IMG/VR virus record: IMGVR_UViG_3300008952_000005
Span: 113,461 to 177,460 of that record
Direction: 5' to 3' (one strand)
Source: a virus
DNA length: 64,000 bases
In this document: positions 1-64,000 of the stretch, one piece after another
Position numbering within the stretch: position 1 is the first letter of the stretch
How the letters are laid out: each line of letters begins with the position of its first letter
The notes under the pieces: generated by a model
Database searches by the model: none
The model's input: only the letters and a program-made list of their open reading frames with translations
Told to the model about the DNA's origin: nothing
Translations under genes and position numbers: made by a program

Positions 1-314
1 GGTTTAAAGTCAAATTTCGGCTGGGGCGTGGATGGTGCCGATCCCTTGTATCTCTCTAATAAGTATTCTCCGTATTTTTTTGGATCCAAGAATTTAATGA
101 AATTTGCTAAATTCTGACCCATACCACAATTGTGGCATTTGAAGAACATATCATTTTTTACTCTATAAAGATATGCCCTTGCTTTTGTTTTACTCTTCTG
201 CGAGTCTCCACAATGTGGACACCTAAAATTGAAAAGATAATCTGTCTTCTTTTTAAACTGGCTTAATGCTGAAGAAATAGCATTAATATACTTTAAATCT
301 ATATAACTTGACAT
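1..314 (-). CDS. 61: DNA primase (T4 gp61-like), N-terminal part, truncated by window edge
   Basis: This is the N-terminal 104 codons of a phage primase, which makes RNA primers for lagging-strand synthesis with the gp41 helicase. The frame opens at the ATG at 314 and stays open to base 1. It contains a zinc-ribbon: C-P-H-C-G-D near residues 34-39 and C-H-N-C-G near residues 62-66, as in the zinc-binding domain of TOPRIM primases. Aromatic and basic residues around the ribbon fit DNA-template reading. The catalytic TOPRIM domain would lie outside the window. An early-type promoter (328-356) lies just upstream and would leave a leader of only about 7 nt. The family call is good; gp61 is inferred from the T4-like context. 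Confidence 0.85.
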   Translation of the reverse strand, partial: MSSYIDLKYINAISSALSQFKKKTDYLFNFRCPHCGDSQKSKTKARAYLYRVKNDMFFKCHNCGMGQNLANFIKFLDPKKYGEYLLERYKGSAPSTPQPKFDFK

Positions 315-327
315 AACACTATCTCAT

Positions 328-356
328 AATATACACCATATCACAAAAAAAGTCAA
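328..356 (-). promoter_or_regulatory. Early-type sigma70-like promoter for primase
   Basis: On the minus strand TTGACT (351-356) is followed by a 17-nt spacer and TATATT (328-333). The same hexamers and the same 17-nt spacing recur upstream of uvsX, gp45 and several other genes in this window, which argues against chance. Confidence 0.75.
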
Positions 357-380
357 GTCTGTACACGAAAACCTGGTGAC

Positions 381-410
381 AAAAAAATACCCAGGCTATT
401 TTCCTCGGGT
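381..410 (-). terminator. Intrinsic terminator of the curli/FecR operon
   Basis: On the minus strand ACCC-G-AGG, a 7-nt loop, CCT and GGGT form a short GC-containing stem, followed immediately by ATTTTTTT. It lies 20 nt after the stop codon of the last gene of the curli/FecR cluster and before the primase promoter, so it closes that transcription unit. Confidence 0.7.
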
Positions 411-429
411 AAAAGGTAAGAGTTTTTTA

Positions 430-858
430 CTAGCTCAGCATATTCAAAATTTGCTCAAAATTACCTGCTACTATCCATCCTATTACTATAGCAGCACCTA
501 ATATAATCCATCTATATTTTTCTAATACACCAACTCTAACACCAATAGCATTATAAACTGTTTTAATCTCTAGTAATAAACGTCTTTCAGTTTGTTCTAT
601 TTCTCTAGTTAAATCTCTACGTATATTGTCTATTTCACCTGCACGTTCTTTTAACTTCTCAAATATAACTTCATCAATTTGTTCTTGTCTATTGATTTTT
701 TCTGAATGGACTGCCAACATAGACTTAATAGATGTTGATACATCTGTTAATTTGTCTATTGCTGTGTCTAAACGGTTGTGAATTCTATCAAATTCTTCAA
801 CGTCTTTTTTGAGTTTAGCAATATCTACTTTTGTTTTAATTCCGTTATTTTCGTCCAT
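430..858 (-). CDS. Coiled-coil protein with C-terminal transmembrane anchor (unknown function)
   Basis: A 142-aa protein I cannot assign. Residues 10-105 are heptad-rich and highly charged (long coiled coil). Residues 117-132 form one hydrophobic segment (WIILGAAIVIGWIVAG) followed by a short tail, so it is predicted to be tail-anchored. The layout resembles XhlA/holin-associated small phage proteins, but no signature residue proves that. It is the last gene of the curli/FecR operon and its ATG overlaps the upstream stop by one base (TAATG), implying translational coupling. Confidence 0.7.
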   Translation of the reverse strand: MDENNGIKTKVDIAKLKKDVEEFDRIHNRLDTAIDKLTDVSTSIKSMLAVHSEKINRQEQIDEVIFEKLKERAGEIDNIRRDLTREIEQTERRLLLEIKTVYNAIGVRVGVLEKYRWIILGAAIVIGWIVAGNFEQILNMLS

Positions 859-950
859 TAGAAATCTCTATCTATCCACTTGTAAATACTCCAATTCATA
901 TAGAGTAATAGACCCATTATTAACCAAAAATTAATTGTTCCCCAATCCAT
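858..950 (-). CDS. 30-aa single-pass membrane peptide
   Basis: A small ORF on the minus strand starting MDWGTINFWL and ending WIDRDF, with a hydrophobic stretch at residues 5-17. It is supported mainly by architecture: its ATG overlaps the stop of the preceding 43-aa ORF by one base, and its own stop overlaps the ATG of the 142-aa gene in the same TAATG manner. Function unknown. Confidence 0.5.
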   Translation of the reverse strand: MDWGTINFWLIMGLLLYMNWSIYKWIDRDF

Positions 951-1081
951 TATACGTTTCTCCATTGTGTTGGCAACCACCATTCGGTGTACCAATGTCT
1001 AAATTGTGCTGGGTGTCTACCTATGATAAAGATATACCAGAAACCCTTTATTAATTCTTTTATTGCTGTTAACCTACTCAT
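950..1081 (-). CDS. 43-aa small protein, Trp-rich C-terminus
   Basis: A minus-strand ORF starting MSRLTAIKEL with a hydrophobic patch (FWYIFIIG) and a Trp-rich tail (WYTEWWLP). Its ATG overlaps the stop of the 715-aa FecR-domain gene (TAATG) and its stop overlaps the next ATG. The unbroken coupling suggests a real gene. No function recognised; possibly a membrane-surface partner of the neighbouring secreted proteins. Confidence 0.5.
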   Translation of the reverse strand: MSRLTAIKELIKGFWYIFIIGRHPAQFRHWYTEWWLPTQWRNV

Positions 1082-3228
1082 TAATCCGTTTGTATTATAG
1101 TAATATTATTTTGTGTAGAGGAACTCCCTACGTCCACGTGTTGAGCTTCTGAATCTTGTAAAATCTGTATATCTGCTTCTTTACTTGTTTCAGTTTTTAC
1201 ATACGCTCTATGGCTATCATTATATCTATTTATGATTGTGTAGTCACCAGACGTTGAAGCAGTTGCGTTAAAGTCGTTATCTAACGTTGATACTCTTCCT
1301 GTAGAAGTAGTACTTGTTGACACACCACCGCTTGTTGTAGTTAAGGTTTGAGTTACATCTCCAGTAGAATAATTTAATGTTTCACCACTAGCAGTTACTT
1401 GCGTTTCTGAACCACTATTGTCTACCCATTCAGTACCACAACTAGAGTTGGCATTGTCCCAATAGTATCCATAATTTAAACACTCTTCTTTATCATAACT
1501 TGCTAATAATAATTCTAATTCTGCGTCTATATCATAGTCATCTTCGTAACCATATTCATCTTCCCAATTGGTCTCATCTGATTCATTATTGTAATCGTAA
1601 CCTGTATACCACCAATCATATACTGCGTCCCAATATGTATTCCAATCTGACCATTCCCAATCTGTTATGTACGTATTCTTTAAATCTTTCATCTTCCAAG
1701 GTTTAGGTTGATTTTCACACATTTTATAATTAGGATAACTTCCACACCAACCATATAATTTACCCCATATCTTTTTAGATTCTTTAGTCCAACTATCATT
1801 GGTTACTTTTAAAGTCCAGTCATCTTTGTACCACGAATTTAACCAATCAACATAGTCTTGGTTACACCAGTAGTCATCATAGCCATTGTACTCACAATAA
1901 TTTTGTATAGTTAATGTTGGTGGACCGCCTGCCGCTTTGTATTCTGCATTGTTATAATAGTCATCATCTAAAGCAAAATCTTCCCAAGTATATCCTTCAA
2001 CTACATCTGCTTCTGTTTCATCTTTTGTATCTTCAACTACGTTAACCTCTTCTTCTTCAACTGCCCAAGAAGTTAAACCATAATCTTCTAATAATTCATT
2101 ATACTCATCATAGTATGCGTCCCAATCAACTGCGTCCCAATCTACATCATCCCAATTAATAGTATCCCAAGTACAATCTGAACAACCAATGGCGTCAAAG
2201 TATGCTTGATCCATTTCTGCATACATTTTCTTTGCGTCATCCCAATCCATAGTTTGTTCACCTTCGGCATCCCAAACTGAAATCTGATTATCTTCATCTA
2301 TATAACCCCAATCTTTTAAATCTTCTTCCCAGGAATCATAATAAGATGTATCAACTTCTTCTACTTCAACTAATGCTGTTTCTTCTGCTGACTTTGTTTC
2401 AACTATTGCGTCTGTTTCACCAACAGATAAATCTGTAGCGACAATTGTATTACTATCTTCTACTACACTTGCTTCTTCATTAATTAATGCCTCTTCCATT
2501 GCCTGTGCTTCAGATTCTTCTTTAGACATTTCAGTTTTCATATCTACATCACCAAAATGTTTTTGAGATTCATCTTTTATTTCTTCTTCAAATTCATTTA
2601 ACTCAATAATATCTGACTTATTAGTTTCTATTTTTGGAGGTGTTGGTGCTAAATCATTTGATAAAACGGTTACTGAATTGTAAGCGTTAGTTATTGTTTG
2701 AGAACCTGCGTCATTGGATACAGTTACTTGTCCTACTACACCAGAACTATCTGGCAACAAAGTAATAGTTGCTTCACCTGTAGATGTTACCGTTCCTGAA
2801 AAAGCAGTACCTTGTACTGTAATTGTGGCATTACCAGCATTGATATTAACTTCACCACCTAAATTAGATATAGAACCTGATTCATATGTAAATGTACCAA
2901 CATTAACCGATATGTTCATTGCAATTTCTATTGGTACAACAGAAGTATCAAAAGCAAATTCATCAATAGTTAATTCTGTATTTGGTCCCATTGTAAATTT
3001 AGTTTTATCAACATATGATAAAATCATACCACCATCTTCTCCAGTTTGGAGAAAGTCATTCATCTGCAACTCATAACCCATTGAGGTATTTTGAGTTGAA
3101 CCATCTCTTTCGTTCCAAGTCGTACCCATTTGACCTATGACTTCGCCAACTTTTGGACCTGTTATTTGTGAGAAAACACTAGTACAAAAAAGTACCAGAA
3201 AAGATATTAAAAATAAAAACTTCTTCAT
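1081..3228 (-). CDS. Secreted FecR-domain protein with Trp/Asp/Tyr-rich middle
   Basis: A 715-aa exported protein. Residues 1-20 are a signal peptide (MKKFLFLISF..., likely cut after VFS). Residues about 25-185 match the FecR fold: repeated short beta strands with L-T-I-D-E, NISVNVGTFTY and a V-Q-G-T-A-F motif. Residues about 205-290 are acidic. About 290-600 are extremely rich in Trp, Asp and Tyr (for example WDDVDWDAVDWDAYYDE) and hold eight cysteines in loose pairs. Residues 610-715 are Ser/Thr-rich and could be fibre-like. In bacteria FecR-domain proteins often sit beside CHASE2 cyclases, as one does here 3 kb away. The gene overlaps the upstream thioredoxin-like gene by 4 nt (ATGA). Exact role unknown; a surface or periplasmic scaffold is my inference. 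Confidence 0.8.
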   Translation of the reverse strand: MKKFLFLISFLVLFCTSVFSQITGPKVGEVIGQMGTTWNERDGSTQNTSMGYELQMNDFLQTGEDGGMILSYVDKTKFTMGPNTELTIDEFAFDTSVVPIEIAMNISVNVGTFTYESGSISNLGGEVNINAGNATITVQGTAFSGTVTSTGEATITLLPDSSGVVGQVTVSNDAGSQTITNAYNSVTVLSNDLAPTPPKIETNKSDIIELNEFEEEIKDESQKHFGDVDMKTEMSKEESEAQAMEEALINEEASVVEDSNTIVATDLSVGETDAIVETKSAEETALVEVEEVDTSYYDSWEEDLKDWGYIDEDNQISVWDAEGEQTMDWDDAKKMYAEMDQAYFDAIGCSDCTWDTINWDDVDWDAVDWDAYYDEYNELLEDYGLTSWAVEEEEVNVVEDTKDETEADVVEGYTWEDFALDDDYYNNAEYKAAGGPPTLTIQNYCEYNGYDDYWCNQDYVDWLNSWYKDDWTLKVTNDSWTKESKKIWGKLYGWCGSYPNYKMCENQPKPWKMKDLKNTYITDWEWSDWNTYWDAVYDWWYTGYDYNNESDETNWEDEYGYEDDYDIDAELELLLASYDKEECLNYGYYWDNANSSCGTEWVDNSGSETQVTASGETLNYSTGDVTQTLTTTSGGVSTSTTSTGRVSTLDNDFNATASTSGDYTIINRYNDSHRAYVKTETSKEADIQILQDSEAQHVDVGSSSTQNNITIIQTD

Positions 3229-3596
3229 TTCTTAAACACCTCATCTAAATCATTATAAAACGATTCTTTATCTGCATACCCTATTATTCTTACCAATTCT
3301 TTTCTACCATTCCATACAATAAATGTTGGTGTTCCTCTAATAGGTTTAATTCTTCCTTCAGCATATGCCTCTTTAAACCATTTAGGTTGATTATATAAAT
3401 TAATAATAACTAAAGGTAAATCTTCATACTCATAGTCAACTCCTACCTCTTGTAAAAAGTTTTGACATATACCACACATAGGATTGTGTGCCATTAATAA
3501 TTCATTTGCTTTCGCTGATGATATGCCTAATACTAATAATACAGTAACACAAATTATTATTGCCCATTTTTCCCAAGGGTTGTGAAATAGTTTCAT
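3225..3596 (-). CDS. Membrane-anchored thioredoxin-like thiol oxidoreductase
   Basis: A 123-aa protein with one N-terminal hydrophobic helix (residues 11-28), so it is either an anchor or an uncleaved signal, followed by a compact thioredoxin-like domain. The active-site pair is C-G-I-C at residues 41-44 and the cis-proline is in R-G-T-P-T-F (P90). Such proteins catalyse disulfide exchange in the periplasm. Its immediate partner genes encode a FecR-domain protein with eight mature cysteines and a curlin with two, which are plausible substrates. It overlaps genes on both sides by 4 nt (ATGA). Family assignment is firm; the substrate is inference. Confidence 0.8.
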   Translation of the reverse strand: MKLFHNPWEKWAIIICVTVLLVLGISSAKANELLMAHNPMCGICQNFLQEVGVDYEYEDLPLVIINLYNQPKWFKEAYAEGRIKPIRGTPTFIVWNGRKELVRIIGYADKESFYNDLDEVFKK

Positions 3597-3724
3597 TTAA
3601 ATTTCTTCTTCTTTTCTTTTCTTTTCCATTTTTCTGGATAGTAATTGTGGATTAGTGTACAGATTATGCCACCCGATAAACATATTGTACCAAATATTAA
3701 AAAGAAAGCAAAAAAACCTTTCAT
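3593..3724 (-). CDS. 43-aa single-pass membrane protein
   Basis: A minus-strand ORF (MKGFFAFFLI...) with a hydrophobic N-terminal half (residues 3-26, including two cysteines) and a lysine-rich cytoplasmic-type tail. Its ATG abuts the curlin stop codon and its TGA overlaps the ATG of the thioredoxin-like gene. Function unknown. Confidence 0.55.
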   Translation of the reverse strand: MKGFFAFFLIFGTICLSGGIICTLIHNYYPEKWKRKEKKKKFK

Positions 3725-4816
3725 TTAACACCCATTAGATACTGTTGCTGTTACGTCTGCTGTTTGATTGTTTCTGTTATAAGAATAAGTACAAGTATAT
3801 GATCCAGTTTGAGCAAAGTTTAATGTGTAATCGTAAATTGAATCACCTGTTATAGTAACCTTACCAGTATTACCACCACCTGTTTGAGCAAAATTTATTA
3901 CTGTATCATCTGTATAAAGGAAAATTCTAGCAGTATTATTACCGCCTGCCATATGTAATCTAATTGTATTACTATCGCCATTTATTATCGTTCTTAACCA
4001 ATTGTTATCGCCAGATATTATAGCTGAGTCTCCATATGGGTCTGTATCAGCACTAGTATAACTAGAGTGAATATCTAAAAGATTTGAACTGCCTATAAAA
4101 TCGTGTAGTTGATAGTTACCTGTACCATATGATGAAGTGTGTATTACATTTGAATTTCCTACTATGTAAATATCTGCACTTGCACCTTCACTACCTGAAC
4201 TGTCTGCAAAATAACCGTGTGAAGAAGTTAGTGGACCAATTGCTTTGTTAGAGTTTGTATTAAATCCTACTGAATCAGTTGTACTATACCACTCTACAGT
4301 ATTACTATCACCGTTCATAAGAACATATAAGAAGTGATTATCACCTCTATTCTGAACCCAAAATGTATTTGAGTCACCAACAATATCTAAATCAACATTG
4401 AAATTTGCTGAATCATCTGTCCAAGTATCATAGTCTACTACATTTGAATTACCTGTAATAGTATGACCTAAATAATGACCTGTAGCATCCGTATCATCTA
4501 TACCTAATCTTAATTTATTAGAATTACCAGTTGCTGTATATAATAAAGTCATATCCTCACCATAAAAGTGTTGGTGACCAGAATAATCTGATACATTATT
4601 ATTACCTATCTGATTTATAATGATTGTAATGTTCTCTCCATTGACTTTAAATGGATATGTTGTTGAATAACCAACAGTATTACCTGTTCCATCTTGTTTT
4701 ATAAAGATAGAACCATCGCTGTCTTGATTGTCTTGTTGAATCCAAACTGAATTACCTGCTAGGCAATTACTCGTTAATGCTATTAGAGTCAACAGAATCA
4801 TTATCATTTTTTTCAT
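3725..4816 (-). CDS. Curlin-repeat protein (CsgA/CsgB-like amyloid subunit)
   Basis: A 363-aa secreted protein with a signal peptide (residues 1-20, cut after CLA). The mature part has many imperfect strand-loop repeats with curlin signatures: Q-x-G-x-G-N (IKQDGTGNTV), N-Q-I-G-N-N-N, F-A-Q-T-G-G-G-N, and a family of G-(D/N)-S-N-(T/V) turns about every 20-35 residues. Curlin subunits form extracellular amyloid fibres after export through CsgG. At 363 aa it is more than twice the usual length of CsgA/CsgB, and the repeats are less regular. Two cysteines lie near the C-terminus. Its start lies 50 nt inside the end of csgG. Its place directly after csgF and csgG supports the call. Confidence 0.75.
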   Translation of the reverse strand: MKKMIMILLTLIALTSNCLAGNSVWIQQDNQDSDGSIFIKQDGTGNTVGYSTTYPFKVNGENITIIINQIGNNNVSDYSGHQHFYGEDMTLLYTATGNSNKLRLGIDDTDATGHYLGHTITGNSNVVDYDTWTDDSANFNVDLDIVGDSNTFWVQNRGDNHFLYVLMNGDSNTVEWYSTTDSVGFNTNSNKAIGPLTSSHGYFADSSGSEGASADIYIVGNSNVIHTSSYGTGNYQLHDFIGSSNLLDIHSSYTSADTDPYGDSAIISGDNNWLRTIINGDSNTIRLHMAGGNNTARIFLYTDDTVINFAQTGGGNTGKVTITGDSIYDYTLNFAQTGSYTCTYSYNRNNQTADVTATVSNGC

Positions 4817-5897
4817 CTACTTCCTCCCAGGCTTTCTCGTCTTCTATTTTTTCTTTTATCTTGTTTTTGTTTTCTTCTTTTTGAATTTCTTTTGTTTTAA
4901 GTGCTTCTAAATGTGCTAAATGTGCTTGATATTCGTCCCAAGTTTTAAACTTTGTTTTATTGGCTTTGTTATAATTTTTTACTTCAAGTTTTTGTGCTTT
5001 CTTTAATTCTTTTTTAGCTTTCTTTTCTTTCTTAAAATCTTCGTATGTTTTCTCTGGTTTTGCTTCGCCAATATCAACTGTTATTTCATCTGCTACTACT
5101 TTTAAATCTTCTGTTGGTACTATTTCCACTAGTTCAAATTCCCATAGTCCTTTTTCTGCACCTTCATTAATTAATTCTACTACACCTTTTTCTATTGCTT
5201 TTCTTACTGCATAAGTTACAGGTTCATTTCTTGCCACACCTGCTTCAATCTCTACTAACATTGTATCAGTATCTAAATATTTAAATATATCGCTGCCAGT
5301 TTCACCTGATATTATAGTCTTCTCAACAGTAAGTGATACCACTACTTCACCTGTTTGTACATTAACAAGTCTTAATATAATTGTAACTACATCTTGTCGC
5401 CATTGTTTATGTGCTTGTATACCTAAAATTCTTGCACCAAAACCACCTGTCTTTACATCACTATCATAACCTACTATACCACCTGTTATATATGCACCTG
5501 CAAATAACAATGGTGGTAATGGTTCTGCACCTTCTCCATTAACTTGTTGTCTTGTAGAACGGATTAATTTTCTTTCTTGTAATAAACTTGGCAAACTTGC
5601 TCGTTCTACTATTCTAAACCATTTGCCATCACCTGCGTCTTGTAATGCTTTAATTAATAACTGATATGATCCTTGAGTTACTGCTGTACTCATAGACGCA
5701 AAGTTACCACCAGGTTTCTTTTGTCCTGTCATATCTAAAAAATCATATACTGCAATGATAATAGGATCGCCTTTAGGTAATTTCACTTCCGTTAATTCTT
5801 TATACAGAACAGGTTGAGACCTAACATCAAAGTCAGGTTTACCAGCACAACTAACTAACAATAATGTTAGTAATAATATAACTATACTTCTAAACAT
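4767..5897 (-). CDS. csgG: Curli secretion channel lipoprotein CsgG, with long charged C-terminal extension
   Basis: A 376-aa outer-membrane lipoprotein. The lipobox is L-V-S-C (C17). The body shows CsgG family features: I-A-V-Y-D-F-L-D-M-T-G-Q, the run through W-F-x-V-V-E-R/FRIVERASL, the LIRSTRQ segment, and the G-G-I-V-G-Y-D-S-D and W-R-Q-D-V-V-T-I-x-L-R-L-V-N stretches that build the nonameric pore. I chose the ATG at 5897 rather than the longer frame to 6002, because the extra 35 residues lie in csgF and lack a signal. After about residue 265 there is a Lys/Glu-rich tail of about 110 residues absent from E. coli CsgG. The start overlaps the csgF stop by one base. Confidence 0.9.
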   Translation of the reverse strand: MFRSIVILLLTLLLVSCAGKPDFDVRSQPVLYKELTEVKLPKGDPIIIAVYDFLDMTGQKKPGGNFASMSTAVTQGSYQLLIKALQDAGDGKWFRIVERASLPSLLQERKLIRSTRQQVNGEGAEPLPPLLFAGAYITGGIVGYDSDVKTGGFGARILGIQAHKQWRQDVVTIILRLVNVQTGEVVVSLTVEKTIISGETGSDIFKYLDTDTMLVEIEAGVARNEPVTYAVRKAIEKGVVELINEGAEKGLWEFELVEIVPTEDLKVVADEITVDIGEAKPEKTYEDFKKEKKAKKELKKAQKLEVKNYNKANKTKFKTWDEYQAHLAHLEALKTKEIQKEENKNKIKEKIEDEKAWEEVDEKNDNDSVDSNSINE

Positions 5898-6361
5898 TAT
5901 GAGTTGTCTTCTTTCGGCATTGTAAATGTTGTTACAGTTCCGTCGGTCTCCGTGACAGTTACGCTTACAGTATCGTTTGCTCCTGTAGTTGTTGTTGCCC
6001 AAGTTACTACTTCACCACCAACTGGTGATGTAAATGTACCAGAGTCTTGTTGTAGACCATCTGTACCAAAAACATTATCTGTAAGTTGTTTAGCAAGTGC
6101 TGTATAAAATCTTGATTCAACATTTGCTTTAAATTTTGCTATTGCTGTTGCCTTGGCGTCTGCTATTACTTTATCTGCCGCCGCTTTATTCGCTGCCTTT
6201 ATAGCATCCTTCCTAGTCTTCTCAATATTCTCTATCGTTAGATAATGTGAAGATTTACCTTGACCTGAAAATGATGGACTATGAAATTTAAAACTTAATT
6301 CACTTGCATAGGCACTAGGAACTAACAATAATACTGTTAAAATAATGGTTATTAATCGCAT
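5897..6361 (-). CDS. csgF: Curli assembly factor CsgF
   Basis: A 154-aa secreted protein and the first gene of the operon. Residues 1-19 are a signal peptide ending AYA. The mature N-terminus (S-E-L-S-F-K-F-H-S-P-S-F-S-G) matches the CsgF signature F-x-F-x-x-P-x-F-x-G, the segment that inserts into the CsgG pore. A basic, alanine-rich helix follows (residues about 48-85), then a beta-rich C-terminal region. In curli systems CsgF couples secretion to nucleation at the cell surface. It has a purine-rich ribosome site (AAGGA) and a late promoter 24 nt upstream. No csgE, csgC or separate csgB is visible nearby. Confidence 0.85.
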   Translation of the reverse strand: MRLITIILTVLLLVPSAYASELSFKFHSPSFSGQGKSSHYLTIENIEKTRKDAIKAANKAAADKVIADAKATAIAKFKANVESRFYTALAKQLTDNVFGTDGLQQDSGTFTSPVGGEVVTWATTTTGANDTVSVTVTETDGTVTTFTMPKEDNS

Positions 6362-6384
6362 TTTCCTTCTCTCTTTGATGTATA

Positions 6385-6392
6385 TATTTATA
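6385..6392 (-). promoter_or_regulatory. T4-type late promoter for the curli operon
   Basis: TATAAATA on the minus strand, 24 nt before the csgF ATG. The same octamer precedes portal, gp21, scaffold and tail-tube genes here. This implies that the curli cluster is expressed late, under gp55 and the sliding clamp. Confidence 0.7.
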
Positions 6393-6400
6393 AGATATCT

Positions 6401-6414
6401 GTACTAAATAGTAC
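6401..6414. repeat. Perfect inverted repeat in the divergent csgF / cyclase intergenic region
   Basis: GTACT-AAAT-AGTAC, a perfect 5-bp dyad ending 3 nt before the cyclase ATG and 9 nt from the late promoter of the curli operon. It could be an operator; this is suggestive only. Confidence 0.35.
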
Positions 6415-6416
6415 GT

Positions 6417-8072
6417 ATGATTAAAATATTGACGAAAACGTGGGCAGTATATTTGACGTTGATTATATTACTTGGAATATATATATCAAATCCTATCTTG
6501 CTACAAACAGCAAAACTAAACACCTTTGATTTTTACCAAACCTTTGGTAAGAATTATGAATCCAAAAGTTTAGTACTAGTAGACATATCAGACAAAGCAT
6601 TAAAAAAGAATGGGCAATGGCCGTGGAAAAGAGATTTACTTGGTCGTGTCATAATCAATGCGTATAAAAATGGTGCCGCTCTTGTAGTTTTACAAGTAGT
6701 CTTCCCACATAAAGATAGATTAGGTGGTGATGAAATGTTTTTGAAAATGATACAAAAATATCCAGTCATACTTACTGAAACGGATGATGTAAAAAATCTA
6801 CAAAGTATCTCACGTAAAGCATTAGCAATAGGTAACGTAAGTGTGCCAGTTGATATAGATGGCACTATAAGAAAACTACCTCTTGATAAATCCATACCTG
6901 ATGTTATCTTAAAAGTTATCAATGCAAAAACTTTAGCAGAAGATACTATCTGGATTGATTTCAGACATCATATTCCTAGAATAGATTTTACTGATAAAGA
7001 TTGGTCGTCTGTAAAAGGTAAAATAGTTTTCATAGGTACAACATTCCAAGGTTCAACATTTGTTACTACTCCTAATGGATTAAAAAACACACACGAAATT
7101 ATGGCAATCAGTACAGAAACTTTATTGTCAGGTAATTTTATTAGTAGACCTTATTGGTTACCATATAGTGAATTTGCTTTTATACTATTAGGTGCTCTAT
7201 TTTTTCTCATAGTTATACCTAGATGTGGTGTAATGTGGTCTGCGATATGGTTTGGTGGATACTTATTTGATTTAACACTTGCAAGTTCTTATCTATGGAC
7301 GCAACACTTAATCATAACTGATTGGTTCAGTCCACTTGTAATAGGGTCTGTAATATGGGGTCAGTTAACATACAATAACTATTCAAAAGAAAATAAATTA
7401 AGACTACAAATTAAGAAACAATTTGAACACTATCTATCTCCAGATATGGTTAAAAAACTACAAAAGAATCCATCACTATTAAAACTAGGTGGTGAAAGAA
7501 AAAAAATGACGTTTTTGTTTTCAGACATACGTGGCTTTACTCCTATATCGGAATCTATGAAAGGTAATCCAGAAAAACTTACCAAGTATGTTAATAAGTT
7601 CTTGACTGTAATGACTGATATAATATTAAAAAATGGTGGAACTATTGATAAGTATATGGGTGATTGTATAATGGCATTTTGGAACGCACCCCTAGACAAT
7701 CCAAATCATCAAAGATTAGCAGTATTATCTGCATCCCAAATGAAAAAAACAGTTGAAGAAATGAATAAGAGTAGAGAGTTTGACCCACCTTTAAAGATTG
7801 GTATAGGTATCAATACTGGTGAGTGTCTTGTAGGTAATATGGGGTCTGAACAACGTTTTGATTATTCTGTTATTGGTGACGCTGTTAATTTGGCAAGTAG
7901 ATTGGAAGGTAAAAGTAAAGATTTTGATACTACAATAGTAATATCTCAACATACTGCTGAAGGTATTGACTTTGTTCCATTGGCAAGACCAGATGGATTT
8001 AAATTCTATAAACTAGGTATCTCTACTGTAAAAGGTAAAAAAGAAAAGGTTAATTGTTTTTCTATTAAATAA
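6417..8072 (+). CDS. CHASE2-domain class III adenylyl cyclase (membrane)
   Basis: A 551-aa protein predicted to make cAMP from ATP. Layout: N-terminal TM helix (7-25), periplasmic CHASE2 sensor domain (about 30-245, with V-L-V-D-I-S-D and W-P-W motifs), three TM helices (about 250-318), then a class III cyclase domain. Metal-binding D370 (F-S-D-I-R-G-F-T) and D416 (K-Y-M-G-D), substrate Lys412, and transition-state N491 and R495 are all present. The usual substrate Asp is replaced by S484 (Y-S-V-I-G-D), the Thr/Ser variant known as class IIIb, in which Lys still favours adenine. It is the only long plus-strand gene, divergent from the curli operon. No clear ribosome site precedes the ATG. It was probably acquired from a bacterial host. 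Confidence 0.9.
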   Translation: MIKILTKTWAVYLTLIILLGIYISNPILLQTAKLNTFDFYQTFGKNYESKSLVLVDISDKALKKNGQWPWKRDLLGRVIINAYKNGAALVVLQVVFPHKDRLGGDEMFLKMIQKYPVILTETDDVKNLQSISRKALAIGNVSVPVDIDGTIRKLPLDKSIPDVILKVINAKTLAEDTIWIDFRHHIPRIDFTDKDWSSVKGKIVFIGTTFQGSTFVTTPNGLKNTHEIMAISTETLLSGNFISRPYWLPYSEFAFILLGALFFLIVIPRCGVMWSAIWFGGYLFDLTLASSYLWTQHLIITDWFSPLVIGSVIWGQLTYNNYSKENKLRLQIKKQFEHYLSPDMVKKLQKNPSLLKLGGERKKMTFLFSDIRGFTPISESMKGNPEKLTKYVNKFLTVMTDIILKNGGTIDKYMGDCIMAFWNAPLDNPNHQRLAVLSASQMKKTVEEMNKSREFDPPLKIGIGINTGECLVGNMGSEQRFDYSVIGDAVNLASRLEGKSKDFDTTIVISQHTAEGIDFVPLARPDGFKFYKLGISTVKGKKEKVNCFSIK

Positions 8073-8154
8073 ATGCTATTATTAAATAGCAACTTAACCC
8101 TATAACTATTCCCAATACTGCAACAACACCTGCTAAGGTATATATTGTCTTCAT
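8065..8154 (-). CDS. 29-aa single-pass membrane peptide
   Basis: A minus-strand ORF (MKTIYTLAGV...) that is almost entirely one hydrophobic helix. Its ATG overlaps the upstream stop (ATGA), and its 3' end overlaps the convergent cyclase gene by 8 nt. Weak evidence apart from the coupling pattern. Confidence 0.4.
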   Translation of the reverse strand: MKTIYTLAGVVAVLGIVIGLSCYLIIAFI

Positions 8155-8315
8155 TTTTTGTCTGTTAACTTATTAATAAGTTCAAACGCTACTTTAACTT
8201 TCTCTTCCAACACTTTAATTCTATAGTGTGATTGTGCTAAAGTAACTATCAATAACACAAATGCTACTAGCATTGGCCAAAGTCTACTCAACATTAATAC
8301 TGCTTCACTATCCAT
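8151..8315 (-). CDS. 54-aa membrane-anchored small protein
   Basis: A minus-strand ORF (MDSEAVLMLS...) with one TM helix at residues 12-27, then a short basic/acidic coiled-coil tail. The ATG overlaps the stop of the zinc-motif gene (TAATG). Function unknown; it belongs to the small-protein string that ends the lysis-region operon. Confidence 0.5.
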   Translation of the reverse strand: MDSEAVLMLSRLWPMLVAFVLLIVTLAQSHYRIKVLEEKVKVAFELINKLTDKK

Positions 8316-8500
8316 TACTGTACTATTTCATCTCCTGTTTTAACATTGGGTCTTGGTTTCTCACAAACTGAACAATCACATTTACTACAAATAATCGTTA
8401 CCGTTTTTTGATTTCGTAATCCATCTGGACTAGAAGTAGTATACTCCATTAACTTTTCAGGACAATGAGCTTCCCTACCACAATTCTTACACTTTTCCAT
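8315..8500 (-). CDS. Small cysteine-rich (zinc-ribbon-like) protein
   Basis: A 61-aa protein with C-K-N-C-G at residues 4-8, C13, and a C-S-K-C-D-C-S-V-C cluster near residues 38-46. The spacing fits a small zinc-binding module. No TM segment. It is coupled by TAATG overlap to genes on both sides. Function not recognised. Confidence 0.6.
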   Translation of the reverse strand: MEKCKNCGREAHCPEKLMEYTTSSPDGLRNQKTVTIICSKCDCSVCEKPRPNVKTGDEIVQ

Positions 8501-8676
8501 TACTTTTGTCTGTTAATTGTTTTCTTAACTAAATCAACAGTACTTTTACTAATATCTTTAGTCTTTGTTAATAAATTTCCACCAAGGTTTATTATTTTTG
8601 TTCTAGGTGTTATCTTTTCTTGTACAATCTTTTTTGTTTTTGGATCATACTTTTGCTGTAAAAATTCCATTACCAT
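8500..8676 (-). CDS. 58-aa basic small protein
   Basis: A minus-strand ORF beginning MVMEFLQQKY and ending KKTINRQK, lysine-rich with no TM segment or recognised motif. Its ATG overlaps the stop of the putative outer spanin and its TAA overlaps the next ATG, extending the coupled string. A GGAG-type ribosome site precedes it. Confidence 0.5.
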   Translation of the reverse strand: MVMEFLQQKYDPKTKKIVQEKITPRTKIINLGGNLLTKTKDISKSTVDLVKKTINRQK

Positions 8677-9047
8677 TATTCCTTCTCCTTTTCTTTTTTC
8701 TTATCATCTGGTTCATAATATTCTTTATACTGGTCAAGTAAATCATTAGTGTGTTTCAAGTGTGCTCTTATTTGAGCAAAGTTTTTTGCAATTAATTGAA
8801 AGTCCTTATCACTCAATCCAAATAGTACTGGATCAAGTCCTTCTGCTTCCATCTTTTGGAATACTTCTTCTGCATTGTCAGAAGTAATTATAATCCACCT
8901 CAACTTTTCAAGTTCAGGCATAGTTGGTTTAACTAAATCTAATTTCTGTCTAGGTTCTTCTAACTTAAATATTTTAAGTTGTTTCTCACCGATTGAGCAA
9001 CCAGTAAGTATTAGAACAGCAATGATACTAATTATTATACGGTACAT
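8676..9047 (-). CDS. Lipoprotein, candidate outer-membrane spanin (Rz1-like)
   Basis: A 123-aa lipoprotein with lipobox L-T-G-C (C17) and a mature part that is helical and charged, ending in a Lys/Glu run. Spanins fuse inner and outer membranes in the last step of lysis. The gene starts 20 nt inside the end of a gene encoding an N-terminally anchored coiled-coil protein, which is the classic overlapping Rz/Rz1 arrangement. It is longer than most Rz1 proteins and lacks proline richness, so the role is inferred from arrangement rather than from motif. Confidence 0.6.
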   Translation of the reverse strand: MYRIIISIIAVLILTGCSIGEKQLKIFKLEEPRQKLDLVKPTMPELEKLRWIIITSDNAEEVFQKMEAEGLDPVLFGLSDKDFQLIAKNFAQIRAHLKHTNDLLDQYKEYYEPDDKKKEKEKE

Positions 9048-9504
9048 ATGATGGATTTGCTATGGATGGGCACTCCCTATTAATTTCTGATTTTTTGGTT
9101 GCGTTCTTCTCTTGTTCGGTAAGTGGTGAACCACCTGCTATCTCTACACAACGAATAGCTTTATCACTTGCACCGTTAATAATTCTTTGTATTGTTTCTG
9201 TTTTTTCTATGGCGAGTTTACCAAAGTCACGACCTTTTTTATTAAATCTTTTATCTAAATCATCTAAATCTTTTTTAAGAGCTGAAACAAGTTCGTTCAT
9301 CTTGTTGTTTGCTTTTAAAATTTCTTTAAAGTCTTCTTGTTGCTTAGCAATGAGTTCCTTTTGAGAACTCACTGCTTCTTCCAATTTGATTTGATTCGCT
9401 TTTAAAATGGCATTATCGGATCGTAACTTCATTACATACATACCTGCACCTGCAAGTCCTGTAATCATCACAACTACCATCGCCATTTTTAAATAACCAA
9501 ACAT
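9028..9504 (-). CDS. Candidate inner-membrane spanin (Rz-like)
   Basis: A 158-aa protein with one N-terminal TM helix (residues 7-26), then a periplasmic coiled coil (about 30-110) with a Gln/Lys/Glu-rich heptad pattern, and two cysteines in the C-terminal part. This matches the layout of Rz inner spanins. The 3' end overlaps the lipoprotein gene in another frame. Upstream lies a small hydrophobic protein that could be the holin. No endolysin is seen in this window. Confidence 0.65.
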   Translation of the reverse strand: MFGYLKMAMVVVMITGLAGAGMYVMKLRSDNAILKANQIKLEEAVSSQKELIAKQQEDFKEILKANNKMNELVSALKKDLDDLDKRFNKKGRDFGKLAIEKTETIQRIINGASDKAIRCVEIAGGSPLTEQEKNATKKSEINRECPSIANPSYVPYNN

Positions 9505-9510
9505 AACTTT

Positions 9511-9669
9511 CTAGTCTTTCTTTAGAACTGCCCAAGCTCCGTAAGCAATTGCCGCCCAAGCAGCAATTTTAGCAACTGGACTGAAAAACAAAACTACAAC
9601 GCCTAATCCTATTAATACTCCACCGTGTAATGATGTTAGTTCTTTTAGTCTTCCTGTTATAAAACCCAT
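9511..9669 (-). CDS. 52-aa hydrophobic protein, possible holin
   Basis: A minus-strand ORF (MGFITGRLKE...) with two hydrophobic segments (residues about 17-30 and 33-47) separated by a short turn, preceded by a clear AGGAG ribosome site 7 nt before the ATG. Its size, two-helix topology and place directly before the spanin pair fit a holin, but holins have no diagnostic motif, so this stays tentative. Confidence 0.55.
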   Translation of the reverse strand: MGFITGRLKELTSLHGGVLIGLGVVVLFFSPVAKIAAWAAIAYGAWAVLKKD

Positions 9670-9684
9670 ATTGGTTCTCCTTTT

Positions 9685-10266
9685 TTATTTTATCTTGGCA
9701 CCAACTTTTCGGTGCTTATTCCAAGCCAAAAAACCACCTAGTCTTAAAGAATAATATGCTAGATAGTTCATAAGATAGAATCCATTTACTCCGATATTAA
9801 TATCTCTAAAGATTTCATCTGCTCTTTTTTGAGATATAACACCAAGGGTATCTGTCTTATTTATTTTTAATAATGTCTGATACTTATAAGCATAATCGTG
9901 TACCAAACCACCCATTAAAAGTACACCTACTGGTGATAAAAATGTATGCAAGAATTTTGGAATACTTGCACCGTCAAATTTAAATCCAGCTGGTATCGTA
10001 TATTTTATATCGTTTAATTCGTATTCAAAATCTTCTGCGATTTCCCAATTTCTTGTAGTGAGTATCCACAAAAGAATTCCTTTAAAAAAACCTTTGCCTT
10101 TTGTTCTTATTGGCAACGCTCTCATAACTGGCATTTTTTTATATGTAAAGTTATGACATTTAGGTTTCTTCTTATCAAATAAATTGATAATTAGTCCTGC
10201 TATAATAACTAAAATTACTATAGACCACATCCAAAACTTCATTGCTAAACTTATTATTAGTTCCAT
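9685..10266 (-). CDS. DUF1353 family membrane-anchored protein
   Basis: A 193-aa protein with an N-terminal TM helix (about residues 12-30) and a DUF1353 domain: I-P-A-G-F-K-F-D-G-A-S-I-P (around residue 91) and G-L-V-H-D-Y-A-Y (around residue 120), both hallmarks of the family. DUF1353 proteins are common in phages, often near tail or lysis genes. The conserved H-D-Y motif suggests a metal or catalytic site, but no activity is established that I know of. The gene ends 15 nt upstream of the hydrophobic 52-aa ORF. Confidence 0.8.
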   Translation of the reverse strand: MELIISLAMKFWMWSIVILVIIAGLIINLFDKKKPKCHNFTYKKMPVMRALPIRTKGKGFFKGILLWILTTRNWEIAEDFEYELNDIKYTIPAGFKFDGASIPKFLHTFLSPVGVLLMGGLVHDYAYKYQTLLKINKTDTLGVISQKRADEIFRDINIGVNGFYLMNYLAYYSLRLGGFLAWNKHRKVGAKIK

Positions 10267-10560
10267 TTATTTCTTCCTTGTTCTCATACTAGATGTTGGT
10301 TGAGCACCTCTTACGTGAACCATACCACCCATAGTATTTTCTTTCTTTTTATTTCTTGGTTCTACTTTTGGATCAGCAGACAAAAAAGGTCTTTGATTTA
10401 CTGCTGTTGTATAAGCAGCGTGTAATCCAACACCTCTAACATTTTTTCCACCTGCTTTCTTTTTAGGTGGTGTATCACCTAAACTTGCTATAGGTTGTAC
10501 ATTTGAATAGTTTCCTATTCTAACACCTGTTGTACCTATAAACTCTTTAAAACTTTTCAT
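10267..10560 (-). CDS. Small basic protein with capsid-targeting-like N-terminus
   Basis: A 97-aa protein beginning MKSFKEFIGTTG, which resembles the T4 internal-protein capsid-targeting sequence (MKTYQEFIAE). The rest is basic and Gly/Pro-containing, with no enzyme motif, and the C-terminus ends RTRKK. It could be a DNA-binding internal head protein; this is inference. It overlaps its upstream neighbour by 4 nt (ATGA). Confidence 0.65.
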   Translation of the reverse strand: MKSFKEFIGTTGVRIGNYSNVQPIASLGDTPPKKKAGGKNVRGVGLHAAYTTAVNQRPFLSADPKVEPRNKKKENTMGGMVHVRGAQPTSSMRTRKK

Positions 10561-10883
10561 ACTCTTGCTTTTTCTTTAATAGTCTTTTTTCTTTTAGGTG
10601 TTTCAATTTTAATTTCTTCTTTCACAACTCCACTTATTTCATCAATCTTATTTTCAAGTTTATTTAACACTTTATAAACACCTTTCAATACAACATTGTT
10701 ATTGTCTTCACTCTCTTGTACTTTTCTTTTTAAAGTACCCATAACTCTTTTCTTACCAGTTGGATTCATATCTACACCACCGTGTGCTACTGCATTTGCT
10801 GGTGCGTCTTCTTTTTTTTCTTTATCATCAATCTTATTGATGAGTTCGTCCATCATATCTTTATAATGTTTTGGCATACTCAT
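10557..10883 (-). CDS. Hypothetical charged protein
   Basis: A 108-aa Lys/Glu-rich protein with a helical C-terminal half (residues about 60-95, coiled-coil-like) and a basic tail. No recognised domain. It overlaps its neighbours at both ends (4 nt downstream, 23 nt upstream), placing it in the late gene string. Confidence 0.65.
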   Translation of the reverse strand: MSMPKHYKDMMDELINKIDDKEKKEDAPANAVAHGGVDMNPTGKKRVMGTLKRKVQESEDNNNVVLKGVYKVLNKLENKIDEISGVVKEEIKIETPKRKKTIKEKARV

Positions 10884-11340
10884 ACTCCGATACTAGTTTA
10901 TTATTTTGTTCATATATACCTACACCTAGACAAGTCATTACTGGTTCATCTTCTATGTCTGGTATATCTCTTACTTCATTTAACATAGTTTCATACTGGT
11001 TAGTTTCTTTTAAATATGAAACAACACCTGCTTCTATTGCGTCTTTGTGTGCCATTAACTGTTTATCTTCTCTCAATATCATTGCCATAGCACCAAAAAA
11101 AGTACCAAACTTACTACCTAATCCAACTTTACCAAATAATCTTTTCATATTAAAAACAAATCTATGTAAATATGTATATGCTTTTTTATCTTTACTATCT
11201 CTCAATGTCTTATTAGGTCTTAATACTTTACCTTTCTTATCAATAATACCTCGTTTAAAAGCTTCTTGCTTTTCCCAAGATGTTACCAATAGTTTAACTA
11301 CTCGGTAAGTTATTAACATATCTATTGCTCTACTTGCCAT
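10861..11340 (-). CDS. Hypothetical protein, possible virion-associated
   Basis: A 159-aa mixed alpha/beta protein that I do not recognise. The N-terminal half is basic (K-R-G-I-I-D-K-K-G-K) and the C-terminal half acidic. No signal or TM segment. It lies in a minus-strand run of late genes and overlaps the previous stop by one base (TAATG). Confidence 0.65.
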   Translation of the reverse strand: MASRAIDMLITYRVVKLLVTSWEKQEAFKRGIIDKKGKVLRPNKTLRDSKDKKAYTYLHRFVFNMKRLFGKVGLGSKFGTFFGAMAMILREDKQLMAHKDAIEAGVVSYLKETNQYETMLNEVRDIPDIEDEPVMTCLGVGIYEQNNKLVSEYEYAKTL

Positions 11341-11702
11341 TACAGTTCCTTTAACATTTGTTTTATCTTTTCATCTTCATCTACATCACCTAGTTCGTGT
11401 TCATAAAGTAATTTAAGATAGTTCAATACTGTTTTTAATACTGACCAATATTCTCTATCTATTTTAAATAATAATAAAGTTATCGCTACATCTGCACTAA
11501 AAACATTTTGTAATACTACAATGTGATTAATAATTAATCTTATTTTAACGTCACCTGTAGTTTTATACTTACGAAATAACCTTTTAAGATATTTAAATCG
11601 TTTTATATCTTCCAAAAATTCTACATTATCTTCCAATGTAGGATTGCTATAATTTTGCTGAGCAAATAGCAACCAATTATCTTTGGTTATTTCCTCAAAC
11701 AT
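11340..11702 (-). CDS. Hypothetical helical protein
   Basis: A 120-aa, largely helical protein with alternating basic and hydrophobic stretches (K-R-F-K-Y-L-K-R-L-F-R-K-Y-K) and an acidic C-terminus. No motif recognised. Located between a targeting-sequence protein and the 159-aa ORF. Confidence 0.6.
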   Translation of the reverse strand: MFEEITKDNWLLFAQQNYSNPTLEDNVEFLEDIKRFKYLKRLFRKYKTTGDVKIRLIINHIVVLQNVFSADVAITLLLFKIDREYWSVLKTVLNYLKLLYEHELGDVDEDEKIKQMLKEL

Positions 11703-11707
11703 CTGAC

Positions 11708-12133
11708 CTACACCAATTTAGCGTAGACCTTTGATGTTCCGTTTTTCAAAGTTTCATAATTAACTTCTAAATTTAGACCGCCAGATTTTTTGTGTGATAT
11801 ACCATCATCATTAATATCAGAACCGTCTGTATCTTTTCCAAACCTTCCACCAAATTGACTAACTTTCGCACTAACTTTTCCAGATGTTCCTTCCATATTA
11901 ACTGGTGATACTGTTAAACCAATTCGGTTTAGTTTTTCTCTCAAACTATCTACCGCTTGTTGTGGTTTAAGGTATTCCATATCTCCTATAGAACCTACAA
12001 AAGCATTAACTCTATTTAATACTTCTGGATCGGAAACGTTATGTACGCCTAAATTACCATCTTCAACTGCATTAGATGTTGCTGTTCCAACCATCTTGCC
12101 GTCTTCTGTTATGTGTTGTTTAAACGTTTTCAT
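11708..12133 (-). CDS. Hypothetical protein with capsid-targeting-like N-terminus
   Basis: A 141-aa protein beginning MKTFKQHITEDG, similar to the T4 capsid-targeting peptide. The C-terminal part is rich in Gly, Ser and Asp (G-K-D-T-D-G-S-D-I-N-D-D-G resembles a calcium-binding loop with D at positions 1, 3 and 5). A virion-internal role is inferred only from the N-terminus and late context. Confidence 0.65.
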   Translation of the reverse strand: MKTFKQHITEDGKMVGTATSNAVEDGNLGVHNVSDPEVLNRVNAFVGSIGDMEYLKPQQAVDSLREKLNRIGLTVSPVNMEGTSGKVSAKVSQFGGRFGKDTDGSDINDDGISHKKSGGLNLEVNYETLKNGTSKVYAKLV

Positions 12134-12248
12134 CTTTTTCTTTTCCCTTTTCTTTTGCTGTGTCCTCTTTAGGACAATCAGCTATTACTTCTTCCTCAAA
12201 ATCGTCCAAGTCTTTATCTTCATTAAAAATCTTAAACTTTTTTAACAT
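12120..12248 (-). CDS. 42-aa acidic/charged small protein
   Basis: A minus-strand ORF (MLKKFKIFNE...) rich in Asp, Glu and Lys, ending EKGKEKDENV. It overlaps the end of the 70-aa coiled-coil gene by 17 nt and the start of the next gene by 14 nt. It fills what would otherwise be a 98-nt gap. Function unknown. Confidence 0.45.
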   Translation of the reverse strand: MLKKFKIFNEDKDLDDFEEEVIADCPKEDTAKEKGKEKDENV

Positions 12249-12444
12249 CTTCTGTTTTAACTGGAATATCTCCAGTCATTCCTATTAACTTATTAACTTG
12301 TTGAATAGCGCCATTGATTGCATTTAAATTTGCTTTCATCTGACCTAAATCCACTTCAACTTGTTTTATATTTTTTGCCAACTTATCAAAATCTACTTGT
12401 AATCCTTGTGCTTCTGATTTAAGTTGCTCTATACTTATAGTCAT
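12232..12444 (-). CDS. Small coiled-coil protein
   Basis: A 70-aa protein, residues 3-55 forming a heptad-patterned coiled coil (I-x-x-L-K-S-E-A-x-x-L). It has a good ribosome site (AAGGAGATAATT before the ATG). It follows the 153-aa putative virion protein and may be a small chaperone or tail-fibre assembly factor; no direct evidence. Confidence 0.6.
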   Translation of the reverse strand: MTISIEQLKSEAQGLQVDFDKLAKNIKQVEVDLGQMKANLNAINGAIQQVNKLIGMTGDIPVKTEDVKKV

Positions 12445-12466
12445 AATTATCTCCTTATATTATATA

Positions 12467-12928
12467 TTATGCAACTGCGTATCCGTTACCTGCAATTACG
12501 TTCCAATTTGAATTTTTAAATAACAAAGTAACTGTTTCACCTACATTATTTAAAACGACATTTGTTCCGCCTCTTAAATTTGTTGGTGTTATAGTTATTG
12601 CATTACTACCAGACGTTGATGTATTAAGAACAGTTTTAATTTGTCCATTTGAACCGTCTGCTAATGATACTGCTGCTGTTCCCGCCGTTGCGTTCACTTC
12701 TGTAACAGCACTATCTACATCTGCAACTAAAGTTCCAGAACCTGTGCCTGTTAATGTTTGGGATGCTTGACCAAGACCTAAAAACGTTGGTACGTTATTA
12801 AATACATTTGCCGCTGATACTTTTTTGTTTATCGGTGTGCCTGATGGATCATCTATTACGTGAAACAGGTCTACACTTGCTATTGCGTTACCTAAATCGG
12901 TAAGCTGGGTGACTTTTTTATCTGCCAT
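12467..12928 (-). CDS. Putative virion/tail-fibre-type beta protein
   Basis: A 153-aa protein with an N-terminal segment common in phage fibre-associated proteins (K-K-V-T-Q-L-T-D-L, D-L-F-H-V-I-D-D-P-S-G-T-P) followed by Thr/Val/Asn-rich beta strands. It has its own late promoter and a leader containing hairpins. A structural role is probable, but I cannot name the T4 equivalent. Confidence 0.6.
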   Translation of the reverse strand: MADKKVTQLTDLGNAIASVDLFHVIDDPSGTPINKKVSAANVFNNVPTFLGLGQASQTLTGTGSGTLVADVDSAVTEVNATAGTAAVSLADGSNGQIKTVLNTSTSGSNAITITPTNLRGGTNVVLNNVGETVTLLFKNSNWNVIAGNGYAVA

Positions 12929-12944
12929 TTGTTTCTCCTATTAA

Positions 12945-13025
12945 CCCTTTCGGGAATGCTACTGTAGGTAATTCCTACATCATAATATTATTTATATGGG
13001 CAACCCTATAAAGAATCGCCCATAT
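12945..13025 (-). promoter_or_regulatory. Hairpin-rich leader and late promoter before the 153-aa gene
   Basis: Between two late genes: a perfect 8-bp inverted repeat (ATATGGGC / GCCCATAT, 12994-13025) that may end the upstream transcript, a TATAAATA late promoter (12989-12996) overlapping one arm, then in the leader a 6-bp hairpin (TGTAGG / CCTACA, 12963-12979) and CCC-GAAA-GGG (12945-12954), a short stem with a GNRA loop, just before the ribosome site. Confidence 0.55.
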
Positions 13026-13036
13026 ATTATTGATTA

Positions 13037-13318
13037 TTAAGCAGCGTTTGTTAATGCTACTATCGTTTCGTACTGTACTCTTCCTGCTCTACCACCAGAA
13101 CCAGTTGTCTTTAAGTTCCAACCTGCGTGTCCAGCACCTGCTGGTACTTGAGCATCCGCATAATTGAATAACCCTAAAGTTATTCCAGTAATAAAGTTAT
13201 TAGCAGTTGCGTCTTCAAATAAATTTGTTCTATTTGCTGACGTGAATGCTAATTTAGCAGCAGCACAAGCCCATAATGGTGCTCCAGCCGCCGAGTCTGC
13301 ACTTGAATGTGATGACAT
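13037..13318 (-). CDS. Hypothetical late protein, Ala/Gly-rich
   Basis: A 93-aa protein rich in Ala, Gly, Ser and Thr with a compact hydrophobic core; no motif recognised. It has its own late promoter (13375-13382) and a 5' GGAGA ribosome site, which suggests an abundant late product such as a decoration or fibre-associated protein. Confidence 0.6.
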   Translation of the reverse strand: MSSHSSADSAAGAPLWACAAAKLAFTSANRTNLFEDATANNFITGITLGLFNYADAQVPAGAGHAGWNLKTTGSGGRAGRVQYETIVALTNAA

Positions 13319-13374
13319 AGTATTCTCTCCTTTAAATTAAATTGTTAAAGTACTCAATTCTTAATATATGTGTA

Positions 13375-13382
13375 TATTTATA
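13375..13382 (-). promoter_or_regulatory. T4-type late promoter
   Basis: TATAAATA on the minus strand, 57 nt before the ATG of the 93-aa gene, in the short gap after the HAD-family gene. Confidence 0.65.
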
Positions 13383-13395
13383 AGAAAAAGGTGTG

Positions 13396-13890
13396 TTAGA
13401 AACCCAATTGTTTTAATTGTCTTATTGAATTAGACGCTGAAGTATGATATATTCCTATACCACCACGTTGTGTAAAACTATCTGTATTAGGTTTATAATC
13501 GTCAATTAATACTGCAGGACTTCTGTATCCTGTTTGAGCATAATTTTGTTTCTGACTTCTCTTTACAAGATTAACTCTTGCACCACTTAAACCTAATTGA
13601 CTTCTGCACCATTTAGTCTTACCTGGTATACAGTTAGGGTCTACATTACGGTCAACATATGCTGATAGAATATCTGGCGAATGCTTTTTTATATAATTCC
13701 ACAGTTGTTTACCGTCTGATTGCCACGGCAATGTTTCCCAAAAAGTTTTATCATTTCTGATTGGGTTCCACTTATCTTGTTTTGTTAGGGACATCCATTT
13801 ACTGATAGGGACTCCTGTTGCTTTCTCGGCACCTTTTTTAAAGTCTGCCAATACGCCGTCCATATCACAATAGAGTTTAGGAAGAGGCAT
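13396..13890 (-). CDS. HAD-family phosphatase, 5'(3')-deoxyribonucleotidase-like
   Basis: A 164-aa protein with HAD motif I near the N-terminus (C-D-M-D-G-V-L-A-D-F, catalytic D9 and D11) and a late acidic motif IV (L-I-D-D-Y-K-P-N, around residue 128). The W-x-x-L-P-W segment and overall length fit the cytosolic 5'(3')-deoxyribonucleotidase (NT5C) group, which dephosphorylates nucleoside monophosphates and would help tune nucleotide pools. The start is supported by a GGAGG-like site. Confidence 0.8.
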   Translation of the reverse strand: MPLPKLYCDMDGVLADFKKGAEKATGVPISKWMSLTKQDKWNPIRNDKTFWETLPWQSDGKQLWNYIKKHSPDILSAYVDRNVDPNCIPGKTKWCRSQLGLSGARVNLVKRSQKQNYAQTGYRSPAVLIDDYKPNTDSFTQRGGIGIYHTSASNSIRQLKQLGF

Positions 13891-13907
13891 AATCTGAATT
13901 GCCTCCT

Positions 13908-15689
13908 TTAATTAGTATAACTTATCTCTGGATCAGTTTCAATTTTTGAAGCAGGGTTACCAGTCATAGTTCTACCTTTTGTAGGTTCATCTTTCTTTTT
14001 AGCAAGTTTTGCTTTTTCTGCTTTTTCTTTAAGTCTTGCTCTTAAAGTTTCATATTTTAGTTTGTAAGGACTTACTGCTTCTTTTTTAACTTCGTCTTTG
14101 TCTTCTTTGTCTTCTTTGTCTTCTTTTTTTTCTGCTTTATCTCTTAAAAGTTTTTGTGCTAGTCCAACTGTTAAAGGAACTTCTCCTGTTTCTTTATCTG
14201 CAACAGGTTTAATTACTTTACCTTTTTCATTTTCTAATTTTGCTTTTAATACATTAATTTGACCTTGCAACGTTAAAATTTGTTTCTCTTGTGCTGCTGG
14301 GTCTTTAGCACTTGGACCATCTTTACCATCTTTAGCATCCCTTGTTGCTCTTATCTTTGCAATCTTTACACCTGGTTTGTTATCTTTTGCAATAGGTGGA
14401 ATTTTACTTTCATTTCTTGTAGGCAACAGTACAGAGTCTCCTCTTGTTGCTGTTTCATTAGCTGCTTTATTCCAAATATTTCTGATAGTATTTTCTAAAT
14501 TTGTTGATGGTTCTGGTTTATCACTACCAATAACATCTTTCTTTGGTTCTTTTTTATCTTCTGTAGTAGATACATTTGCTGTACTAAACTTAACTTCTTT
14601 TTTCTTATCTGCCATTTTAGAAACTTCTCCAGCGTCAATCGTTTCAGTAGTAGATACGTTAGCAGTTTTAAAATCAACTTCTTTTTTCTTGTCTTTCATT
14701 TTAGATACTTCGCCTGCGTCAATCGTTTCTTGCATATCTTCTGTAGGTCTTTGTGTTTCTATTCCTGAAATACCAAAATGTATATCTTGGTCATAACCTT
14801 CTGCAAGTTTCCATCCTTTTGCTAAATATTCTTTTTCTTTAGACTTATCTATTACGATAGTCTTGCCGTGTTTAGAAACCATTGTTTCTTTTTTAGGGTC
14901 TTTAAGTTGTCTTGGTAATTCTTCTTCTATATCATTACCTTTAGGTTGTTTTTCAGCAACTCTATAACCAAATCTATATTTTTTTCTAACACCTCTTGAA
15001 GCAGTACCTCTTCTTGAAGATGAATTAGCTCCACCTGGCATTGCTTCTGAAACAGTTTCTTCCGACATTGCTTCTTGTCTTGCTAAATTCTTTTCGTTTG
15101 CTAAATGAGGTTTGATTCTATTGCCATTATATGCTCTTTTATTTTCAGGTATCTTTTCTACTTTACCACCTTTGTCAAGAAAGTCTTTCATCAACTGCTC
15201 ATCAGCGTGTTTTCCATTAGAAGGTTTCCATTCTTCTTTTAATGCTTTTCCTTTATCCCAATAATGCCAGCTTGTTTTATCCCAAATTTCATCAGGTCCT
15301 ATTAGTCGTTTAAATTCTCTTTCTGCCTTATTAAAAGCATCAATTTTTTTCATTTTATTTTCTTTTGCATATTTAATAATAAGTGCCGCTACTTCTTTAC
15401 CAGTTTCGTTAGTTGAAGCTATCCAACTTTGACTTTCTGGATCTTTGTCCATCTCATCTTTACCTTTTTTGTATTCTCTAAATTTTGCTGCTATATTATT
15501 CCAGCTAACACCTTCGTCTAGCTTATTAAAAAATGCTATCTTTTCTTTAGGTGTCATTGAACCAATACCACCCATAGTATTTTTTAATGCTTCAGCGAAT
15601 TTCTTTTTATAACCTTCTTCTTTATACTTCGCTTGATGTTGATATACCACATCCTCAATACTGCCTGGTTTTTGTTTTAAATATGTCAT
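13908..15689 (-). CDS. Large charged late protein with 28-aa tandem repeat
   Basis: A 593-aa hydrophilic protein, Lys/Glu/Asp-rich with no TM segments. I chose the ATG at 15689 (MTYLKQKPGSIE), which is 5 nt after the upstream stop, rather than the ATG at 15734 inside the previous gene. A 28-residue direct repeat starting E-T-I-D-A-G-E-V-S-K-M lies near residues 320-376. The C-terminal 180 residues are coiled-coil-like. The N-terminal K-Q-K-P-G-S-I-E segment is, to my recollection, common in virion-associated proteins of marine T4-like phages. A head- or baseplate-associated role is inferred; function unknown. Confidence 0.65.
   Translation of the reverse strand: MTYLKQKPGSIEDVVYQHQAKYKEEGYKKKFAEALKNTMGGIGSMTPKEKIAFFNKLDEGVSWNNIAAKFREYKKGKDEMDKDPESQSWIASTNETGKEVAALIIKYAKENKMKKIDAFNKAEREFKRLIGPDEIWDKTSWHYWDKGKALKEEWKPSNGKHADEQLMKDFLDKGGKVEKIPENKRAYNGNRIKPHLANEKNLARQEAMSEETVSEAMPGGANSSSRRGTASRGVRKKYRFGYRVAEKQPKGNDIEEELPRQLKDPKKETMVSKHGKTIVIDKSKEKEYLAKGWKLAEGYDQDIHFGISGIETQRPTEDMQETIDAGEVSKMKDKKKEVDFKTANVSTTETIDAGEVSKMADKKKEVKFSTANVSTTEDKKEPKKDVIGSDKPEPSTNLENTIRNIWNKAANETATRGDSVLLPTRNESKIPPIAKDNKPGVKIAKIRATRDAKDGKDGPSAKDPAAQEKQILTLQGQINVLKAKLENEKGKVIKPVADKETGEVPLTVGLAQKLLRDKAEKKEDKEDKEDKDEVKKEAVSPYKLKYETLRARLKEKAEKAKLAKKKDEPTKGRTMTGNPASKIETDPEISYTN
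14562..14729 (-). repeat. Tandem duplication of 84 bp (2 x 28 codons) inside the 593-aa gene
   Basis: Copies at 14646-14729 and 14562-14645. Both encode E-T-I-D-A-G-E-V-S-K-M and A-N-V-S-T-T with a few substitutions between them, so the duplication is not brand new. Confidence 0.85.
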
Positions 15690-15693
15690 AGTA

Positions 15694-17631
15694 CTATTTA
15701 TCTCCTCGTTTATGCTGGGACCACAATCTTTCAAAGGTCATTTTAGCACCTACGTGCTCGTCCTTTTTAATTGCCTTAGCAATTTCGTGACCTTTTACTA
15801 TCGTTGATTTTTTCAACGGTGTTCCGCTATCCTTTTTAATCTCTTTTGCTTTTGCCATACCTATTGCATATGCTTTGTCATCATCTTCTACTAATTTTGA
15901 TATGTGTGGTATGTCTGCCGCTTTAATTGCAAGTTGTGTAGGTATATCCATTCTCTTAATCATTTGTTTAACAGCGTCGGTTACATCTGTCGCTTTTTTA
16001 TTCTTCCATACACCCTTAATATTAGCAATTTGTTTATCACTCATTTTACTTTGTAAATATCCACTATCTTCTTTAATTACTTTAGCTGATTTAGTCTTAC
16101 TCATATCACCTGTTTTATACCACTTAATATATTTTTCTGCTTCAGCAGGTGTATTATATTTACCAATAACTAATTTACTTCCATCTGTTTTTGTAATCTG
16201 TACTGTATATGCTTCTTTATATACATCAATTTCTACTGGATCAAAACCACCAGGTCTACCAACAGACCTCTTTCGTTTATTCCATAACTCAGCAAATTTA
16301 TCTGCTAATTTATCTGCTTTATTTTGTGCGTCTTTATCATTAGAAGCAGTTAATGTTCCTTCATCTTCTTGATCCCCACCATCATTACCGTAATCGGATG
16401 ATATCTTAATATCATAATGATATGTTGCTTCTGTAGCAATTTGTTTGCCTTCTGGTTCTGGTAGTTTTTGTTCAACAGGTGATGTATTTCTACCCATTTT
16501 ATTAATCTTAAAACCTTTGCTTCTTAATTTCTGTGCTTTGTTTTGTAAATCTTGTAGAGTTTTTGCGTCTTCAAAACCTGCGTGTTTGCCATACTTATCA
16601 TCATAAGATAATCTGAAAGGTGCTTTTGCTTCTGGAACATAACTATGTGTCATACTAGTAGTTATACTAATAGGTTTAGTAGTTGGTTCTATTTCAACAT
16701 CATCTATGTCTTCAACACTACCACCACCACCTGGTCCTATTTTTCTTCTCGCTCTATACTTATCTAATTCTTTTTCATATTTATTTTCAGCATCCTTTTT
16801 ACTAGTTGCATTAATAACCATATCAAATCTATCTTGACTACTAACATCTTTATAACCTAAAACACCTTGTATTCTCCATCTACCTTCATCTAATTGTTCT
16901 CTTCTCATTTGTGCCAATTGGGCAGCATTAGCTCCGTGTTTTGAAATGAGTCTTGCTTGCGCTAACATTGACACAAATGGAATCTTTGCCTTTAATAGTT
17001 TTATTAAAAGCGGTTTACTCTTATCAAACTTATCAAATATTTTCATAAGTTTGTTAGCATTAACACCACTTATAGTTTTACCTTGTAAGGGTGCGTAATC
17101 TTTTTTCAAACTTGCTATTTGACTGTCTGTAAATTCCTGTAATGTGTCAACTTCTTCACCTAAAATAATTTTTACTGTTGATACTTTTAAATTTAATCTT
17201 TTGGCAATCTCTTTATGAGATTTACCTTCTTGATCCATCGTGTAGATATCTTTCATTCTACCTTCATCAAATTCTTCCAGTTCTTCTTTTGCCATAGACA
17301 CAGGTTCAGTATTCAACCATTCTTGGTGTCTTTTGCCTGGGTGTACTTTTTTACAATCGTGTTCTTCACCTAAAATTGCTTTAGGCATTATTTGTACATC
17401 GCCGTGAGATTTTTCTACTTCTTTTTTTAGTAATGTTTTGGCTTTTTCTACGTCCCCTCTTGGAACGTATAAGTTACCGTATGAAAATCTAGTACGGCTA
17501 ATTCCGTTTTTCTTTAGAAAAGATTGAACACCCCACTCAAAACCTTCGCTCATTTTATAGCGAGTCATACTCATAGGTTCTCTATACCTACTTTGTTTCC
17601 ACTTTTCTAATTGTTCTTTTAAGTCGCCCAT
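15694..17631 (-). CDS. Large late protein with helix-turn-helix-like motif
   Basis: A 645-aa hydrophilic protein. The start at 17631 (MGDLKEQLEK) lies 1 nt after the upstream stop; the longer frame to 17715 would overlap the previous gene by 83 nt and lacks a ribosome site. Near residue 140 there is a segment H-K-E-I-A-K-R-L-N-L-K-V-S-T-V-K that reads as a helix-turn-helix. Several repeated patches of E-A-T-Y-H-Y-D-I-K-I / E-A-Y-T-V-Q-I-T-K type suggest small beta domains separated by charged linkers. It may be a DNA-associated virion protein; function not known. Confidence 0.65.
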   Translation of the reverse strand: MGDLKEQLEKWKQSRYREPMSMTRYKMSEGFEWGVQSFLKKNGISRTRFSYGNLYVPRGDVEKAKTLLKKEVEKSHGDVQIMPKAILGEEHDCKKVHPGKRHQEWLNTEPVSMAKEELEEFDEGRMKDIYTMDQEGKSHKEIAKRLNLKVSTVKIILGEEVDTLQEFTDSQIASLKKDYAPLQGKTISGVNANKLMKIFDKFDKSKPLLIKLLKAKIPFVSMLAQARLISKHGANAAQLAQMRREQLDEGRWRIQGVLGYKDVSSQDRFDMVINATSKKDAENKYEKELDKYRARRKIGPGGGGSVEDIDDVEIEPTTKPISITTSMTHSYVPEAKAPFRLSYDDKYGKHAGFEDAKTLQDLQNKAQKLRSKGFKINKMGRNTSPVEQKLPEPEGKQIATEATYHYDIKISSDYGNDGGDQEDEGTLTASNDKDAQNKADKLADKFAELWNKRKRSVGRPGGFDPVEIDVYKEAYTVQITKTDGSKLVIGKYNTPAEAEKYIKWYKTGDMSKTKSAKVIKEDSGYLQSKMSDKQIANIKGVWKNKKATDVTDAVKQMIKRMDIPTQLAIKAADIPHISKLVEDDDKAYAIGMAKAKEIKKDSGTPLKKSTIVKGHEIAKAIKKDEHVGAKMTFERLWSQHKRGDK

Positions 17632-17632
17632 T

Positions 17633-18055
17633 TTATTTGAATCTATTATCTCTTTTGAAATTGTATGATAAACTATGTCTGCTGTATAAGTGTCCGCCGT
17701 GAGTGTCAAATACACGGTTTAATGAGTCCATATACTTTCTGTCTAAAACATTTCCTCTAGCACCTTTTGCTGGAGCATTAACACCAGCTGCCTTCAAAAC
17801 ATCTCCTGTTACCTTATCTACGAAGGCGTGGATACTTCTCTTTTGTCCTCGTTCCGTATCCCAAATTTTGATATACTTACCACCTACACTTGTAGCTACA
17901 TCACGTCTTTGGTCTCTATATAAATTGGCAAATTGTGGGTGTCTTTTGATTTTTTCCCTAGCGATTTTAAGGTAATCATCTACGCCCTTTAAGACCATAG
18001 CCGAACTTTCTGCTACGTATAGTTTATGTACGTATTCTTTGAATTTAGTTGCCAT
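17633..18055 (-). CDS. Hypothetical protein, conserved-looking basic domain
   Basis: A 140-aa basic protein beginning MATKFKEYVHKLYVAES, weakly like the capsid-targeting peptides of its neighbours. The central part (G-G-K-Y-I-K-I-W-D, H-A-F-V-D-K-V-T-G-D-V, A-P-A-K-G-A-R-G-N) reads as a small globular domain that I recall seeing in many phage hypothetical proteins, but without known activity. It lies between two large late genes. Confidence 0.65.
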   Translation of the reverse strand: MATKFKEYVHKLYVAESSAMVLKGVDDYLKIAREKIKRHPQFANLYRDQRRDVATSVGGKYIKIWDTERGQKRSIHAFVDKVTGDVLKAAGVNAPAKGARGNVLDRKYMDSLNRVFDTHGGHLYSRHSLSYNFKRDNRFK

Positions 18056-18063
18056 TTCTCTCT

Positions 18064-20805
18064 CTAAAGTTTCTCAATCATCTTAGCGACTACTTCGTTT
18101 AGTTTCGCTTTCCACTCTTCTTTATAACGTTGTTTATATTTATCTATTGTTGAATCTTGGTTTGACCATTCTTTTACTTCCTTTGTAGTTAACTTATCTT
18201 CACCAACTTTAGCATCCGTTGCCTTACCTGGGCGTGATATGTATGTATCAGTAGGTTTTCCTCGGTCTTTTGAGTCAACAGGAGGTGCATCCTCTTTTTC
18301 TCCAGGTGTCATCTGTTTACAATGATTAGCATAATCAGCACCTATTTCATAACTATCTCTAATTGCTGTGTAAGGTTTAGGTACTGGTATCGTTTCAACT
18401 GCTTCAAATCCATAATCAATGTCTAGGTTGTATTCTCTTAACAATGGTTCTTTATCAGCAGCAACTGGTATACAATCCCATATCCAGCATTTGTGTAAAT
18501 TATTATTTGTATCTTCTAGTACAACATAATTCGTACCTCTTCGTACTACTTTACCTTGTTTATCTTCTTTAAGATATTTAACTTGGTCTCCAATATTGAA
18601 TATCATCTCCCTAACGTATAGGTCTCTAACTTGTTTCTGTTCAAACTGTCCTAATGTCATAATAGGTTTTGAAGTATCTGGTTTATAGTCTTCTCTTATA
18701 CCCATACCTTTTCTTACTGCTTTAAACAGTCCATCAACATCTCTAAAATGAGATGGTAGTCCTCTCTTAAATGACGCTACATCACCTTTTTGAGCAGCAT
18801 CCCTCATCTTGCTCGCACTCATACCTGAAGCACCCTCAGCGTCTGGATCACGCTCTCCAGCAGATATAACATCTATTGTTTTAAAGTTATAATATCCGTG
18901 TCTATTTTTCTGGTCGTTATATTTTTTAAGTATCGTTTCAAATTCTCTTACTCTATCACTACCTACTACAAATTTAAGAACATTATGCCCTTTGTTATAT
19001 AACATAGTAGCAATATCTAATATCATATTTGTTGTATTAATTTCAATGTTTCTAGCATATTGTGGAAATATCTTTTTCATCCAAGATAATTTCTCTCTAG
19101 GAGATAATGGATTCTTTTTACTATCTTCTGACCTACTGATATAGATTTTATAATTTCTATCTGCTCTTACAACTTTATTAATAAGTTTTTCGTGACCTAT
19201 TGTTGGAGGATTAAATCTTCCAAATGTAATTGCAATAGATTTTTCTCCTACTGCTTCTGATTTTAAACTTTTTATTTCTGCGTCTGTTACCTTTTCATCT
19301 TCTAATATTTTTTTACATTTGTAAAAGAATTTTGTGTAATGAAATTTCTCCAAATACTTATAGACAACATTTTTAGGTAACTTATGAGCGATACCATATT
19401 TTTTAATCTCTTCTGGTGTCAAAGGTCTATTAAATAAATCTCTTCTTGCCTGCATAAGGTTATCACCCATTTCGGACATCTTCTTTATAGCATCCTCTAT
19501 CTCTTCTAATTTCTCAGCAGTTTTTATATGTAAATCTAATATATCATTTGGTTTTAATTCTTTTAACTCTTCATAGTCAACTATATCTCTTTGTAATTCT
19601 CCTTTAACTACATCTAGTTCTGCCACTTTCTTTTGAAATTCTGCCTCATATACTTTAGGATCAAACGTTTGTTCTTTAGGTCTCTTATCAAATTTCTGTT
19701 TGAATACATCATAAACTCCTGTAGCAGTTTCAAGATGAGCGTCATTTACTTTAGGGTCTGTTTGAACATAATAATTAATCGGGTGTTGCGTACCTGGTAC
19801 TAACTTACCACTAACTTCTCCTACAGATTGTCTTGCTTCTAAACCAACTGTTTCTCTATCTTTTTCTGGTATGTCTATCAATACATCAATATCTAAATCT
19901 GCGTCATTTCTATATCTCTTTCCAAGAATAGAACCTATTAATTTTACTGACACAACAGGACCCCATTTTGAAAAATGTTTTGCACCTGCTTTAATCATAT
20001 CTAAAACTTTTGGTTTTAATTTTGGATTTTCTGTTTCTGCGTCATCAAATACACCAACAGCATATCTACTTCTAGGTACATCTATAATACTTTCTCCCAT
20101 TACCAATCTTCTACCAACACTAAACATTGTATTCTTAAACATTTGTTCTCTTGACATCCAATTTTTTGCAATATGACTTTTAACTGGTGCTCTCATATAT
20201 CGTCTAACTAATCTGTCACAACCTGCTAATGTTTGTGACACTAATTCTTTATCTGACCTATTATTATCTACTATAATAAAATTTGATTGACCAAATAATC
20301 TTTGAAATTTACCTATATTAGATTGCACTTTCTCCCAAGATGTTTGTACAACATACTCTGGTATTTGCCTACTTCTTATTTTATTTCTTTCTAACGCAAC
20401 AGGTAATGTTGTGTTAACAAATATCATATAACAATCATAACCTAATGCGTGTAGCATATTATATTCGGAATTTATTCTTGCATAATCTCTTCCAGTTGCG
20501 TCAATAACTAAACCTAATCTGCCTCCTACATATTGGTGTAACTGTTTCATCATTGTACCTTTTGCTCTGGCTCTTATAAGGTCTCTAAAATATTTTTCTT
20601 GGTCAGGCATTTTGTCTGAAAGTCCTGCCTGTTTCAATGCTCTTTCAAATATTGTATCTGAATTAACAAACTTTAATCCAGTTCCAGCAAATGCGGAAGA
20701 AGCGATAAAGGTTTTTCCTGAACCTGGTCCACCCGCCATAAAAAAGGCTTTAAATATACCTGGATCGTATACACCTTCTTGTAATAAAAATTCTTTAAAC
20801 TTCAT
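18064..20805 (-). CDS. Multidomain enzyme: P-loop kinase + nucleotidyltransferase + NMNAT-like adenylyltransferase
   Basis: A 913-aa fusion. It begins MKFKEFLLQEG, resembling a capsid-targeting peptide. Domain 1 (about 20-215): P-loop kinase of the zeta-toxin/AAA_33 type with G-G-P-G-S-G-K-T at 25-32. Domain 2 (about 265-420): Pol-beta-type nucleotidyltransferase with G-S at 291-292 and D-L-D-I-D at 303-307. Domain 3 (about 520-700): HIGH-type nucleotidyl/adenylyltransferase (F-G-R-F-N-P-P-T-I-G-H, 528-538; S-G-M-S-A-S-K-M-R, 660-668), as in NMN adenylyltransferases. A small beta domain follows (about 720-790). Candidate roles are RNA end repair, NAD+ metabolism or nucleotide modification. 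It abuts a KxDG ligase-like gene. Domains are clear; substrates are unknown. Confidence 0.8.
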   Translation of the reverse strand: MKFKEFLLQEGVYDPGIFKAFFMAGGPGSGKTFIASSAFAGTGLKFVNSDTIFERALKQAGLSDKMPDQEKYFRDLIRARAKGTMMKQLHQYVGGRLGLVIDATGRDYARINSEYNMLHALGYDCYMIFVNTTLPVALERNKIRSRQIPEYVVQTSWEKVQSNIGKFQRLFGQSNFIIVDNNRSDKELVSQTLAGCDRLVRRYMRAPVKSHIAKNWMSREQMFKNTMFSVGRRLVMGESIIDVPRSRYAVGVFDDAETENPKLKPKVLDMIKAGAKHFSKWGPVVSVKLIGSILGKRYRNDADLDIDVLIDIPEKDRETVGLEARQSVGEVSGKLVPGTQHPINYYVQTDPKVNDAHLETATGVYDVFKQKFDKRPKEQTFDPKVYEAEFQKKVAELDVVKGELQRDIVDYEELKELKPNDILDLHIKTAEKLEEIEDAIKKMSEMGDNLMQARRDLFNRPLTPEEIKKYGIAHKLPKNVVYKYLEKFHYTKFFYKCKKILEDEKVTDAEIKSLKSEAVGEKSIAITFGRFNPPTIGHEKLINKVVRADRNYKIYISRSEDSKKNPLSPREKLSWMKKIFPQYARNIEINTTNMILDIATMLYNKGHNVLKFVVGSDRVREFETILKKYNDQKNRHGYYNFKTIDVISAGERDPDAEGASGMSASKMRDAAQKGDVASFKRGLPSHFRDVDGLFKAVRKGMGIREDYKPDTSKPIMTLGQFEQKQVRDLYVREMIFNIGDQVKYLKEDKQGKVVRRGTNYVVLEDTNNNLHKCWIWDCIPVAADKEPLLREYNLDIDYGFEAVETIPVPKPYTAIRDSYEIGADYANHCKQMTPGEKEDAPPVDSKDRGKPTDTYISRPGKATDAKVGEDKLTTKEVKEWSNQDSTIDKYKQRYKEEWKAKLNEVVAKMIEKL

Positions 20806-22020
20806 TTATTTCCATCCTTTTGGCAACGTAAAGTTTGCCCTACTAAATTCTAATCTATCTACTATTTTTACTGCACCTGCTACTCTATCTACTGCAACAT
20901 ATCCTTCAGGTGCTGTTACTCTATATCCTGTTCCAGTTTTAATGTAGTGTCCTATCTGTTGAATTTGATTCATCTTTTGTATCAATGTGTTCTTCGCATT
21001 ACCTAAAGTTACGTGACTTGCTATCGCCATATATAAACCTGATTTATTTTGATTAATAAATCTTAATCCATCTGCTAATATATCTCTATATTTTTGTTTT
21101 GCTTTTTCAGTTTTTCTTTGGTCTATTTCTGTCTTCAAAATGTTCTCATAATAATCTCTAAACATATCTTGCAAGACTCTAACCTTTGCCATACTGCCTT
21201 TATTATTTCTAATGTAATGATTGAAAAATGCTTTTAATCTAAACCCTACAGATAAAGGGTCACTAGCACGACTAGTCATTTCATCTAATATCTTACTTGC
21301 TTTACCTAAAGAACCTTCTGCCATTCTTAATTGAGCATCAAATTTTCCTAGTTCTGATTTAGTAAAAGTAATAGAACCAGAGTCATCCTTATATTCAGCA
21401 CTCGCAACCCACACTCTTGAATTACCTGACCCTCTAACATTACCAAAACTTGCACTTAAACTTTTCATATCTTTACCAGTATACATTGTATGAAATACAA
21501 TACCCATTTTAGCACGAGCAATTTTCTTACCTATATTGCTATTTGATTGTACTGCATATGTGATTGTATTTGGTGTAAAGGTTATCATTTTTTCACCATC
21601 AATTGAAGCTGATTTTTTATCGTTAGTAAATAATAAATCACCTTGTAAAATTTGTTTAATGTTTAAACTAGATAAATGATTAAGACATACTGATAATTTT
21701 TGAGCGACAGGACCAGAATGGTTCCGTCTTATGTCTGCTGTTGTGTAATTGATTTTGGGAGTTTTGTTGAATATAGATTTAGTACCAACAAAGAATTGAC
21801 CGTTTTCAGGATTGACACCACATATAATAGCAGGTGCCCCATCCCATTTAACAGTAGTATTGATTTTTGCTCCCGAGTGACCTGCGAGCATATCTCTTAC
21901 TGATTTTAGAAAGTTAATTGCGTTAACTCCACCAGCCGAACCTCTATTGATTATATCATCTTCTAGGTGTTCTAGGTGTGTGTTCTTGTCGTTTGTGGTA
22001 AAACCTTTAAAACTAAACAT
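20806..22020 (-). CDS. KxDG-motif ligase/nucleotidyltransferase-like protein
   Basis: A 404-aa protein beginning MFSFKGFTTND. It carries K-W-D-G at residues 58-61, the adenylylation motif I of the DNA/RNA ligase and capping superfamily, followed by F-V-G-T-K-S (motif III-like) and a later D-G-E-K-M-I-T-F-T-P segment. Other ligase motifs are less evident, so this is a divergent member (I recall such proteins as a DUF6267-type family, unverified). It would use ATP or NAD+ to seal or modify nucleic acid. Next to the kinase/nucleotidyltransferase fusion it suggests an RNA- or DNA-end repair pair. It has a late promoter at 22085 and a GAGGAA ribosome site. Confidence 0.7.
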   Translation of the reverse strand: MFSFKGFTTNDKNTHLEHLEDDIINRGSAGGVNAINFLKSVRDMLAGHSGAKINTTVKWDGAPAIICGVNPENGQFFVGTKSIFNKTPKINYTTADIRRNHSGPVAQKLSVCLNHLSSLNIKQILQGDLLFTNDKKSASIDGEKMITFTPNTITYAVQSNSNIGKKIARAKMGIVFHTMYTGKDMKSLSASFGNVRGSGNSRVWVASAEYKDDSGSITFTKSELGKFDAQLRMAEGSLGKASKILDEMTSRASDPLSVGFRLKAFFNHYIRNNKGSMAKVRVLQDMFRDYYENILKTEIDQRKTEKAKQKYRDILADGLRFINQNKSGLYMAIASHVTLGNAKNTLIQKMNQIQQIGHYIKTGTGYRVTAPEGYVAVDRVAGAVKIVDRLEFSRANFTLPKGWK

Positions 22021-22084
22021 TATTCCTCATTTATTCCATTAGTATAATCTATATTCACATATCCATTAACAAATCATATACTAC

Positions 22085-22092
22085 TATTTATA
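22085..22092 (-). promoter_or_regulatory. T4-type late promoter for the ligase-like/kinase fusion genes
   Basis: TATAAATA followed by GT on the minus strand, 65 nt before the ATG at 22020. The 145-nt gap here also separates this unit from the plus-strand 66-aa gene; nothing else is evident in it. Confidence 0.65.
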
Positions 22093-22165
22093 CTATTTTA
22101 CTACGTGAAAAAGATTGATTACGATTTCACTAGATTGTCCCCTCCAAAACTGATAGTATATACAT

Positions 22166-22366
22166 ATGAAAACACACGAAAAAGACTTTGAGATTCTACA
22201 AGATGAAATTCAAAAAGTTTTAGATAAAGCTGAAATAAAAATGAATACTCTTATAGATGATTATAGTACAAAGTATGAAGATGAAGATGACGCTGTACAA
22301 ATTCAAACTTATGATTTAAGTTCTTTGTTCAGACAGTTATCTGACTTTGTTGAAGACCATATATAA
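22166..22366 (+). CDS. Small acidic plus-strand protein
   Basis: A 66-aa acidic, helical protein (rich in Asp/Glu, coiled-coil-like) with no recognised motif. It fits exactly between the divergent ligase-like gene and the convergent stop at 22367, leaving otherwise empty sequence, which supports it as real. No purine-rich ribosome site is visible before the ATG. It is one of only two plus-strand genes I accept in the window. Confidence 0.55.
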   Translation: MKTHEKDFEILQDEIQKVLDKAEIKMNTLIDDYSTKYEDEDDAVQIQTYDLSSLFRQLSDFVEDHI

Positions 22367-23539
22367 TTAATATATCTTTATAAAAGGTCCGTTTGTGTCT
22401 GAAAACTCTTTCTTTGAACCGTAGTATAGGACACTTAACCATTCATCAAATTTTTTCCTTTGACTTATGATTTGGTACTGTTGAATATGTTTTAACGTAA
22501 CTAATTTTGAGAATAATCTACCTAAAACATTTCTATCTTTTTTTATATTTGTTGGTTCTAAACAATATTCTATAACCTTTTTAAAGGTAACATTTTTACT
22601 ACCTAATTCTATAGGAGCATCCCAATTAACCTTTTCATTTTCAATTTTAATATCTTTAATTTTTTTATATAAATTATCCCAAAATTTTATTTGACTGTCT
22701 GAAAATTTACCATCAGTTGCAATGTTGGCATCCTGTGTAGGTGATTCTGGTCTTGCTAAACCTAGTGTCTTTAAAAATTCATCAATAGCAGCTGAAGCTA
22801 CTTTACCTAATTTAGCTCCACTTTTTCTACCTAGTGGTGTTAAATCTGTTTGAATAACTGTACTAGGTTTACTATATCTAAAACTTCTTACTTGTACTTT
22901 AACTATCTCATCATCTATTTGCGTTTTAAAAGTAAATTCTCCAGTATCAAAAAGAGGTGGTTTTGTAACATCTAAATCACAAAATAATGTGCCAGGAATT
23001 ATTTTAATATCAACACCTTTTGATCCAGCTGTTAAATTAGACTCTTCTATTGACGCTTGGTTTATACCTCTTTTTATTTCTTTTAATGAAACTGGTATCA
23101 TACTCTTATTCTTTAAAAGAGTTTTCATATAAAGGTTTAACTTTATTAATTTATCTTGTGGTATAAGACCAGGAGTTTTAGCAATTTTTTCTATTTTTTC
23201 TTTTATTTTTTTCTCATTTGCTTTTTTTACTAAAAGAATATCCATAGGATTCCAAGAATTTTGTTTGGAAGGTCCTCTAACATCCATATATCTACCAACA
23301 ATACCCATTAACCAAGGCAGTATACCATTATCTCTACTATAATTATAATTTTTATTGCCTCTTAAATATCTTTTTAAAGCGTCTGCTTGAAGTTTGTAAG
23401 TATCAACCCACTTTGCTGGTACATCTGGATATACTTTTTCTATAATAGAAGTTGTAGGAAATTTACCAGTTTCTATTACAGATTCAATTACAATCCTTGA
23501 ACCGTTTTCTTGTTTCTTTGTTTCTATTTCTCCTGCCAT
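22367..23539 (-). CDS. Hypothetical late protein, 390 aa
   Basis: A 390-aa protein, lysine-rich and mostly alpha-helical with a central beta region (F-K-T-Q-I-D-D-E-I-V-K-V-Q-V). No TM, signal or enzyme motif recognised. An own late promoter (23555-23562) and a GGAGAG ribosome site indicate late expression. It may be a virion or assembly protein; function unknown. Confidence 0.65.
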   Translation of the reverse strand: MAGEIETKKQENGSRIVIESVIETGKFPTTSIIEKVYPDVPAKWVDTYKLQADALKRYLRGNKNYNYSRDNGILPWLMGIVGRYMDVRGPSKQNSWNPMDILLVKKANEKKIKEKIEKIAKTPGLIPQDKLIKLNLYMKTLLKNKSMIPVSLKEIKRGINQASIEESNLTAGSKGVDIKIIPGTLFCDLDVTKPPLFDTGEFTFKTQIDDEIVKVQVRSFRYSKPSTVIQTDLTPLGRKSGAKLGKVASAAIDEFLKTLGLARPESPTQDANIATDGKFSDSQIKFWDNLYKKIKDIKIENEKVNWDAPIELGSKNVTFKKVIEYCLEPTNIKKDRNVLGRLFSKLVTLKHIQQYQIISQRKKFDEWLSVLYYGSKKEFSDTNGPFIKIY

Positions 23540-23554
23540 ATTCTCTCCTATGAC

Positions 23555-23562
23555 TATTTATA
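23555..23562 (-). promoter_or_regulatory. T4-type late promoter
   Basis: TATAAATAGT on the minus strand, 16 nt before the ATG of the 390-aa gene. Confidence 0.65.
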
Positions 23563-23568
23563 TTGGAA

Positions 23569-23826
23569 TTATTTAGATTGGAAACACAGGTGCTTGACTA
23601 TACCACCGTTCTCTTGCCAGACTTTATTCTTATTTTGGAACTTCGCTAACTTATCAGCGTCTTCTTCAAAAAAGAATTCTGATACAATAGAACCAGTTGG
23701 TTTCTCTATGACGTGCCATACAATTTTTCTACCTCTCTTAACTAATTTCTTTTCGTAAGAAAGTTTATAATTATACTTTGCTGGTCTCTTATCGCCTCTA
23801 CTGAACCTTACTTTTTGTTTTTTCAT
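23569..23826 (-). CDS. Small basic protein
   Basis: An 85-aa strongly basic protein (R-F-S-R-G-D-K-R-P-A-K-Y) with a beta-rich middle (I-V-W-H-V-I-E-K-P-T-G-S-I-V). It may bind nucleic acid. Overlaps the methyltransferase gene by 4 nt (ATGA). Confidence 0.6.
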   Translation of the reverse strand: MKKQKVRFSRGDKRPAKYNYKLSYEKKLVKRGRKIVWHVIEKPTGSIVSEFFFEEDADKLAKFQNKNKVWQENGGIVKHLCFQSK

Positions 23827-24461
23827 ATACTTTCCAAATAATAATAATTACATCCTTCACCGTGCATACCATAAACAGGATCATATTTTTTATGTTTAAC
23901 ATTAAAATAATCTTTAATGTGATTAGTAAATACAGACTCACTATATCCAAACACAGGCATAGTATCTCCATTTACAAAAAAAATAAGGTGAGGTTTATTA
24001 TCCTCCTTATTGAAAACTCTAATAAACATTTTTCCTGAAGGTTTTAATATTCTATGATACTCTTTTATAATGGATAGAATATCTTGTGGATAGTTCACGT
24101 GTAAAGCACCAGCGTCAATAAGAAAATCAAAACTATTGTCTTCAATCTCATCTAATTTTCTTATATCTCCAACAAGAAATTTTCCTTTTGGTAAACGCTT
24201 TTGAGTTCTTTCTATAACCGTTTGTGAAAAATCTACACCTGTTACCTCAAACCCCTCGGCTATAAGCCATTCAGAATTTCTACCATCTGCACATCCACAA
24301 TCCAAAACCTTTAAATTTTTTTCAAAATTATAATACTTTATAAAATCAACCACGTGGTCATCTTGTTGCTTTCGCTCCATACTAGGATTTTTATAATCCC
24401 AAGGTCCACCAGTTGGGTGATGTTTAAAAAATTCATCCCATTCTTCAACTAAATTTTTCAT
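23823..24461 (-). CDS. SAM-dependent class I methyltransferase
   Basis: A 212-aa protein with the Rossmann motif I V-L-D-C-G-C-A-D-G-R (around residue 52), acidic motif II V-T-G-V-D-F-S, and a post-II region D-F-L-I-D-A-G-A-L-H. It looks like a Methyltransf_11-type small-molecule or sugar methyltransferase rather than a DNA methylase (no D/N-P-P-Y). Substrate unknown. Overlaps both neighbours by 4 nt. Confidence 0.8.
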   Translation of the reverse strand: MKNLVEEWDEFFKHHPTGGPWDYKNPSMERKQQDDHVVDFIKYYNFEKNLKVLDCGCADGRNSEWLIAEGFEVTGVDFSQTVIERTQKRLPKGKFLVGDIRKLDEIEDNSFDFLIDAGALHVNYPQDILSIIKEYHRILKPSGKMFIRVFNKEDNKPHLIFFVNGDTMPVFGYSESVFTNHIKDYFNVKHKKYDPVYGMHGEGCNYYYLESI

Positions 24462-24646
24462 ATCATCTTACTACTATCTATTAATTGTGGTTCTTGTTTT
24501 TTCTTCACTACTTTTTTTACTACCTTCTTTTCTTTTTTCTTTTTCTTTCCACCAAAGATTCTATCGTATTCCTTTTTATATTTTGGAGTATTTCCTCTCC
24601 AAGCACCATCAAATACTTTTCCTTTAACGCCTACTTTCATTCCCAT
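24458..24646 (-). CDS. Lysine-rich small protein
   Basis: A 62-aa protein with an N-terminal Gly/Lys segment (V-G-V-K-G-K-V-F-D-G-A-W-R-G-N-T) and a poly-basic run near residues 34-50. Function unknown, possibly RNA-binding. Coupled to the methyltransferase gene. Confidence 0.5.
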   Translation of the reverse strand: MGMKVGVKGKVFDGAWRGNTPKYKKEYDRIFGGKKKKKEKKVVKKVVKKKQEPQLIDSSKMI

Positions 24647-24647
24647 A

Positions 24648-25166
24648 TTACTTCCAATACGTGTTAAAACTTAATACAATCCTTTCTTTACTTTTATTAA
24701 TACTATCTCCTGAACCGTGCATTAAATAACTCGGAAACATTACCATCATTCCTTTTGTAGGTGTTATTTGATAAGTTTCTTTTGTAAGAGAAGTAGGGTT
24801 TTGAAACACTAACTTGCTACTATTTTCATCTACTTTTAAAAATATAACACCAGAGCAAATTGAATTAGGATGACTATGATAGTTTAGTGTACTATCTTCA
24901 CCTTGTATATTACACCAAGAGTCTTGCATTCTTTGATTGGGTATATAAACTTCGTTCATAATTTTATCTTCTATATCTTTATGATAGTCTAAAATATAAG
25001 CGTTGCCTCCCATATTAACATATGTTGTTTTAGCATTGCCTTTAAAGTAATCATACTGCCCTAAATCTTCTTTATTAATGCTATTAATTAATTTATCTAT
25101 TTCTGTATCATTTAGAAAATTATATTTCTCATATATATCTATTGTAAAAAGTGTTTTCTTATTCAT
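24648..25166 (-). CDS. 2OG-Fe(II) oxygenase-like protein
   Basis: A 172-aa protein of the small 2-oxoglutarate/iron oxygenase type common in marine phages. Iron-ligand candidates are the histidines in N-Y-H-S-H-P-N (around residue 95) and S-Y-L-M-H-G-S (around residue 151), with R-I-V-L-S-F as the 2OG-binding arginine motif. Substrate unknown. One of three such genes in the window, none closely similar by eye. Confidence 0.7.
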   Translation of the reverse strand: MNKKTLFTIDIYEKYNFLNDTEIDKLINSINKEDLGQYDYFKGNAKTTYVNMGGNAYILDYHKDIEDKIMNEVYIPNQRMQDSWCNIQGEDSTLNYHSHPNSICSGVIFLKVDENSSKLVFQNPTSLTKETYQITPTKGMMVMFPSYLMHGSGDSINKSKERIVLSFNTYWK

Positions 25167-25728
25167 TGTATATCTTGTTTAATTGTCCCATTATCAAATC
25201 ATCATATAATCCATAACCCCAATCGTCCTTACTTAAACCAAGTGTAGAAACAGGACGAAACATTATACCAAAACAAGTCATACAAGGGCATCCAGAAATT
25301 CTATCAATTTTTTCTTTTACTTTTTCTTTATCTTTAAATAAATCTAATATTTTATTTACAATTGTTTTACTCATTTTATTGTTTTTAAAATATTCTTCTC
25401 TATCGTTTTTCGCCAACATATCTTGTTTTATACAATAATTTTGCCACTCAATCTTTGTCATTTTAGTTTTTAATATCTTTGTTCTTAATGCACTTTGCCA
25501 AGGATCAGGAAGACCTAATATTGCTTTCTCATTAAGATAATTATTCTCATCTAATAAACCTAAATTTTTATAATGTCTTATTTCTTTTTGTTGTTCTTTT
25601 TGCCACACCTTATTCTCTTTCGCCATAACTTCTAAAGCGTCAACTGGAGTTTTTCTTATTTCTTTTTTCCAACCTATTGATTCTGGTTTCTTTAATTGTG
25701 ATGGACTTTTTCTATCGTTTCTAATCAT
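25159..25728 (-). CDS. Hypothetical protein with C-P-C-M-T-C motif
   Basis: A 189-aa protein, basic N-terminal half, with a cysteine motif G-C-P-C-M-T-C-F-G near residue 148 that may bind metal. No further identification. Overlaps its downstream neighbour by 8 nt and its upstream one by one base. Confidence 0.6.
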   Translation of the reverse strand: MIRNDRKSPSQLKKPESIGWKKEIRKTPVDALEVMAKENKVWQKEQQKEIRHYKNLGLLDENNYLNEKAILGLPDPWQSALRTKILKTKMTKIEWQNYCIKQDMLAKNDREEYFKNNKMSKTIVNKILDLFKDKEKVKEKIDRISGCPCMTCFGIMFRPVSTLGLSKDDWGYGLYDDLIMGQLNKIYNE

Positions 25729-26111
25729 TATACTTTAAAACTCCTTACGCCTTTTAGTCTTTGTTGTAAAAAATTTATAAATTTCCATCGGTTCTCAACT
25801 AATTTACCATATCTTTTATAATGACACAAAATACCTTTGATTCTTTTACCAGCTTCCGCCTTTTTTAAATGAGCAATTAAATGTCTTTTGCTAAATCTAT
25901 CTGTAATTTTTATTACTTTAACTTTTTTAACTACCTCTTTTTTAACTTCTTCTTTTTTAACTTCTTCATTTTTAAATAATATTCTATCAGCTTTTTTGTC
26001 TATTTGATTTAATCCTGTTTCATATATTCTTAAATCTCTATCTTTTTTTAAACCAGGACCTCTAATAAATTTTCTATTACCAGTTTGTTGATGGTCTATT
26101 ATTTTTACCAT
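25728..26111 (-). CDS. Basic hypothetical protein
   Basis: A 127-aa highly basic protein with a repeated V-K-K-E-V patch (residues about 48-65) and a C-terminal helical basic region. It overlaps the gp41 stop by one base (TAATG). A small accessory in the replication cluster; function unknown. Confidence 0.6.
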   Translation of the reverse strand: MVKIIDHQQTGNRKFIRGPGLKKDRDLRIYETGLNQIDKKADRILFKNEEVKKEEVKKEVVKKVKVIKITDRFSKRHLIAHLKKAEAGKRIKGILCHYKRYGKLVENRWKFINFLQQRLKGVRSFKV

Positions 26112-27496
26112 TATACTTTAAAGTCTGAAAATTTATCGTACGGATCCACTTCAACTTTTTTCTCCTGGTTGGCGTCTACTATGTTTTGTGCTGTTTGACC
26201 TACATCATACAATCTCATTTTAGCTCTATCAACCCCTATAATAAATGACCTATTAATTCCTGGGTCATTATATCTATTCTTCAATTGTTTAATCTTTAAC
26301 TGACCTAATGCGTCTAAATCATCATTGGATATTATTGCAAACATAAAGTCTGCTGTTGCTGGCAATCCAAAACTTTCTGCTGTATCTTCTAGTCCTATGT
26401 CTGTACTCATAAATCCAGTTCTTGTTGTTTGTGTAGCAGAAAACAAAGGTACATTAAATTCTACTGCAAGTCCTCTTAACTCTTCAGCGATTGCCTTGAT
26501 ATAAAAATAAGAACCTATATTGCCACCTTTAAATCTACTTGACGCACATATATTTAAATAATCTATGAACACTACATCTGCTTTAAAACTTTTCTTTAAT
26601 GCAAGTTCATTAAACAATGCTCTAAAATGTCCTGCGTGAGCAGCGGCAGTTGGATATTCTTTAATAATTAATTTACCACCAGTCTTCTTTCTTATCTTAT
26701 CTATGTTATTATCATATAAATCTTTTGGCATTGTATGTAAATCGTCCATAGTTACATCTAATAAGTTTGCGTCAATTCTTTCAGCAATTCTTTCTTCTGC
26801 CATTTCTAAAGTGATATACAATACATTTAAACCTTGTGCCAAATAAGCACTTGCACAATGACACATAAACAAAGACTTACCTACACCTGTACCTGCCAAT
26901 GCAATATTCAAAGTCTTACTTGGAACACCACCCTTGGTTGCTCTATTCATATAATCTAAATCAAATTGATATTTTGTTTCTTTAGTATGATACCATTTAA
27001 ATCTTCTATCAGCGTCATCTATATAATCGTGACCAATATGTTGGTCAAATGATACTGCTAATGCGTCTGCTAGTATACTAGGTATTGCTTCTGGTGTTCT
27101 TTTAGTATCTTTCTTATCTAATATTCTAATGCCATCTAATACAGCATTATGTACTGCTCTATCTTTACAAAACTTTTCAGTTACATCTAACAACCATTTT
27201 GGATCGGAATCTAATTTAGTTATAGAATTAATATTATCTTTTAATGTATTAATTTCATCTTCATTAATATCTTTTCTTTGTCCTAATTCAATTGAAATGG
27301 ATTCTTTTGTTGGAAGATTATTATATTTCTGAACAAACTTATATATTTCTGTAAATAAAATCTTATCAGTTCTTAATGGAAAATAATCTTCTTTTAAAAA
27401 CGGCAATACTTTTCTAGCATACTCTTCTTGAAAGAAAAGATTATTTAATATAGTTGTTTCTAGTCTATCTGAATTATGAAATGACTGCTGTACCAT
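26111..27496 (-). CDS. 41: Replicative DNA helicase (T4 gp41, DnaB-like)
   Basis: A 461-aa hexameric helicase that unwinds the fork and works with primase gp61. Walker A is A-G-T-G-V-G-K-S (around residue 203) within the DnaB/RecA-like core; Walker B-type V-V-F-I-D-Y-L-N and the arginine-finger region follow. The N-terminal 170 residues are the DnaB-type helical domain. Length fits gp41 (475 aa in T4). It overlaps the 106-aa gene upstream by 23 nt, in the order uvsX - small gene - 41. Confidence 0.9.
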   Translation of the reverse strand: MVQQSFHNSDRLETTILNNLFFQEEYARKVLPFLKEDYFPLRTDKILFTEIYKFVQKYNNLPTKESISIELGQRKDINEDEINTLKDNINSITKLDSDPKWLLDVTEKFCKDRAVHNAVLDGIRILDKKDTKRTPEAIPSILADALAVSFDQHIGHDYIDDADRRFKWYHTKETKYQFDLDYMNRATKGGVPSKTLNIALAGTGVGKSLFMCHCASAYLAQGLNVLYITLEMAEERIAERIDANLLDVTMDDLHTMPKDLYDNNIDKIRKKTGGKLIIKEYPTAAAHAGHFRALFNELALKKSFKADVVFIDYLNICASSRFKGGNIGSYFYIKAIAEELRGLAVEFNVPLFSATQTTRTGFMSTDIGLEDTAESFGLPATADFMFAIISNDDLDALGQLKIKQLKNRYNDPGINRSFIIGVDRAKMRLYDVGQTAQNIVDANQEKKVEVDPYDKFSDFKV

Positions 27497-27794
27497 CTTT
27501 TAATTGTTGCTCCAATATTTCTATTAATATATCACCAATGTAATTAAGAAAATCTACGTTCTCATTTAAATCAAGATTATTTGGATTCTGTTTGATTGTA
27601 TAATCAAATTTCATTGGTAATGTGCCATCTTTATTTTCTTCTTTTGCAAATCCAACTTTGCCATAATGATATACGACATCTTTATACTTACCTTCGGTAA
27701 GTTTAATACAAGAAAAATCATCACCTTCTCTTTGAGCAAAGGTGTATTTCTTATTCTTCTGATCCGTATGTAAATTTTTGTCTTGCGTGTTCAT
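27474..27794 (-). CDS. Small conserved-type replication-cluster protein
   Basis: A 106-aa protein between uvsX and gp41. The central segment [15 protein letters not shown] reads as a small beta domain; the C-terminus is helical. Function unknown; position suggests replication or recombination. The start overlaps the uvsX end by 44 nt; no good internal start exists. Confidence 0.7.
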
Positions 27795-28773
27795 CTATCT
27801 TATCTAATACTTCTTTTGTAAAATATTTATCTGGATTCTCATTGACATTTTTACCAAATACTTTAGAACCATCTGGCATTTCATATCTTGTTGATACTTT
27901 CTTAAAGATACCTGCCTCTTCACCTAGTTCTAATAGTCCATAATGTTTGTCCAACCCTTTTTTATAAGTTAACTTGACATCAATTTGAGCGTTTTCTTTT
28001 GTTATTCTTGATTTGTATATTTTACAATGTATTATATTTCCAATAACCTCGGTACCCAATTTCTCTTTTCGTTTACCAAGATAGATGATTGTTGAAGCAG
28101 CGTATTTCAATCCTGAACCGCCACCCATTTCTTTTTGTGGGAACATTGAACCAATAACATCATACGTGTGATTGGTCATTAACATAGGAACATTTGCTTG
28201 TCCTAGTTTAAGTGTTAAAACTCTAAATGTAGATTTGACAATTTGTGACCTTGTCATATCTCTTGTTTCTTTACCTTCTGCTGTGTCGGTCATTTCTTTT
28301 GTAGTAGATAGCATTCCTAAACTATCTAACACAAACATTAAAGGTTGTCTATCTTTTTCGTCTTGTTCTAAATATTTGTCTACTATTTTAATTGCTTGAC
28401 TTCTAAATTCTTGTACTGTTGATACTGGTACTACTACAACTCTTTTACTATCAACACCTCTTGACTCTATCATATCTTTTGATACTGCATTTTCTGATTC
28501 AAACAGAACAACGCCTGCGTCTTTGTCTTTATCTAAAAATCGTTTGAGAATACCTAATGCGAAAAATGTTTTACCAGTTGCTGCCTCACCTGCAATTGCT
28601 GTAATACGGTTGCCTGGTAACCCACCGTAAATTGAACCTGAAAGAAGAGCATTAAAAGAATAAGAACCTGTATCTATAAATGAAGTTACATCACCTGCTG
28701 TGATACCTTCACTTGCTAGACTAGCAAATTCATTTCCTGTTTCTTTAATAATCTCTTTTAGAAAGTCTTTCAT
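27751..28773 (-). CDS. uvsX: RecA-like recombinase UvsX
   Basis: A 340-aa strand-exchange protein for recombination-dependent replication. Walker A is [10 protein letters not shown] (around residue 62), Walker [10 protein letters not shown], and the L2-type region contains [14 protein letters not shown]. It works with UvsY (56354-56782) and the gp46/gp47 nuclease. A clear early promoter lies 53-81 nt upstream. Confidence 0.95.
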
Positions 28774-28918
28774 ACTCTTTATATTCCTCTTCTGAATAAT
28801 TTAATACATAAAATTTTATATTGTTAATATAACATAATTCCTTCACCGAGTCAAGTTCCTTTGGCAGAAAATTATGACTAATGTAATCATCTGGTCTTCT
28901 ATAAATCGTTATTCTCAC
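28745..28918 (-). CDS. Possible small GTG-start ORF overlapping the uvsX promoter
   Basis: A 57-codon minus-strand frame starting GTG ([10 protein letters not shown]...) and ending KRDY. It overlaps the upstream membrane-protein gene by 20 nt and uvsX by 29 nt. It fills the 125-nt gap and reads like a normal protein, but it also spans the uvsX promoter, so it may only be leader sequence. Confidence 0.4.
28826..28854 (-). promoter_or_regulatory. Early-type promoter for uvsX
   Basis: TTGACT (28849-28854), 17-nt spacer, TATATT (28826-28831) on the minus strand. Confidence 0.75.
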
Positions 28919-29189
28919 GATACTTTTTCCATCCTAAAGGTATATACCATAGTATAATAACTATCGGTATGGAAATAACAACCCAAAAATGCTGTGGGTG
29001 TTTATAATATACCATCATACCAATAATACTTCCTATATCTATAACGCTATGTATAGAAATCCACCAACCATAGGTTAGTTTCTCTATAATTTTCTTTCGT
29101 AAATTTCTTAAATAGGAACAGTAATGCCTTGACATAGCAAAACCATCATTGATGATGAATATAACCAAACATAAATAAAAGTAATCCAT
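28899..29189 (-). CDS. Small integral membrane protein (about three TM helices)
   Basis: A 96-aa protein with hydrophobic segments near residues 2-16, 42-58 and 67-83 and a basic loop between the first two. No family recognised. It sits between the uvsX unit and a DNA methylase gene. Confidence 0.55.
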   Translation of the reverse strand: MDYFYLCLVIFIINDGFAMSRHYCSYLRNLRKKIIEKLTYGWWISIHSVIDIGSIIGMMVYYKHPQHFWVVISIPIVIILWYIPLGWKKYRENNDL

Positions 29190-29197
29190 ATTATTAT

Positions 29198-30427
29198 TTA
29201 TATAAACGCCTCTAACGTCCCTACTCTTGCGTGTTTAAATAGGTCTATCTTCTCTCCAAAGCACCAAATATTCTCAATATAAGTCATTGCCATAAAGACA
29301 TTCAACTCTTCTTTTGTTTTAAACTTTTTAGTACCTTGTGGTCTTTGCATAATCCTCATACCAATTTGACCTAAAAACTTATCTTTAAATCTATCAACTA
29401 GTTCATCACTTGACCTATATCTAGTACCCTTAATCTTTGGATCCATAATATTAACAAACATAAATTTTGATTTACTCATTGTCTTTTCTGCAACTGGAAG
29501 ATAAAAACTATCTCTCCATTTATCATACTCATTAAACTTATGCCAAGATTGTAGTTCTTCTTTCTCACCGCCTTTATTATATTGTTCAGTACTAAAATAA
29601 GGTGGACTTGTAAACGCACAATCTATATCTGGTAGTTCGTTATAAGGTAAATCTTCTGCACCACAATTCCATATCTTAACAGTTTTGTTTTTAAAGAATT
29701 TACTATACTCTTCTATTTGTTTTTGATAATTCTTATACGTATTTGGATTAGGGTCGCAACCATAATAATGTGTTGCCTTACTAGCAAAGAAACCAGCTAG
29801 TCTATCTCCCCAACCACAACTCGTATCTAATACTGTTTCTGCATTGGTCATATCGTATATTGTTTTTGCAACAACTGGTTTAAATTGTGTTGCAACATAT
29901 GTACCTAATCTTATTGCTTCTCTATAACTATTTGGTGATAAATCTTTGGTACTATTCACACCTCTCCATAATGCACCTAAACATTTCCATATATCTTTTG
30001 CATTACCATTTTTAAAAACTTCAATTGGTGCTCTAAAACTATAACTTGAACAATTTAATCTTAACTCTTGATGAAAATAATTACTACATTTATTATATAT
30101 TGAAGGAGCGTCAATTAGTCCTAGACCATATTTTGAATAAGGATACTTATAGTCATCATACTTTTCAAATATATCTTTATGACTTTGTTCATTAGGTGTA
30201 CAAAGTTTGCTAGTATCAAACTTACTTAATTTTATTATATTATCTTTCATAACATCATATGAAATTTTATTTAAAGGAAATTCTGGTCTATGTTCAGCAA
30301 TATATTCTGATAATAGTTCTCTAAATTTTTCTTTACCTATTTCATCTGTCCAATTTTTAAATTGGATAGAATCCATTATAGGCAATCTATTTTCGTCTGC
30401 GAATTGTTTAAGGTCTAGGTTTTTCAT
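29198..30427 (-). CDS. DNA methyltransferase-like protein (SPPY motif)
   Basis: A 409-aa protein with SAM-binding motif I V-L-D-T-S-C-G-W-G-D-R (around residue 200) and catalytic motif IV F-T-S-P-P-Y-F (around residue 272), as in amino-group (N4-C or N6-A) DNA methylases. The motif order (SAM site first, then SPPY) and size match a second copy at 46251-47402, so they form a paralogous pair. Likely roles are self-modification against host restriction or regulation. No cognate nuclease is seen. Confidence 0.75.
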   Translation of the reverse strand: MKNLDLKQFADENRLPIMDSIQFKNWTDEIGKEKFRELLSEYIAEHRPEFPLNKISYDVMKDNIIKLSKFDTSKLCTPNEQSHKDIFEKYDDYKYPYSKYGLGLIDAPSIYNKCSNYFHQELRLNCSSYSFRAPIEVFKNGNAKDIWKCLGALWRGVNSTKDLSPNSYREAIRLGTYVATQFKPVVAKTIYDMTNAETVLDTSCGWGDRLAGFFASKATHYYGCDPNPNTYKNYQKQIEEYSKFFKNKTVKIWNCGAEDLPYNELPDIDCAFTSPPYFSTEQYNKGGEKEELQSWHKFNEYDKWRDSFYLPVAEKTMSKSKFMFVNIMDPKIKGTRYRSSDELVDRFKDKFLGQIGMRIMQRPQGTKKFKTKEELNVFMAMTYIENIWCFGEKIDLFKHARVGTLEAFI

Positions 30428-30503
30428 TGTTCCATAATATTAATAATAACATTGGTATTATAATACATAAAGCTGATAAAGTTAATGCAAGTAATAATGT
30501 CAT
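30408..30503 (-). CDS. 31-aa single-pass membrane peptide
   Basis: A minus-strand ORF MTLLLALTLS... almost wholly hydrophobic, ending N-E-K-P-R-P. ATGA overlap with the methylase stop upstream and 20-nt overlap with the next gene. It fits the pattern of tiny coupled membrane ORFs in this genome. Confidence 0.45.
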   Translation of the reverse strand: MTLLLALTLSALCIIIPMLLLILWNNEKPRP

Positions 30504-31549
30504 ACAAAAAACGGATTCACTTTCTTTAATCTCTTCTCTATGTCTTTAAAATAATTCTTTTCTCTTTCTATCAAGTAATACTTACGACCTTCTAATAACG
30601 CCGCTTCTCCAGTAGTACCTGTACCTGCAAATGGATCCAATACTGTTCCATCTTTAGGTGTAACTAACTTAACAAGATATCTCATTAACTCTAATGGTTT
30701 AACTGTAGGGTGTTCTGTATTTCCTTTTTCTTTTTTGCTTGCCTTGGCACAATAGAAAAATCTAGCAGCCGTACCTGTATCTCCTTGAAATGATTTACCA
30801 TCATCACCTCTTTTTTTATATTCGTGGTCATAAAATAAAAAACTACCTTTTTCTTTTTGTACAGGTGCTTTTGCTCCTTTATCTTCACCAAATTTTCTAA
30901 ACTCTTCTATAACTTCTTCTGATCCGTCGTGTATAACATTAGCGGGATATCTTCCATCTATTTTTTCTCCTGTACCAATTTTCTTTAAACCTAATTTATA
31001 AACTGCCTCTTTATGTTTTTTAGGTTCTCTTCTGTTTTTAGTTGTGTCCCACTCATATCCAGGCACTCTACACTCATCTATGTTTAAACTTTTATTAACA
31101 CCCTTACGTGCCATTACAATTGGTTCACACGCAGGTTTTAAATAGTTTTTTCTTTTAGGAAAACCACTACCATATAACCATTGTATCATATCAAATATTT
31201 CAAACCCAGCGTCTTCTACTGCAACTGCCATTCTATGATAATTTCTAGTGGCAGCAAATGATAAGAGTACTGCACCTGGTTTCATAACTCTATATACTTC
31301 TTTCCAAAAATCTTTATTAAATGCTATATCACCACCGTCCCAAGTCTGTCCCATAAATCCTTTTGCCGCTCTATGATAAGGACCATTACGTCCTTCTTTC
31401 TCATCTTTATTATTAATGCCTTTTTGACCTGGACCAAATCGTTTAAGTATAGACGCCAAATGATATGGTGGATCAGTTACACACGAATCAAATCTATTAT
31501 CTTCAAGTGTTTTTAAATGTTCTAAACTTTCTGCGTTTTTAATATCCAT
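30500..31549 (-). CDS. DNA N6-adenine / N4-cytosine methyltransferase (beta class, DPPY)
   Basis: A 349-aa DNA methylase of the N6_N4_Mtase family: catalytic motif D-P-P-Y-H-L at residues about 25-30 and SAM-binding motif D-P-F-A-G-T-G-T-T-G near residue 308, the permuted beta-class order. Between them is a variable target-recognition region. It probably methylates phage DNA at a short motif. Distinct family from the two SPPY paralogs. Confidence 0.85.
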   Translation of the reverse strand: MDIKNAESLEHLKTLEDNRFDSCVTDPPYHLASILKRFGPGQKGINNKDEKEGRNGPYHRAAKGFMGQTWDGGDIAFNKDFWKEVYRVMKPGAVLLSFAATRNYHRMAVAVEDAGFEIFDMIQWLYGSGFPKRKNYLKPACEPIVMARKGVNKSLNIDECRVPGYEWDTTKNRREPKKHKEAVYKLGLKKIGTGEKIDGRYPANVIHDGSEEVIEEFRKFGEDKGAKAPVQKEKGSFLFYDHEYKKRGDDGKSFQGDTGTAARFFYCAKASKKEKGNTEHPTVKPLELMRYLVKLVTPKDGTVLDPFAGTGTTGEAALLEGRKYYLIEREKNYFKDIEKRLKKVNPFFV

Positions 31550-31670
31550 ATGCCTTACCTAAAAATCTCACTACTAATAAAAATATAATAAACTGGTAGA
31601 GTTTTATATTAGTATTCTGTGCTAGAAAACCTCCAAACAATACAGCAAAAAACATTATAAAGTTGTTCAT
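31539..31670 (-). CDS. 43-aa small membrane protein
   Basis: A minus-strand ORF (MNNFIMFFAV...) with two hydrophobic stretches; ATGA overlap with the polymerase stop and 11-nt overlap with the methylase start. Function unknown. Confidence 0.45.
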   Translation of the reverse strand: MNNFIMFFAVLFGGFLAQNTNIKLYQFIIFLLVVRFLGKAYGY

Positions 31671-34156
31671 CCTAAAAATGCCTCCAGACTTGCTTTCTTT
31701 TCGTGTTCCCAACCTATTGAATTTAATATAAATCTCATAGGGTCTAGGAAAGTTTTCTCAAACTGTACTTCATAATCAATATACTCTTGTAGATTAAACT
31801 CTTTTGGTAGTTTAGTTATATAACTAATCACATCAAACTTAAATGGATTTGCTTGTAGTAATTTAATAAACTTAATCTTATCTCCTTCTTGTATATAAGG
31901 ATACTTATTCTGCAATCCAAATTCTTTTATTTGATGATTATAAATCAAAGAACCTTTAACGTGTATTGGTGTACCTTTGATAAACACATCTTTACTACTA
32001 GCATATTTTCTCATATTATTACAAGACCTTGGAAATGATATCTGCTCAGCAGACATACTCATAAATTCTTTTTTGAAACCTGCAATGAAAGTATGTAAAT
32101 CAGATTGTTCTTTTGACATAATTATTTTAATTGCTTCTTTAATCTTACCTCGGCATACTTGTGGAGTTGAAGATTTAATTGCCTCTACACCCATAATCTT
32201 TAGTTTAGGTTCAGACAATCTTACATCTTCCTCATCTAATACATTTAACATATATCTTTTTTTCGCAACCCATATACCTTTGTTCGCAATAACTTCACGT
32301 GCCATAACCATTGCGTTCTTAAATGCGTTGGTATAGTCTGCAATGTCTTCAAATTGTTTTGCGATAAACGGTTCCAATTTGTTATCACATACCTTAGCAA
32401 GAAAATCACATACTTGTTGGTCTGTTTTATCTTTACAAGTCTTCTCTACAAGTTTATCAAACGATACATAAATTGAATCTGTATCAGACGCTAGTACATA
32501 ATCTATTTCATTATGTGTTTGTAATATTTGATTTAGATATTCATTTACTTTTTGTTCTACAAATCTAATAATGAATTGTCCTGCTGTAGTTACAGCACTT
32601 GCTTGTGCTATATCATAATATCTAAAGTACTGATTACCTATTGCACCATAACAACTGTTTAATGCAATCTTTCTTGCCCATTGTACATTATGACATCTAG
32701 CAATTTCTTTTTTTAAATCGTTTGTTGGATTCTTTTGATATTCTCTTTGTGCTTTTAACTCACGTTTCTTATATATCACACGGTCTTTATAAATCTTTTC
32801 AATCATTTCAGGTAAGAACCCTTGACTATCTCTTTTAAACATTGCACCGTTAGGTGTTATACAAGCACCTTCAGTTTTTAAATAATCTAGGGGTGTCTTC
32901 TTACTCAACATTTTATTCACAGAAACACCAGATGGTTTAACACCTAATATTTTTTCGGGAGAAATATTATATTGTACAATAATATGTGGATAAAGAGAGT
33001 TGATATCAAAAGACACCACCCATTTTTGCATACCAAGTCTAGGTTCTTTCACATACGCACCTTCATACTTGGTGTCCTTTACGTGGTCCTCTCTAGGAGG
33101 TACACAAATCTTTTTTGTCATCAAGTGGTTTGCGATTAATGTATCCCAAACTCTCACCTGTGAGAAAATATCGTTATAGTTTACTTTAGTTTCATACGCA
33201 AAGGTTAAAGATAAATCAATTAACCCTAACTTGTCTTCTAAACCATCAACTATTTCTACGTCTTGAATATTATACTCTACGAATTTTTGAAAATCTTTTG
33301 TATAGAAATCTTTAAATGTTGGATATGGATTTTCTACTTTAGTTTCACCTAATTCAGTTTCACCTATAAAAGATAATCTATAACTCTCTTGTCTTACTGG
33401 TATAAACCATTTATATAAATCAAGATAATCTAACATTGCAATACCAAACAATGAATAATATGTATTAGGTCTACCTCTTATAATTATTTCTTCTTTATGT
33501 ATTAAGTTCCAAGGCGACATTCTACTTGCAACTTTAGCACCTGCAACTAATTGAATTCTATTCATCAAGTATGGTAGGTCAAAGAATTTAGTATTCCAAC
33601 CTGTAATAACATCTGGATAGTTCTTCAACCAGAATTTCATAAACTCCATTATTAAATGTCTTTCATCTGTACATTTAATATAAGTTATGTCTGTACGTAA
33701 AGTTTTAAACTCACCAACACCCCACGTTATAAGTTGTTTGTTTGATTGATTCTTAACTGTAATACATAATAGTTCTTCAACTGGATTATTTACTTCTGGA
33801 AATCCATTTTCACAGGTACATTCTATATCTAATGTAAATATTTTAATTAATTCTTTTGACCACTTAACTTGTTTTGTATACTCTTCATTGATGTATTGAT
33901 AATGAAATCTATCAAGTCCATAGACTGGTGCATTTTTAGTAGCGACATCACGTTTAAATCTACGAGCAGCGTCAATAGATGAAAAAGTAATAGGTCTTAA
34001 ATTATGTCCTTGTAATGATTTAAATTCTTCTTGATGTTGTGATACTGAATATAATGTTGGAGAAAAATTAATCCTCTCTTTAAACTCTTTGCTATCTCTT
34101 ACACCTCTAACAAGTAGTTTGCCTTTATGTTCTATTACATTTTTATAAAAGTTCAT
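31667..34156 (-). CDS. 43: Family B DNA polymerase (T4 gp43)
   Basis: An 829-aa replicative polymerase with proofreading. Exonuclease motif I is L-D-I-E-C (D110, E112). Polymerase motif A is D-I-N-S-L-Y-P near residue 390, motif B K-x3-N-S-x-Y-G (K-I-A-L-N-S-C-Y-G-A) near 508, and motif C S-D-T-D-S-I-Y near 560. The C-terminal clamp-binding tail is S-L-E-A-F-L-G. Slightly shorter than T4 gp43. It overlaps the ferredoxin gene by 14 nt. Confidence 0.97.
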   Translation of the reverse strand: MNFYKNVIEHKGKLLVRGVRDSKEFKERINFSPTLYSVSQHQEEFKSLQGHNLRPITFSSIDAARRFKRDVATKNAPVYGLDRFHYQYINEEYTKQVKWSKELIKIFTLDIECTCENGFPEVNNPVEELLCITVKNQSNKQLITWGVGEFKTLRTDITYIKCTDERHLIMEFMKFWLKNYPDVITGWNTKFFDLPYLMNRIQLVAGAKVASRMSPWNLIHKEEIIIRGRPNTYYSLFGIAMLDYLDLYKWFIPVRQESYRLSFIGETELGETKVENPYPTFKDFYTKDFQKFVEYNIQDVEIVDGLEDKLGLIDLSLTFAYETKVNYNDIFSQVRVWDTLIANHLMTKKICVPPREDHVKDTKYEGAYVKEPRLGMQKWVVSFDINSLYPHIIVQYNISPEKILGVKPSGVSVNKMLSKKTPLDYLKTEGACITPNGAMFKRDSQGFLPEMIEKIYKDRVIYKKRELKAQREYQKNPTNDLKKEIARCHNVQWARKIALNSCYGAIGNQYFRYYDIAQASAVTTAGQFIIRFVEQKVNEYLNQILQTHNEIDYVLASDTDSIYVSFDKLVEKTCKDKTDQQVCDFLAKVCDNKLEPFIAKQFEDIADYTNAFKNAMVMAREVIANKGIWVAKKRYMLNVLDEEDVRLSEPKLKIMGVEAIKSSTPQVCRGKIKEAIKIIMSKEQSDLHTFIAGFKKEFMSMSAEQISFPRSCNNMRKYASSKDVFIKGTPIHVKGSLIYNHQIKEFGLQNKYPYIQEGDKIKFIKLLQANPFKFDVISYITKLPKEFNLQEYIDYEVQFEKTFLDPMRFILNSIGWEHEKKASLEAFLG

Positions 34157-34481
34157 CTGGTCTCAAATGGAGAATTAAACCGTCAAGGTCTTTAGTAAGT
34201 TTTATTTGACAACTTAATCTACTAACACCTGGTTTATATCCTCTTTCATATTCTAATTGTTCTTCTTCTATTGATAAGTCTTTTGGTTTTGGTACTTTGT
34301 CTATCCACTTCTCATCAACATATACGTGGCACGTACAACACATACAATTACCACCACAATCGGCAGGAATTTCTGGTATTGGTACGTGTGATTCAAATTT
34401 CGCTGCCTCCATTGCACTCAAACCTTCTTTAGTCTGAACACGAATCTTGGATCCGTCCCTTACAAAATATACATCTATCAC
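34143..34481 (-). CDS. 2Fe-2S ferredoxin (adrenodoxin type)
   Basis: A 112-aa electron carrier. The cluster loop is C-G-G-N-C-M-C-C-T-C, which gives the C-x5-C-x2-C ligand spacing, with the fourth ligand in L-S-C-Q near residue 92. Likely donor for an iron-dependent enzyme such as ribonucleotide reductase; none lies in this window. It sits directly upstream of gp43 and close to a NifU-like scaffold gene. Confidence 0.9.
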   Translation of the reverse strand: MIDVYFVRDGSKIRVQTKEGLSAMEAAKFESHVPIPEIPADCGGNCMCCTCHVYVDEKWIDKVPKPKDLSIEEEQLEYERGYKPGVSRLSCQIKLTKDLDGLILHLRPDELL

Positions 34482-34813
34482 TTATCTAATGTAGGCAAAC
34501 CTGTTTCAGTTATTAACTGTTTTTTAGGTGTTACAATAGATGAAGTACTACTGACATAGTTTTGTGTAATATGTTCTTTTGGTTTTGTTATAGATACAAC
34601 TTTATCTGCGTTGACTTCAACAATATCTCCATCTGAATATGGAGCGTAAGGCGTCATCATCAACTGTATAGGTTGTCCCTTTGCTGATTGTGTTGGTATG
34701 ATAACGTACCCTTTATGTATTGTGATAACTTTTGAACCTACTGTAATTTTTCCGATAACATCTTCTCCAGTTATCAATCTACAGATTAAGATTTTAGTTT
34801 CGCTAAGTGCCAT
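34478..34813 (-). CDS. Small beta-barrel (Sm-like) protein, paralog of 53791-54219
   Basis: A 111-aa protein with the pattern I-C-R-L-I-T-G-E-D-V-I-G-K-I, a hydrophobic strand block, then V-E-V-N-A-D-K-V-V-S-I-T. The arrangement resembles an Sm/Hfq-like or SH3-like barrel, and the same pattern occurs in the 142-aa protein at 53791-54219 (I-K-L-I-N-G-D-D-V-V-A-H; K-D-K-I-M-T-I-T). An RNA-binding role is inference. It has an own early promoter and an AAGGAG ribosome site. Confidence 0.65.
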   Translation of the reverse strand: MALSETKILICRLITGEDVIGKITVGSKVITIHKGYVIIPTQSAKGQPIQLMMTPYAPYSDGDIVEVNADKVVSITKPKEHITQNYVSSTSSIVTPKKQLITETGLPTLDK

Positions 34814-34832
34814 TATATTTCTCCTTGATTAT

Positions 34833-34861
34833 AATATATCATAGAATTAAAAATTAGTCAA
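34833..34861 (-). promoter_or_regulatory. Early-type promoter for the Sm-like/ferredoxin/gp43 unit
   Basis: TTGACT (34856-34861), 17-nt spacer, TATATT (34833-34838) on the minus strand. The -35 box overlaps the stop codon of the NifU-like gene. Confidence 0.75.
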
Positions 34862-35171
34862 TGCTAGTTCTAGGTACAAATGGTGTATACCCTTGTTCTT
34901 CTGCTTTTTGGTCGTCTTCTCCTACAATGGCATTAACTTCTGGAACATAATGCTTAAGCATATCTTCCACACCTTGATGTAATGTTTGTTTAGACATTGC
35001 ACATCCTGAACAACTACCTGCTAGTTCTAATTTTGCAACACCTAAATCCATATCAAAGTCTAAATAATTTATAAACCCACCGTGTTGAGCCACAGCAGGA
35101 GCAACTTTATCTTCCAAGATAAATTTAATGTCCTTTGCTATCTCTTCTTTACTTCTGGTTATCTCAACCAT
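34854..35171 (-). CDS. NifU-like Fe-S cluster scaffold protein
   Basis: A 105-aa NifU C-terminal-domain protein that holds or delivers Fe-S clusters. The signature V-A-P-A-V-A-Q-H-G-G and the cluster motif G-S-C-S-G-C-A-M-S (C-x2-C) are present. I chose the ATG at 35171 (MVEITRS), because the longer frame runs through the cold-shock gene. A C-terminal tail of about 25 residues is unlike bacterial homologs. It may supply the neighbouring ferredoxin. Confidence 0.9.
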   Translation of the reverse strand: MVEITRSKEEIAKDIKFILEDKVAPAVAQHGGFINYLDFDMDLGVAKLELAGSCSGCAMSKQTLHQGVEDMLKHYVPEVNAIVGEDDQKAEEQGYTPFVPRTSID

Positions 35172-35184
35172 TGTAGACCTTTCT

Positions 35185-35388
35185 TTAGTTTTTTTGTAAG
35201 TTAATTGCTGAATTGCCTTTAGGCGTTTCAGTAATATCAAAAGATATTTGGTCACCTTCGTTCAGTTCTAAATTTGCTTCTTGAACCGCTGAAGAATGAA
35301 CAAAAACATCTTTTTCGCTATCTTCTCTAGCAATAAAACCATAACCCTTTGTCGGGTTAAACCATTTTACTTTTCCGTTTATACTCAT
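35185..35388 (-). CDS. Cold-shock domain protein (CspA-like)
   Basis: A 67-aa RNA/ssDNA-binding OB-fold protein with G-K-V-K-W-F-N, K-G-Y-G-F-I and D-V-F-V-H-S-S, covering RNP1 and RNP2. The start at 35388 (MSINGKVKWF) matches the family N-terminus; the longer frame adds ten non-family residues. Likely an RNA chaperone during infection. Confidence 0.93.
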   Translation of the reverse strand: MSINGKVKWFNPTKGYGFIAREDSEKDVFVHSSAVQEANLELNEGDQISFDITETPKGNSAINLQKN

Positions 35389-35389
35389 C

Positions 35390-36802
35390 TTATTTTTTAT
35401 TTTCTCCTTTCTTATCATCTAAACTATATTTTGTCGTAATTATATATTTTCTATTAGGGTTAACCATAACATTAAATCTATTCATAGTTTCCCTATCAAA
35501 TAATATTTTAGATTTTTCATCCCTATCATCTAGGGTAAATTCTACTTCTTTGTAATATCCACCTGCAAATTTTACATCAAGTTTAATTACTATTCTTTCT
35601 TCTTTATAATCTCTTAATCCACCTACTTCAATTGTTTGCTTACGTACTATATCGTTTGATAGTGTCTTACCTTCTAACGACCAAGTAACTTTACCACCTG
35701 ATTTTTTTATTTTATCAGCGTGTATAACAGACGTACCTGAATTACCTGTATCAAATTTACCTACTATACGTCCAAATGGATGTATGTAGACAACTTCTTT
35801 ATACCCACACATAGTTGGAACTTTTTTCCAATGTTCTCTATTTTCAAAGTGTTGTATAATTTCTTTACTTAAATTTCTATTTGTTGCTTCTTCTATACCT
35901 TCTGTACCTGGTGAAGAGTTAACTTCAATAACAAATGGTTCTTCGTTTACTCTATCTGCTGACGGTATAAAATCTACTGCAACCCATTGACCATCTACTG
36001 CCTTAGCAGCTTTTAAACTTTCTTCTGTTTCTAATTTTGTTAATTTTAATTCTTCTACTTCTGCACCTCTTGATACATTACTTCTAAAATCTCCTGGCAC
36101 TACGTGTCTTTTCATAGCAGCAAATACTTTACCTTGTAATACTAAAACTCTAGCATCCCATTTAGTTTTTATATATTGCTGTAATAATATATCAGAATCC
36201 TCATCTTGTTTATTAAGTAATTGTACTATTGAATCTAATGATTTTTCTGATTCAATAAACAAGACACCAACACCTTTTGAACCTCTTAATGTCTTTAAGA
36301 TAACAGGAAACTTTTCTTCTAAACTATTAAAAGATTCCATTGAATTTTCTGGATCAGTTACCAATACTGATTTAGGTTGTCTAATACCATAGTCTGCTAA
36401 TCTTAATGAAGTTCTATATTTGTCGGCACACATACTAACACATTCTCTACTATTAACTACACACACTTGGTGTTTTTCTAATCTTGATACCAAGTCCATC
36501 CAACTATCTCTACGTACTACTGAACCTCTTATAACAGCAACTGTATCTCTTGCCGATACTCTAAATCCTTTGTTGTCATCTTGATTATGGAAATACATTT
36601 CTCCATCATCTTCAACAGTTACATACCCACCAGTATTTCTATAGATGTATGACTTATGACCAAGCTTATCTGCTTGTTTCATTAAGTTCTTTGCTGTATG
36701 GAAATTTAAATCATTTTCAGGTTCATCTGATATAATGATTAATCTATATGATCCAGAAGTTTTTGCTTCTGTTATGTAATCTTTGAATTTTGGTATCTGC
36801 AT
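35390..36802 (-). CDS. RimK-type ATP-grasp ligase fused to a retropepsin-like (RimB/Zn_protease) domain
   Basis: A 470-aa fusion. Residues about 115-320 are a RimK-type ATP-grasp domain: S-V-L-V (around 145), V-I-L-K-T-L-R-G-S-K-G-V-G-V (167-180) and E-V-N-S-S-P-G (293-299). Residues about 335-460 form an aspartic-protease-like domain, F-D-T-G-N-S-G-T-S-V-I (350-360) with D351, as in the protein usually encoded next to rimK. RimK adds glutamates to ribosomal protein S6 and RimB can trim them. Here both activities may act in one chain. The N-terminus (F-K-D-Y-I-T-E-A) resembles a capsid-targeting peptide. Confidence 0.82.
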   Translation of the reverse strand: MQIPKFKDYITEAKTSGSYRLIIISDEPENDLNFHTAKNLMKQADKLGHKSYIYRNTGGYVTVEDDGEMYFHNQDDNKGFRVSARDTVAVIRGSVVRRDSWMDLVSRLEKHQVCVVNSRECVSMCADKYRTSLRLADYGIRQPKSVLVTDPENSMESFNSLEEKFPVILKTLRGSKGVGVLFIESEKSLDSIVQLLNKQDEDSDILLQQYIKTKWDARVLVLQGKVFAAMKRHVVPGDFRSNVSRGAEVEELKLTKLETEESLKAAKAVDGQWVAVDFIPSADRVNEEPFVIEVNSSPGTEGIEEATNRNLSKEIIQHFENREHWKKVPTMCGYKEVVYIHPFGRIVGKFDTGNSGTSVIHADKIKKSGGKVTWSLEGKTLSNDIVRKQTIEVGGLRDYKEERIVIKLDVKFAGGYYKEVEFTLDDRDEKSKILFDRETMNRFNVMVNPNRKYIITTKYSLDDKKGENKK

Positions 36803-37270
36803 TTATTCATCACTCATTGGACTCGTAGTTGATGTTGTTTTTAATTCTTTTTTCTTGTCGTCCACTTTCTTCCCAATGTTGTACTTAGCAGATAACGTCC
36901 ACTCTTTCTTTTCTTTAAATGGTAATACTTTTATCTGACTCAATGGTGCTTTATCTTCTGTTATATCCTTTTTAACTATATCAATTAAGTTCCAATCTTG
37001 TAATAATAAAGATATGGTATTTCTTCTTTGAATATCGTTTTGAGTTAATGTAGATTTTTTACCATCTAATGCAAATAATTCCTTGAAATGGACTATATAA
37101 TATTTGCCTTGCTTGTGTAATATATGACAAGATTGATATAATGTTTTATCTTTACGACTCGCCACACCTATTCTTGTTAACGTTTCCCTGACTTTTAAAA
37201 AATCATCAGGTTGTTTAATGGTCACCTCAAGCATATCGCCTTGTGACCAACTAATAATATCCTCACTCAT
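36803..37270 (-). CDS. regA: Translational repressor RegA
   Basis: A 155-aa RNA-binding repressor of early mRNAs. The sequence from residue 13 follows T4 RegA closely: D-F-L-K-V-R-E-T-L-T-R-I-G, L-Y-Q-S-C-H-I-L, K-Y-Y-I-V-H-F-K-E. Relative to T4 it has 12 extra N-terminal residues and about 20 at the C-terminus. The ATG at 37270 has a good GGGAGAAAG site and an ATGA overlap with gp62; the inner ATG at 37234 is an alternative. T4 order (44-62-regA) is kept. Confidence 0.93.
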   Translation of the reverse strand: MSEDIISWSQGDMLEVTIKQPDDFLKVRETLTRIGVASRKDKTLYQSCHILHKQGKYYIVHFKELFALDGKKSTLTQNDIQRRNTISLLLQDWNLIDIVKKDITEDKAPLSQIKVLPFKEKKEWTLSAKYNIGKKVDDKKKELKTTSTTSPMSDE

Positions 37271-37662
37271 TTAAACTTTCTCCCACCTTGTATAAGGTTT
37301 AATTTAAGTCTTTCAATTTGGTCATCTGTAAGTATGTTGAGTACTTCCTTTGCTTTTATATTGCTATATCCATAATACTTTTTTACAACGTCTAGGTTCT
37401 TCAACTTGGTTTTTGATAACCACCTACCTCCAAATCGCCTTTTCTTTCGTATACTATTTATGAAATAATGAAATTGCATACGTTTAGGAAGAAAATGATA
37501 ACCGTTCATTTCATTACTATGCATTACGGTATCATAGAACATAGATAGACAACGGTTAATTACAAAGGGTGGGTATTTCTTTTCCCAAGTCGGGTCTGGT
37601 GTGTCTAATAAATTCTCTTTTGATTCATTAATTGCTTTAAGATAATCAGAAAGTTCGTACAT
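37267..37662 (-). CDS. 62: Sliding clamp loader small subunit (gp62)
   Basis: A 131-aa helical protein in the gp62 position between gp44 and regA. The pattern W-E-K-K-Y-P-P-F-V-I-N-R-C-L-S-M-F and K-K-R-R-F-G-G-R-W fits gp62 of marine T4-like phages, which are shorter than T4 gp62 (187 aa). It joins gp44 to load gp45 on DNA. Confidence 0.88.
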   Translation of the reverse strand: MYELSDYLKAINESKENLLDTPDPTWEKKYPPFVINRCLSMFYDTVMHSNEMNGYHFLPKRMQFHYFINSIRKKRRFGGRWLSKTKLKNLDVVKKYYGYSNIKAKEVLNILTDDQIERLKLNLIQGGRKFK

Positions 37663-37847
37663 TATTTAAACCAATGCATATACGCTAGATATGGTACTAA
37701 TATTGGATAGACCACGTGTTCAACAATTTCATATAAAACAAGTACAGTTAATGCTATTGCCCACCACTTACTTGTTTTTGCTTTTTTAGAAACATAGCCA
37801 AATACTTTACTATGCCATTTACCTATCTTCTGTACTATTGCGTTCAT
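37662..37847 (-). CDS. Small membrane protein
   Basis: A 61-aa protein with a basic N-terminus and one or two hydrophobic helices (W-W-A-I-A-L-T-V-L-V-L-Y and V-V-Y-P-I-L-V-P-Y). Inserted between gp44 and gp62 and coupled by a one-base overlap. Function unknown. Confidence 0.55.
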   Translation of the reverse strand: MNAIVQKIGKWHSKVFGYVSKKAKTSKWWAIALTVLVLYEIVEHVVYPILVPYLAYMHWFK

Positions 37848-37856
37848 TAATATCCT

Positions 37857-38798
37857 TTATTTAAACTTACAATTTGCCATTACTTCTGTTAAACAAGCAA
37901 CCATATTAATCTCTTGGTCTGCTACCCAAACAGACTTATATTGATATCCTGCAATAACTAAAACTGCCTGTGGAATAGATTGTGGTTGTAAATGTTTGTA
38001 TAGTATTTCATATACGTTTGAAAACAATGATGATGGTTCTTTATCTAGGTTTTGAATAACCCATTTTCTCATATCATTAAATCTTTTTTCTTTTAAAATT
38101 GCTACAAGTTTTTTCGTATCTGCTTCAGTTAAACTAAACAATACGCCACTATCAATTTTACCTCTTACTGAATATCGTTGAAGTTCATTAATAGTTCTTC
38201 TGAAATCTGGAAAGTATTTTTCTATTAATTCTGAAAGGACTTTTTTATCAAACTCTATCTTTTCTTCTGTTAAAATACTACACAACCTATTCATAAATTG
38301 TGTCGCTACCTTAACTTTATCACCAGTAATAGCAAAATCAATAACAGTACATCTACTTTGCAATGCTTTTAATATCTTATTCTTATAATTACAAGTAAAG
38401 ATAAATCTACAATTCTTATAAAATGTTTCTATGAAATTTCTTAATGCAGGTTGAACGGACTCTGGATTCATATAGTCCGCCTCATCAAGTATAACAACTT
38501 TATGACTTGCTGTTTCAGTTAAAGATACAGTTGACGCAAAGTTTTTAATCTTATGTCTTAACGTATCTATTTGTCTACCTTCGTCTGATCCATTAATGAT
38601 AATGTAATCAACACCTAACTCTTCACATAAAGCACGTGCTACAGTAGTCTTACCTGTACCTGCTGTACCTGATAGTAATAGGTTTGGGAGTTCTTTTTGA
38701 TTTACAAACTGTTTAAAAGTTTCTTTTAGTTCATTGGTTAAAATACAATCTTCAATTTTTCTTGGTCTGTACTTCTCAACCCATAAATTTTCTGCCAT
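37857..38798 (-). CDS. 44: Sliding clamp loader ATPase subunit (gp44)
   Basis: A 313-aa AAA+ clamp loader. Walker A G-T-A-G-T-G-K-T (residues 44-51), Walker B V-I-L-D-E-A-D (around 103), arginine finger L-Q-S-R-C. Length matches T4 gp44 (319 aa). Works with gp62 and gp45. Confidence 0.96.
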   Translation of the reverse strand: MAENLWVEKYRPRKIEDCILTNELKETFKQFVNQKELPNLLLSGTAGTGKTTVARALCEELGVDYIIINGSDEGRQIDTLRHKIKNFASTVSLTETASHKVVILDEADYMNPESVQPALRNFIETFYKNCRFIFTCNYKNKILKALQSRCTVIDFAITGDKVKVATQFMNRLCSILTEEKIEFDKKVLSELIEKYFPDFRRTINELQRYSVRGKIDSGVLFSLTEADTKKLVAILKEKRFNDMRKWVIQNLDKEPSSLFSNVYEILYKHLQPQSIPQAVLVIAGYQYKSVWVADQEINMVACLTEVMANCKFK

Positions 38799-38811
38799 AA
38801 TATATTCACTT

Positions 38812-38931
38812 TCATATAATCAACCCTATCAATACTCCTATTATAATACCTTCCAACCAAAATGCCCACCTGTGTGAACCTCTTGCTGTATGTTTACAAA
38901 TAAAAGTACACGTCCAATCTTTTACTGACAT
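38812..38931 (-). CDS. 39-aa membrane peptide
   Basis: A minus-strand ORF (MSVKDWTCTF...) with a basic N-terminal part containing two cysteines and a hydrophobic C-terminal helix (I-I-I-G-V-L-I-G-L-I-I). It fits exactly between gp45 and gp44. Function unknown. Confidence 0.45.
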   Translation of the reverse strand: MSVKDWTCTFICKHTARGSHRWAFWLEGIIIGVLIGLII

Positions 38932-38933
38932 AA

Positions 38934-39599
38934 TTAAAACTCACTATCTGGTTCTAATGCTATCCAATATTGTACTGGTTTATTTCTATTAACAAAATGA
39001 CTTATTCTTTGTTTAGAAATTGCAATATCATAATCATCTGGTATGATTTTTAAATTTTCTGCTTTGAAATATGCTACAAAAGTTTTATCAGTTGTACCTA
39101 CTACAGCAGAATAATCGTTAGATGATTTATTCTTTTTATCAGTTGCAATCATTGTAATATTTTTACCATCACCTTTTACTGCAATGTCTGGTAAGTTCAA
39201 TGTAACTATACCTTTTAATAAGTCATTAAAACATTTACCCTTTAATGTAAAAGTTACATACTTATCAGGCATATTAATTGATTTAGTTGGTGCTACAATT
39301 ACTGATTTATCTGCAAAGAAATACTTAACAGATTGTCTTGAATTGGCGTCTGATATAACCAATTTGTTAGTACCATTAAATTTGATATCTGATTTAGAAA
39401 ATAATTCAACTGCTCTTAAAAATTCTGGTAAATCGTATATCGCAAATTCTTGCTCAAATTTATTATCTATGTCTGCTTCAGCAAGAATATTCTTTAAAGT
39501 AGAAATAGTTTGTAGTTGCTTTCCTGGTTTAACTAAAATGTTTTTATTAATTTCAGAAAAATTTTTTAAAATTGCAACTGTACTGTTTGATAGATTCAT
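38934..39599 (-). CDS. 45: Sliding clamp (gp45)
   Basis: A 221-aa processivity clamp that tethers gp43 and also activates late transcription with gp55. Length and beta-rich pattern fit T4 gp45 (228 aa), and position beside gp44/gp62 confirms it. An early promoter (39630-39658) and a GAAGGAG site precede it. Confidence 0.92.
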   Translation of the reverse strand: MNLSNSTVAILKNFSEINKNILVKPGKQLQTISTLKNILAEADIDNKFEQEFAIYDLPEFLRAVELFSKSDIKFNGTNKLVISDANSRQSVKYFFADKSVIVAPTKSINMPDKYVTFTLKGKCFNDLLKGIVTLNLPDIAVKGDGKNITMIATDKKNKSSNDYSAVVGTTDKTFVAYFKAENLKIIPDDYDIAISKQRISHFVNRNKPVQYWIALEPDSEF

Positions 39600-39629
39600 A
39601 TCAACTCCTTCATAATTTAATCATACTGT

Positions 39630-39658
39630 AATATATCACCAACCTCACATAAAGTCAA
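39630..39658 (-). promoter_or_regulatory. Early-type promoter for gp45 and the replisome unit
   Basis: TTGACT (39653-39658), 17-nt spacer, TATATT (39630-39635), minus strand. The upstream sequence CCAACA directly before TTGACT is shared with the promoters at 40274 and 53727. Confidence 0.8.
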
Positions 39659-39665
39659 TGTTGGT

Positions 39666-40052
39666 TTACTGAACAGGACAATTTGGATTTTCTGTTAAGT
39701 CTACAATAGTAGCATTTGCTGTAACCAATTGGTCTGCTAATTGAGTTGCTACTGCTTCTGCTGTAGATAATTCAGCTTGAAATACCGACAATTCATTATT
39801 GGTACTTTGTAATACATCACGAATTGAAGCTATTTCCAATTCATATGCTTGTATTGTACCTTCTAATCTTGCAATACTATCCAAATATTCTGATTCTACG
39901 GCAGAAATACCTACTTCAGCATTTTCTAGTTCTGCTTGTAATCCATTAATATCATTTTTTTGGTCTATAGTAACTATCAACAATGCAAGTACAACAACAA
40001 ATATTGCTATCCCTACACCTGATATCTTCTTTTTTATATCTTTAAGTTTCAT
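39666..40052 (-). CDS. Membrane-anchored coiled-coil protein
   Basis: A 128-aa protein with an N-terminal TM helix (residues about 13-28) and a long acidic coiled coil (about 30-118), ending N-C-P-V-Q. The topology is like an inner spanin or a periplasmic tether. It overlaps a lipoprotein gene by 4 nt (ATGA), with the lipoprotein upstream. Function unknown; a second membrane-spanning pair is possible. Confidence 0.6.
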   Translation of the reverse strand: MKLKDIKKKISGVGIAIFVVVLALLIVTIDQKNDINGLQAELENAEVGISAVESEYLDSIARLEGTIQAYELEIASIRDVLQSTNNELSVFQAELSTAEAVATQLADQLVTANATIVDLTENPNCPVQ

Positions 40053-40255
40053 TTATTTTCCTTCTTATCAATTAATTCGCAAGTAATCTCATCTGCTTGT
40101 AACCCAGCATTGCTATCAAATATCCATACGTAAGAATAGTGAACCTGGTCACCTTTTGCTACGCACTTTTTACCGAATGCTATACTTGGATTTTTTATGC
40201 TTGAACAAGCGCTTAAGAGAATCAAACTCATTAAAATCACTAATATTTTATTCAT
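40049..40255 (-). CDS. Small lipoprotein
   Basis: A 68-aa lipoprotein (lipobox L-S-A-C, C17) with a basic/aromatic mature part and two further cysteines. The start at 40255 is chosen because GAGGAAATT lies just upstream and the signal begins at MNKIL; the longer frame adds ten residues before it. A strong early promoter (40274-40302) drives it. Confidence 0.6.
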   Translation of the reverse strand: MNKILVILMSLILLSACSSIKNPSIAFGKKCVAKGDQVHYSYVWIFDSNAGLQADEITCELIDKKENK

Positions 40256-40273
40256 AATTTCCTCATTTAGTTT

Positions 40274-40302
40274 ATTATATAACAATAGTATTTATAAGTC
40301 AA
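40274..40302 (-). promoter_or_regulatory. Early-type promoter with an embedded late motif
   Basis: TTGACT (40297-40302), 17-nt spacer, TATAAT (40274-40279), minus strand. The spacer contains TATAAATA (40289-40296), so this unit might be read both early and late. Confidence 0.75.
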
Positions 40303-40314
40303 TGTTGGTTCGGC

Positions 40315-40347
40315 CCAAAAAAAATAGCGGCGGTTTTACCCGCCACT
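40315..40347 (-). terminator. Intrinsic terminator after hsp20
   Basis: On the minus strand an 8-bp stem AGTGGCGG / CCGCCGCT (one G-T wobble) with a 6-nt loop is followed by a run of T residues (40317-40324 in plus coordinates). It lies 15 nt after the Hsp20 stop codon. Confidence 0.85.
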
Positions 40348-40362
40348 ATCTATATTACGTTA

Positions 40363-40812
40363 TTATTTAACGTCTATTGTTTTTAGTTTCTTTTCTTCTG
40401 GAATAATCTTCTCCATAGAAACTTTTAACAGTCCATCTTTCAGTTCAGCACCTTTGACTTTTACGTCATTAGCGATTGTGAAAGACCTTTTAAAGTATCT
40501 TTTAGAGATACCTTTATGTATTACTTCACCGTCTTCATCCTTGTCGGAAGCTTTATCTTCCTTCTTGGTTTCAATAGTTAGCATACCGTTTTCAACATTG
40601 ACAGTAATGTCTTTCTTGTTGAATCCAGCTAATGCAACTTCAATATCGTAAGTATTCTTACCTGACTTAACTATATTGTATGGTGGGTAACTAGGTTGTA
40701 TATCGTTAATGAAATCGTCATCAAACATTGAACCGAAATGGTCAAAGATTGAATCAAATCCAACCGATACTGGTCTTAACCTGTTAAAAATAGATAATGC
40801 TTTATTGGTCAT
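40363..40812 (-). CDS. Small heat-shock protein Hsp20 (IbpA-like)
   Basis: A 149-aa alpha-crystallin chaperone that holds unfolded proteins. The crystallin domain covers about residues 43-140: Y-D-I-E-V-A-L-A-G-F, D-I-T-V-N-V-E-N-G-M-L-T-I, and the A-x-x-x-x-G-L-L-K-V motif (A-E-L-K-D-G-L-L-K-V). A strong AAAGGAGG site precedes the ATG. The gene is bounded by a terminator and by a long structured leader, so it may be independently regulated. Confidence 0.95.
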   Translation of the reverse strand: MTNKALSIFNRLRPVSVGFDSIFDHFGSMFDDDFINDIQPSYPPYNIVKSGKNTYDIEVALAGFNKKDITVNVENGMLTIETKKEDKASDKDEDGEVIHKGISKRYFKRSFTIANDVKVKGAELKDGLLKVSMEKIIPEEKKLKTIDVK

Positions 40813-40826
40813 AAAAACCTCCTTTT

Positions 40827-41145
40827 ATTAAGCAAAGTTATCGTTTATGAGTCCCTTAATGGCAACTCACTACTACTTATATATGTAGTTTCCTACAATA
40901 TACAAGTAGCGCCGATGGATTTATTTTTAATAGTATGAATCCACCAAAATATCTATCGTAGTGTCCGCTATTGGTATTGAAACCTTTGGACCTTCTATGG
41001 GTTTTAGAGTCTCCCCAAACTCCCACAAAACTCGTAATTCATTGAGGTTTTGTTATAGTAGACCTCAAACTACTACCAACTTTCAGATATTAAATCTGCA
41101 GGTGTTGGCACCCTTCCACGCCCCAGGACTTATGAACTGCCTGGT
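40827..41145 (-). ncRNA. Unidentified large structured RNA or long structured leader of hsp20
   Basis: The 40813-41178 gap has no convincing ORF but is dense in structure on the minus strand. In transcript order: CCAGG/CCTGG hairpin (41124-41145), CAGAT/ATCTG hairpin (41084-41098), an H-type pseudoknot (TAGTAG 41070-41075 with CTACTA 41056-41061; TTGAGGT 41062-41068 with ACCTCAA 41042-41048), GTTTT/AAAAC and GAGT/ACTC helices (about 41007-41033), a TGGATT/AATCCA helix near 40916-40945, a 16-bp hairpin closed by a GAAA tetraloop (40873-40909), and a second pseudoknot (TGAGT/ACTCA interleaved with ATTAAG/CTTAAT, 40827-40869) ending 5 nt before the hsp20 ribosome site. The GAAA loop appears only on this strand. 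It could be a cis-regulator of hsp20 or a free RNA. Confidence 0.6.
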
Positions 41146-41178
41146 ATAATATATTTATTCAAGCACAGGCGTGTAATT

Positions 41179-41382
41179 CTATAATCTTGCTTCTCTTAAT
41201 TTCTGCCTCTTTTTGGCGTTCTTGATACCCTCTTTTTTCTTTTCTCTTTTAATTTCAGATGGTTTTCTATAGTATTGTTTTAATTTATACTCTTTTAATA
41301 AACCTGCTTTAAGTACTTTTTTCTTAAGCACTCTCATTGCTTTCTCTACATTACCGTGTCTTACTTCTACTGTTATACTCAT
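41179..41382 (-). CDS. rpsU: Ribosomal protein bS21
   Basis: A 67-aa bS21 homolog: N-terminal V-E-V-R-H-G-N-V-E-K-A-M-R-V-L-K-K-K, then the basic helix with Y-Y-R-K-P-S-E-I-K-R-E-K-K-K. S21 helps the 30S subunit start translation. Phage copies are known from marine T4-like phages and may bias host ribosomes towards phage mRNA. Upstream of the structured RNA and hsp20. Confidence 0.93.
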   Translation of the reverse strand: MSITVEVRHGNVEKAMRVLKKKVLKAGLLKEYKLKQYYRKPSEIKREKKKEGIKNAKKRQKLREARL

Positions 41383-41570
41383 AATTTATCACTCTTTTCC
41401 TTTAACAAATCCTTAATTGGATCTGATAAATTTTCTACTTTAATTCTTTCACCTACTGCAACATCTTTCGCTGTTTTTAATTTCATCATTATTTGGTCTT
41501 CAGGTGTAGTAAAATTACTAATCTTATTCTTCTCTAATATCTTCAAAACTTCTTTTTTAGTATGTGCCAT
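41379..41570 (-). CDS. Hypothetical small protein
   Basis: A 63-aa charged helical protein starting MAHTKKEVLK, overlapping bS21 by 4 nt (ATGA). No recognised domain. Confidence 0.5.
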   Translation of the reverse strand: MAHTKKEVLKILEKNKISNFTTPEDQIMMKLKTAKDVAVGERIKVENLSDPIKDLLKEKSDKL

Positions 41571-41728
41571 TAAAGTATCTTTAATAAAATTATTGTTTGC
41601 ATAACTAACAAAATAATTGGAAGTATAGTTCTAATTAATTCCATTGTATGGTTATGTTTATCTAAAAATCTTTCTAACTTATTTCTCTTCTCTTCTCTCT
41701 TCTTATATTCACTATAAAAATCGTTCAT
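41570..41728 (-). CDS. 52-aa small protein with C-terminal TM helix
   Basis: A minus-strand ORF (MNDFYSEYKK...) with a charged helical N-terminal half and a hydrophobic C-terminal segment (I-L-P-I-I-L-L-V-M), so tail-anchored. Its ATG is one base from the upstream stop, and its TAA overlaps the next ATG. Confidence 0.5.
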   Translation of the reverse strand: MNDFYSEYKKREEKRNKLERFLDKHNHTMELIRTILPIILLVMQTIILLKIL

Positions 41729-42436
41729 TTAACTTGCCTCCTTTTTATAAAATCCGTTTTTATTTTTTCCATAAGCAGTAACACAATTTCTTATTCCTAA
41801 ATCGTGTAATACATATTGAATTTCTTTTAACTTTTTAATTTCTTCTTCGTTTAATGTTGCAATTTCATTTATTAATAATCTAGGATTAAGATAACCTTCC
41901 GAATTTCTGATATAAGTACTATCAAAATAAGGTTTAAAATTATCAATAGTATCTTTTGGTAATGGAATAGTAAATCTTTTAGATTTTGGATTGTTTGGTT
42001 CCTCTTTTGTTTTTAATTTATTACGATACATTGTCATATCATCTATCATCATAATCCATAATTTATACATATGTTTGTGATATACAGGTTCTCCGTTATC
42101 ATTATAAAATGGAGCAGTTATAAAAATATATTCATCAGGAAGTTTTTTTGCATAAAATTTTGCCCAATATTGTTTCCAATTTAATGAAATAGCTCCGTCG
42201 GAATTGGTGTGCCAAAGCGTTTGTAATTTCATATCAACTGTAATTATTTTATTATCTAATTTATATGTCATATCAATTGAAGCAAACCAATTTTTTAATA
42301 CATTATATATTCTATCATTGTATATTCTTTCTAATACTTTTTTACCAACATCTTCTCCATAATGTCCCATAATGGCTTTTGCCTTTTCGTCAATTGGTTT
42401 ATCCCAATTTTTAATTGCTTCTAAACTTCTATTCAT
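41729..42436 (-). CDS. Hypothetical protein, 235 aa
   Basis: An alpha/beta protein I cannot name. It has V-D-M-K-L-Q-T-L-W-H-T and Y-I-F-I-T-A-P-F-Y segments; an acidic residue pattern (D-x-K after a beta strand, E-Y-I-F-I) could suggest a nuclease-like fold, but this is speculative. I prefer the ATG at 42436 (MNRSLEA): the longer frame to 42475 runs through a strong hairpin (42464-42487). Confidence 0.6.
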   Translation of the reverse strand: MNRSLEAIKNWDKPIDEKAKAIMGHYGEDVGKKVLERIYNDRIYNVLKNWFASIDMTYKLDNKIITVDMKLQTLWHTNSDGAISLNWKQYWAKFYAKKLPDEYIFITAPFYNDNGEPVYHKHMYKLWIMMIDDMTMYRNKLKTKEEPNNPKSKRFTIPLPKDTIDNFKPYFDSTYIRNSEGYLNPRLLINEIATLNEEEIKKLKEIQYVLHDLGIRNCVTAYGKNKNGFYKKEAS

Positions 42437-42463
42437 AATCAAATTCTTTCTAGTGTAGTTAGT

Positions 42464-42487
42464 GAAGCGGAGCACTACCTCCGCTTC
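42464..42487 (-). repeat. Perfect 9-bp inverted repeat between two genes
   Basis: GAAGCGGAG - 6-nt loop - CTCCGCTTC, flanked by an outer TAGTGTA/TACACTA dyad (about 42451-42500). No T run follows, so it is not a standard terminator. It may be an RNA processing or stability element after the AAA ATPase gene. Confidence 0.7.
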
Positions 42488-42514
42488 AGGACTTTACACT
42501 ATGATTGAGAGTTT

Positions 42515-43741
42515 TTAAATATGAGCTGATGTATCATTGTCTGATTCAGCAGCGTCATCTTTTGAGTCACTCTCATCCTCTTTCACTTGGTCAGCTACTT
42601 CTTGTTTTCTTTGGTCTTCAGCAATTGTTTCTGCTGTAGCACCTCCGTCAACTTTAGAATATAACTCTACAAATGAATTCTTTGTATCTTCATCAAATCT
42701 ATTAGTACATACTTCAATTGATTTTACTTTATCTTTAAAGATAGTAAATGCTTGAACTATGTGGACTAATCTTCTTGTTGAGATAATCTCATCTACGCCT
42801 CCGTCAAAGAAAGTTTTTCTTATAACGTCTGCCCAAGTGACTAACTTTTTACAGAAGTCTTTATCTTTTTTTCCACTTCTTTCAAGAGTTTTAATTAAGA
42901 TTTTTTCTTCAATCTTAACACTTGGATATTTCTGTTCAAATGTAATCGGAAATCTTTCTAAAAATGCTTCGTTAAGCACGTTAGTTCCGATAAATTTTCC
43001 GTCTTCACTACCTTGTCCTTTAGTATTAGCAGTAGCAATCACGTTGAATCCGTCGGCAGGTTTCACGAATTTATTAATCTTCTTAACAAAGATTCCAGAA
43101 CCTTCAAGAATTGGTTGTAAACACATTATCTTATTACTTGCAAGGTCTATCTCATCAAGTAAAAGAATTGCGCCTCTTTCCATTGCTTCTATAACAGGTC
43201 CGTTTTGCCAAACAGTTTGACCTTCTCTTAATCTATAACCGCCGAGCAAGTCATCTTCGTCTGTTTCAATTGTTATATTGACTCTAATCATTTCTCGTCT
43301 GTTTTCGGCACAAGCTTGGGTAACTCCCATAGTCTTACCGTTTCCTGAAAGTCCTGTAATAAAAACAGGATAGAACATTCTGGATTTGACGATTGATTTT
43401 AAGTCAGGATAATTACCAAATGATACGAATACTGAATCTTTTTTAGGAACAATATCGCCTGTCAAAGAGGAAACAATATAAGCTGCTTCACTTACTTTAT
43501 TATCTTTAACGGTTTCAGTTTTAGAAACTTTTGTTTCTTCTGAAACTTTATCATCTATGTTTGGTAATTTAAATAAACCTCTATCTACACGATAAAGTTT
43601 ATTTTTTGTTAACCATTGTGGTTCGTACTTATGACCAAATTCTTTATTGGCTTGTACTAAATCAGCAAGTGTTAACTCAACTTTGTTTGGAAACAACTTC
43701 TTAGCGTGTTTAACAAAGTCTATTTGTTTCTGATTTAACAT
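42515..43741 (-). CDS. AAA+ ATPase, MoxR/CobS-like
   Basis: A 408-aa AAA_5-type ATPase. Walker A is G-L-S-G-N-G-K-T, Walker B A-I-L-L-L-D-E-I-D. Marine T4-like phages carry this gene as cobS-like, though it probably acts with the VWA protein encoded just upstream as a MoxR-type chaperone. I chose the ATG at 43741 (MLNQKQ), because AAAGGA lies 12 nt before it. The C-terminus is acidic (D-E-S-D-S-K-D-D-A-A-E). It has its own early promoter. Confidence 0.82.
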   Translation of the reverse strand: MLNQKQIDFVKHAKKLFPNKVELTLADLVQANKEFGHKYEPQWLTKNKLYRVDRGLFKLPNIDDKVSEETKVSKTETVKDNKVSEAAYIVSSLTGDIVPKKDSVFVSFGNYPDLKSIVKSRMFYPVFITGLSGNGKTMGVTQACAENRREMIRVNITIETDEDDLLGGYRLREGQTVWQNGPVIEAMERGAILLLDEIDLASNKIMCLQPILEGSGIFVKKINKFVKPADGFNVIATANTKGQGSEDGKFIGTNVLNEAFLERFPITFEQKYPSVKIEEKILIKTLERSGKKDKDFCKKLVTWADVIRKTFFDGGVDEIISTRRLVHIVQAFTIFKDKVKSIEVCTNRFDEDTKNSFVELYSKVDGGATAETIAEDQRKQEVADQVKEDESDSKDDAAESDNDTSAHI

Positions 43742-43779
43742 AGTGTTTTCACGTCCTTTCATCATTATATTATAAGTAT

Positions 43780-43808
43780 ATTATACAGGAATTTTTTAGA
43801 AAAGTCAA
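43780..43808 (-). promoter_or_regulatory. Early-type promoter for the AAA ATPase
   Basis: TTGACT (43803-43808), 17-nt spacer, TATAAT (43780-43785), minus strand. Confidence 0.8.
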
Positions 43809-43848
43809 TATATAAAATACCCTTATTTTTCAATGTTTTTTTCATTGT

Positions 43849-46170
43849 TTATGCGACCTCCGCTATAAATTTGTTTAAAACTACTCTTGAAACTAGTCGA
43901 TTCTTCATACTCTTACCGAAGATTCTTTTTAATTCAGCACCAGTTCCTTTCTTAATAGTAGCGTCTTGTAAATTAAAGTTCTCAATATGCATTTTCTTAC
44001 CGTTTAATAAGAAATACTTGTCATAACCGTTTTGTTTTACATCAGCAGCGTTTTCAGTTCTAAATTGTTTTAACATTTTCATTTTCTTTTTTTCTTTATC
44101 TTCATAATCAGTATATGCACCGATAAATCTATCCATATCCCAACGTCTAATTCTTTTAACTATGTAGAAACCGACTATTGTAGGGTTGTAATCTTTTTTA
44201 ATCATATCTAATAATGTATCGGTCATAGCACTACCGTACCAACCGTCTGTTAAAACTATCTTTTTATTCTTATGTGTAATAACTACTTTAGATTCATAAT
44301 CAATACTTCTTTTTAAATAATTATGTCCTTTTTGTTTTGCGTCTTTAATATCATATTCATCAATTCTTCTAGTAGGTTTATCTGGTATAGGTATTATTTG
44401 ATTATGTCTGAAACTGTTGGCACCTCCGTCAGTTAAAGTAATAAAAGTAAGTTTTTCAACTTTATATTTATTTTGAAATTCTGGTATTAAGTTATTACAT
44501 ACTATCAATGCTTCATTTAAAGGAGTATTTCCTAAATAGTATTTGTCTGGTATATTATAGTTATTTCCTTTTGGATATTCCATTGAGTCTCTTCTTCCCC
44601 AACGTTGGTCATAATCTTTTGCCATATGAAATAAGTATAATAATGCTTCTTCAAATTCATTTTTTTTCATTCTATGACTAACACAATTTACTAATTTAAA
44701 TTCATCAAAAGCAAAATCACCGTACTTATAATTCCAATATTGTTTATCTCTTTCACTTGAATCTCTTTCACTTGTAAAAAAGTATACTTCAAATGGTATA
44801 TTAACTTTTCTAGTAAATTCAACTAGGTTAATTAATTGATTAACAGTATCAGCAATACAATCACTCATACTACCTGACCAATCTAATAACATTATCATAC
44901 CGTGGTTCTTACCGTCTGGTATAATAGTCATTCTTTTAAATATGTCTTCACTAAATTTGTAATTTCTTAATTTTAAAGGATCAATAACTCCTGTTTTATC
45001 AGTACTTGCTCTCTTATAAGCACTAGCAGCTTTTTTCATTTCAAATTCTTTAACAAGATACATAACTGTTTTCTTGTTTTCAGTTCTAAATTTTTTAAAC
45101 TTATCTAACAACCATCTTTTATATTCCAATGTACCTTCTGGATAACTTTTCATTGACTCATTAATATGTTTTCTGAAATCGTTTATAAAAGTTTTATATG
45201 ATACTAAACATTGTTTAAGATTTGGTTTAGGTAATGTTCCATATACATAAGAAGTTTTTTTATCTAACAACTGTTCTTTTTTCTGTTCAAAAGATTCATT
45301 TGTAATTGCTTTTAATTTTTTAGGTTTAGGGTCTCCGTCAGCACCTTTGGCGTGTTGTGTTGCTGTTTTTTCTTTTTCTTTTTTTTCTTCTTCTTCTTTA
45401 TCTTTTAAATCTTTATCAGTTGCTTTTTCTTCTGAATCTCTTTTATCATTTTTTTCATCTTGTTCATCTGGATTATCAGCACTTTCAGATTTTTGGTCTT
45501 GTTCTTTTTTATCTTCTGGATCAGTTGAGTCTTCATCTGATAATTCATAATTTTTAATTAATGGGTGGTCATCAAAGTCTGGTAATTTCTTCATTTGTTC
45601 AACTTGTTTTTTCTGCCAATTTAACATATCTTTAGCAACTCTAACAACGTCAGCAAAAGTTTTGATGGCGTCAACTTTTGCTAACCAATTGTTGTTATCG
45701 GGAGTAAATATAAATGGTATTCTGTTACTTGATTTACTTCTTAAATTAATCTTATCAATTAACATAAGTTCTTTATTTAAATCTTTGTTATTCATACCGA
45801 AGAAGTTTTGTTTTTCTAATATATCAAAACCGTTGATATAGTTTCTAACAACTCCTGGGTATTTCTTTTGAATTTTTTTATCTATTCTAGTATCTTCTAA
45901 TACATTAACGTAAGTTCTTAACTCATCATCATCTTGAATTTTTTTCCATCCGTCTTGTGGAGTAAATAATGCGTGGGCACATTCGTGAGCAATCAACATA
46001 TCATAAACATCACCGTGTGATTCTTTAAATATAGGAAGAGTTAACACACGAGTCTTTGTATTAAAACTTGCTGTTGAAACGTTGTTGTGTTGTATGATTA
46101 TATTTTCTGTTGCAATTAATTTAGCTAACTGACTTTTTGTATCTAAATTTATTGTAGTGCTTTTTTTCAT
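43849..46170 (-). CDS. CobT-like VWA protein with N-terminal HExxH motif
   Basis: A 773-aa protein. The N-terminal region has H-E-C-A-H (residues 62-66), a zinc-metallopeptidase-type motif. The middle (about 210-300) is a low-complexity acidic/basic linker. The C-terminal part is a von Willebrand A domain with the MIDAS motif D-W-S-G-S-M (about residues 429-434) and a later T-L-T-D-G-G. CobT proteins pair with AAA partners such as CobS, and the AAA gene is adjacent. The intact HExxH hints at a protease activity, which would be inference. An early promoter directly precedes it, with only a very short leader. Confidence 0.8.
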   Translation of the reverse strand: MKKSTTINLDTKSQLAKLIATENIIIQHNNVSTASFNTKTRVLTLPIFKESHGDVYDMLIAHECAHALFTPQDGWKKIQDDDELRTYVNVLEDTRIDKKIQKKYPGVVRNYINGFDILEKQNFFGMNNKDLNKELMLIDKINLRSKSSNRIPFIFTPDNNNWLAKVDAIKTFADVVRVAKDMLNWQKKQVEQMKKLPDFDDHPLIKNYELSDEDSTDPEDKKEQDQKSESADNPDEQDEKNDKRDSEEKATDKDLKDKEEEEKKEKEKTATQHAKGADGDPKPKKLKAITNESFEQKKEQLLDKKTSYVYGTLPKPNLKQCLVSYKTFINDFRKHINESMKSYPEGTLEYKRWLLDKFKKFRTENKKTVMYLVKEFEMKKAASAYKRASTDKTGVIDPLKLRNYKFSEDIFKRMTIIPDGKNHGMIMLLDWSGSMSDCIADTVNQLINLVEFTRKVNIPFEVYFFTSERDSSERDKQYWNYKYGDFAFDEFKLVNCVSHRMKKNEFEEALLYLFHMAKDYDQRWGRRDSMEYPKGNNYNIPDKYYLGNTPLNEALIVCNNLIPEFQNKYKVEKLTFITLTDGGANSFRHNQIIPIPDKPTRRIDEYDIKDAKQKGHNYLKRSIDYESKVVITHKNKKIVLTDGWYGSAMTDTLLDMIKKDYNPTIVGFYIVKRIRRWDMDRFIGAYTDYEDKEKKKMKMLKQFRTENAADVKQNGYDKYFLLNGKKMHIENFNLQDATIKKGTGAELKRIFGKSMKNRLVSRVVLNKFIAEVA

Positions 46171-46181
46171 AGTATGTATAT

Positions 46182-46210
46182 ATAATACAGGAAAAAATCG
46201 GGAAAGTCAA
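46182..46210 (-). promoter_or_regulatory. Early-type promoter for the VWA gene
   Basis: TTGACT (46205-46210), 17-nt spacer, TATTAT (46182-46187), minus strand. Expected start about 5 nt before the ATG. Confidence 0.75.
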
Positions 46211-46250
46211 GTGTTCATTTCCCCTTATTTTATGCGGCTTCCAGACGATC

Positions 46251-47402
46251 CTATTTCTGAAATATGAAAACTGGCTCATATTTTGCACCAGATTCTTGCG
46301 AGGATAACTGTAATTTGTATGTATCCGTGTGTGTAAATCCTTCTTCTACAGCGATTCGTACTGTATCATCTTCAAAGGTTTTATGTGATTTAATGTTCGC
46401 TACATTTAACCCCATATACTTACCTTTTTTTAATCCTATATATGCATTTTGTATAGTTGTTCTTAAAAAGCCATTGTTCCACTCTTCATTACCACTATAT
46501 TGATTAAATGATTGTCCTGCTTCATCACCATATTGTTCCCAATTGAAATAAGGTGGACTTGTAAATGCAAAATCTAAACTATTTTCTTTTGGAACAAAGG
46601 TTTCACTACCACACTTGTTTAAAAAGTAATGTCTATTCTCTCTACCAAAATCTTTCTTAATCTCTTTTAGTCCTTTAAATGTTAATTCAGCTGGATCAGT
46701 ACCTACATAGTTAATATCTGCTATAATTGCACCTAATATACGACCACCATATCCCATTGACATATCCCATACCATAGCACCTGGGTGGGCAAAATGTGAG
46801 TATAAACACGCCGCTGCTGTAGGTCTAAAATTAGATACACATTGAGTTCCTGTATATCTTCTTAATAAAGACCTCATAACACTTTCTGATTTATGTTTTG
46901 AAGCAGGAGATATTTCAGTTATTTCACCATATAAATTACTTGCAAGTGGCATTAAATCATCTACTGATACTTGACCAAAGAAACTACCTGTTAATAACTT
47001 ACGTATACCCTTTTTAAAATGCTCTTCATTTTCATATATCTCCATAGGTGTTCTCATTTTACCACAACGTATACCAAAACTATGTGGCATATATGACCAC
47101 GCTAAAGATAGACCTGTTTGATTTGGTTTAATAACTTTATCTTGCGTTAATAACCCCTTGAAATCTGTTGATTGTAATGTTTTAAATTGTGATTCTCTAT
47201 ACTGTTTATCTGTAGCATAATAAGGAAATCCTCTTTTCATCCAATACTCATAAACTTTATCAATATTAGATTGTAATTCTTCTTCGTCTTTAACTACACC
47301 TTTTAGGTTACCCTTACTAGTAATAAGGTCTTCACCCATTATCTCTACACCAAATGCTTCTAATGCATTTTTTGTATCAGTTCTATTTGTTAGTTTTTTC
47401 AT
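46251..47402 (-). CDS. DNA methyltransferase-like protein (SPPY), paralog of 29198-30427
   Basis: A 383-aa protein with a SAM-binding region W-D-M-S-M-G-Y-G-G-R (around residue 212) and catalytic motif F-T-S-P-P-Y-F-N (around residue 280). The order and spacing match the other SPPY protein in this window, so both descend from one family. Target unknown. It overlaps the deformylase gene by 20 nt. Confidence 0.75.
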   Translation of the reverse strand: MKKLTNRTDTKNALEAFGVEIMGEDLITSKGNLKGVVKDEEELQSNIDKVYEYWMKRGFPYYATDKQYRESQFKTLQSTDFKGLLTQDKVIKPNQTGLSLAWSYMPHSFGIRCGKMRTPMEIYENEEHFKKGIRKLLTGSFFGQVSVDDLMPLASNLYGEITEISPASKHKSESVMRSLLRRYTGTQCVSNFRPTAAACLYSHFAHPGAMVWDMSMGYGGRILGAIIADINYVGTDPAELTFKGLKEIKKDFGRENRHYFLNKCGSETFVPKENSLDFAFTSPPYFNWEQYGDEAGQSFNQYSGNEEWNNGFLRTTIQNAYIGLKKGKYMGLNVANIKSHKTFEDDTVRIAVEEGFTHTDTYKLQLSSQESGAKYEPVFIFQK

Positions 47403-47961
47403 TTCTTCTTTTTTGGTACGCCAACCACATCTTCTTTGCCTTTTTTTCTGCCATTTCCAACTTCATTTTACTTGCGTGTTCTGTAAAAGTTCTACCTAAC
47501 ATATGTTCATATTCGTGTTGGAATATTCTACTTATCATACCATCTAATTGTCCTTCTTTTAAATCACCATTTTCATCTGTATATTTTGCTACACATTTTC
47601 TAGGTCTTACTATTGATAAAAATAAAAATGGAAAAGTTAAACAACCTTCTTTCATTAATACTGTTTCTTTACTTGTACTAACTATCATAGGATTAAAACA
47701 AGTCATTTTTAAACCATTTTCTAATGATAAATGGTCACCTAATACAAACATATTAAATGGTAACCCTACTTGATTAGCAGATAAACCTATACCACCATAT
47801 CTTAACATTGATTTAAACATTAAATCTGATAGTTCTTTTCTATCTTTAAAATCGTGTTCTTTTAACATATCATCTGTAAAAGGTGCTATTGCTGATTTAA
47901 CTCTAGGGTCACTAGGTGGTATCAACTGTAAAAATCTTTCTTTCTTTGTTTCTTCTGGCAT
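47383..47961 (-). CDS. def: Peptide deformylase
   Basis: A 192-aa metalloenzyme that removes formyl from nascent Met. Motif I G-I-G-L-S-A-N-Q (around residue 57), motif II E-G-C-L-T-F-P (around 106), motif III H-E-Y-E-H (around 149) give the Cys/His/His metal site. Phage deformylases are known from marine T4-like phages. The C-terminal tail is basic. Confidence 0.95.
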   Translation of the reverse strand: MPEETKKERFLQLIPPSDPRVKSAIAPFTDDMLKEHDFKDRKELSDLMFKSMLRYGGIGLSANQVGLPFNMFVLGDHLSLENGLKMTCFNPMIVSTSKETVLMKEGCLTFPFLFLSIVRPRKCVAKYTDENGDLKEGQLDGMISRIFQHEYEHMLGRTFTEHASKMKLEMAEKKAKKMWLAYQKRRNEKTNK

Positions 47962-49676
47962 TATATCCTATCTAGTACTGAAAAGTTTTGGTCTTTTTTG
48001 TACTTAATTATATTTGTAAATTTATCAAATAGTATATCACCTTTATGTGAAATAATAAAGACATTTTCGTTTGATAATTTCTGTACTATTTTAAAGAAAT
48101 CATCTGTTCCAGCAAGGTCTAAACTTGAATCAAATATCTCATCTAGTATTAATAGATTTGTATTAGTAGAGTTTTTAAGTTTAGCAATATCTCTCCAAGT
48201 AAATAACAATGCTAAATCTATTCTCATCTTTTCACCTTCACTAAAGTTATTATAATTAAATGTATCTCTAAATCTACTCTTTACTGTTTCATTAAACTCT
48301 TCATCTAAATGAAACGATACATAAAACTCCATTGCTTGTAAATACTTATTAATCAATTGGTTCATTATAGGTATGTACTTCTTAATGATTTGTGCCTTGG
48401 CACCTTTGTCATTTAATACTTGTCTTAATACATCTTGATACTTTTTATCTTCAACAATCTTATCTAATTCTATTTTACAATGTCTTAATTGGTCTTTCAT
48501 TTCATCTAATTGTTTTCTAATATTTGCTATATCTTCGTCCTTATTTTTAAATACTTTTAAATCTTCTTCTATGTTATCACTATGAGTTTTTAAACTATCT
48601 AATGATGTTTCTACTTTTGATAAATCAACATTTAAACTATAAATCTTATCTGCTACTTTATCATATTCAGTTATTTTTTCACTCATACTTACAAGTTCTT
48701 TTAATAACTTTTCCATACCATCTTGTAATGTATTAATCTTACTCTTCTCTTCATCACATTTTTGATGTTTAAATTCTGGAGATAATGGTTGTGTACAGGT
48801 TGGACATACATCATTTTCTTCAAAAAATTTTAAAGAGTTCTTATGTCTTTCTAAATTCTGTTCAATCTTCGCTTCTATTTTATTTAATTTTGCATTCTTA
48901 TTATCAACATCAACTCTATCTTTTACACACTCTTTTGCTGAATCTATCTCTTTATTAATCATAACCATCTTACTCTCATACTCTAGTCTATCCTTGGTGT
49001 TCTGCTCAACCACCCTATTTCTATGCGTTTGGACGTCTATATCCTTGTGGAGAAGGGTATCCAAGTACTTTGCTTCAGTCTGATACTTGGTTTCTATAAG
49101 CTCACATTGATGTCTTGTTTCTGTTATTTTATTCTGTAAATCTCTTTGTTGACCACTCAAAATTGTATCCATTCTACTAAATGCTCTTATGTCTAAAATC
49201 TCTTCAACAACCTCTCTTCTAAAACTTGCTCTCATTTTCATAAATGGCATATAAGAAGAAGACCCTAATAATACTACTTGACAAAATGACCTATAGTTAC
49301 ACCTCATAATATTTGTTTCAAGATACTTTTGATAATCAATTGCGCTTGCGTCTTGACTTATTAATTGTCCATCACAATGTATTTCAAAGAAGTTTGGTTT
49401 AACTCCTCTCTTAACAATATACTCTTTAGGTCCAACACTAAATTCTAATTCAACCTCACATCCACCATTATTAATAGTATTCACCATCTGGTCTTTTTTA
49501 ATAATACGAAATGGTCTATTAAATAAAGCAAAACATAATGCGTCTAACAAAGTAGATTTACCACTTCCGTTAGAACCTATAACTAGTGTTAATTGTGATT
49601 TTTTTAAATCAATAACAATTGGAACATTGCCTGTAGATAAAAAATTCTTGTAAGATATTCGCTTAAACTGTATCAT
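47961..49676 (-). CDS. 46: Recombination endonuclease subunit gp46 (SbcC/Rad50-like)
   Basis: A 571-aa ATPase that pairs with gp47 to resect DNA ends. Walker A G-S-N-G-S-G-K-S-T, long coiled coils flanking a zinc hook C-P-T-C, signature F-S-E-G-E-K and Walker B L-I-L-D-E-I-F. I use the ATG at 49676 (MIQFKRISY), because the longer frame adds 39 residues absent from the family. Confidence 0.95.
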   Translation of the reverse strand: MIQFKRISYKNFLSTGNVPIVIDLKKSQLTLVIGSNGSGKSTLLDALCFALFNRPFRIIKKDQMVNTINNGGCEVELEFSVGPKEYIVKRGVKPNFFEIHCDGQLISQDASAIDYQKYLETNIMRCNYRSFCQVVLLGSSSYMPFMKMRASFRREVVEEILDIRAFSRMDTILSGQQRDLQNKITETRHQCELIETKYQTEAKYLDTLLHKDIDVQTHRNRVVEQNTKDRLEYESKMVMINKEIDSAKECVKDRVDVDNKNAKLNKIEAKIEQNLERHKNSLKFFEENDVCPTCTQPLSPEFKHQKCDEEKSKINTLQDGMEKLLKELVSMSEKITEYDKVADKIYSLNVDLSKVETSLDSLKTHSDNIEEDLKVFKNKDEDIANIRKQLDEMKDQLRHCKIELDKIVEDKKYQDVLRQVLNDKGAKAQIIKKYIPIMNQLINKYLQAMEFYVSFHLDEEFNETVKSRFRDTFNYNNFSEGEKMRIDLALLFTWRDIAKLKNSTNTNLLILDEIFDSSLDLAGTDDFFKIVQKLSNENVFIISHKGDILFDKFTNIIKYKKDQNFSVLDRI

Positions 49677-49693
49677 AATATAAAAACTAAAAA

Positions 49694-50518
49694 TTAATAA
49701 CCTTCTGGTTTCAAATTCTTTCCTAATCCAACATAAGGTGATACACCTGCTGTCATTACTTTTGATTTTTGGTTTGGAGGATTCATAAAACAATTACCTG
49801 ATACACTTATTCTTTCTCCTGGTGTTCTATAAGGAAATACTTCGTGTCTTAATTGAGCAGGAAATATCCACATAAAACCTTCTTCTGGTATATATTTGTA
49901 TGTGTGTTCTGCCCATTTTGGCATTGCGTTTTCCCCATAATGCATTCCTATAACTCCTGGACCAAGACCAGTTCCTTGAAATGCTTTTCTTTCTTCTTCT
50001 AGGTCTGGTGTTTTTAAATATATAACCCAAGTGAATTGTCCACTGTGGGTATGTTGAGGATTACTTTCAGTTTCTTTCATAAAATTAATCCACAAATCCA
50101 TTAATGTATATGATTTTGAAAACTTTGCCTCATCATATTCTTGTCCAACAAATTGGCAATGTCCTTCAACATATGCGTCTATATATGGTTGAAATTTTTT
50201 AAGGAACCATTCTTTATCTTCCGTACTATAAACTCTTTGGTCACCTAATAGACCTGCTAATTTTTTATTAGCTGTACCTGTTGTAAGTTTTCTACCTCTT
50301 TCTAAAAGTCCTTTAAATAAACCATCATCTATTTTTATATAAGTACAATATGGTCCAAAATTTAAATGTCCTATTATATTTACTCTTTGTTCTGCTATCT
50401 CTGGAGCTTTTTTTCCAGCAAATTCATTTATTATTTTTTCACTTTTCATCTGTGCCTCAACTCTTTGCTGAAATTCTTCCATTGCCTTTTTTTCTTTTTC
50501 TTTATCGTCTATACTCAT
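49694..50518 (-). CDS. 2OG-Fe(II) oxygenase-like protein
   Basis: A 274-aa protein with an iron-site pattern Q-H-T-H-S-G-Q (around residue 160) and L-R-H-E-V-F-P (around 225), plus R-I-S-V-S-G-N as the 2OG arginine motif. The N-terminus is charged. It is inserted between gp47 and gp46 and coupled to both. Substrate unknown. Confidence 0.75.
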   Translation of the reverse strand: MSIDDKEKEKKAMEEFQQRVEAQMKSEKIINEFAGKKAPEIAEQRVNIIGHLNFGPYCTYIKIDDGLFKGLLERGRKLTTGTANKKLAGLLGDQRVYSTEDKEWFLKKFQPYIDAYVEGHCQFVGQEYDEAKFSKSYTLMDLWINFMKETESNPQHTHSGQFTWVIYLKTPDLEEERKAFQGTGLGPGVIGMHYGENAMPKWAEHTYKYIPEEGFMWIFPAQLRHEVFPYRTPGERISVSGNCFMNPPNQKSKVMTAGVSPYVGLGKNLKPEGY

Positions 50519-51573
50519 TGATTTACCTCGCTATATAGTTCTTTAGTATAATCTTTTAATTTACTTTTGTCAAGGTCTGTATCAAGTTGGTCTATATACT
50601 TGCCCAAAAATGTAAGTGTATCTTCACCTTGTTCTATTAAGTCTTCTTTTACACTAGCAGTTACATCACTAGTATCCTCAAAAATATTTAGTTCGTGTAT
50701 ATTCAATGTACTATACAACCTATTGATAAACTTATCATACATATCTTCATCTGTTTTTTGAGATATAAACAGTTTAATATAACTGTTATCAAATCTTGAT
50801 ATGTTTAACGTATTATAATCGTGTTGTGTATCATCATACACTATCTTTTTAAAGATTCTTATTGGGTTAGGTATTCTAGTTAACTCTCTAGTATCTGTAT
50901 CAAATATATGAAACCCTTTTGGATCTTTATAATCGTTCCACGTAATTTCATATTGTGTACCTAAATAATATATCCGACCATCATCTGATTTCTTATGAAA
51001 GTGTCCTGATATAACTTTTTCAAATCTATGAAACATTGATTTATCTAACCCTTGTTCGTTCATAAATCCTCTATTCATTTCAAACCCTTTAATTTCTAAA
51101 TGCCCCATACATATTTCAGCATTTGAATTTTCAATAGCATATAAAGACTCTTCATACGTATCATCACATATCCAAGGCATAAACAATATATGCAATCCAT
51201 CAAAGGAAACATCTGATGGTTTTGCATATATCCAAGGTTCATTTTGACCATCATACGTTGTACATAATTCAGTAATTGCATTTACATTATTAGTATTCTT
51301 ATAATAAGTATCGTGGTTACCCAATATAATATGTGTATCTACCTTTTCTTCCCAAAGTCTTTTCATAAACTTTTGGCGAAAAAAATTAGCAGTCTTATAG
51401 TTTATAAATTTACGTCTATCAACTACGTCACCTAAATGTATTAATGTCTTGATGTTGTGTTCTTTCAAATATGGAAAAAATACTTCATCATAAAACCGTT
51501 CTTGATACTGTACAAAATGAGGACTGTCGTTCCGACAACCAAAATGCGTATCGTTTAGTAGGGCAATCTTCAC
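50515..51573 (-). CDS. 47: Recombination endonuclease gp47 (Mre11/SbcD-like)
   Basis: A 352-aa metallophosphoesterase nuclease with N-D-T-H-F-G, H-L-G-D-V-V-D, L-G-N-H-D-T and G-H-F-H-K motifs, all in the expected order. It forms the resection complex with gp46. Overlaps its neighbours by 4 nt (ATGA) on both sides. Confidence 0.95.
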   Translation of the reverse strand: MKIALLNDTHFGCRNDSPHFVQYQERFYDEVFFPYLKEHNIKTLIHLGDVVDRRKFINYKTANFFRQKFMKRLWEEKVDTHIILGNHDTYYKNTNNVNAITELCTTYDGQNEPWIYAKPSDVSFDGLHILFMPWICDDTYEESLYAIENSNAEICMGHLEIKGFEMNRGFMNEQGLDKSMFHRFEKVISGHFHKKSDDGRIYYLGTQYEITWNDYKDPKGFHIFDTDTRELTRIPNPIRIFKKIVYDDTQHDYNTLNISRFDNSYIKLFISQKTDEDMYDKFINRLYSTLNIHELNIFEDTSDVTASVKEDLIEQGEDTLTFLGKYIDQLDTDLDKSKLKDYTKELYSEVNQ

Positions 51574-53129
51574 GTGTAATAATTCTCCTCTATAAAGTCG
51601 TGATAACTTGAATGTGTTTCAGCATCCTTATTCCATATGTCTTTACGTACATCTAATTTTTTAAAATATGGATCCATTATTTCTTTTATTTCTTCTTTAG
51701 TTTTATGTGTATGATATACTAAATTAGGTATATCATCTGGTGCCCAATTAAAACCAGCCGCTATAAAATGTAATCCACTATTACCAGCTTTTTCAGGAGT
51801 ATCAATAGGAAACTCCCAATATTTATTTCTTTGTAAAGCAGCTTGTAAATATCCAAGGAACATTTTAGGTTGCTTCGTAATTAAACTTTCTTCCCATACT
51901 CTATTGTTATTTGCTTTCCAATATGGTGTATCATTTCTTGTTGATAATGCATAATGCAACCCAACAAATTCAGCAAAAGCATAATATATAGATTTACAAG
52001 CAAATGTGAAGTTGTCTTTATCCCATTGTGTAATGTTATCTCTTCTTAAATTTCTTACAAGTTCTATTAAAAATTCGTGTATTGAAAACAAACCATTACT
52101 CTCTAATGGTTCAATAAATCCAGCAGATAGTCCTATAGCAGCCACATTTTTTACAAATAATCTTTCGTGTATACCACACTTCATTTTAAGATTTCTAAAT
52201 TCGTGTTCTTCATTACCAAACCCAGGTCGTACACCTGCTAAATGATTTTTAAATTCTTTTAAAGCAGTTTCATCATCTACAAATTTATCTGAATAAACAT
52301 AACCTGTACCAACTCTACTCCACAATGGTATATTCCATACCCAACCATTCTCTATTGCTGTGCAATTAGTAAAAGATTCAACTTCTTTCTTTTTATCTAC
52401 ATAAGGAATCTTGGTTGCCCACGCTTTATTATTTGGTAGTTTAGGGATAGGTTCAAAAGGTTCTTTTAATGCCTCTCCTAAAAGCATTGCTTTAAAACCT
52501 GTACAATCAATATATAGGTCTGCTTTATGTTTGCCGTTTAAAGAAACAATACCATTTTCATCTTGTTCAATATCTTTTATATCTTCTTGAATATATTTAA
52601 CACCTCTAGGGATACAATAATAATCCTTCAACCATATACCAAATTTAATTGCGTCAAACTGATAAGCAGAATCTTTATCATTGTCAAAACCGTAGAAGTT
52701 TTGAGCACCTTTACCTTGATTAATTAATGCCATAACAGGAGAAAAACTATCAGCATAATCTGAAACAGGTGTTTCTGGATAATATGCCTTTTTCAACCAC
52801 CAATCATTATAATTTAATCTAGTTCCTTCTGTTACAACTGCACCAAAGGGATAGTGAAATGCCGACTCGTCTTTTCCATTAAAGTCTGTAAACTTAATAC
52901 TAAATTTAATAGTGCCATCTGTATGTTTTAAAAATTCTCTATCATCTATGCCTAGAAATTTTGTCCATTGTTTAACTTTTGATATTGTACTTTCACCAAC
53001 TGATATTGTTGGAACGTTAGGTGATTCTAATACAGTTATATCTTTATCGGGAAATGCTCTAACTAAAGTAGCAGCCGTCATCCAGCCAGCAGAACCTCCA
53101 CCGACTATTAAAATCTTATCACACTTCAT
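51570..53129 (-). CDS. Tryptophan-halogenase-like flavoprotein
   Basis: A 519-aa FAD-dependent protein. G-G-G-S-A-G-W (residues 9-15) binds FAD; the family motif W-x-W-x-I-P appears as W-V-W-N-I-P around residue 270; F-I-E-P-L-E-S-N-G is also typical. Such genes are known in marine T4-like phages, but their substrate there is uncertain. Genomic context (between gp55 and gp47) gives no substrate. Confidence 0.85.
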   Translation of the reverse strand: MKCDKILIVGGGSAGWMTAATLVRAFPDKDITVLESPNVPTISVGESTISKVKQWTKFLGIDDREFLKHTDGTIKFSIKFTDFNGKDESAFHYPFGAVVTEGTRLNYNDWWLKKAYYPETPVSDYADSFSPVMALINQGKGAQNFYGFDNDKDSAYQFDAIKFGIWLKDYYCIPRGVKYIQEDIKDIEQDENGIVSLNGKHKADLYIDCTGFKAMLLGEALKEPFEPIPKLPNNKAWATKIPYVDKKKEVESFTNCTAIENGWVWNIPLWSRVGTGYVYSDKFVDDETALKEFKNHLAGVRPGFGNEEHEFRNLKMKCGIHERLFVKNVAAIGLSAGFIEPLESNGLFSIHEFLIELVRNLRRDNITQWDKDNFTFACKSIYYAFAEFVGLHYALSTRNDTPYWKANNNRVWEESLITKQPKMFLGYLQAALQRNKYWEFPIDTPEKAGNSGLHFIAAGFNWAPDDIPNLVYHTHKTKEEIKEIMDPYFKKLDVRKDIWNKDAETHSSYHDFIEENYYT

Positions 53130-53131
53130 AA

Positions 53132-53677
53132 TTATTTTTTTCTTTTATAAAAACTTTTAACTGGTTTCTTTTTAGTCGTTTTTTTCTTAACTGGTTCTTC
53201 CGCTGGTATATTCTTTCGTAGAAATTCTGTAAATTGATTTTTAAACTCTCTATCTTCTCCAGGTTGCAAAGTCATATCATCATAGTTTGCGTTTTGAATC
53301 ATACGGTGTTTAATAGTTGTTTGTTTCTTCTCTTTCTGTATTCTCCGTACAAAAGCATAGTAGATAATTTGTGTGAAATATGCAAAGGGATTGTTAGTTT
53401 TTTTAGGATTAAAATTGTCAAGATACTGCAAACAGTTTTCTATACCATCTGATATCATATCATCACGATAGGTATAATTTATAAAGTTTGGTCTATAAGA
53501 TAAGTGATTCGCTATTTTCAAAAAACACTCACCAACATAGTCTGGTACAGCTGGTTTAGTTTGTTTATTTCTTTTTGCTCTATTAATAGACTTTTTATAG
53601 TCCACCATAGCGGCAAAAAATTCTTTATTATTTACGTAGTGTTCTGGTTTTTTCTTTGTTCTTGTTGAATTCATCAT
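53132..53677 (-). CDS. 55: Late-transcription sigma factor gp55
   Basis: A 181-aa sigma-like factor that reads TATAAATA promoters with the gp45 clamp. N-terminal Y-V-N-N-K-E-F, Y-x-x-D-M-I-S-D-G-I-E-N-C and the N-P-F-A-Y-F-T-Q-I region (sigma-2-like) are present; the C-terminus is strongly basic. A TTGACA promoter upstream would start transcription almost at the ATG. Confidence 0.9.
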   Translation of the reverse strand: MMNSTRTKKKPEHYVNNKEFFAAMVDYKKSINRAKRNKQTKPAVPDYVGECFLKIANHLSYRPNFINYTYRDDMISDGIENCLQYLDNFNPKKTNNPFAYFTQIIYYAFVRRIQKEKKQTTIKHRMIQNANYDDMTLQPGEDREFKNQFTEFLRKNIPAEEPVKKKTTKKKPVKSFYKRKK

Positions 53678-53683
53678 AATTAC

Positions 53684-53712
53684 ATATTACATCATTTTTT
53701 ACATATTGTCAA
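53684..53712 (-). promoter_or_regulatory. Promoter for gp55, near-leaderless
   Basis: TTGACA (53707-53712), 17-nt spacer, TAATAT (53684-53689), minus strand. The predicted start coincides with the gp55 ATG at 53677. Confidence 0.6.
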
Positions 53713-53726
53713 TGGTGAAACCAACA

Positions 53727-53754
53727 TTGACTTTTTCCAAATTTTGTGTATAAT
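53727..53754 (+). promoter_or_regulatory. Plus-strand early-type promoter
   Basis: TTGACT (53727-53732), 16-nt spacer, TATAAT (53749-53754) on the plus strand, back-to-back with the gp55 promoter. The upstream CCAACA is shared with the promoters at 39630 and 40274. Confidence 0.7.
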
Positions 53755-53760
53755 GGACTA

Positions 53761-53808
53761 TGTAGTCTGTTGGAGAACGCTCCAAGCACCCTAGTGGAGA
53801 GTTCTTTT
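53761..53808 (+). ncRNA. Candidate small RNA, antisense to the 3' end of 53791-54219
   Basis: Downstream of the plus-strand promoter, no ORF follows. A hairpin GAAC-G-CTCC / GGAG-A-GTTC (53775-53804) followed by TTTT (53805-53808) looks like an intrinsic terminator. The predicted RNA of about 48 nt would cover the stop codon and last codons of the convergent Sm-like gene. An alternative TTGGAG/CTCCAA hairpin exists in the same stretch. Prediction only. Confidence 0.45.
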
Positions 53809-54219
53809 CGTTGCCTTATCTCTAAAGATTTCATTTAACATTTCATTATCTTCTTCTGACAATTGTTCTCTTTCAAAGAGCCCACCTCGCCCTTTTTTAG
53901 GTTGGTCTAATTTATCATAATCATTTGCCAGATTTAAATAACTTTTTGACATATCTCCAGACGCCATAGTTATTGTCATTATCTTATCTTTTGGTATAGT
54001 AACTACTTTATCTGGTGTATAATTAACCCATTTAATAAGAGCAATATAATCTCTTATTCCCATAGGTGTCATCTGTGGAATATACTTAATCTGTAATGGT
54101 TTGCTGATTCGTAGCAAAGGAGATTTGTCTGGTAGTTGTTTCTCTCCAGCTGGTAAATGTGCAACAACATCATCACCATTTATTAGTTTGATTATTCTTA
54201 TGTCAGCTTTTACTTCCAT
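53791..54219 (-). CDS. Small beta-barrel (Sm-like) protein, paralog of 34478-34813
   Basis: A 142-aa protein with R-I-I-K-L-I-N-G-D-D-V-V-A-H near the N-terminus and V-V-T-I-P-K-D-K-I-M-T-I-T at about 82-94, the same two-part pattern as the 111-aa protein near gp43. The C-terminal third is acidic and helical. Possible RNA-binding; unproven. Its 3' end faces a candidate antisense RNA. Confidence 0.65.
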   Translation of the reverse strand: MEVKADIRIIKLINGDDVVAHLPAGEKQLPDKSPLLRISKPLQIKYIPQMTPMGIRDYIALIKWVNYTPDKVVTIPKDKIMTITMASGDMSKSYLNLANDYDKLDQPKKGRGGLFEREQLSEEDNEMLNEIFRDKATKRTLH

Positions 54220-55693
54220 TTTTCTCCAGTTCTATGTTGTGGATTTCATAATCAAAGTCTTCACTATTGTATATATTTATACGCTCTCTAAAGTGTTGTA
54301 AAGTGTAGTTTTCCTTTTCCCCATAGGAAAGGTCATCAGCAATGTCATATAACGTTGCGTGTGATTTGTTATCTTTTAATCTCAATCCTCTTCCAATAGA
54401 TTGTAAATTTCTTATACGAGATTTACTAGGGCTACTAAAAACAATATTGTGTAGATTGCGGATATTAATACCAGTGCTGAACGTCCCATAAGAAGCGACA
54501 ATAATCGCATTATCAGACTTCTCGGTAATTGCTCGGACTTGTTCTCGTTCATCTGCTTCCACTCCTCCGTGGATATAGAATATAGGTCGGTCACCTGCCT
54601 TCTCTTTTATTAGTTCAAATAATAACTTACCGTGCTTTTCTACATACTGAAACAAGCATAAAGTGTTGCCGTGCAAATTAGTGACCAGATTTTTTATGTA
54701 TTTATTTCTTTTTACATTTCTAACTAAAAAATCCATTTCTTCTTGATAGGTTTTATTCTTTAAAAAATCTCTTTGTATTTTGTTATATTGTAAAACTAAA
54801 CAGAAAATTTTGAGTTTGGCTAGTTGTTCTTTGTCTTGAAGTTCAGTTGTTGTAGTAACTTTATTAACAGCACCAAACAGTCCTTCTAATACTAGTTTGT
54901 GTGTCTTACTATCATCTAGGGTACCTGTACAACCTACCTTATATTTACAATTAGTTAACTTCGTTAGTATTTTAGTTAATGATACTGCTTTAAATAGATG
55001 TGCTTCGTCACCAATTATCATACCATAATCGCTAAAATAGTTCTTTGATAGATTGTAAATTGATTGCCAAGTAGATATGACTACTCTTTTAGGTGTTATC
55101 TTACTATGTCCTTCATAGATTCTATGTACATTTTTATTACTATCATAGCCATAGTCTTTAAAATCTTTATATAATTGTTCTACTAATGATGTGGTAGGTA
55201 CTATAATTAATATCTTCTTATTTTTAGGTAGTCTTAATAGATTGAAACGTACTAATAGATATAGAATAAGTGATTTACCACTAGCAGTTGGAGATAGTAA
55301 TAAACATCTATTCTTTCTAACAGCATATGTAAATGCCTTTTTTTGATAATCTCTTACGTCCATAGGAACTTTAAGAGCATTAATAAACTTTTCTACTTTA
55401 CTATCATCAACTTTAGTATCTTCTATCTTTGTTCCATCAACAACTTCTATCTCATTCTCTTTGCACCAGTTAAGTACATAAGGATATAACCCTACGTATA
55501 TTTGACCAGTTGCATATGAAAATAATCTTATCTTACCGTCCCATACCCTATTACGAAATTGTGGCATAAAACGAAAACCAGGTACTTCAAAAGTAAAGTG
55601 TTGACCTAACTCTCTTCTAATAGAATCTTCTGCTTCTATCTTTAAATAGACATCATCCTTCTTGTCTATTACAAGATATCTTACATTTTTCAT
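54203..55693 (-). CDS. uvsW: Recombination helicase UvsW
   Basis: A 496-aa SF2 helicase that processes recombination intermediates and R-loops, helping end origin-dependent replication. Walker A P-T-A-S-G-K-S, DEAH box G-D-E-A-H, motif VI region Q-S-I-G-R-G-L-R. An N-terminal domain precedes the helicase core, as in T4 UvsW (about 500 aa). Confidence 0.95.
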   Translation of the reverse strand: MKNVRYLVIDKKDDVYLKIEAEDSIRRELGQHFTFEVPGFRFMPQFRNRVWDGKIRLFSYATGQIYVGLYPYVLNWCKENEIEVVDGTKIEDTKVDDSKVEKFINALKVPMDVRDYQKKAFTYAVRKNRCLLLSPTASGKSLILYLLVRFNLLRLPKNKKILIIVPTTSLVEQLYKDFKDYGYDSNKNVHRIYEGHSKITPKRVVISTWQSIYNLSKNYFSDYGMIIGDEAHLFKAVSLTKILTKLTNCKYKVGCTGTLDDSKTHKLVLEGLFGAVNKVTTTTELQDKEQLAKLKIFCLVLQYNKIQRDFLKNKTYQEEMDFLVRNVKRNKYIKNLVTNLHGNTLCLFQYVEKHGKLLFELIKEKAGDRPIFYIHGGVEADEREQVRAITEKSDNAIIVASYGTFSTGINIRNLHNIVFSSPSKSRIRNLQSIGRGLRLKDNKSHATLYDIADDLSYGEKENYTLQHFRERINIYNSEDFDYEIHNIELEKNGSKS

Positions 55694-56352
55694 ATTAACT
55701 GTAAATAGTTATCTTTGTATGGATTTTCTGTTAATAAATCAAATGCAATTGTTATTCTTTCTTTATCTGAATTGTGTATATCTGTATAGTGTGGTACATT
55801 ATCTTGAAATATAGTCATTTTACCTACCTCATTTTTACTACTATATGTCATAGGGTCATTAATTTGATTTATTGGATTGATATAATGGGTAGATGTATCA
55901 TCACATTGTACGCAAATATGACCTCCTAAATAACAGCTTGGTCCTATATTATGTAAATGAGGTTTTATTTGTTCTCCTTTTCTCATTATATTAGCCCAAC
56001 ATTGTATATACAATTCATTAGCAGGTGGTTGATTAAAATATTTTAAAATGTGATTATGAAAACTTATTATGTTTCCTTTTATATGCTGTATATTTTCACC
56101 TTCCCATTTTAAAACATTATACTTATCAAATCTAGTTGTTGTACTATCCTTTTTTAGTCCTGTATAAGCGTCACCTGATGTAGTTGATATAGGCAAACTT
56201 AATAGTTCTTTTTCTTTGCTTAAGATAAGTTTTGCTAACTCTTTAAAATCAATTTCAAATGCTTGAGTTTCAAATATTGTATAATCATACTCGGGAGCAA
56301 AAAAAGTTCTTTTATCTTCACTTTTAAATTTTATTATATTAACTGCACCCAT
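55690..56352 (-). CDS. 2OG-Fe(II) oxygenase-like protein
   Basis: A 220-aa protein with a histidine pattern K-P-H-L-H-N (around residue 137), V-P-H-Y-T-D (around 193) and an E-R-I-T-I-A-F segment, matching small 2OG-iron oxygenases. I chose the ATG at 56352 (MGAVNI), which follows the uvsY stop closely; the longer frame enters uvsY. Inserted between uvsY and uvsW, which are adjacent or close in T4. Confidence 0.65.
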   Translation of the reverse strand: MGAVNIIKFKSEDKRTFFAPEYDYTIFETQAFEIDFKELAKLILSKEKELLSLPISTTSGDAYTGLKKDSTTTRFDKYNVLKWEGENIQHIKGNIISFHNHILKYFNQPPANELYIQCWANIMRKGEQIKPHLHNIGPSCYLGGHICVQCDDTSTHYINPINQINDPMTYSSKNEVGKMTIFQDNVPHYTDIHNSDKERITIAFDLLTENPYKDNYLQLI

Positions 56353-56353
56353 A

Positions 56354-56782
56354 TTAAATGGCTCCTGATGTAAACTTCTTCCAATCAATTGCGTTCTTAA
56401 TAGTAAATGTTCTGTTTGAAATTTGTCTAATACTTCTATCTAAAAAATCTACTACTGTAGTAAGGTAATCAACCTTTTGTTTTGCTTTAATAACTTCTTC
56501 ATCTGAATCAATATACTTATCAACATCTTGTCTTAATATTTTTAAGTTAAAAGGTTTTTCAATATAGACGCTAGAGTCTGCTTTACCTGTATAGTATTCC
56601 CATTTTATTCTTTTAACTATATGTAATTCACTTTCGGCCCTACTTAACATTAACTTAAACTTGCTTAAGTGTTTCATATATTTGTTATGTATTTGGGGTG
56701 TTTTGATTGATTCTAAATCAAGTTCACTATCGTTAATCTTTAAATCTTTGTCTGCTAATTCTTGCAATTCTTCTAATGTCAT
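56354..56782 (-). CDS. uvsY: Recombination mediator UvsY
   Basis: A 142-aa helical protein that loads UvsX onto ssDNA. The arrangement H-N-K-Y-M-K-H-L, L-H-I-V-K-R-I-K-W-E-Y-Y-T-G-K-A and the C-terminal helix R-T-F-T-I-K-N-A-I-D-W fit UvsY (137 aa in T4). A late promoter and an AAGGAG ribosome site lie upstream. Confidence 0.92.
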   Translation of the reverse strand: MTLEELQELADKDLKINDSELDLESIKTPQIHNKYMKHLSKFKLMLSRAESELHIVKRIKWEYYTGKADSSVYIEKPFNLKILRQDVDKYIDSDEEVIKAKQKVDYLTTVVDFLDRSIRQISNRTFTIKNAIDWKKFTSGAI

Positions 56783-56797
56783 AATCTCCTTATATAC

Positions 56798-56805
56798 TAT
56801 TTATA
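56798..56805 (-). promoter_or_regulatory. T4-type late promoter before uvsY
   Basis: TATAAATAGT on the minus strand, 16 nt before the uvsY ATG. Confidence 0.65.
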
Positions 56806-56840
56806 TACTATATCATACTATAATAAAAAAGTAAAGTTTG

Positions 56841-57458
56841 TTACGAAACCGTTACCGAAGTTTGTCCACTTCCTACTGCAAATTCATATATTTTGTATTG
56901 GAAATTGACTGTTGCTATTAAATAGTTGACATCTGTTTGTTGTTGGTTGTAATTCAATCCAGATAATGCTGTAGGAAAGACATCACTAAATCTTACTTGA
57001 ATATTTGTTGTATTTTTACTTGTTAATATACTTAATGTTGCGTCTGAATATACAGCACCAGTATCTCCAGCGGCAACTCTAGAGTCAAATGCTTTTGTAT
57101 CACCAGTAGAGGTTGGAAATCTATCTTTTCCTGCACCTATTAAATCTCTAAAATCTTTATGGTCTTTAGGAAATCCTAAACCAGTTAACCAACCGTGTAT
57201 TTCTCTATAGTTTTCTAAATTTTCATCAACCATAAAGTCCATATTAAGAGGACTATATGATAGTTTATCTCCAGGTAAAGGTACATCTTTTAATGGTGTT
57301 GGTTGTGCCATCATACCTTCTAATGATATGCCTGGTAAGTTTACTGCTGTACAAAAGAATTCTACTTTAGGAAGTTTTGTAATAGTAAATTTAAACTGCG
57401 TTGGAGCAGCATAATCAAATTTAGTTGGTTGTCTTTTGTATGATTGTTTTATTGTCAT
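56841..57458 (-). CDS. gp19-family tail-tube-like protein
   Basis: A 205-aa protein of the T4 tail-tube family: F-K-F-T-I-T-K-L-P-K-V near residue 22, N-L-P-G-I-S-L-E and the V-D-E-N-L-E-N-Y-R-E-I-H-G-W-L motif. A separate gp19-type gene lies at the window end, so this is probably a paralog such as a tail-tube initiator or terminator protein. It has its own late promoter and sits right after gp23. Confidence 0.75.
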   Translation of the reverse strand: MTIKQSYKRQPTKFDYAAPTQFKFTITKLPKVEFFCTAVNLPGISLEGMMAQPTPLKDVPLPGDKLSYSPLNMDFMVDENLENYREIHGWLTGLGFPKDHKDFRDLIGAGKDRFPTSTGDTKAFDSRVAAGDTGAVYSDATLSILTSKNTTNIQVRFSDVFPTALSGLNYNQQQTDVNYLIATVNFQYKIYEFAVGSGQTSVTVS

Positions 57459-57463
57459 ACTAT

Positions 57464-57471
57464 TATTTATA
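57464..57471 (-). promoter_or_regulatory. T4-type late promoter
   Basis: TATAAATAAT on the minus strand, immediately before the tail-tube-like gene and right after the gp23 terminator. Confidence 0.65.
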
Positions 57472-57486
57472 TGCGAAATTTAAGCC

Positions 57487-57513
57487 AAAAAAAAGGGGAG
57501 TAAAAACTCCCCC
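57487..57513 (-). terminator. Intrinsic terminator after gp23
   Basis: GGGGAGT - 4-nt loop - ACTCCCC perfect 7-bp stem followed by TTTTTTTT on the minus strand, 39 nt after the gp23 stop. Confidence 0.9.
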
Positions 57514-57551
57514 TTAATTCTGTTTGAAAAATGTTTTTCAAACCAATGATA

Positions 57552-58892
57552 TTACATCAAGTTCGCAACTTGAACTTTTTGGTAGTATCTATTAGCATTA
57601 GCACTTCCAGCGTCATTTACTGCTGTAGCAGCACCTGATTGAGCACCAGTTTCAGCGAATGGATTAGCGATTAAGCCATATCTAGTCTTGAATCCGATTT
57701 TCGGTTGGAAAGTGTCTTGACCAACAGCTCTAACCATTTGTAGAGGTACATATGGGCAATAAAATATCCCTGCGTCATATGGTGATGTACCTTTGTATCC
57801 AACAACATAATACTGTTTAGCAGTACTGTTTGCTGAATATGGATCAATGTACACTTTAAATCTACCGTTAAGAACACCTGCAAAAGTATTACCTGTGTCA
57901 TCAACGTTTAGGTTGTTGTTAAGAGCTGGTGTGTAATCTAATACTCCAGCCATTTGAAGAGCAGAAGCAACGTCTGAAGAGCAGATAATTATATTACCTT
58001 TTCCTCTACGAGTTCTTTGCGCTATTCTATTAGCATCTCTTTCAAGTTGGAACATAAGACCTTTGAATCTCTCAACTGACCATCTGCCATTTGAGTCTGT
58101 ATCTAGGTCAAAAATTCCTGCTGTAGTTACGTTACCAGTTTGAGCACCTTTTTCTGAATTGATGTAGATAGTTCTTACAACTTCTCTATTAATTTCAGCA
58201 AGTATTTCTGCTGATAAGATGTTTGCAAGTTCTGTTTCTGCGTCTAAACCGTGGATTGCTTTTAAATCTTGAGCAAGTTCCATAGTGTATTCAGCCTTTA
58301 GAGCTCTTGATTTAGCAGTTACAGTAGATTTCTCTATTGAGAAAGCCATTTCTGCAAATGCATTACCGCTAGCGTCGCCTAATGCTTCAGCTTTCGCTGT
58401 AGTCATAGCTGTTCCAGCAGTATATGTTCCAGGTGAACCGTCATTTAAGACAGCTGGGTTTGCACCCGAGTGGTCAGTCGCTGAGTAGCCATCAACAGAA
58501 GATCCAGCAGCATTTCTGCCTGAAAAGTCTGTGTCTGCTTCGTCAAAGAATGATTCTCCGCCTGTTTGTGAAGTATATCTACTTCTCATTGCGAAAATTA
58601 GTCCTGTCGGACCAGTCATTGGTTGAACACCTGCGATATCGTATGCAATTAAATTCGGCATTGCTCTACGTACTAATGAAATTAGAATTGGATCCCAATT
58701 CGCTACAGCACTACCTGTTGCGTTTGTTGGAGCCGCTTCTGCCAAGTAAGCGTTATCTTCTTTAGAAGCACGTTCTTGGTTTTCTAATATCACGGATGTA
58801 ACGGCACGTCTATAAGCATCAGTAATTTTTGGTAAATCAGGATGCTCTAGTACTGGCTGCCATTTTTTTTCGTGTGTTTCAGATAAGTACAT
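57552..58892 (-). CDS. 23: Major capsid protein (gp23)
   Basis: A 446-aa prohead shell subunit. The N-terminus carries a maturation site L-A-E / A (L50-E52), the (L/I)-x-E cut motif of the gp21 protease, so about 52 residues would be removed. Core features include W-D-P-I-L-I-S-L-V-R-R-A-M-P and G-V-Q-P-M-T-G-P-T-G-L-I-F-A-M-R. Slightly shorter than T4 gp23 (521). Followed by a terminator; expressed from the scaffold unit. Confidence 0.97.
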   Translation of the reverse strand: MYLSETHEKKWQPVLEHPDLPKITDAYRRAVTSVILENQERASKEDNAYLAEAAPTNATGSAVANWDPILISLVRRAMPNLIAYDIAGVQPMTGPTGLIFAMRSRYTSQTGGESFFDEADTDFSGRNAAGSSVDGYSATDHSGANPAVLNDGSPGTYTAGTAMTTAKAEALGDASGNAFAEMAFSIEKSTVTAKSRALKAEYTMELAQDLKAIHGLDAETELANILSAEILAEINREVVRTIYINSEKGAQTGNVTTAGIFDLDTDSNGRWSVERFKGLMFQLERDANRIAQRTRRGKGNIIICSSDVASALQMAGVLDYTPALNNNLNVDDTGNTFAGVLNGRFKVYIDPYSANSTAKQYYVVGYKGTSPYDAGIFYCPYVPLQMVRAVGQDTFQPKIGFKTRYGLIANPFAETGAQSGAATAVNDAGSANANRYYQKVQVANLM

Positions 58893-58914
58893 ATGTGTTT
58901 ATCTCCCTTTATAT

Positions 58915-60132
58915 TTACTTAATAGACAGTTTAATGTCTTTAGTTTTGCTTATAGCGGCGCTGTAAGCAGCCATAGAATTTGATAAATCAGGATTAACTG
59001 ATCCATCTGCCGCCACATCATCTAGATTCTCTTTCGCTTCATTGTTTTTCTTTCCAAAATAAGATTCTTTAACAGTTTCTAATTTCTTCTGATAGTCTTT
59101 TGCGTTAGAGTATTCAATACTTTCTGCAAGTTTAGCAAACTTTTCTTTTGCTGTGTCAGCAAGGTCTTCAGAAACTTTAGATTTGATTTCATCTCTAACT
59201 TTAGTTCCAACTTCCTTGTTTAACTCAACATTTTTTTGAATTTGCTCATTGAGGTCTTTTTCCAGTTTTTCAATTTTACCTGCTTGGTCTTCAAGCACAT
59301 TATATTTTTCATCTGGTACATCAATGTAATGGTCTTCAAATAATTTTTTCAAACCATTGATAAAGTCTTCAGCAATTTCTCCTTTGATACCTCGTTCAAG
59401 AGCGATTTCGTTTTCTTTCATCCACTCTTCAACAACATATGCTAAGTAAGAATCAACTTTTTCAGTTAATTCAGATTTTGCTTTAGCACTTTCTTGCTCA
59501 AATTTCTTGTTATAATCTGTTTCCAATTCTTCAGTAATTTCTTTTACTTTAGATTTGATAGCCGCTTCAAAAATAGTAGCAGCTTTAGCCTTAAACTCTT
59601 CGGTTAAGTCTTTTTCTCCAGCGATAAGAGCGTCAACGTGTTCTTTTACGTCAATCTCTTTTTTCTTTTCTTTGTCTTCGTCTTCAGTTCTTACTTCAGC
59701 GTCATCTTTTTTCTTATCGTCTTTCTTTTCGTCAGACTCTTTGACATCTTTTTTATCTTTTTTAGCGTCAATAGCTTTTTGAAGTGCTGGTGGTAAGTCG
59801 CCTTCCTTAATTTCTTTACCGTCTTTGTCTTTAGTTTCTTTATTCTCCAATTTAGTGTTGTGTCCACTCAATTTAGGCATTGCGTCAGCAGCGCCTTGAT
59901 GTTTTTGTGGAGCTTGTCCAGAAACTTTTTTCATCTTTTTAGTTGCGTCAGGATTGCTGTCTGTAGGTTTAACTACTGCCTTACCTAAATCTTCATATTC
60001 ACTCATTTTTGCAATATGAGAAGGTTCAGCCGCCACAGCATTCTTTTTAGGAGCATCCGCTTGAGGATTAGGTGAATTCGCCTCTTCCACTGCTTTTGCT
60101 TCTAACGCTTCTATTTTGTCTGTTTCAGCCAT
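58915..60132 (-). CDS. 22: Prohead scaffold protein (gp22-like)
   Basis: A 405-aa very charged protein between gp21 and gp23, the position of the T4 core scaffold. It is mainly coiled coil (about 150-370), acidic/basic mixed, with an extended Lys/Asp-rich N-terminal part that makes it longer than T4 gp22 (269). Assignment rests on position and composition. Confidence 0.8.
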   Translation of the reverse strand: MAETDKIEALEAKAVEEANSPNPQADAPKKNAVAAEPSHIAKMSEYEDLGKAVVKPTDSNPDATKKMKKVSGQAPQKHQGAADAMPKLSGHNTKLENKETKDKDGKEIKEGDLPPALQKAIDAKKDKKDVKESDEKKDDKKKDDAEVRTEDEDKEKKKEIDVKEHVDALIAGEKDLTEEFKAKAATIFEAAIKSKVKEITEELETDYNKKFEQESAKAKSELTEKVDSYLAYVVEEWMKENEIALERGIKGEIAEDFINGLKKLFEDHYIDVPDEKYNVLEDQAGKIEKLEKDLNEQIQKNVELNKEVGTKVRDEIKSKVSEDLADTAKEKFAKLAESIEYSNAKDYQKKLETVKESYFGKKNNEAKENLDDVAADGSVNPDLSNSMAAYSAAISKTKDIKLSIK

Positions 60133-60190
60133 TTGAAAACTCTCCTTAATTAATTTAAACGTTTAAATTAGTTCTCTCTTTGTTAATAGA

Positions 60191-60198
60191 TATTTATA
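60191..60198 (-). promoter_or_regulatory. T4-type late promoter before scaffold and gp23
   Basis: TATAAATA on the minus strand, 59 nt before the scaffold ATG. Confidence 0.7.
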
Positions 60199-60201
60199 AG
60201 A

Positions 60202-60849
60202 TTATAGATTTTCAATGAATTTTTTGAATACATCTGCCTTTGCTTCTGCTAAACGTAGTCTTTTTGCTTCATTTATGTACTGTTTCCACTCTTCAATATC
60301 TCTCTCTTTGATAACACCATTGTCCCATACCCACTCTTTGTTTTCCATAATGCCTTCTACGAAAGCGTCTGGAGCACTCGGGTCTGCAACAATATCAGCG
60401 GCAGTTGCTAAGTAAAAATCTCTTCCTACTTCGTTAACTCCACCTCGTCCACGCACTAGTGATCCCATACCTCTTGAAGATACTCCTAATTGAGCACCTT
60501 CCTGAATAAGATTTTTAACAATCTTACCATATGGTGTGTCCATCACTTTTGCTTCACCAACAAAATTATGTCCATCAGGATGTAAGTCTGTTATCATATG
60601 ACTTACTCTTTCAAGATTTACAACTGGTCCATCAGGATGTCCTAACTCGCCAAATGCACGTCTTTTATTGATAAATTCTCTATTGTATCTTGAAACTTCT
60701 TTTTGCAATATCTCTTTAGGATAGACTCTGCCATTCCTATTTTTGATATCTGCTTGTAAAAAGATACCTTTAATTTTAAATTGTTTTTTGCCGCCAACTT
60801 CTTCTACAATAAACTTTGAATCGGCTGCTTCTTCGGTAATTAGTTTCAT
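60202..60849 (-). CDS. 21: Prohead core protease (gp21)
   Basis: A 215-aa serine protease that matures the prohead. Catalytic-type motifs F-G-E-L-G-H-P-D-G (His around residue 72) and L-G-V-S-S-R-G-M-G (Ser around residue 130) are present. It cleaves (L/I)-x-E sites such as that in gp23. Length matches T4 gp21 (212). Confidence 0.95.
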   Translation of the reverse strand: MKLITEEAADSKFIVEEVGGKKQFKIKGIFLQADIKNRNGRVYPKEILQKEVSRYNREFINKRRAFGELGHPDGPVVNLERVSHMITDLHPDGHNFVGEAKVMDTPYGKIVKNLIQEGAQLGVSSRGMGSLVRGRGGVNEVGRDFYLATAADIVADPSAPDAFVEGIMENKEWVWDNGVIKERDIEEWKQYINEAKRLRLAEAKADVFKKFIENL

Positions 60850-60864
60850 AGTTCTCTCTCTTAC

Positions 60865-60872
60865 TATTTATA
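60865..60872 (-). promoter_or_regulatory. T4-type late promoter before gp21
   Basis: TATAAATAGT on the minus strand, 16 nt before the gp21 ATG. Confidence 0.7.
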
Positions 60873-60879
60873 ATATTTT

Positions 60880-61272
60880 TTATCTAAATTCAACGATTAT
60901 TGAGTAGTTATCGCCATTAGCAAAGTTCTTTGTGCTTAACAATACATCACCTGTAGGTGTAGTAGCATTGTTTGGAAATGAGTTTCCATCAGTTCTTAAA
61001 TCTATTGTTCCTTGTCCTGATAAAAATAAAGCAGTAGCATTTGCAACACCGTCCCATATTAATTCTACTCCTGATTTATTATCAGACGTATTGATAGAAT
61101 AATACACTCTTGCTATACGTCTTTCACCATCTTCTGACATAAAAACTGTTTCAGAAGCGTCTATTTTTAGTACGTTATTTTCACCAGAACCATCTGATAA
61201 GTTAGTCATCTTAATTACGTACTTAACTCCAGATGTATCTGCTATTGTTTGTGTTGTAACTGTATCTGCCAT
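60880..61272 (-). CDS. Hypothetical head-cluster protein
   Basis: A 130-aa beta-rich protein with D-T-S-G-V-K-Y-V-I-K-M-T and V-E-L-I-W-D-G segments; no known motif. Location between portal and protease genes suggests a small head or decoration component. Confidence 0.65.
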   Translation of the reverse strand: MADTVTTQTIADTSGVKYVIKMTNLSDGSGENNVLKIDASETVFMSEDGERRIARVYYSINTSDNKSGVELIWDGVANATALFLSGQGTIDLRTDGNSFPNNATTPTGDVLLSTKNFANGDNYSIIVEFR

Positions 61273-61273
61273 A

Positions 61274-61510
61274 TTAGAATCCTACGTGTGTAGCATCAAA
61301 AAAATCTTTTGATAATTCGCCACGTTCTACTGTTGTTCCTTTTTTTCTACATCTAGCATAAATCTTATTTACTTGTCCTGTTCCAGGAGTTGTATAAGTT
61401 CTTATACCACCTGAATAAGTTCCAGGTGCGTCTGCATACGTATTGGATGCTGTGGCACTATTTTCATATTGCCAAATACTATTTGATCCTGGTACATCTA
61501 CCCACGCCAT
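61274..61510 (-). CDS. Hypothetical head-cluster small protein
   Basis: A 78-aa Gly/Ser/Thr/Tyr-rich protein beginning MAWVDVPGSNSIWQYE. Likely structural by context; unrecognised. Confidence 0.6.
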   Translation of the reverse strand: MAWVDVPGSNSIWQYENSATASNTYADAPGTYSGGIRTYTTPGTGQVNKIYARCRKKGTTVERGELSKDFFDATHVGF

Positions 61511-61511
61511 A

Positions 61512-61766
61512 TTACTCTCCTAATTGTTCTTCTACTTCTTTGTCAAAATATTGATATAGTTCTTCTTTATTTATTTTTCTTGCTTCAGCAACTCTCTCTA
61601 CTGAATTTTCAAATTTACTTATAATATCTCCAGACGTTCTTTCAATTAGATTGAAAGTATCTTGTACTGCTAACTTTAGTTTAGGAGATAAATCTCCATA
61701 ACTTTTAGAGTCAAGATACTTACTATCTTCAACTATCTTACTTGTAAAAAGTAAACTCGTATCCAT
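61512..61766 (-). CDS. Hypothetical helical protein (possible gp68-position protein)
   Basis: An 84-aa helical, acidic protein. T4 has core protein gp68 in the gap between gp67 and gp21, so this may be a positional equivalent, but sequence gives no proof. Confidence 0.55.
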   Translation of the reverse strand: MDTSLLFTSKIVEDSKYLDSKSYGDLSPKLKLAVQDTFNLIERTSGDIISKFENSVERVAEARKINKEELYQYFDKEVEEQLGE

Positions 61767-61768
61767 TT

Positions 61769-62152
61769 CTATACACCTGCGTCTGGCGCTGGTGTTCCTA
61801 CACCTGCGTCTGGTGGTGTTTCGTGTCCTGGTGCCATAGTTGGCGCTTCAGGTTTACTTGCTTCTGGACTCGGTTCTTTAGTCGGTTCAAAAGCTATTTC
61901 TTTTCCATCTGGATCCATAATCTTATCAGTTCTCGGACTTGCTGACGTTACCGCAGGTTTAGGGTCACTAAATTTTTCAGGTTCTATACCTTTAAAAATT
62001 TTGCCAGCAACATCTACTCTTTGTCTATCAAGAGCACTTGCTACTTTATCTCTTAAAGCATCCTTAAATGCTTCTCCTGCGTCTGCGTTTTTACCCGCTT
62101 GTAATTTGTCAATAAACTCCGCTGTCTTACTTGGAATGCTAGCGTCTGCCAT
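61769..62152 (-). CDS. 67: Prohead core protein, gp67-like
   Basis: A 127-aa protein directly after the portal gene, as gp67 in T4. The N-terminal half is an amphipathic helix (F-K-D-A-L-R-D-K-V-A-S-A-L) like gp67 core proteins; the C-terminal half is Pro/Ala/Asp-rich and disordered. Assignment is by position and helix pattern. Confidence 0.6.
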   Translation of the reverse strand: MADASIPSKTAEFIDKLQAGKNADAGEAFKDALRDKVASALDRQRVDVAGKIFKGIEPEKFSDPKPAVTSASPRTDKIMDPDGKEIAFEPTKEPSPEASKPEAPTMAPGHETPPDAGVGTPAPDAGV

Positions 62153-63681
62153 TACATATCTCCTTCTATACTATCTTTGTTTGCTGTATATTGTTGCATA
62201 GGGTCTGCAAGTATACCATCTTTAACTTCTCTTTTAATTTGACTGTTTATATCTTCAATATCCCTATCGTTTTGTCGTAAAATTTTCTTACGAACATACT
62301 CTACTGAATAATACTTACCTACATAATCTCTTACTGAATCGGCAAGTCTTAATCTTTCTAATAACATTTCAGAATCTTTTAGTTCAGCAAAATGTCCATC
62401 TTGCAAAAAGTCATATTGGATTACATCCCTTATAACTAACCAATCTTCATCCGTAATAACGGCTTTTAAAACTAATTGAGTTCTTAATATATCGTTAAAT
62501 ATTTCAGTAAATTTCTTTCTTAATCTTTGTACAAATTTCGTAAATTTAAGTTCATCTCTAGTAATTTCAGTTGAACGTCCTAGATTAAATCCAGTTGACG
62601 CTTCTAATCTACTAGCAGGAACATTTAAAGAACGATATAATTTACTTCTAAAGTATTCTATATCTCCCATTTCACCAAGATTTTGTCCACCTTGTAAAGT
62701 AGTAATATCAGTTCCTCTTCCACCTTCTCTACTTGGTAACCAAAAATCTTCAAGCATTGACATATAATTTCTGTCATCACGTATCTCACCTGTACTTGCG
62801 TCATAGACAAGTTTGTTTCTATATCTTGCCATAACATCACGTAAGTATTGTTCTGCTTTTACTTTAGGTAAATTACCAACATCAATTTTAAATATACGTC
62901 TTTCTGGTGCTCTTGCAATTCTGTATATAACACTTGCGTCCTCAATCATACGTAATTGATTAACAGGTTTAATTGCTTTATGTAAATATGATAAGACCAT
63001 ATTTTTGTTTTGGTCTATCAGTCCACTTGGACAAAATGCTATTGCGTCAACAGCAATTTTAATTCCACCAGATGTAGTATTTGTAACACCTTTTTCATTA
63101 AACAAAAAGTATTCTTTAACTTCATCAATAACATTTAAACCATATGGAGTAGGTCCATCTGGTCTTTTCTTTCTTACTTCTCTAATCTTTTTAATTTTTC
63201 TAGGGTCTATGTATCTTAATTCTGTAATACCTTTTCTTGTAGATTCTCTATCAATTACTTTATGATAATATAATCTACCATCCACATACCATCTTCTAAA
63301 GATATCGTGACCTCTAGTATGGAAGTTCATTAATCTTAAAACTTCCTTAAATTCGTCTTCTATTTTTCTTCTGACATCTTTACCGAATGGTAAAGCTTCT
63401 AGGTTTAATCGTATTGCGTCTTTGAGTTCATTAGCAACAATTGACTCGTTGATAATATCCTCAATTGCCATATCACACTCGGGATGTAATGCTATTTCTC
63501 TATAACGTCTGATAAGGTCTTGTTCCGTTTTGGACTGACCTTCCATATCCAAGTATTGACCATAATACCCACCAGCGGCGATGGTTTGTGTTCCATCATC
63601 CGCTTGTGGTTGTGTAAATGCTTGTTTTGGATCTTGAGGTTTTTTAACCCTTGTTATAGAAAATCCAAATAGTTCAGCCAT
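62152..63681 (-). CDS. 20: Portal vertex protein (gp20)
   Basis: A 509-aa portal through which DNA is packaged. Features include H-P-E-C-D-M-A-I-E-D-I-I-N-E near residue 75, R-Y-I-D-P-R-K-I-K-K-I-R, and V-G-N-L-P-K-V-K-A-E-Q-Y, as in gp20. Length fits T4 gp20 (524). Upstream late promoter at 63709 and GGAG ribosome site. Confidence 0.97.
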   Translation of the reverse strand: MAELFGFSITRVKKPQDPKQAFTQPQADDGTQTIAAGGYYGQYLDMEGQSKTEQDLIRRYREIALHPECDMAIEDIINESIVANELKDAIRLNLEALPFGKDVRRKIEDEFKEVLRLMNFHTRGHDIFRRWYVDGRLYYHKVIDRESTRKGITELRYIDPRKIKKIREVRKKRPDGPTPYGLNVIDEVKEYFLFNEKGVTNTTSGGIKIAVDAIAFCPSGLIDQNKNMVLSYLHKAIKPVNQLRMIEDASVIYRIARAPERRIFKIDVGNLPKVKAEQYLRDVMARYRNKLVYDASTGEIRDDRNYMSMLEDFWLPSREGGRGTDITTLQGGQNLGEMGDIEYFRSKLYRSLNVPASRLEASTGFNLGRSTEITRDELKFTKFVQRLRKKFTEIFNDILRTQLVLKAVITDEDWLVIRDVIQYDFLQDGHFAELKDSEMLLERLRLADSVRDYVGKYYSVEYVRKKILRQNDRDIEDINSQIKREVKDGILADPMQQYTANKDSIEGDM

Positions 63682-63708
63682 AATTTATCTCCTTAAAACT
63701 TTCAATAC

Positions 63709-63716
63709 TATTTATA
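63709..63716 (-). promoter_or_regulatory. T4-type late promoter before gp20
   Basis: TATAAATAGT on the minus strand, 28 nt before the portal ATG. Confidence 0.7.
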
Positions 63717-63724
63717 ATGAAAGA

Positions 63725-64000
63725 TTAAGTAGTTGTGTTACTTTCAAAGTATTGGAACGCTAAAGCAATAGTTGTTTCTGATACCGTTGTTTTTGCTTCA
63801 TAATCTAAAGGGATAGCATTGATACTTATTGGAAATACACCTCTTAAAGTATATTTCTTAATAGGGTTACCATTTCTATCCAATTGGTCAACAAATGCGT
63901 CAACTTGGTAGTCAACTGGATTTGTTAATCCTTCGTTATCAGTCATATTATTAATACCGTTCATCCATCTTTCAAATGCATTACGCAATTTGAAATTAGT
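63725..64000 (-). CDS. 19: Tail tube protein (gp19), C-terminal part, truncated by window edge
   Basis: The minus-strand frame is open to base 64000; about 91 codons of the C-terminus are seen. F-V-D-Q-L-D-R-N-G-N-P-I-K-K-Y-T-L-R-G and F-P-I-S-I-N-A-I-P-L-D-Y are typical of gp19, the subunit of the contractile tail tube. The gene would continue to the left in reading order beyond the window. gp19 beside gp20 is the T4 order. Confidence 0.9.
   Translation of the reverse strand, partial: TNFKLRNAFERWMNGINNMTDNEGLTNPVDYQVDAFVDQLDRNGNPIKKYTLRGVFPISINAIPLDYEAKTTVSETTIALAFQYFESNTTT

Follow-up and report, generated by a model that had tools for sequence, protein, structure and literature searches.

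Phages of SAR11-type bacteria carry genes for curli secretion, and according to published work no curli genes occur in hosts of this type. What, then, does a pelagimyophage-type phage build with such genes, and at what point of the infection? The window analysed here is a stretch of 64,000 nucleotides (positions 113,461 to 177,460) of the 177-kb IMG/VR record IMGVR_UViG_3300008952_000005. That the module exists, what genes it contains and what benefits it might bring is already known: CsgF and CsgG were reported in pelagimyophages in 2020 (PMC7029224), and curlin, FecR and adenylate cyclase, with metatranscriptome support, in myo- and podoviral pelagiphages in 2022 (PMC9599517). Aggregation, host capture and a block of superinfection are speculated benefits already in print (PMC7029224, PMC9599517). 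The initial annotation of this DNA rightly suspected curli-like genes in pelagimyophages and described a complete late operon for curli-type secretion. Gene content, domains, promoter, linkage and catalytic residues can be read from the sequence, and the features of the locus are as follows:

6417..8072, + strand: CHASE2-adenylate cyclase, divergent from the operon (CHASE2, 5.4e-28; Guanylate_cyc, 1.9e-22)
6404..6410, + strand: CTAAATA, possible promoter element of the cyclase; a similar element is present in 21 of 24 distinct divergent loci
6385..6392, - strand: T4-type late promoter TATAAATA, 31 nt upstream of the csgF ATG
5897..6361, - strand: csgF, signal peptide and CsgF domain (PF10614, E 5.9e-11)
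4767..5897, - strand: csgG, lipoprotein pore (PF03783, E 8.7e-50)
3725..4816, - strand: curlin-repeat protein, 363 aa (profile, repeat and model evidence)
3593..3724, - strand: membrane peptide, 43 aa, present in few relatives
3225..3596, - strand: exported thioredoxin-like protein with CxxC (PF13098, 6.1e-6, at its cut-off)
1081..3228, - strand: FecR-domain protein, 715 aa (PF04773, model, fold matches and tail motif)
858..1081, - strand: two small ORFs of 43 and 30 aa, coupled through TAATG overlaps
430..858, - strand: coiled-coil protein with a C-terminal membrane helix (DUF7201; PF23831, 5.5e-15)
381..411, - strand: terminator-like hairpin and T-run, seen in the sequence

The minus-strand genes form a coupled chain from 6361 to 430, in which stops and starts touch or overlap throughout. 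The order is csgF, csgG, curlin, the 43-aa ORF, the thioredoxin-like gene, FecR, two peptides and the coiled-coil membrane protein. All three csg-type ORFs lie where the initial annotation had placed them, and they are consecutive and translationally overlapping, as it had described: csgF and csgG share TAATG, and csgG and curlin overlap by 50 nt, which is the commonest overlap among the relatives too. The DUF7201 coiled-coil protein is present in 40 of 81 sequences. The thioredoxin-like gene is rare at this position and was found in just a few close relatives. No RNA family was detected by Rfam within positions 1-12000.

The TATAAATA element occurs in 13 copies on the gene-bearing strand and in none on the other strand, about 10 per strand being expected from composition alone, and every copy (13/13) has an ORF start within 72 nt downstream. 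Among 78 related viral loci, 63 carry the element somewhere in the 100 nt that precede csgF, most often at -29 to -32. Such a fixed distance ahead of the operon is characteristic of a T4-type late unit. The late promoter claimed earlier is upheld by this conservation, which gives good evidence that the operon is transcribed late, the timing being deduced from the promoter. As for the intrinsic terminator proposed at the other end, the hairpin and the T-run are present at 411-381, but the fold is no more stable than those of shuffled sequences (z 0.01). The CTAAATA element is found at a very short distance from the start of the cyclase gene and is perhaps a second, divergent late-type promoter producing a near-leaderless transcript.

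The match of CsgF to PF10614 spans nearly the whole profile. Its N-terminal F.F.SP.F.G segment, through which CsgF binds CsgG, aligns with E. coli CsgF and is conserved, P29, F31 and G33 being invariant. CsgG shows 38% identity to E. coli CsgG in the alignment, which, together with the PF03783 match, identifies it as the outer-membrane pore; the lipobox Cys17 is invariant, and the charged C-terminal extension varies in length. The curlin-repeat protein carries a signal peptide and two invariant C-terminal cysteines. Taken alone, the sequence gives a weak identification (NCBIfam CsgA, E 0.003), whereas that of the family is firm: PF07012 (Curlin_rpt) matches 19 of 39 relatives, with the best value of 6.7e-8, and E. 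coli CsgA (8enq, E 1.7e-4) is the sole PDB chain that a search with the family profile returned. The protein contains 13 GxxN motifs, compared to a mean of 4.3 and a maximum of 11 in 2000 shuffles. AlphaFold predicts an all-beta solenoid (pLDDT 73), in line with the curlin fold proposed initially and with an exported curlin-repeat subunit. Given this model and the CsgF and CsgG profile matches, neither of the refuting conditions set in the initial annotation applies. A Foldseek search with this model returned no match at E <= 0.001; the VIA-align matches were generic beta-helices and were not used for functional inference.

The CsgE gate, which is not universal among curli systems, gave no PF10627 match in the 177-kb record, which is possibly incomplete; the absence of this helper had been pointed out earlier. 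The operon can be called complete only as a system without CsgE and CsgC. FecR, the thioredoxin-like gene and the CHASE2-cyclase, which are part of the module, had gone unrecognised. The missing gate would suit a CsgG pore that stands open for the uptake of nutrients or cofactors during infection (PMC7029224, PMC9599517). We consider this very improbable, as such a pore leaves unexplained both the late promoter and the invariable linkage of CsgF, curlin and FecR.

This linkage was traced in 80 IMG/VR loci sharing the same core. All five core genes (CsgF, CsgG, curlin, FecR and CHASE2-cyclase) are present in 32 of the 32 loci with enough flank, and a search seeded with FecR placed CsgG upstream of it in every testable locus (73 of 73); the related loci share kinship and some contigs recur, so these counts are not numbers of independent events. 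The cyclase is divergent upstream of csgF in 20 of the 32 loci and lies downstream of FecR in 10; in the other two, also divergent, a second cyclase is present or the FecR call is split. Judged by DNA polymerase, Pelagibacter phage Mosig (MT647606.1, 73.7%) is the closest isolate, and csgG, csgF and cyclase gave no match in it. Since Mosig yields no match to the module, the module is accessory, and near relatives with and without it can be compared. Bacterial relatives of the phage FecR and CsgG were not found in two contig scans, which used narrow phage-specific peptide patterns and are no proof that such relatives are absent. Annotated plasmid loci with csgG list neither FecR nor cyclase beside the csg genes.

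Just beyond the cyclase, at 8676-9504 (-), there is a spanin-like pair consisting of an Rz-like protein (9028-9504) and an overlapping lipoprotein (8676-9047), and the curli module is thus a neighbour of lysis genes. A 54-aa membrane-plus-coiled-coil protein is encoded at 8151-8315 (-); 61 of 81 sequences carry it beside the cyclase or csgF. In HTVC008M and Melnitz, csgF is preceded by small membrane coiled-coil proteins; as these have no kinase domain, the label "histidine kinase" used in PMC9599517 is unsuited to these loci.

It was proposed for Melnitz that CsgG and CsgF have been repurposed as a lysis-timing pore, similar to a pinholin or a secretin, with no fibre being made (PMC9004378). 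This idea rested on absent curlins, the fibre genes being stated to be missing (PMC9004378), yet two curlin-repeat proteins are annotated in the Melnitz-3 GenBank entry. The spanin-like neighbours and the lack of the CsgE gate agree with a lysis pore, but no fully covered locus has CsgG without a curlin and FecR, neither of which a bare pore needs. In addition, CsgG is an outer-membrane lipoprotein, whereas pinholins reside in the inner membrane, and CsgF retains its CsgG-binding segment. A lysis pore therefore seems improbable to us, and a module that builds fibres is the reading preferred below.

The 715-aa FecR protein comprises a signal peptide, a FecR/anchoring domain (residues 24-199), a Cys/Trp/Tyr-rich region (approximately 293-607) and a beta-rich tail with curlin-like strands. 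The chain starts with the hydrophobic signal segment (from residue 2) and enters the FecR domain directly, at around residue 24. The Pfam domain PF04773 was matched in 23 of 35 relatives, and the model of residues 100-199 is similar to the periplasmic domains of FecR/PupR (Z 8.0-8.7); a periplasmic FecR domain is thus present, whereas the cytoplasmic anti-sigma region that precedes the membrane helix in FecIR-type regulators is not. In the model, which is of modest confidence (pLDDT 67, pTM 0.28), the cell-surface anchoring domain 5ix9 is by far the best match to residues 24-96 (Z 12.9, rmsd 1.3, 73/76 residues). The NCBIfam family retention_LapA matches 16 of the 35 members, weakly (best 0.0034) and below the family cut-off.

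Of the 35 FecR members, 34 carry two [IV]x[IVL]xQ strands within their last 40 residues; elsewhere in these 35 proteins the motif occurs six times altogether. E. coli CsgB and the HTVC008M FecR each have one terminal strand of this kind. Two tail motifs are reached in about 1% of shuffled FecR tails, and Curlin_rpt was not detected in FecR by Pfam; the motif is suggestive of curlin-like strands. The region of residues ~293-607 is helical, rich in Cys, Trp, Tyr and Asp, and contains eight conserved cysteines, six of them invariant. It has no Pfam or PDB match, the fold matches of the model stop short of it, and it is missing from the shorter FecR proteins of HTVC008M and Melnitz.

In the literature, the FecR protein is labelled an iron-dependent regulator (PMC9599517), a role that we reject on the architecture of the protein, in which a signal peptide is present but the anti-sigma part is missing. 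A broader version, in which iron-responsive FecR and cAMP from the cyclase control curli expression (PMC9599517), can draw on the PF04773 match and on the presence of a class III cyclase. We give it little credence: besides the architecture of FecR, the operon stands under its own phage late promoter, and the record encodes no cNMP-binding protein. For the same reason, any target of cAMP would be the host's.

The cyclase contains both the CHASE2 sensor and the class III adenylate cyclase domain. Residues D370, K412, D416, D488, N491 and R495, which we take to have catalytic metal, substrate and transition-state roles, are invariant in 21 relatives, so that every residue to be expected in an active enzyme of class III is retained. 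A similar pairing is seen in bacteria. On pSymB of Sinorhizobium meliloti, a gene for a FecR-TPR protein, whose product is presumably NsrA, overlaps the start of cyaK, which encodes a CHASE2-cyclase. CyaK signalling depends on the outer-membrane protein NsrA (PMC7529298), and gene clusters that combine CHASE2-cyclases with outer-membrane proteins bearing a FecR domain occur in Campylobacterota (PMC9239204). By analogy, we infer that the phage took, or assembled, a bacterial-type FecR/CHASE2-cyclase pairing inside its curli module.

Because FecR has a signal peptide, no anti-sigma part, a 5ix9-like domain and a curlin-like tail, and because FecR/CHASE2 pairs exist in bacteria, it is more likely to be a fibre anchor or nucleator signalling to the cyclase than an iron regulator. 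In its full form, the proposal makes FecR a new curli component, an envelope anchor or nucleator with terminal curlin strands that would relay the status of the fibre or the outer membrane to the CHASE2-cyclase and thereby raise host cAMP; in this form it is a possibility that we hold to be rather doubtful.

Export, fibre formation, anchoring, cAMP signalling and benefit are the inferred part of the model. In a late burst, CsgG would export curlin, CsgF would be seated in the mouth of CsgG and position fibre growth, and curlin would fold into a solenoid fibre. The FecR/anchoring domain would be held at the envelope, where the curlin-like C-terminal strands could anchor or nucleate the fibre in the manner of CsgB. 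The FecR domain might then report to the CHASE2 domain of the cyclase, as is thought for bacterial outer-membrane FecR proteins, and host cAMP would rise. Where the thioredoxin-like protein occurs, its probable targets are the cysteines conserved in FecR and curlin.

The benefit is the least certain step; it is probably adhesion around lysis, which would keep cells or debris near the new virions. In HTVC008M the second curlin, AGE60352 (L083:9444-10769), has an N-terminal PA14 domain (PF07691, 2.7e-6). Domains of this type are common among carbohydrate-binding proteins, and this one may be a carbohydrate-binding head for the fibre. The preference for adhesion is helped by this PA14-curlin fusion; receptor masking is another possible benefit. 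The sole culture observation comes from Melnitz, a phage with a related module, and no clumping was seen (PMC9004378). This agrees with the suggestion that the fibres or the pore chiefly mask the cell surface, blocking superinfection or the sticking of progeny to debris, and do not aggregate cells (PMC9599517). Masking is within the reach of surface fibres, but late expression is poorly timed for a superinfection block, and the PA14 domain points to adhesion; we regard masking as the chief function as unlikely, if still a serious contender. The absence of clumping also counts against the preferred reading, as do the missing CsgE, the lack of a cAMP-binding protein in the record, the modest confidence of the FecR model, the chance level of its tail motif, the failure of Pfam to detect Curlin_rpt in FecR and the rarity of the thioredoxin-like gene. 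A late curli-secretion operon in a pelagimyophage-type phage, as initially annotated, is supported, "late" being deduced from the promoter. The whole explanation, a phage type VIII (curli) module that builds fibres late, with a FecR anchor or nucleator, a cyclase input and an adhesion benefit, has in our judgement an even chance of being correct.

Outside subscription papers and preprints, the literature searched yielded nothing on the conservation of the late promoter or the constancy of the five genes in this clade, nor on FecR as a secreted anchor or a link of the NsrA-CyaK type. SAR11-type bacteria are among the most abundant cells on Earth, and their phages keep a costly curli-plus-cAMP module of ~8 kb. 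To view FecR not as an "iron regulator" but as a secreted protein that anchors the fibre and partners a CHASE2-cyclase would tie this module to bacterial outer-membrane-to-cAMP signalling and make its function genetically testable.

Among the known systems close to this locus, the pelagiphage T8SS/curli module of HTVC008M, pelagimyophage MAGs and HTVC023P-type podoviruses (PMC7029224, PMC9599517) has the same CsgF-CsgG-curlin-FecR-cyclase set and order. In HTVC008M and Melnitz, two curlins flank a FecR of 369-370 aa. The present locus differs in that it has a single curlin of 363 aa, its FecR is 715 aa long and includes an additional Cys/Trp/Tyr-rich domain, the cyclase is divergent, and a thioredoxin-like gene is present. 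The likeness to E. coli csgBAC/csgDEFG lies in CsgG, the CsgF segment and the curlin repeats; in contrast to E. coli, the phage module appears to lack CsgE, CsgC and CsgD, adds FecR and the cyclase and is a single late operon. The large adhesins that carry the cell-surface anchoring (retention) domain of 5ix9 and LapA are secreted by the type I route. The similarity of phage FecR to the 5ix9/LapA retention module lies in the predicted fold of residues 24-96, but unlike these adhesins it has a Sec signal peptide and a curli context. As in NsrA-CyaK and the Campylobacterota clusters (PMC7529298, PMC9239204), a FecR-domain envelope protein adjoins a CHASE2-cyclase; the bacterial protein, with its TPRs and predicted barrel, is encoded outside curli loci, whereas the phage FecR ends in a curlin-like tail.

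Follow-up and report, generated by a model that had tools for sequence, protein, structure and literature searches.

The phage gene analysed here, which encodes a putative CHASE2-adenylyl cyclase, is part of a curli module and stands head-to-head with a csgF-csgG-curlin-thioredoxin-FecR operon from which it is separated by 55 bases (Table 1). The explanation that best accommodates the evidence, and in which we place moderate confidence, is that a working adenylyl cyclase would constitute the signalling arm of a phage envelope module (CsgG/CsgF pore, curlin, FecR and CHASE2-cyclase) acting as a transenvelope sensor. This reading draws on the linkage of the genes, on intact domains and conserved catalytic residues, on the shared inheritance of CHASE2, FecR and the Csg genes, and on the linkage of FecR and CHASE2 genes in bacteria. 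The membership of the cyclase gene in a curli module was overlooked in the original prediction, which was made from the sequence of the window (the whole stretch of 64,000 nucleotides that was analysed) and regarded such a sensing cAMP synthase as very rare in phages. That estimate turned out to be wrong, because a scan of IMG/VR for relatives of the cyclase protein listed at least 600 viral stretches and annotations of the gene exist in two cultured phage types (HTVC008M and Melnitz). The phage curli module with its cyclase is already known, and the gene is neither isolated nor rare. The curli cluster of phages was described by Zaragoza-Solas et al. (2020; PMC7029224), and Wittmers et al. (2022; PMC9599517) reported an adenylate cyclase and FecR in the module, found it to be widespread with its genes present in ocean metatranscriptomes, inferred an alphaproteobacterial origin for it and suggested a regulatory role for the pelagiphage T8SS. 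A role of the curli pore in the timing of lysis has also been proposed (Buchholz et al. 2022; PMC9004378).

Table 1. Features of the cyclase gene and the adjoining curli operon (positions in the window)
Feature	Positions	Strand	Basis
CHASE2-class IIIb-type adenylyl cyclase gene (predicted)	6417..8072	+	ATG 6417, stop 8072, open frame, 551 aa
CHASE2 sensor domain, aa 15-262, predicted periplasmic	6459..7202	+	Pfam PF05226 E 5e-28; AlphaFold2
Three C-terminal transmembrane helices and linker, aa 248-336	7158..7424	+	AlphaFold2 helices 248-269, 272-297, 304-336
Class III cyclase catalytic domain, aa 362-550	7500..8066	+	Pfam PF00211 Guanylate_cyc E 2e-22; residues; PDB relatives
Divergent intergenic region csgF/cyclase, 55 bp	6362..6416		
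T4-type late promoter motif TATAAATA, 31 nt upstream of csgF	6385..6392	-	
csgF, extracellular curli chaperone	5897..6361	-	Pfam CsgF E 6e-11
csgG, outer-membrane curli pore lipoprotein (MFRSIVILLLTLLLVSC...), start overlapping csgF stop	4767..5897	-	Pfam CsgG E 9e-50; start codon
Curlin-repeat protein (CsgA/B-like)	3725..4816	-	Signal peptide, GNSN-type repeats; phage-curlin HMM; weak CsgA NCBIfam match
Exported thioredoxin-like protein, CGIC motif	3225..3596	-	Pfam Thioredoxin_2 at its cut-off
Long FecR-domain secreted protein, 715 aa	1081..3228	-	HMMs from phage and bacterial FecRs

At the level of the protein, the predicted architecture of a CHASE2 domain, three transmembrane helices and a class III cyclase was borne out. 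Both Pfam matches lie well beyond their curated cut-offs, and the AlphaFold2 model (mean pLDDT 88, from a 38-sequence alignment) shows a 1+3 transmembrane layout in which an N-terminal helix is followed by CHASE2, three long helices and the cyclase fold, so that CHASE2 lies between the N-terminal helix and the C-terminal transmembrane helices as in CHASE2 sensor proteins. The third C-terminal long helix extends into the linker before the cyclase domain in this model, and hydropathy alone flagged residues 255-273 as the sole C-terminal helix within aa 248-336. The residues named in the original prediction were all located as claimed: D370 and D416 for the metals, K412 and, with a serine at the second substrate position, S484 as the substrate pair, and N491 and R495, a set of the class IIIb type. 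These positions (with S or T at 484) are kept in 77 of the 78 phage sequences analysed, the exception being the cyclase of the cultured phage Melnitz. The nearest solved structures retrieved by Foldseek and sequence searches include CyaB (3r5g), CyaC (1wc0/1wc1) and the guanylyl cyclase Cya2 (2w01), and in the alignment the position of K412 is occupied by Glu in Cya2 and by Lys, paired with Thr, in CyaB. Class IIIb enzymes use a Lys and Thr/Ser substrate pair. The combination of K412 and S484 therefore points to ATP as the substrate, and the window cyclase is predicted, by established class III chemistry, to make cAMP. The expectation of a cAMP synthase thus holds as a prediction, founded on the Lys and Ser/Thr pair and on the CyaB and CyaC relatives; the enzymatic activity of the phage protein is likewise a prediction, drawn from its residues, its fold and the selection on it. 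Given the same pair, cGMP as the product was rated unlikely.

The dN/dS values of the cyclase gene against close relatives (0.10-0.32) indicate that the protein is under purifying selection. Together with the retention of all catalytic residues in 77 of 78 phage sequences, these values argue against the view that the cyclase is a remnant of little functional importance carried along with the curli genes, a view that we consider very improbable, even though the catalytic Asn has been lost in Melnitz and some phage curli regions are said to be without a cyclase (PMC9599517).

The window lies at an end of a virus record 177,460 bases long (IMGVR_UViG_3300008952_000005) and carries T4-type head genes, including one for a major capsid protein that shares 90.7% identity with its counterpart in Pelagibacter phage Mosig EXVC030M. 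This agrees with a phage-encoded cyclase, as had been claimed, and on account of the capsid identity a SAR11 host is likely. An assembly chimera with host DNA, which had been named as a refuting possibility, was rejected because the same divergent arrangement recurs in contigs that were assembled independently and come from other metagenomes (L004-L013, L015 and L016). Recent host-derived contamination was also discarded, the phage cyclases falling in the tree on one side of a branch, apart from all sampled bacterial ones. The cyclase is the sole large gene on the plus strand of the window, and the GC skew flips there. The late-type motif TATAAATA occurs 13 times on the minus strand and not at all on the plus strand, and several of its copies lie directly before head genes, although its total count in the window is not above chance. 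A T/A-rich motif before csgF is retained in divergent relatives, and the cyclase gene is without the late motif. The position of TATAAATA upstream of csgF, its restriction to the minus strand and its occurrence before some head genes suggest a late timing for the expression of the curli operon. Elsewhere in the window, an overlapping pair of Rz-like spanin genes lies shortly downstream of the cyclase (8676-9504), a protein matching phrog_2599, annotated as ribosomal protein S6 glutaminyl transferase, is encoded at 35390-36802, and a tryptophan halogenase-type protein (phrog_2928, E 1e-135) is found at 51570-53129 of this marine T4-like phage.

The genes linked to the cyclase (csgF, csgG, curlin and FecR) are those of the pelagiphage curli/T8SS module. 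In the window and at 82 further viral cyclase loci, wherever the flanks suffice, the csgF-csgG-curlin-FecR block nearly always adjoins the cyclase, in one of two arrangements. Instead of closing the operon in co-directional orientation, the cyclase gene is transcribed away from it in the window and in 12 related loci. A histidine kinase upstream of csgF, a feature of the Podoviridae module, was not detected among the neighbouring proteins scanned with Pfam; such a kinase is not universal in myophages, none being annotated beside the module of HTVC008M. The N-terminus of the long FecR protein (aa ~3-209) matches an HMM of short phage FecRs with an E-value of 4e-36 and a bacterial-FecR HMM with 2e-21, and a direct Pfam FecR match was not obtained in the protein. 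An acidic, W/Y-rich insert with conserved cysteines occupies its middle, and its C-terminus weakly resembles those of short FecRs. The thioredoxin-like gene with its CGIC motif sits between the curlin gene and this cysteine-bearing FecR gene, and the exported protein may relate to the conserved cysteines. It is absent from this position in the close relatives examined, and similar thioredoxin-like genes are present at other places in two of the loci (L009 and L024). A further locus (L056, 2486-6415) encodes, upstream of the cyclase, a FecR-domain protein of 1310 aa, far longer than other phage FecRs.

Phylogenetic comparison places the window in a separate lineage, new to this analysis, that is distinguished by a long FecR (~715-800 aa, about twice the ~370 aa found otherwise) and, in about half of its members, by a divergent cyclase. 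It contains 26 cyclases, full-length or nearly so; their CHASE2 domains group in a single clade (SH-aLRT 100), and identity to the other phage CHASE2 domains in the comparison is only about 24-33%. Among the loci of the lineage, 13 have the cyclase in divergent and 10 in co-directional orientation, a distribution for which the tree needs two arrangement changes only. In the CHASE2, FecR and CsgG trees the lineage lies on one side of a branch, whereas in the cyclase-domain tree it is scattered, with at least five label changes, some of which could be losses. Distances in CHASE2 correlate strongly with those in FecR (0.88) and CsgG (0.87) and less with those in the cyclase domain (0.49). Hybrid proteins are found in both directions: in two loci (L027 and L028) a window-type CHASE2 (69-70% identity) is joined to an HTVC008M-type cyclase (87% identity), and in two others (L036 and L047) the HTVC008M-type CHASE2 side is joined to a window-type cyclase. 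Judged from these sequence comparisons, the Csg genes, FecR and CHASE2 travel together and the catalytic domain has been repeatedly exchanged, a pattern that fits a sensor tuned to its module and coupled to a generic, interchangeable output. Another explanation of the swapping pattern could be linkage combined with recombination that occurs more readily in the conserved domain. Moreover, since CsgG, like CsgF, correlates with CHASE2 as strongly as FecR does in the mirror-tree comparison, FecR and CHASE2 may be inherited together through linkage alone; inside the window clade the correlation of FecR is 0.68 with the cyclase domain and 0.48 with CHASE2.

The nearest cellular relatives of the window cyclase belong mostly to Alphaproteobacteria, and in 27 mostly alphaproteobacterial genomes a FecR gene lies within 6 kb of 30 of the 59 CHASE2 genes, where 0.62 would be expected from FecR density; the genomes were picked for carrying such cyclases, which makes this a linkage rate and not a survey. 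CsgG was found in 2 of the 27 genomes and not in the other 25, and the phage-built models detected no curli genes beside the cyclase at any of 80 bacterial loci. Four bacterial FecR partners were scanned, two of which carry cadherin/Ig-type repeats (one of them also RTX) and one of which is a FecR-TPR protein. Clusters of FecR and CHASE2 have been reported in Campylobacterota (PMC9239204), in a Burkholderia biofilm operon (PMC5192318) and in Sinorhizobium meliloti (PMC5498481). Because the bacterial pair is linked and mostly without curli, the phage cyclase can be regarded as the signalling member of a FecR-CHASE2 pair that already existed, and tying this reported clustering to the phage curli module is the new step taken here.

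According to the mechanism that we favour, the module would be expressed in the infected cell, CsgG would insert in the outer membrane, with FecR and curlin reaching the periplasm or passing through the pore. The periplasmic CHASE2 domain would then restrain the cyclase until the state of FecR and/or of the CsgG barrel changes, and the released cytoplasmic cyclase would convert ATP to cAMP for a target that is probably not of the CRP type. Restraint by CHASE2 is proposed because plasmid-borne CyaD1 without CHASE2 gives constitutive cAMP in S. meliloti (PMC5498481). Release through a change in FecR or the barrel is proposed by analogy with the CHASE2 cyclases of the same bacterium, which respond through the barrel NsrA (PMC13001267). 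Direct signalling from FecR or CsgG to CHASE2 may be envisaged on the same analogy, and the case for a direct FecR input is weakened because the FecR-domain protein SMc02177 of S. meliloti was not required for signal perception (PMC5498481).

The putative target of the cAMP was sought in likely hosts and in the phages themselves. The host set consisted of 58 genomes of one order, that of the genome G124. A 16S probe sequence that we take to be diagnostic of SAR11 was found in 21 of the 58 and had no match in 41 mostly small alphaproteobacterial genomes; genome sizes of 1.0-1.5 Mb in the set and the low GC and proteorhodopsin of G124, the entry genome, are further SAR11 marks. Class III cyclases were detected in none of the 58 genomes and a cNMP-binding domain in four, in no case identified as CRP-like. 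The one such protein that was examined (L184, 919-3264, genome G196) is a cNMP-binding/acyltransferase fusion in an 870-aa ORF whose Pfam matches include no HTH domain, and the remaining three hits are in ORFs of equal length. This type of protein, present in 4 of 58 SAR11 genomes, is a candidate for a non-CRP cyclic-nucleotide target. On the phage side, neither the record of the window nor any of 26 further records with a cyclase, which include the complete HTVC008M and Melnitz genomes and many fragments, gave a match for a cNMP-binding domain. A CRP-like receptor, and with it a cAMP-CRP system, was therefore found neither in the phage records nor in the SAR11 set that stands for the likely host, and a literature search on cAMP in Pelagibacter returned nothing usable.

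These results bear on the remaining explanations. The original prediction had the cyclase raise host cAMP and reprogram host transcription through a CRP-like regulator of the host. Intact catalytic residues would suit this route, and so would the alphaproteobacterial CHASE2 cyclases that signal via the CRP family regulator Clr (PMC5498481), but it is left unsupported, and we consider it very unlikely, because cNMP-binding domains are confined to 4 of 58 SAR11-order genomes, where the one read is an acyltransferase fusion and the others share its ORF length, because class III cyclases are missing from all 58, and because the 27 phage records yielded no such domain. The target is probably not a CRP-type regulator. 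The absence of a cNMP-binding protein from all 27 phage records, the window's included, counts against the proposal that the cyclase tunes the output or timing of the phage's own curli through a non-CRP receptor, either a phage protein or one of the host with a different fold; the constant linkage of the cyclase to the csg genes, the divergent promoter region shared in the window lineage and the regulatory role suggested for the T8SS by Wittmers et al. (2022; PMC9599517) speak for this proposal, which nevertheless seems rather unlikely. A Pycsar-like defence or superinfection exclusion, in which an incoming competitor would trigger the sensor from the periplasm and the product would stop the cell, is highly improbable: the predicted periplasmic sensor would be suitably placed and the domain matches the PADLOC PycC cyclase models (best E 3e-29), but these models describe class III cyclases in general, the linkage is to curli genes, no defence effectors were found among the neighbours scanned, and membership in Pycsar fails because the record holds no cNMP-binding effector. 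Beyond the signalling-arm reading itself, a bolder extension would see a complete transenvelope circuit installed by the phage in a lineage without its own cAMP signalling, the cAMP being read by an undescribed non-CRP receptor of phage or host or exported between infected cells; its chances appear low.

Curli modules of phages are plentiful in the ocean, yet unexplained. Recasting their cyclase as half of a bacterial FecR-CHASE2 sensor pair that was joined to curli in phages offers a testable mechanism and sharpens the puzzle of an enzyme kept under selection in phages in whose likely hosts neither a CRP-type cAMP receptor nor a class III cyclase could be detected. Identifying the receptor would reveal a cAMP target of a new class or else a new way in which a virus uses cAMP.

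Several known systems resemble parts of the window. The catalytic fold and the Lys and Thr/Ser pair are shared with Spirulina CyaC and P. aeruginosa CyaB (1wc0/1wc1, 3r5g), whose sensor domains differ from CHASE2. Clustering of a CHASE2-cyclase with FecR is common to the window and to the CHASE2-cyclase/phosphodiesterase/FecR/TPR cluster of Campylobacterota (PMC9239204), which, unlike the window, is cellular and includes a phosphodiesterase, curli not being mentioned. In S. meliloti, the CHASE2-class III cyclases CyaD1, CyaD2 and CyaK are likewise associated with a nearby FecR gene (SMc02177) and receive their input from an outer-membrane barrel, to which the input of the window cyclase is likened; this bacterium has a dedicated CRP-family receptor, Clr, and curli genes are not mentioned in the available parts of PMC5498481 and PMC13001267.

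Among phages, the Methylophilales phage Melnitz (MZ577097; PMC9004378) has the module in common with the window, in the order csgF-csgG-curlin-FecR-curlin-cyclase. The catalytic residues are intact in the window, whereas the Melnitz cyclase has lost the catalytic Asn (N491S) and carries S484D; it is probably inactive or altered, the sole such case among the 78 phage sequences, and enzyme activity can thus probably be lost. This cyclase (L003, 9935-11986) sits on a very long branch. Since Melnitz keeps the module with a degenerate cyclase, cyclase activity would not always be needed. The Pelagibacter phage HTVC008M (KC465899, cyclase AGE60353) shares csgF, csgG, curlin, a FecR-type protein and the CHASE2-cyclase with the window; both phages are T4-like and their host group is likely the same. 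The two cyclases are 33% identical overall, with 24% identity in CHASE2 and 53% in the cyclase domain. In HTVC008M the cyclase gene is the last of the module and co-directional, whereas in the window it is head-to-head, FecR measures 368 aa as against 715 aa, and the exported thioredoxin-like gene is an addition of the window.

Follow-up and report, generated by a model that had tools for sequence, protein, structure and literature searches.

The bacteriophage T4 proteins gp32 and gp43 recognise RNA structures in the mRNAs that encode them, a pseudoknot in the first case and a hairpin in the second, and put antitermination provides a precedent for an RNA element that acts on RNA polymerase. 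RNA thermometers of the ROSE-like kind are defined, in the portion of PMC3669281 used here, by a U(U/C)GCU motif that blocks the Shine-Dalgarno (SD) sequence in a 3' hairpin, and the same portion presents the two-hairpin ROSE-like leaders of Pseudomonas ibpA, 61-62 nt long, as tested thermometers. The gene hsp20 is named as a core gene of T4-like cyanophages in excerpts of PMC3037559, and no report on the control of phage hsp20 was found in open-licence PMC papers. A survey of pelagimyophages reported, in the part of PMC7029224 considered, no riboswitches by Riboswitch Scanner and no detectable late promoters, and the structured RNA and promoter-like elements described below would therefore be useful additions.

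The region between rpsU and hsp20

The window, a 64-kb stretch of a 177-kb virus record, comes from a T4-like phage of the pelagibacter type. Of the named relatives found, Pelagibacter phage Mosig is the closest, and SAR11 bacteria are probably the hosts of the source virus. The genes follow one another as peptidase, CobS-like ATPase, small genes, S21, the RNA region, hsp20, small genes, gp45 clamp and gp44 clamp loader (Table 1). Just after hsp20 (39666-40285, minus) stand two overlapping ORFs, one of 78 aa that is lipoprotein-like and one of 128 aa for a membrane coiled-coil protein, and by eye the pair has a spanin-like look.

Judged by comparison with relatives, the 366 bases before hsp20 are a real structured RNA with two modules, the conserved elements of which are hairpin 1, one or more H-type pseudoknots, hairpin C and hairpin D. 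Our preferred reading, to which we assign a probability of roughly two in three, is that of a composite hsp20 mRNA leader that heads the gp45-gp44 replication genes and combines a thermometer-like hairpin D, two promoters and a separate upstream cis element.

The minus strand of 40813-41178 was predicted to fold at -103.1 kcal/mol, lower than all of 100 dinucleotide shuffles (z -4.13). A preliminary description of this DNA had proposed one large structured RNA without a convincing ORF; the RNA is indeed conserved and folded, and its start had been placed correctly, directly after what proves to be the rpsU (S21) stop codon, but it consists of two modules rather than one. It contains no conserved ORF; the sole minus-strand ORF inside it, 49 aa from a GTG codon, is present in 3 of the loci listed. 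Either a lack of covariation among homologs or a conserved protein encoded in the homologous regions would have spoken against a structured RNA, and neither was found. The pairing statistics given below ignore kinship, and related sequences inflate the confidence they convey; no counts were taken from the MAFFT alignments (A3-A6) because these misplaced variable arms.

Table 1. Features in and around the hsp20 leader, in window coordinates.
Feature	Position	Strand	Basis
hsp20 (small heat shock protein)	40363..40812	-	tblastn matches to annotated phage Hsp20
Hairpin D, AACUUU-G-CUU / AAG-GAGGUU	40816..40839	-	YGCU/AGGA arrangement in 125/130 leaders; predicted fold and melting
Hairpin C, bulged G, apical CC/GG	40847..40870	-	129/130 distinct leaders
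16-bp hairpin with GAAA loop	40873..40909	-	present in the window, only in near relatives
Sigma70-like promoter for hsp20 (TTGTAT, 16 nt, TATATA)	40876..40905	-	sequence match
Probable second pseudoknot, GATAG/CTATT with GGTGGATT/AATCCATC	40914..40957	-	by eye
H-type pseudoknot 1, S1 GTAGTAG/CTACTAT, S2 TTGAGGT/ACCTCAA	41042..41076	-	beats shuffles in relatives
Hairpin 2, GCCAAC..GTTGGT enclosing an AU-rich hairpin	41075..41109	-	present by sequence
P1 outer helix, 3' arm (GGCGTG)	41117..41122	-	complementary arms
Hairpin 1 (CCAGGCAGTTCATAAGTCCTGG), near-invariant loop, bulged A/U	41123..41144	-	flanking-pair statistics; loop-closing variants
Late-promoter-like AATAAATATATTAT	41146..41159	-	sequence match
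P1 outer helix, 5' arm (CACGCC)	41168..41173	-	complementary arms, mostly in one clade
rpsU-like phage gene (ribosomal protein S21)	41179..41382	-	Pfam PF01165, E 2.1e-12

Two hairpins at the hsp20 ribosome site

Leaders of hsp20 were gathered by protein, by motif (among the matches listed) and from named phages, which gave 130 distinct 75-nt tails. The ~55 nt nearest to hsp20 (40816-40870, minus strand), here called module C/D, hold two hairpins, and the same layout was found in named cyanophages and in the isolates HTVC008M, Mosig and Melnitz. Hairpin D covers the SD sequence, UUGCUU of the ROSE type being paired with AAGGAG in the window. The last pseudoknot, which had been placed beside the ribosome site (ATTAAG 40855-40860 with CTTAAT 40827-40832), was not borne out, since in 124 leaders the complementarity was about that of shuffled loops and the bases in question make the two separate hairpins C and D instead. 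The 47 distinct arm pairs of hairpin C were 99.6% paired as against 53.8% when arms were swapped between leaders, and none of 2000 permutations attained the observed pairing; the simple parser picks the best stem, so that the swapped-arm value is the fair comparison. For hairpin D, in which the SD sequence largely dictates the arms, the covariation was accordingly modest (88% paired, 78% with swapped arms). Five leaders (L036, L037, L039, L043 and L044) carry UGUCU in place of YGCU with hairpin C the same; by eye they are still able to pair the SD sequence, with a mismatch where the bulge would be, and they could possibly be variant thermometers.

This anatomy agrees with that of the ROSE thermometers (Pseudomonas ibpA, RF02523) in several respects: the leader belongs to a small heat shock gene, C/D has a similar length (~60 nt), and a 3' hairpin in which U(U/C)GCU pairs imperfectly with the SD sequence (125/130 leaders) is preceded by at least one other hairpin, here hairpin C (129/130). 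The E. coli ibpA leader folds into the same bulged-G hairpin as hairpin D. The locus departs from the ROSE thermometers in standing on phage genes, in scoring below threshold or not at all in Rfam, and in having an extra promoter-like element, pseudoknots and hairpin 1 in front of the C/D of the window.

Matches to ROSE_3 (RF02523) were found exactly at the hsp20 start codon in 5 of the 19 records searched (Melnitz 34.1 bits, S-SM2 24.9, P-RSM6 23.7, record G005 22.7 and S-CAM1 14.8), every phage ROSE match being below gathering (43 bits for ROSE_3). In these five relatives the matches extend over both hairpins and the start codon, and that of Melnitz had an E value of 6e-6 in a 121-nt scan. 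Counting any ROSE_3 match at E<=10, 7 of the 19 records had one, those in G000 (best 12.6 bits) and G002 being located elsewhere, and 12 had none; control genomes also match ROSE_3 weakly, so that only position and the stronger scores count. ROSE_2 matched hairpin D of P-SSM4 and S-CAM1, and the Rfam ROSE model RF00435 matched none of 9 records at E<=10. The C/D of the window itself is too divergent for Rfam and gave no ROSE match; given this, and given that the best relative, Melnitz, stays below 43 bits, we leave the window out of the ROSE_3 family and regard it as ROSE-like in its presumed working only.

Folding of longer leaders cannot decide the thermometer question: the accessibility of the SD sequence in the window went from 0.76 at 5 C to 0.67 at 42 C, which is the wrong direction, and the computed change was small for the E. 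coli ibpA control too (0.21 to 0.41). For isolated hairpin D the mean energy rose from -6.3 kcal/mol at 15 C to -2.8 kcal/mol at 37 C (125 leaders), with a predicted median melting at 55 C, above sea temperatures.

It is conceivable, if rather unlikely in our estimate, that hairpin D is a plain hairpin which masks the SD sequence and tunes translation and is no thermometer, its UYGCU likeness to ROSE being convergence. The weak computed effect of temperature and the failure of the ROSE models to match the window would suit such a hairpin; it is opposed by the five relatives in which ROSE_3 covers both hairpins and the start codon, by the small heat shock protein gene that is always downstream and by the retention of the bulged G. 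Of the functions initially considered, that of a thermometer finds support for the 3' ~55 nt, both in their anatomy and in the ROSE_3 and ROSE_2 matches of relatives, and hairpin D likely works like a ROSE RNA thermometer. It would keep hsp20 translation low in cool cells and would be opened by warming or by initiating ribosomes, upon which translation would rise. On this reading hsp20 would be thermoregulated by C/D. Given that a ROSE-type leader stands in nearly all collected hsp20 leaders, these ocean phages may meter this chaperone by temperature.

Hairpin 1, pseudoknots and promoter-like elements

The most conserved string among the relatives is GGCARUUCRUAAGWCC, the loop of hairpin 1, and this hairpin stands directly after a promoter-like TATAWATA. 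The matches listed give 98 distinct motif windows once six chance ones are left out; 97 of these have a TATAAATA/TATATATA-like stretch that lies 7-13 nt upstream of the 16-mer, which would place hairpin 1 at or near the predicted 5' end of the RNA. The three pairs flanking the 16-mer were formed in 94.6% of cases, compared with 57.8% with swapped flanks (the same 98). The loop-closing pair is usually C-G, with U-A in 3 hsp20-linked loci and U.G in 1; of 13 motif matches with a C.A mismatch at this position none was hsp20-linked. HTVC008M itself carries GGUAGCUCGUAAAUCC.

A scan of viral contigs for GGCAATTCRTAAGWCC, a motif biased to that exact loop, gave at least 120 loci, in 101 of which hsp20 lies within 1.7 kb downstream on the same strand. 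The other loci of that count comprise 4 that stop too early, 8 of a single clade (L105-type) and 7 (L100, L102, L125, L156, L169, L203 and L208, which make up six distinct windows) that were dropped as chance because they are located among unrelated genes. In the 8 L105-type loci among those listed, hairpin 1 stands, without hsp20, directly before gp45 and its companion gene, in the order DUF3310-gp45, the first of which we presume from a reading of its protein sequence to encode a DUF3310 protein; on two contigs of this clade (L154 and L157) hsp20 with a C/D leader lies elsewhere. Named cyanophages have C/D at hsp20 but lack a good copy of hairpin 1 anywhere in their genomes, and the two modules are therefore separable. 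That the RNA continues into hsp20 or, in the one clade, into DUF3310-gp45 disfavours the stand-alone ncRNA that had been considered at the outset; no terminator was seen by eye.

In a check independent of the motif, a general hairpin 1 was found in 37 of 82 hsp20-anchored loci, as compared with 0.24% of shuffled sequences; L032, L041 and Mosig were counted as lacking it owing to a loop change or to distance. A scan of genome contigs yielded 25 motif matches, 23 of them without hsp20 and taken as chance. The two that precede hsp20 (L315 and L318) lie on contigs assigned to Porticoccaceae and Flavobacteriales MAGs; these contigs are probably phage DNA placed in the wrong bin.

The arms of an outer helix, P1, were complementary (score >=16) in 51% of the 98 distinct motif windows and in 17% after swapping, with 34 distinct arm pairs. 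A promoter-like stretch lies between the arms, so that the P1 helix could form only in read-through RNA, for instance as an extra helix in RNA reading through from rpsU. The leader of T4 gene e is similar in having late promoters inside a stem (PMC3014915, in part) and different in that P1 covers no ribosome site.

On the 3' side of hairpin 1, a pseudoknot with 6-bp and 7-bp helices and no nucleotides between them had been described; this pseudoknot 1 is conserved, with changes in both stems, and it is among the best H-type pseudoknots found. Its parts follow one another in the window as GTAGTAG, T, TTGAGGT, CTACTAT, AACAAA and ACCTCAA. By a simple custom stacking score, which was used for all middle pseudoknots, 63 of 88 distinct leaders have an H-type pseudoknot downstream of hairpin 1 that beats its shuffles at p<=0.05, where about 4 such leaders would be expected; it was not significant in 25, among them L011 (p 0.07), which is closely related to the window. 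There are 53 distinct S1/S2 sequences, in which both stems vary compensatorily, mostly with no nucleotide between the stems and with an A-rich third loop (54% A); L1 is short and S2 measures 6-10 bp. The stretch that corresponds to the probable second pseudoknot is the best pseudoknot in the relatives L103 and L143. Hairpin 2 is weakly supported, relatives having other hairpins there, and it has 2 nt in common with stem 1 of the pseudoknot.

The middle part varies. In a compact group (L107 and L147) the order is hairpin 1, pseudoknot, hairpin C, hairpin D and hsp20, with the start codon only ~120 nt after hairpin 1, and an ORF stands between the upstream module and hsp20 in L165 (327 aa) and in Mosig (323 aa, L081:5477-6448; no Pfam match over cut-off, no PHROG). 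Annotated hypothetical proteins overlap the structured RNA in Mosig (L081:5065-5184 and 5197-5313) and in Melnitz (L219:1329-1433), and these are probably not genes. One might take the variable middle and the extra 323-aa ORF of Mosig to mean that the whole stretch is a relic or an insertion (intron or mobile element) with chance folding, an idea that we regard as highly improbable since it is contradicted by covariation with controls and by the fixed place of the stretch across divergent phages.

Between the pseudoknots and hairpin C of the window stands a second promoter-like element, and 79 of 137 leaders, where 3.5 were expected, have an element of this kind (TTG-N3-N15..17-TATA) 45-130 nt upstream of hsp20. 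In L111, L122 and L192 the S1'/L3 stretch of the pseudoknot contains the -35-like TTGAAA of this putative near promoter, the same DNA serving for both. The 16-bp GAAA hairpin noted in the preliminary description exists in the window and spans the same stretch as this conserved promoter-like element; its conservation is limited to a clade, with 0 pairs in some other relatives. In the composite leader that we prefer, two putative promoters would feed the RNA. Transcripts from the near one would have a short leader made up of the two hairpins of the thermometer, and those from the far one would begin at hairpin 1. Hairpin 1 and the pseudoknot would be a separate cis element on the hsp20/gp45 transcript, and might, in what is the least certain part of the proposal, protect the 5' end, bind a phage or host factor through the fixed loop, or do both.

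The upstream module, a conserved RNA that combines a fixed loop with a pseudoknot, could be matched to no known family; we found no Rfam match for it and no report in open-licence PMC papers. We see an even chance that hairpin 1 and the H-type pseudoknot represent an undescribed class of phage cis-regulatory RNA, recognised by a specific factor, often joined to a ROSE-type thermometer and retained by pelagi- and methylophages, in most cases as a single copy in the genome, where it heads the hsp20/gp45 operon; if so, one leader would sense both an infection signal and temperature.

Alternatively, the module could be an operator bound by a replication protein encoded downstream that controls the operon, by analogy with T4 gp32 and gp43. 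It heads hsp20-gp45-gp44 and is still found with gp45 where hsp20 is missing, and its fixed loop and H-type pseudoknot, with the short L1, the S2 of 6-10 bp and the A-rich L3, resemble the gene 32 pseudoknot as outlined in the available part of PMC3014915. Like the gene 32 leader of T4 and T2, it has an H-type pseudoknot with stems able to stack in the mRNA leader of a T4-type phage, but the gene is another one, there is an additional hairpin with a conserved loop, L3 is A-rich and the ribosome site is far away. In most loci ~100-330 nt separate it from the next start codon and hairpin C intervenes, whereas T4 operators overlap the initiation region, and we consider such an operator doubtful.

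About equally tentative is the suggestion that the module, as a promoter-proximal element, acts on RNA polymerase in the manner of put antitermination, or that it is purely a stabiliser of the 5' end. Hairpin 1 begins within a few nt of the predicted start site, and does so downstream of late-like as well as TTGAAA-N17-TATATA putative promoters; if the module were only a stabiliser, its loop sequence would not have to be fixed.

Less likely still is a riboswitch for a metabolite, confined to the upstream module. The conserved loop, the pseudoknot, the usually single copy and the leader position would fit, and glutamine riboswitches are reported from related phages in the part of PMC9004378 consulted, but there is no Rfam match, the middle part is large and freely variable, a conserved expression platform was not seen and the gene downstream encodes a chaperone.

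Known RNA families at the locus and elsewhere

A scan against Rfam gave no match in the window at the gathering threshold, and nothing credible within 40813-41178 at E<=10. A SAM-II or SAM-V riboswitch at the 3' end, an idea prompted by an H-type pseudoknot near AAAGGAGG, was rejected: RF01826 was over cut-off in none of 7 records, its match in G000 lies elsewhere, and two conserved hairpins occupy the 3' end instead. We also rejected a tmRNA, which had been considered since Melnitz is reported to possess a two-piece tmRNA (ARAGORN found no gene in the window and no tmRNA in 8 leader loci, and there was no Rfam match), and a group I intron (no Rfam match in the window).

The manA and wcaG motifs, to which the region could not be matched by inspection, are indeed not what it contains: the window had no Rfam match at gathering, and the manA model (RF01745), also run directly, had no match in G000 at E<=10. 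The manA RNA is comparable in that it occurs in marine T4-like phages and is reported from ibpA leaders (PMC2864571, in part), and differs in that its model has no match in the window; it does have matches at other places in Mosig, in G005 and, weakly, in HTVC008M. These manA matches, all away from hsp20, are at MT647606.1:108164-108371 in Mosig (64 bits, the sole one over cut-off), G005:121974-122182 (53 bits) and NC_020484.1:5037-5223 in HTVC008M (25.9 bits). In a related phage contig (L032:3502-3550) a glutamine riboswitch (RF01739, 57.5 bits) lies ~50 nt after hsp20.
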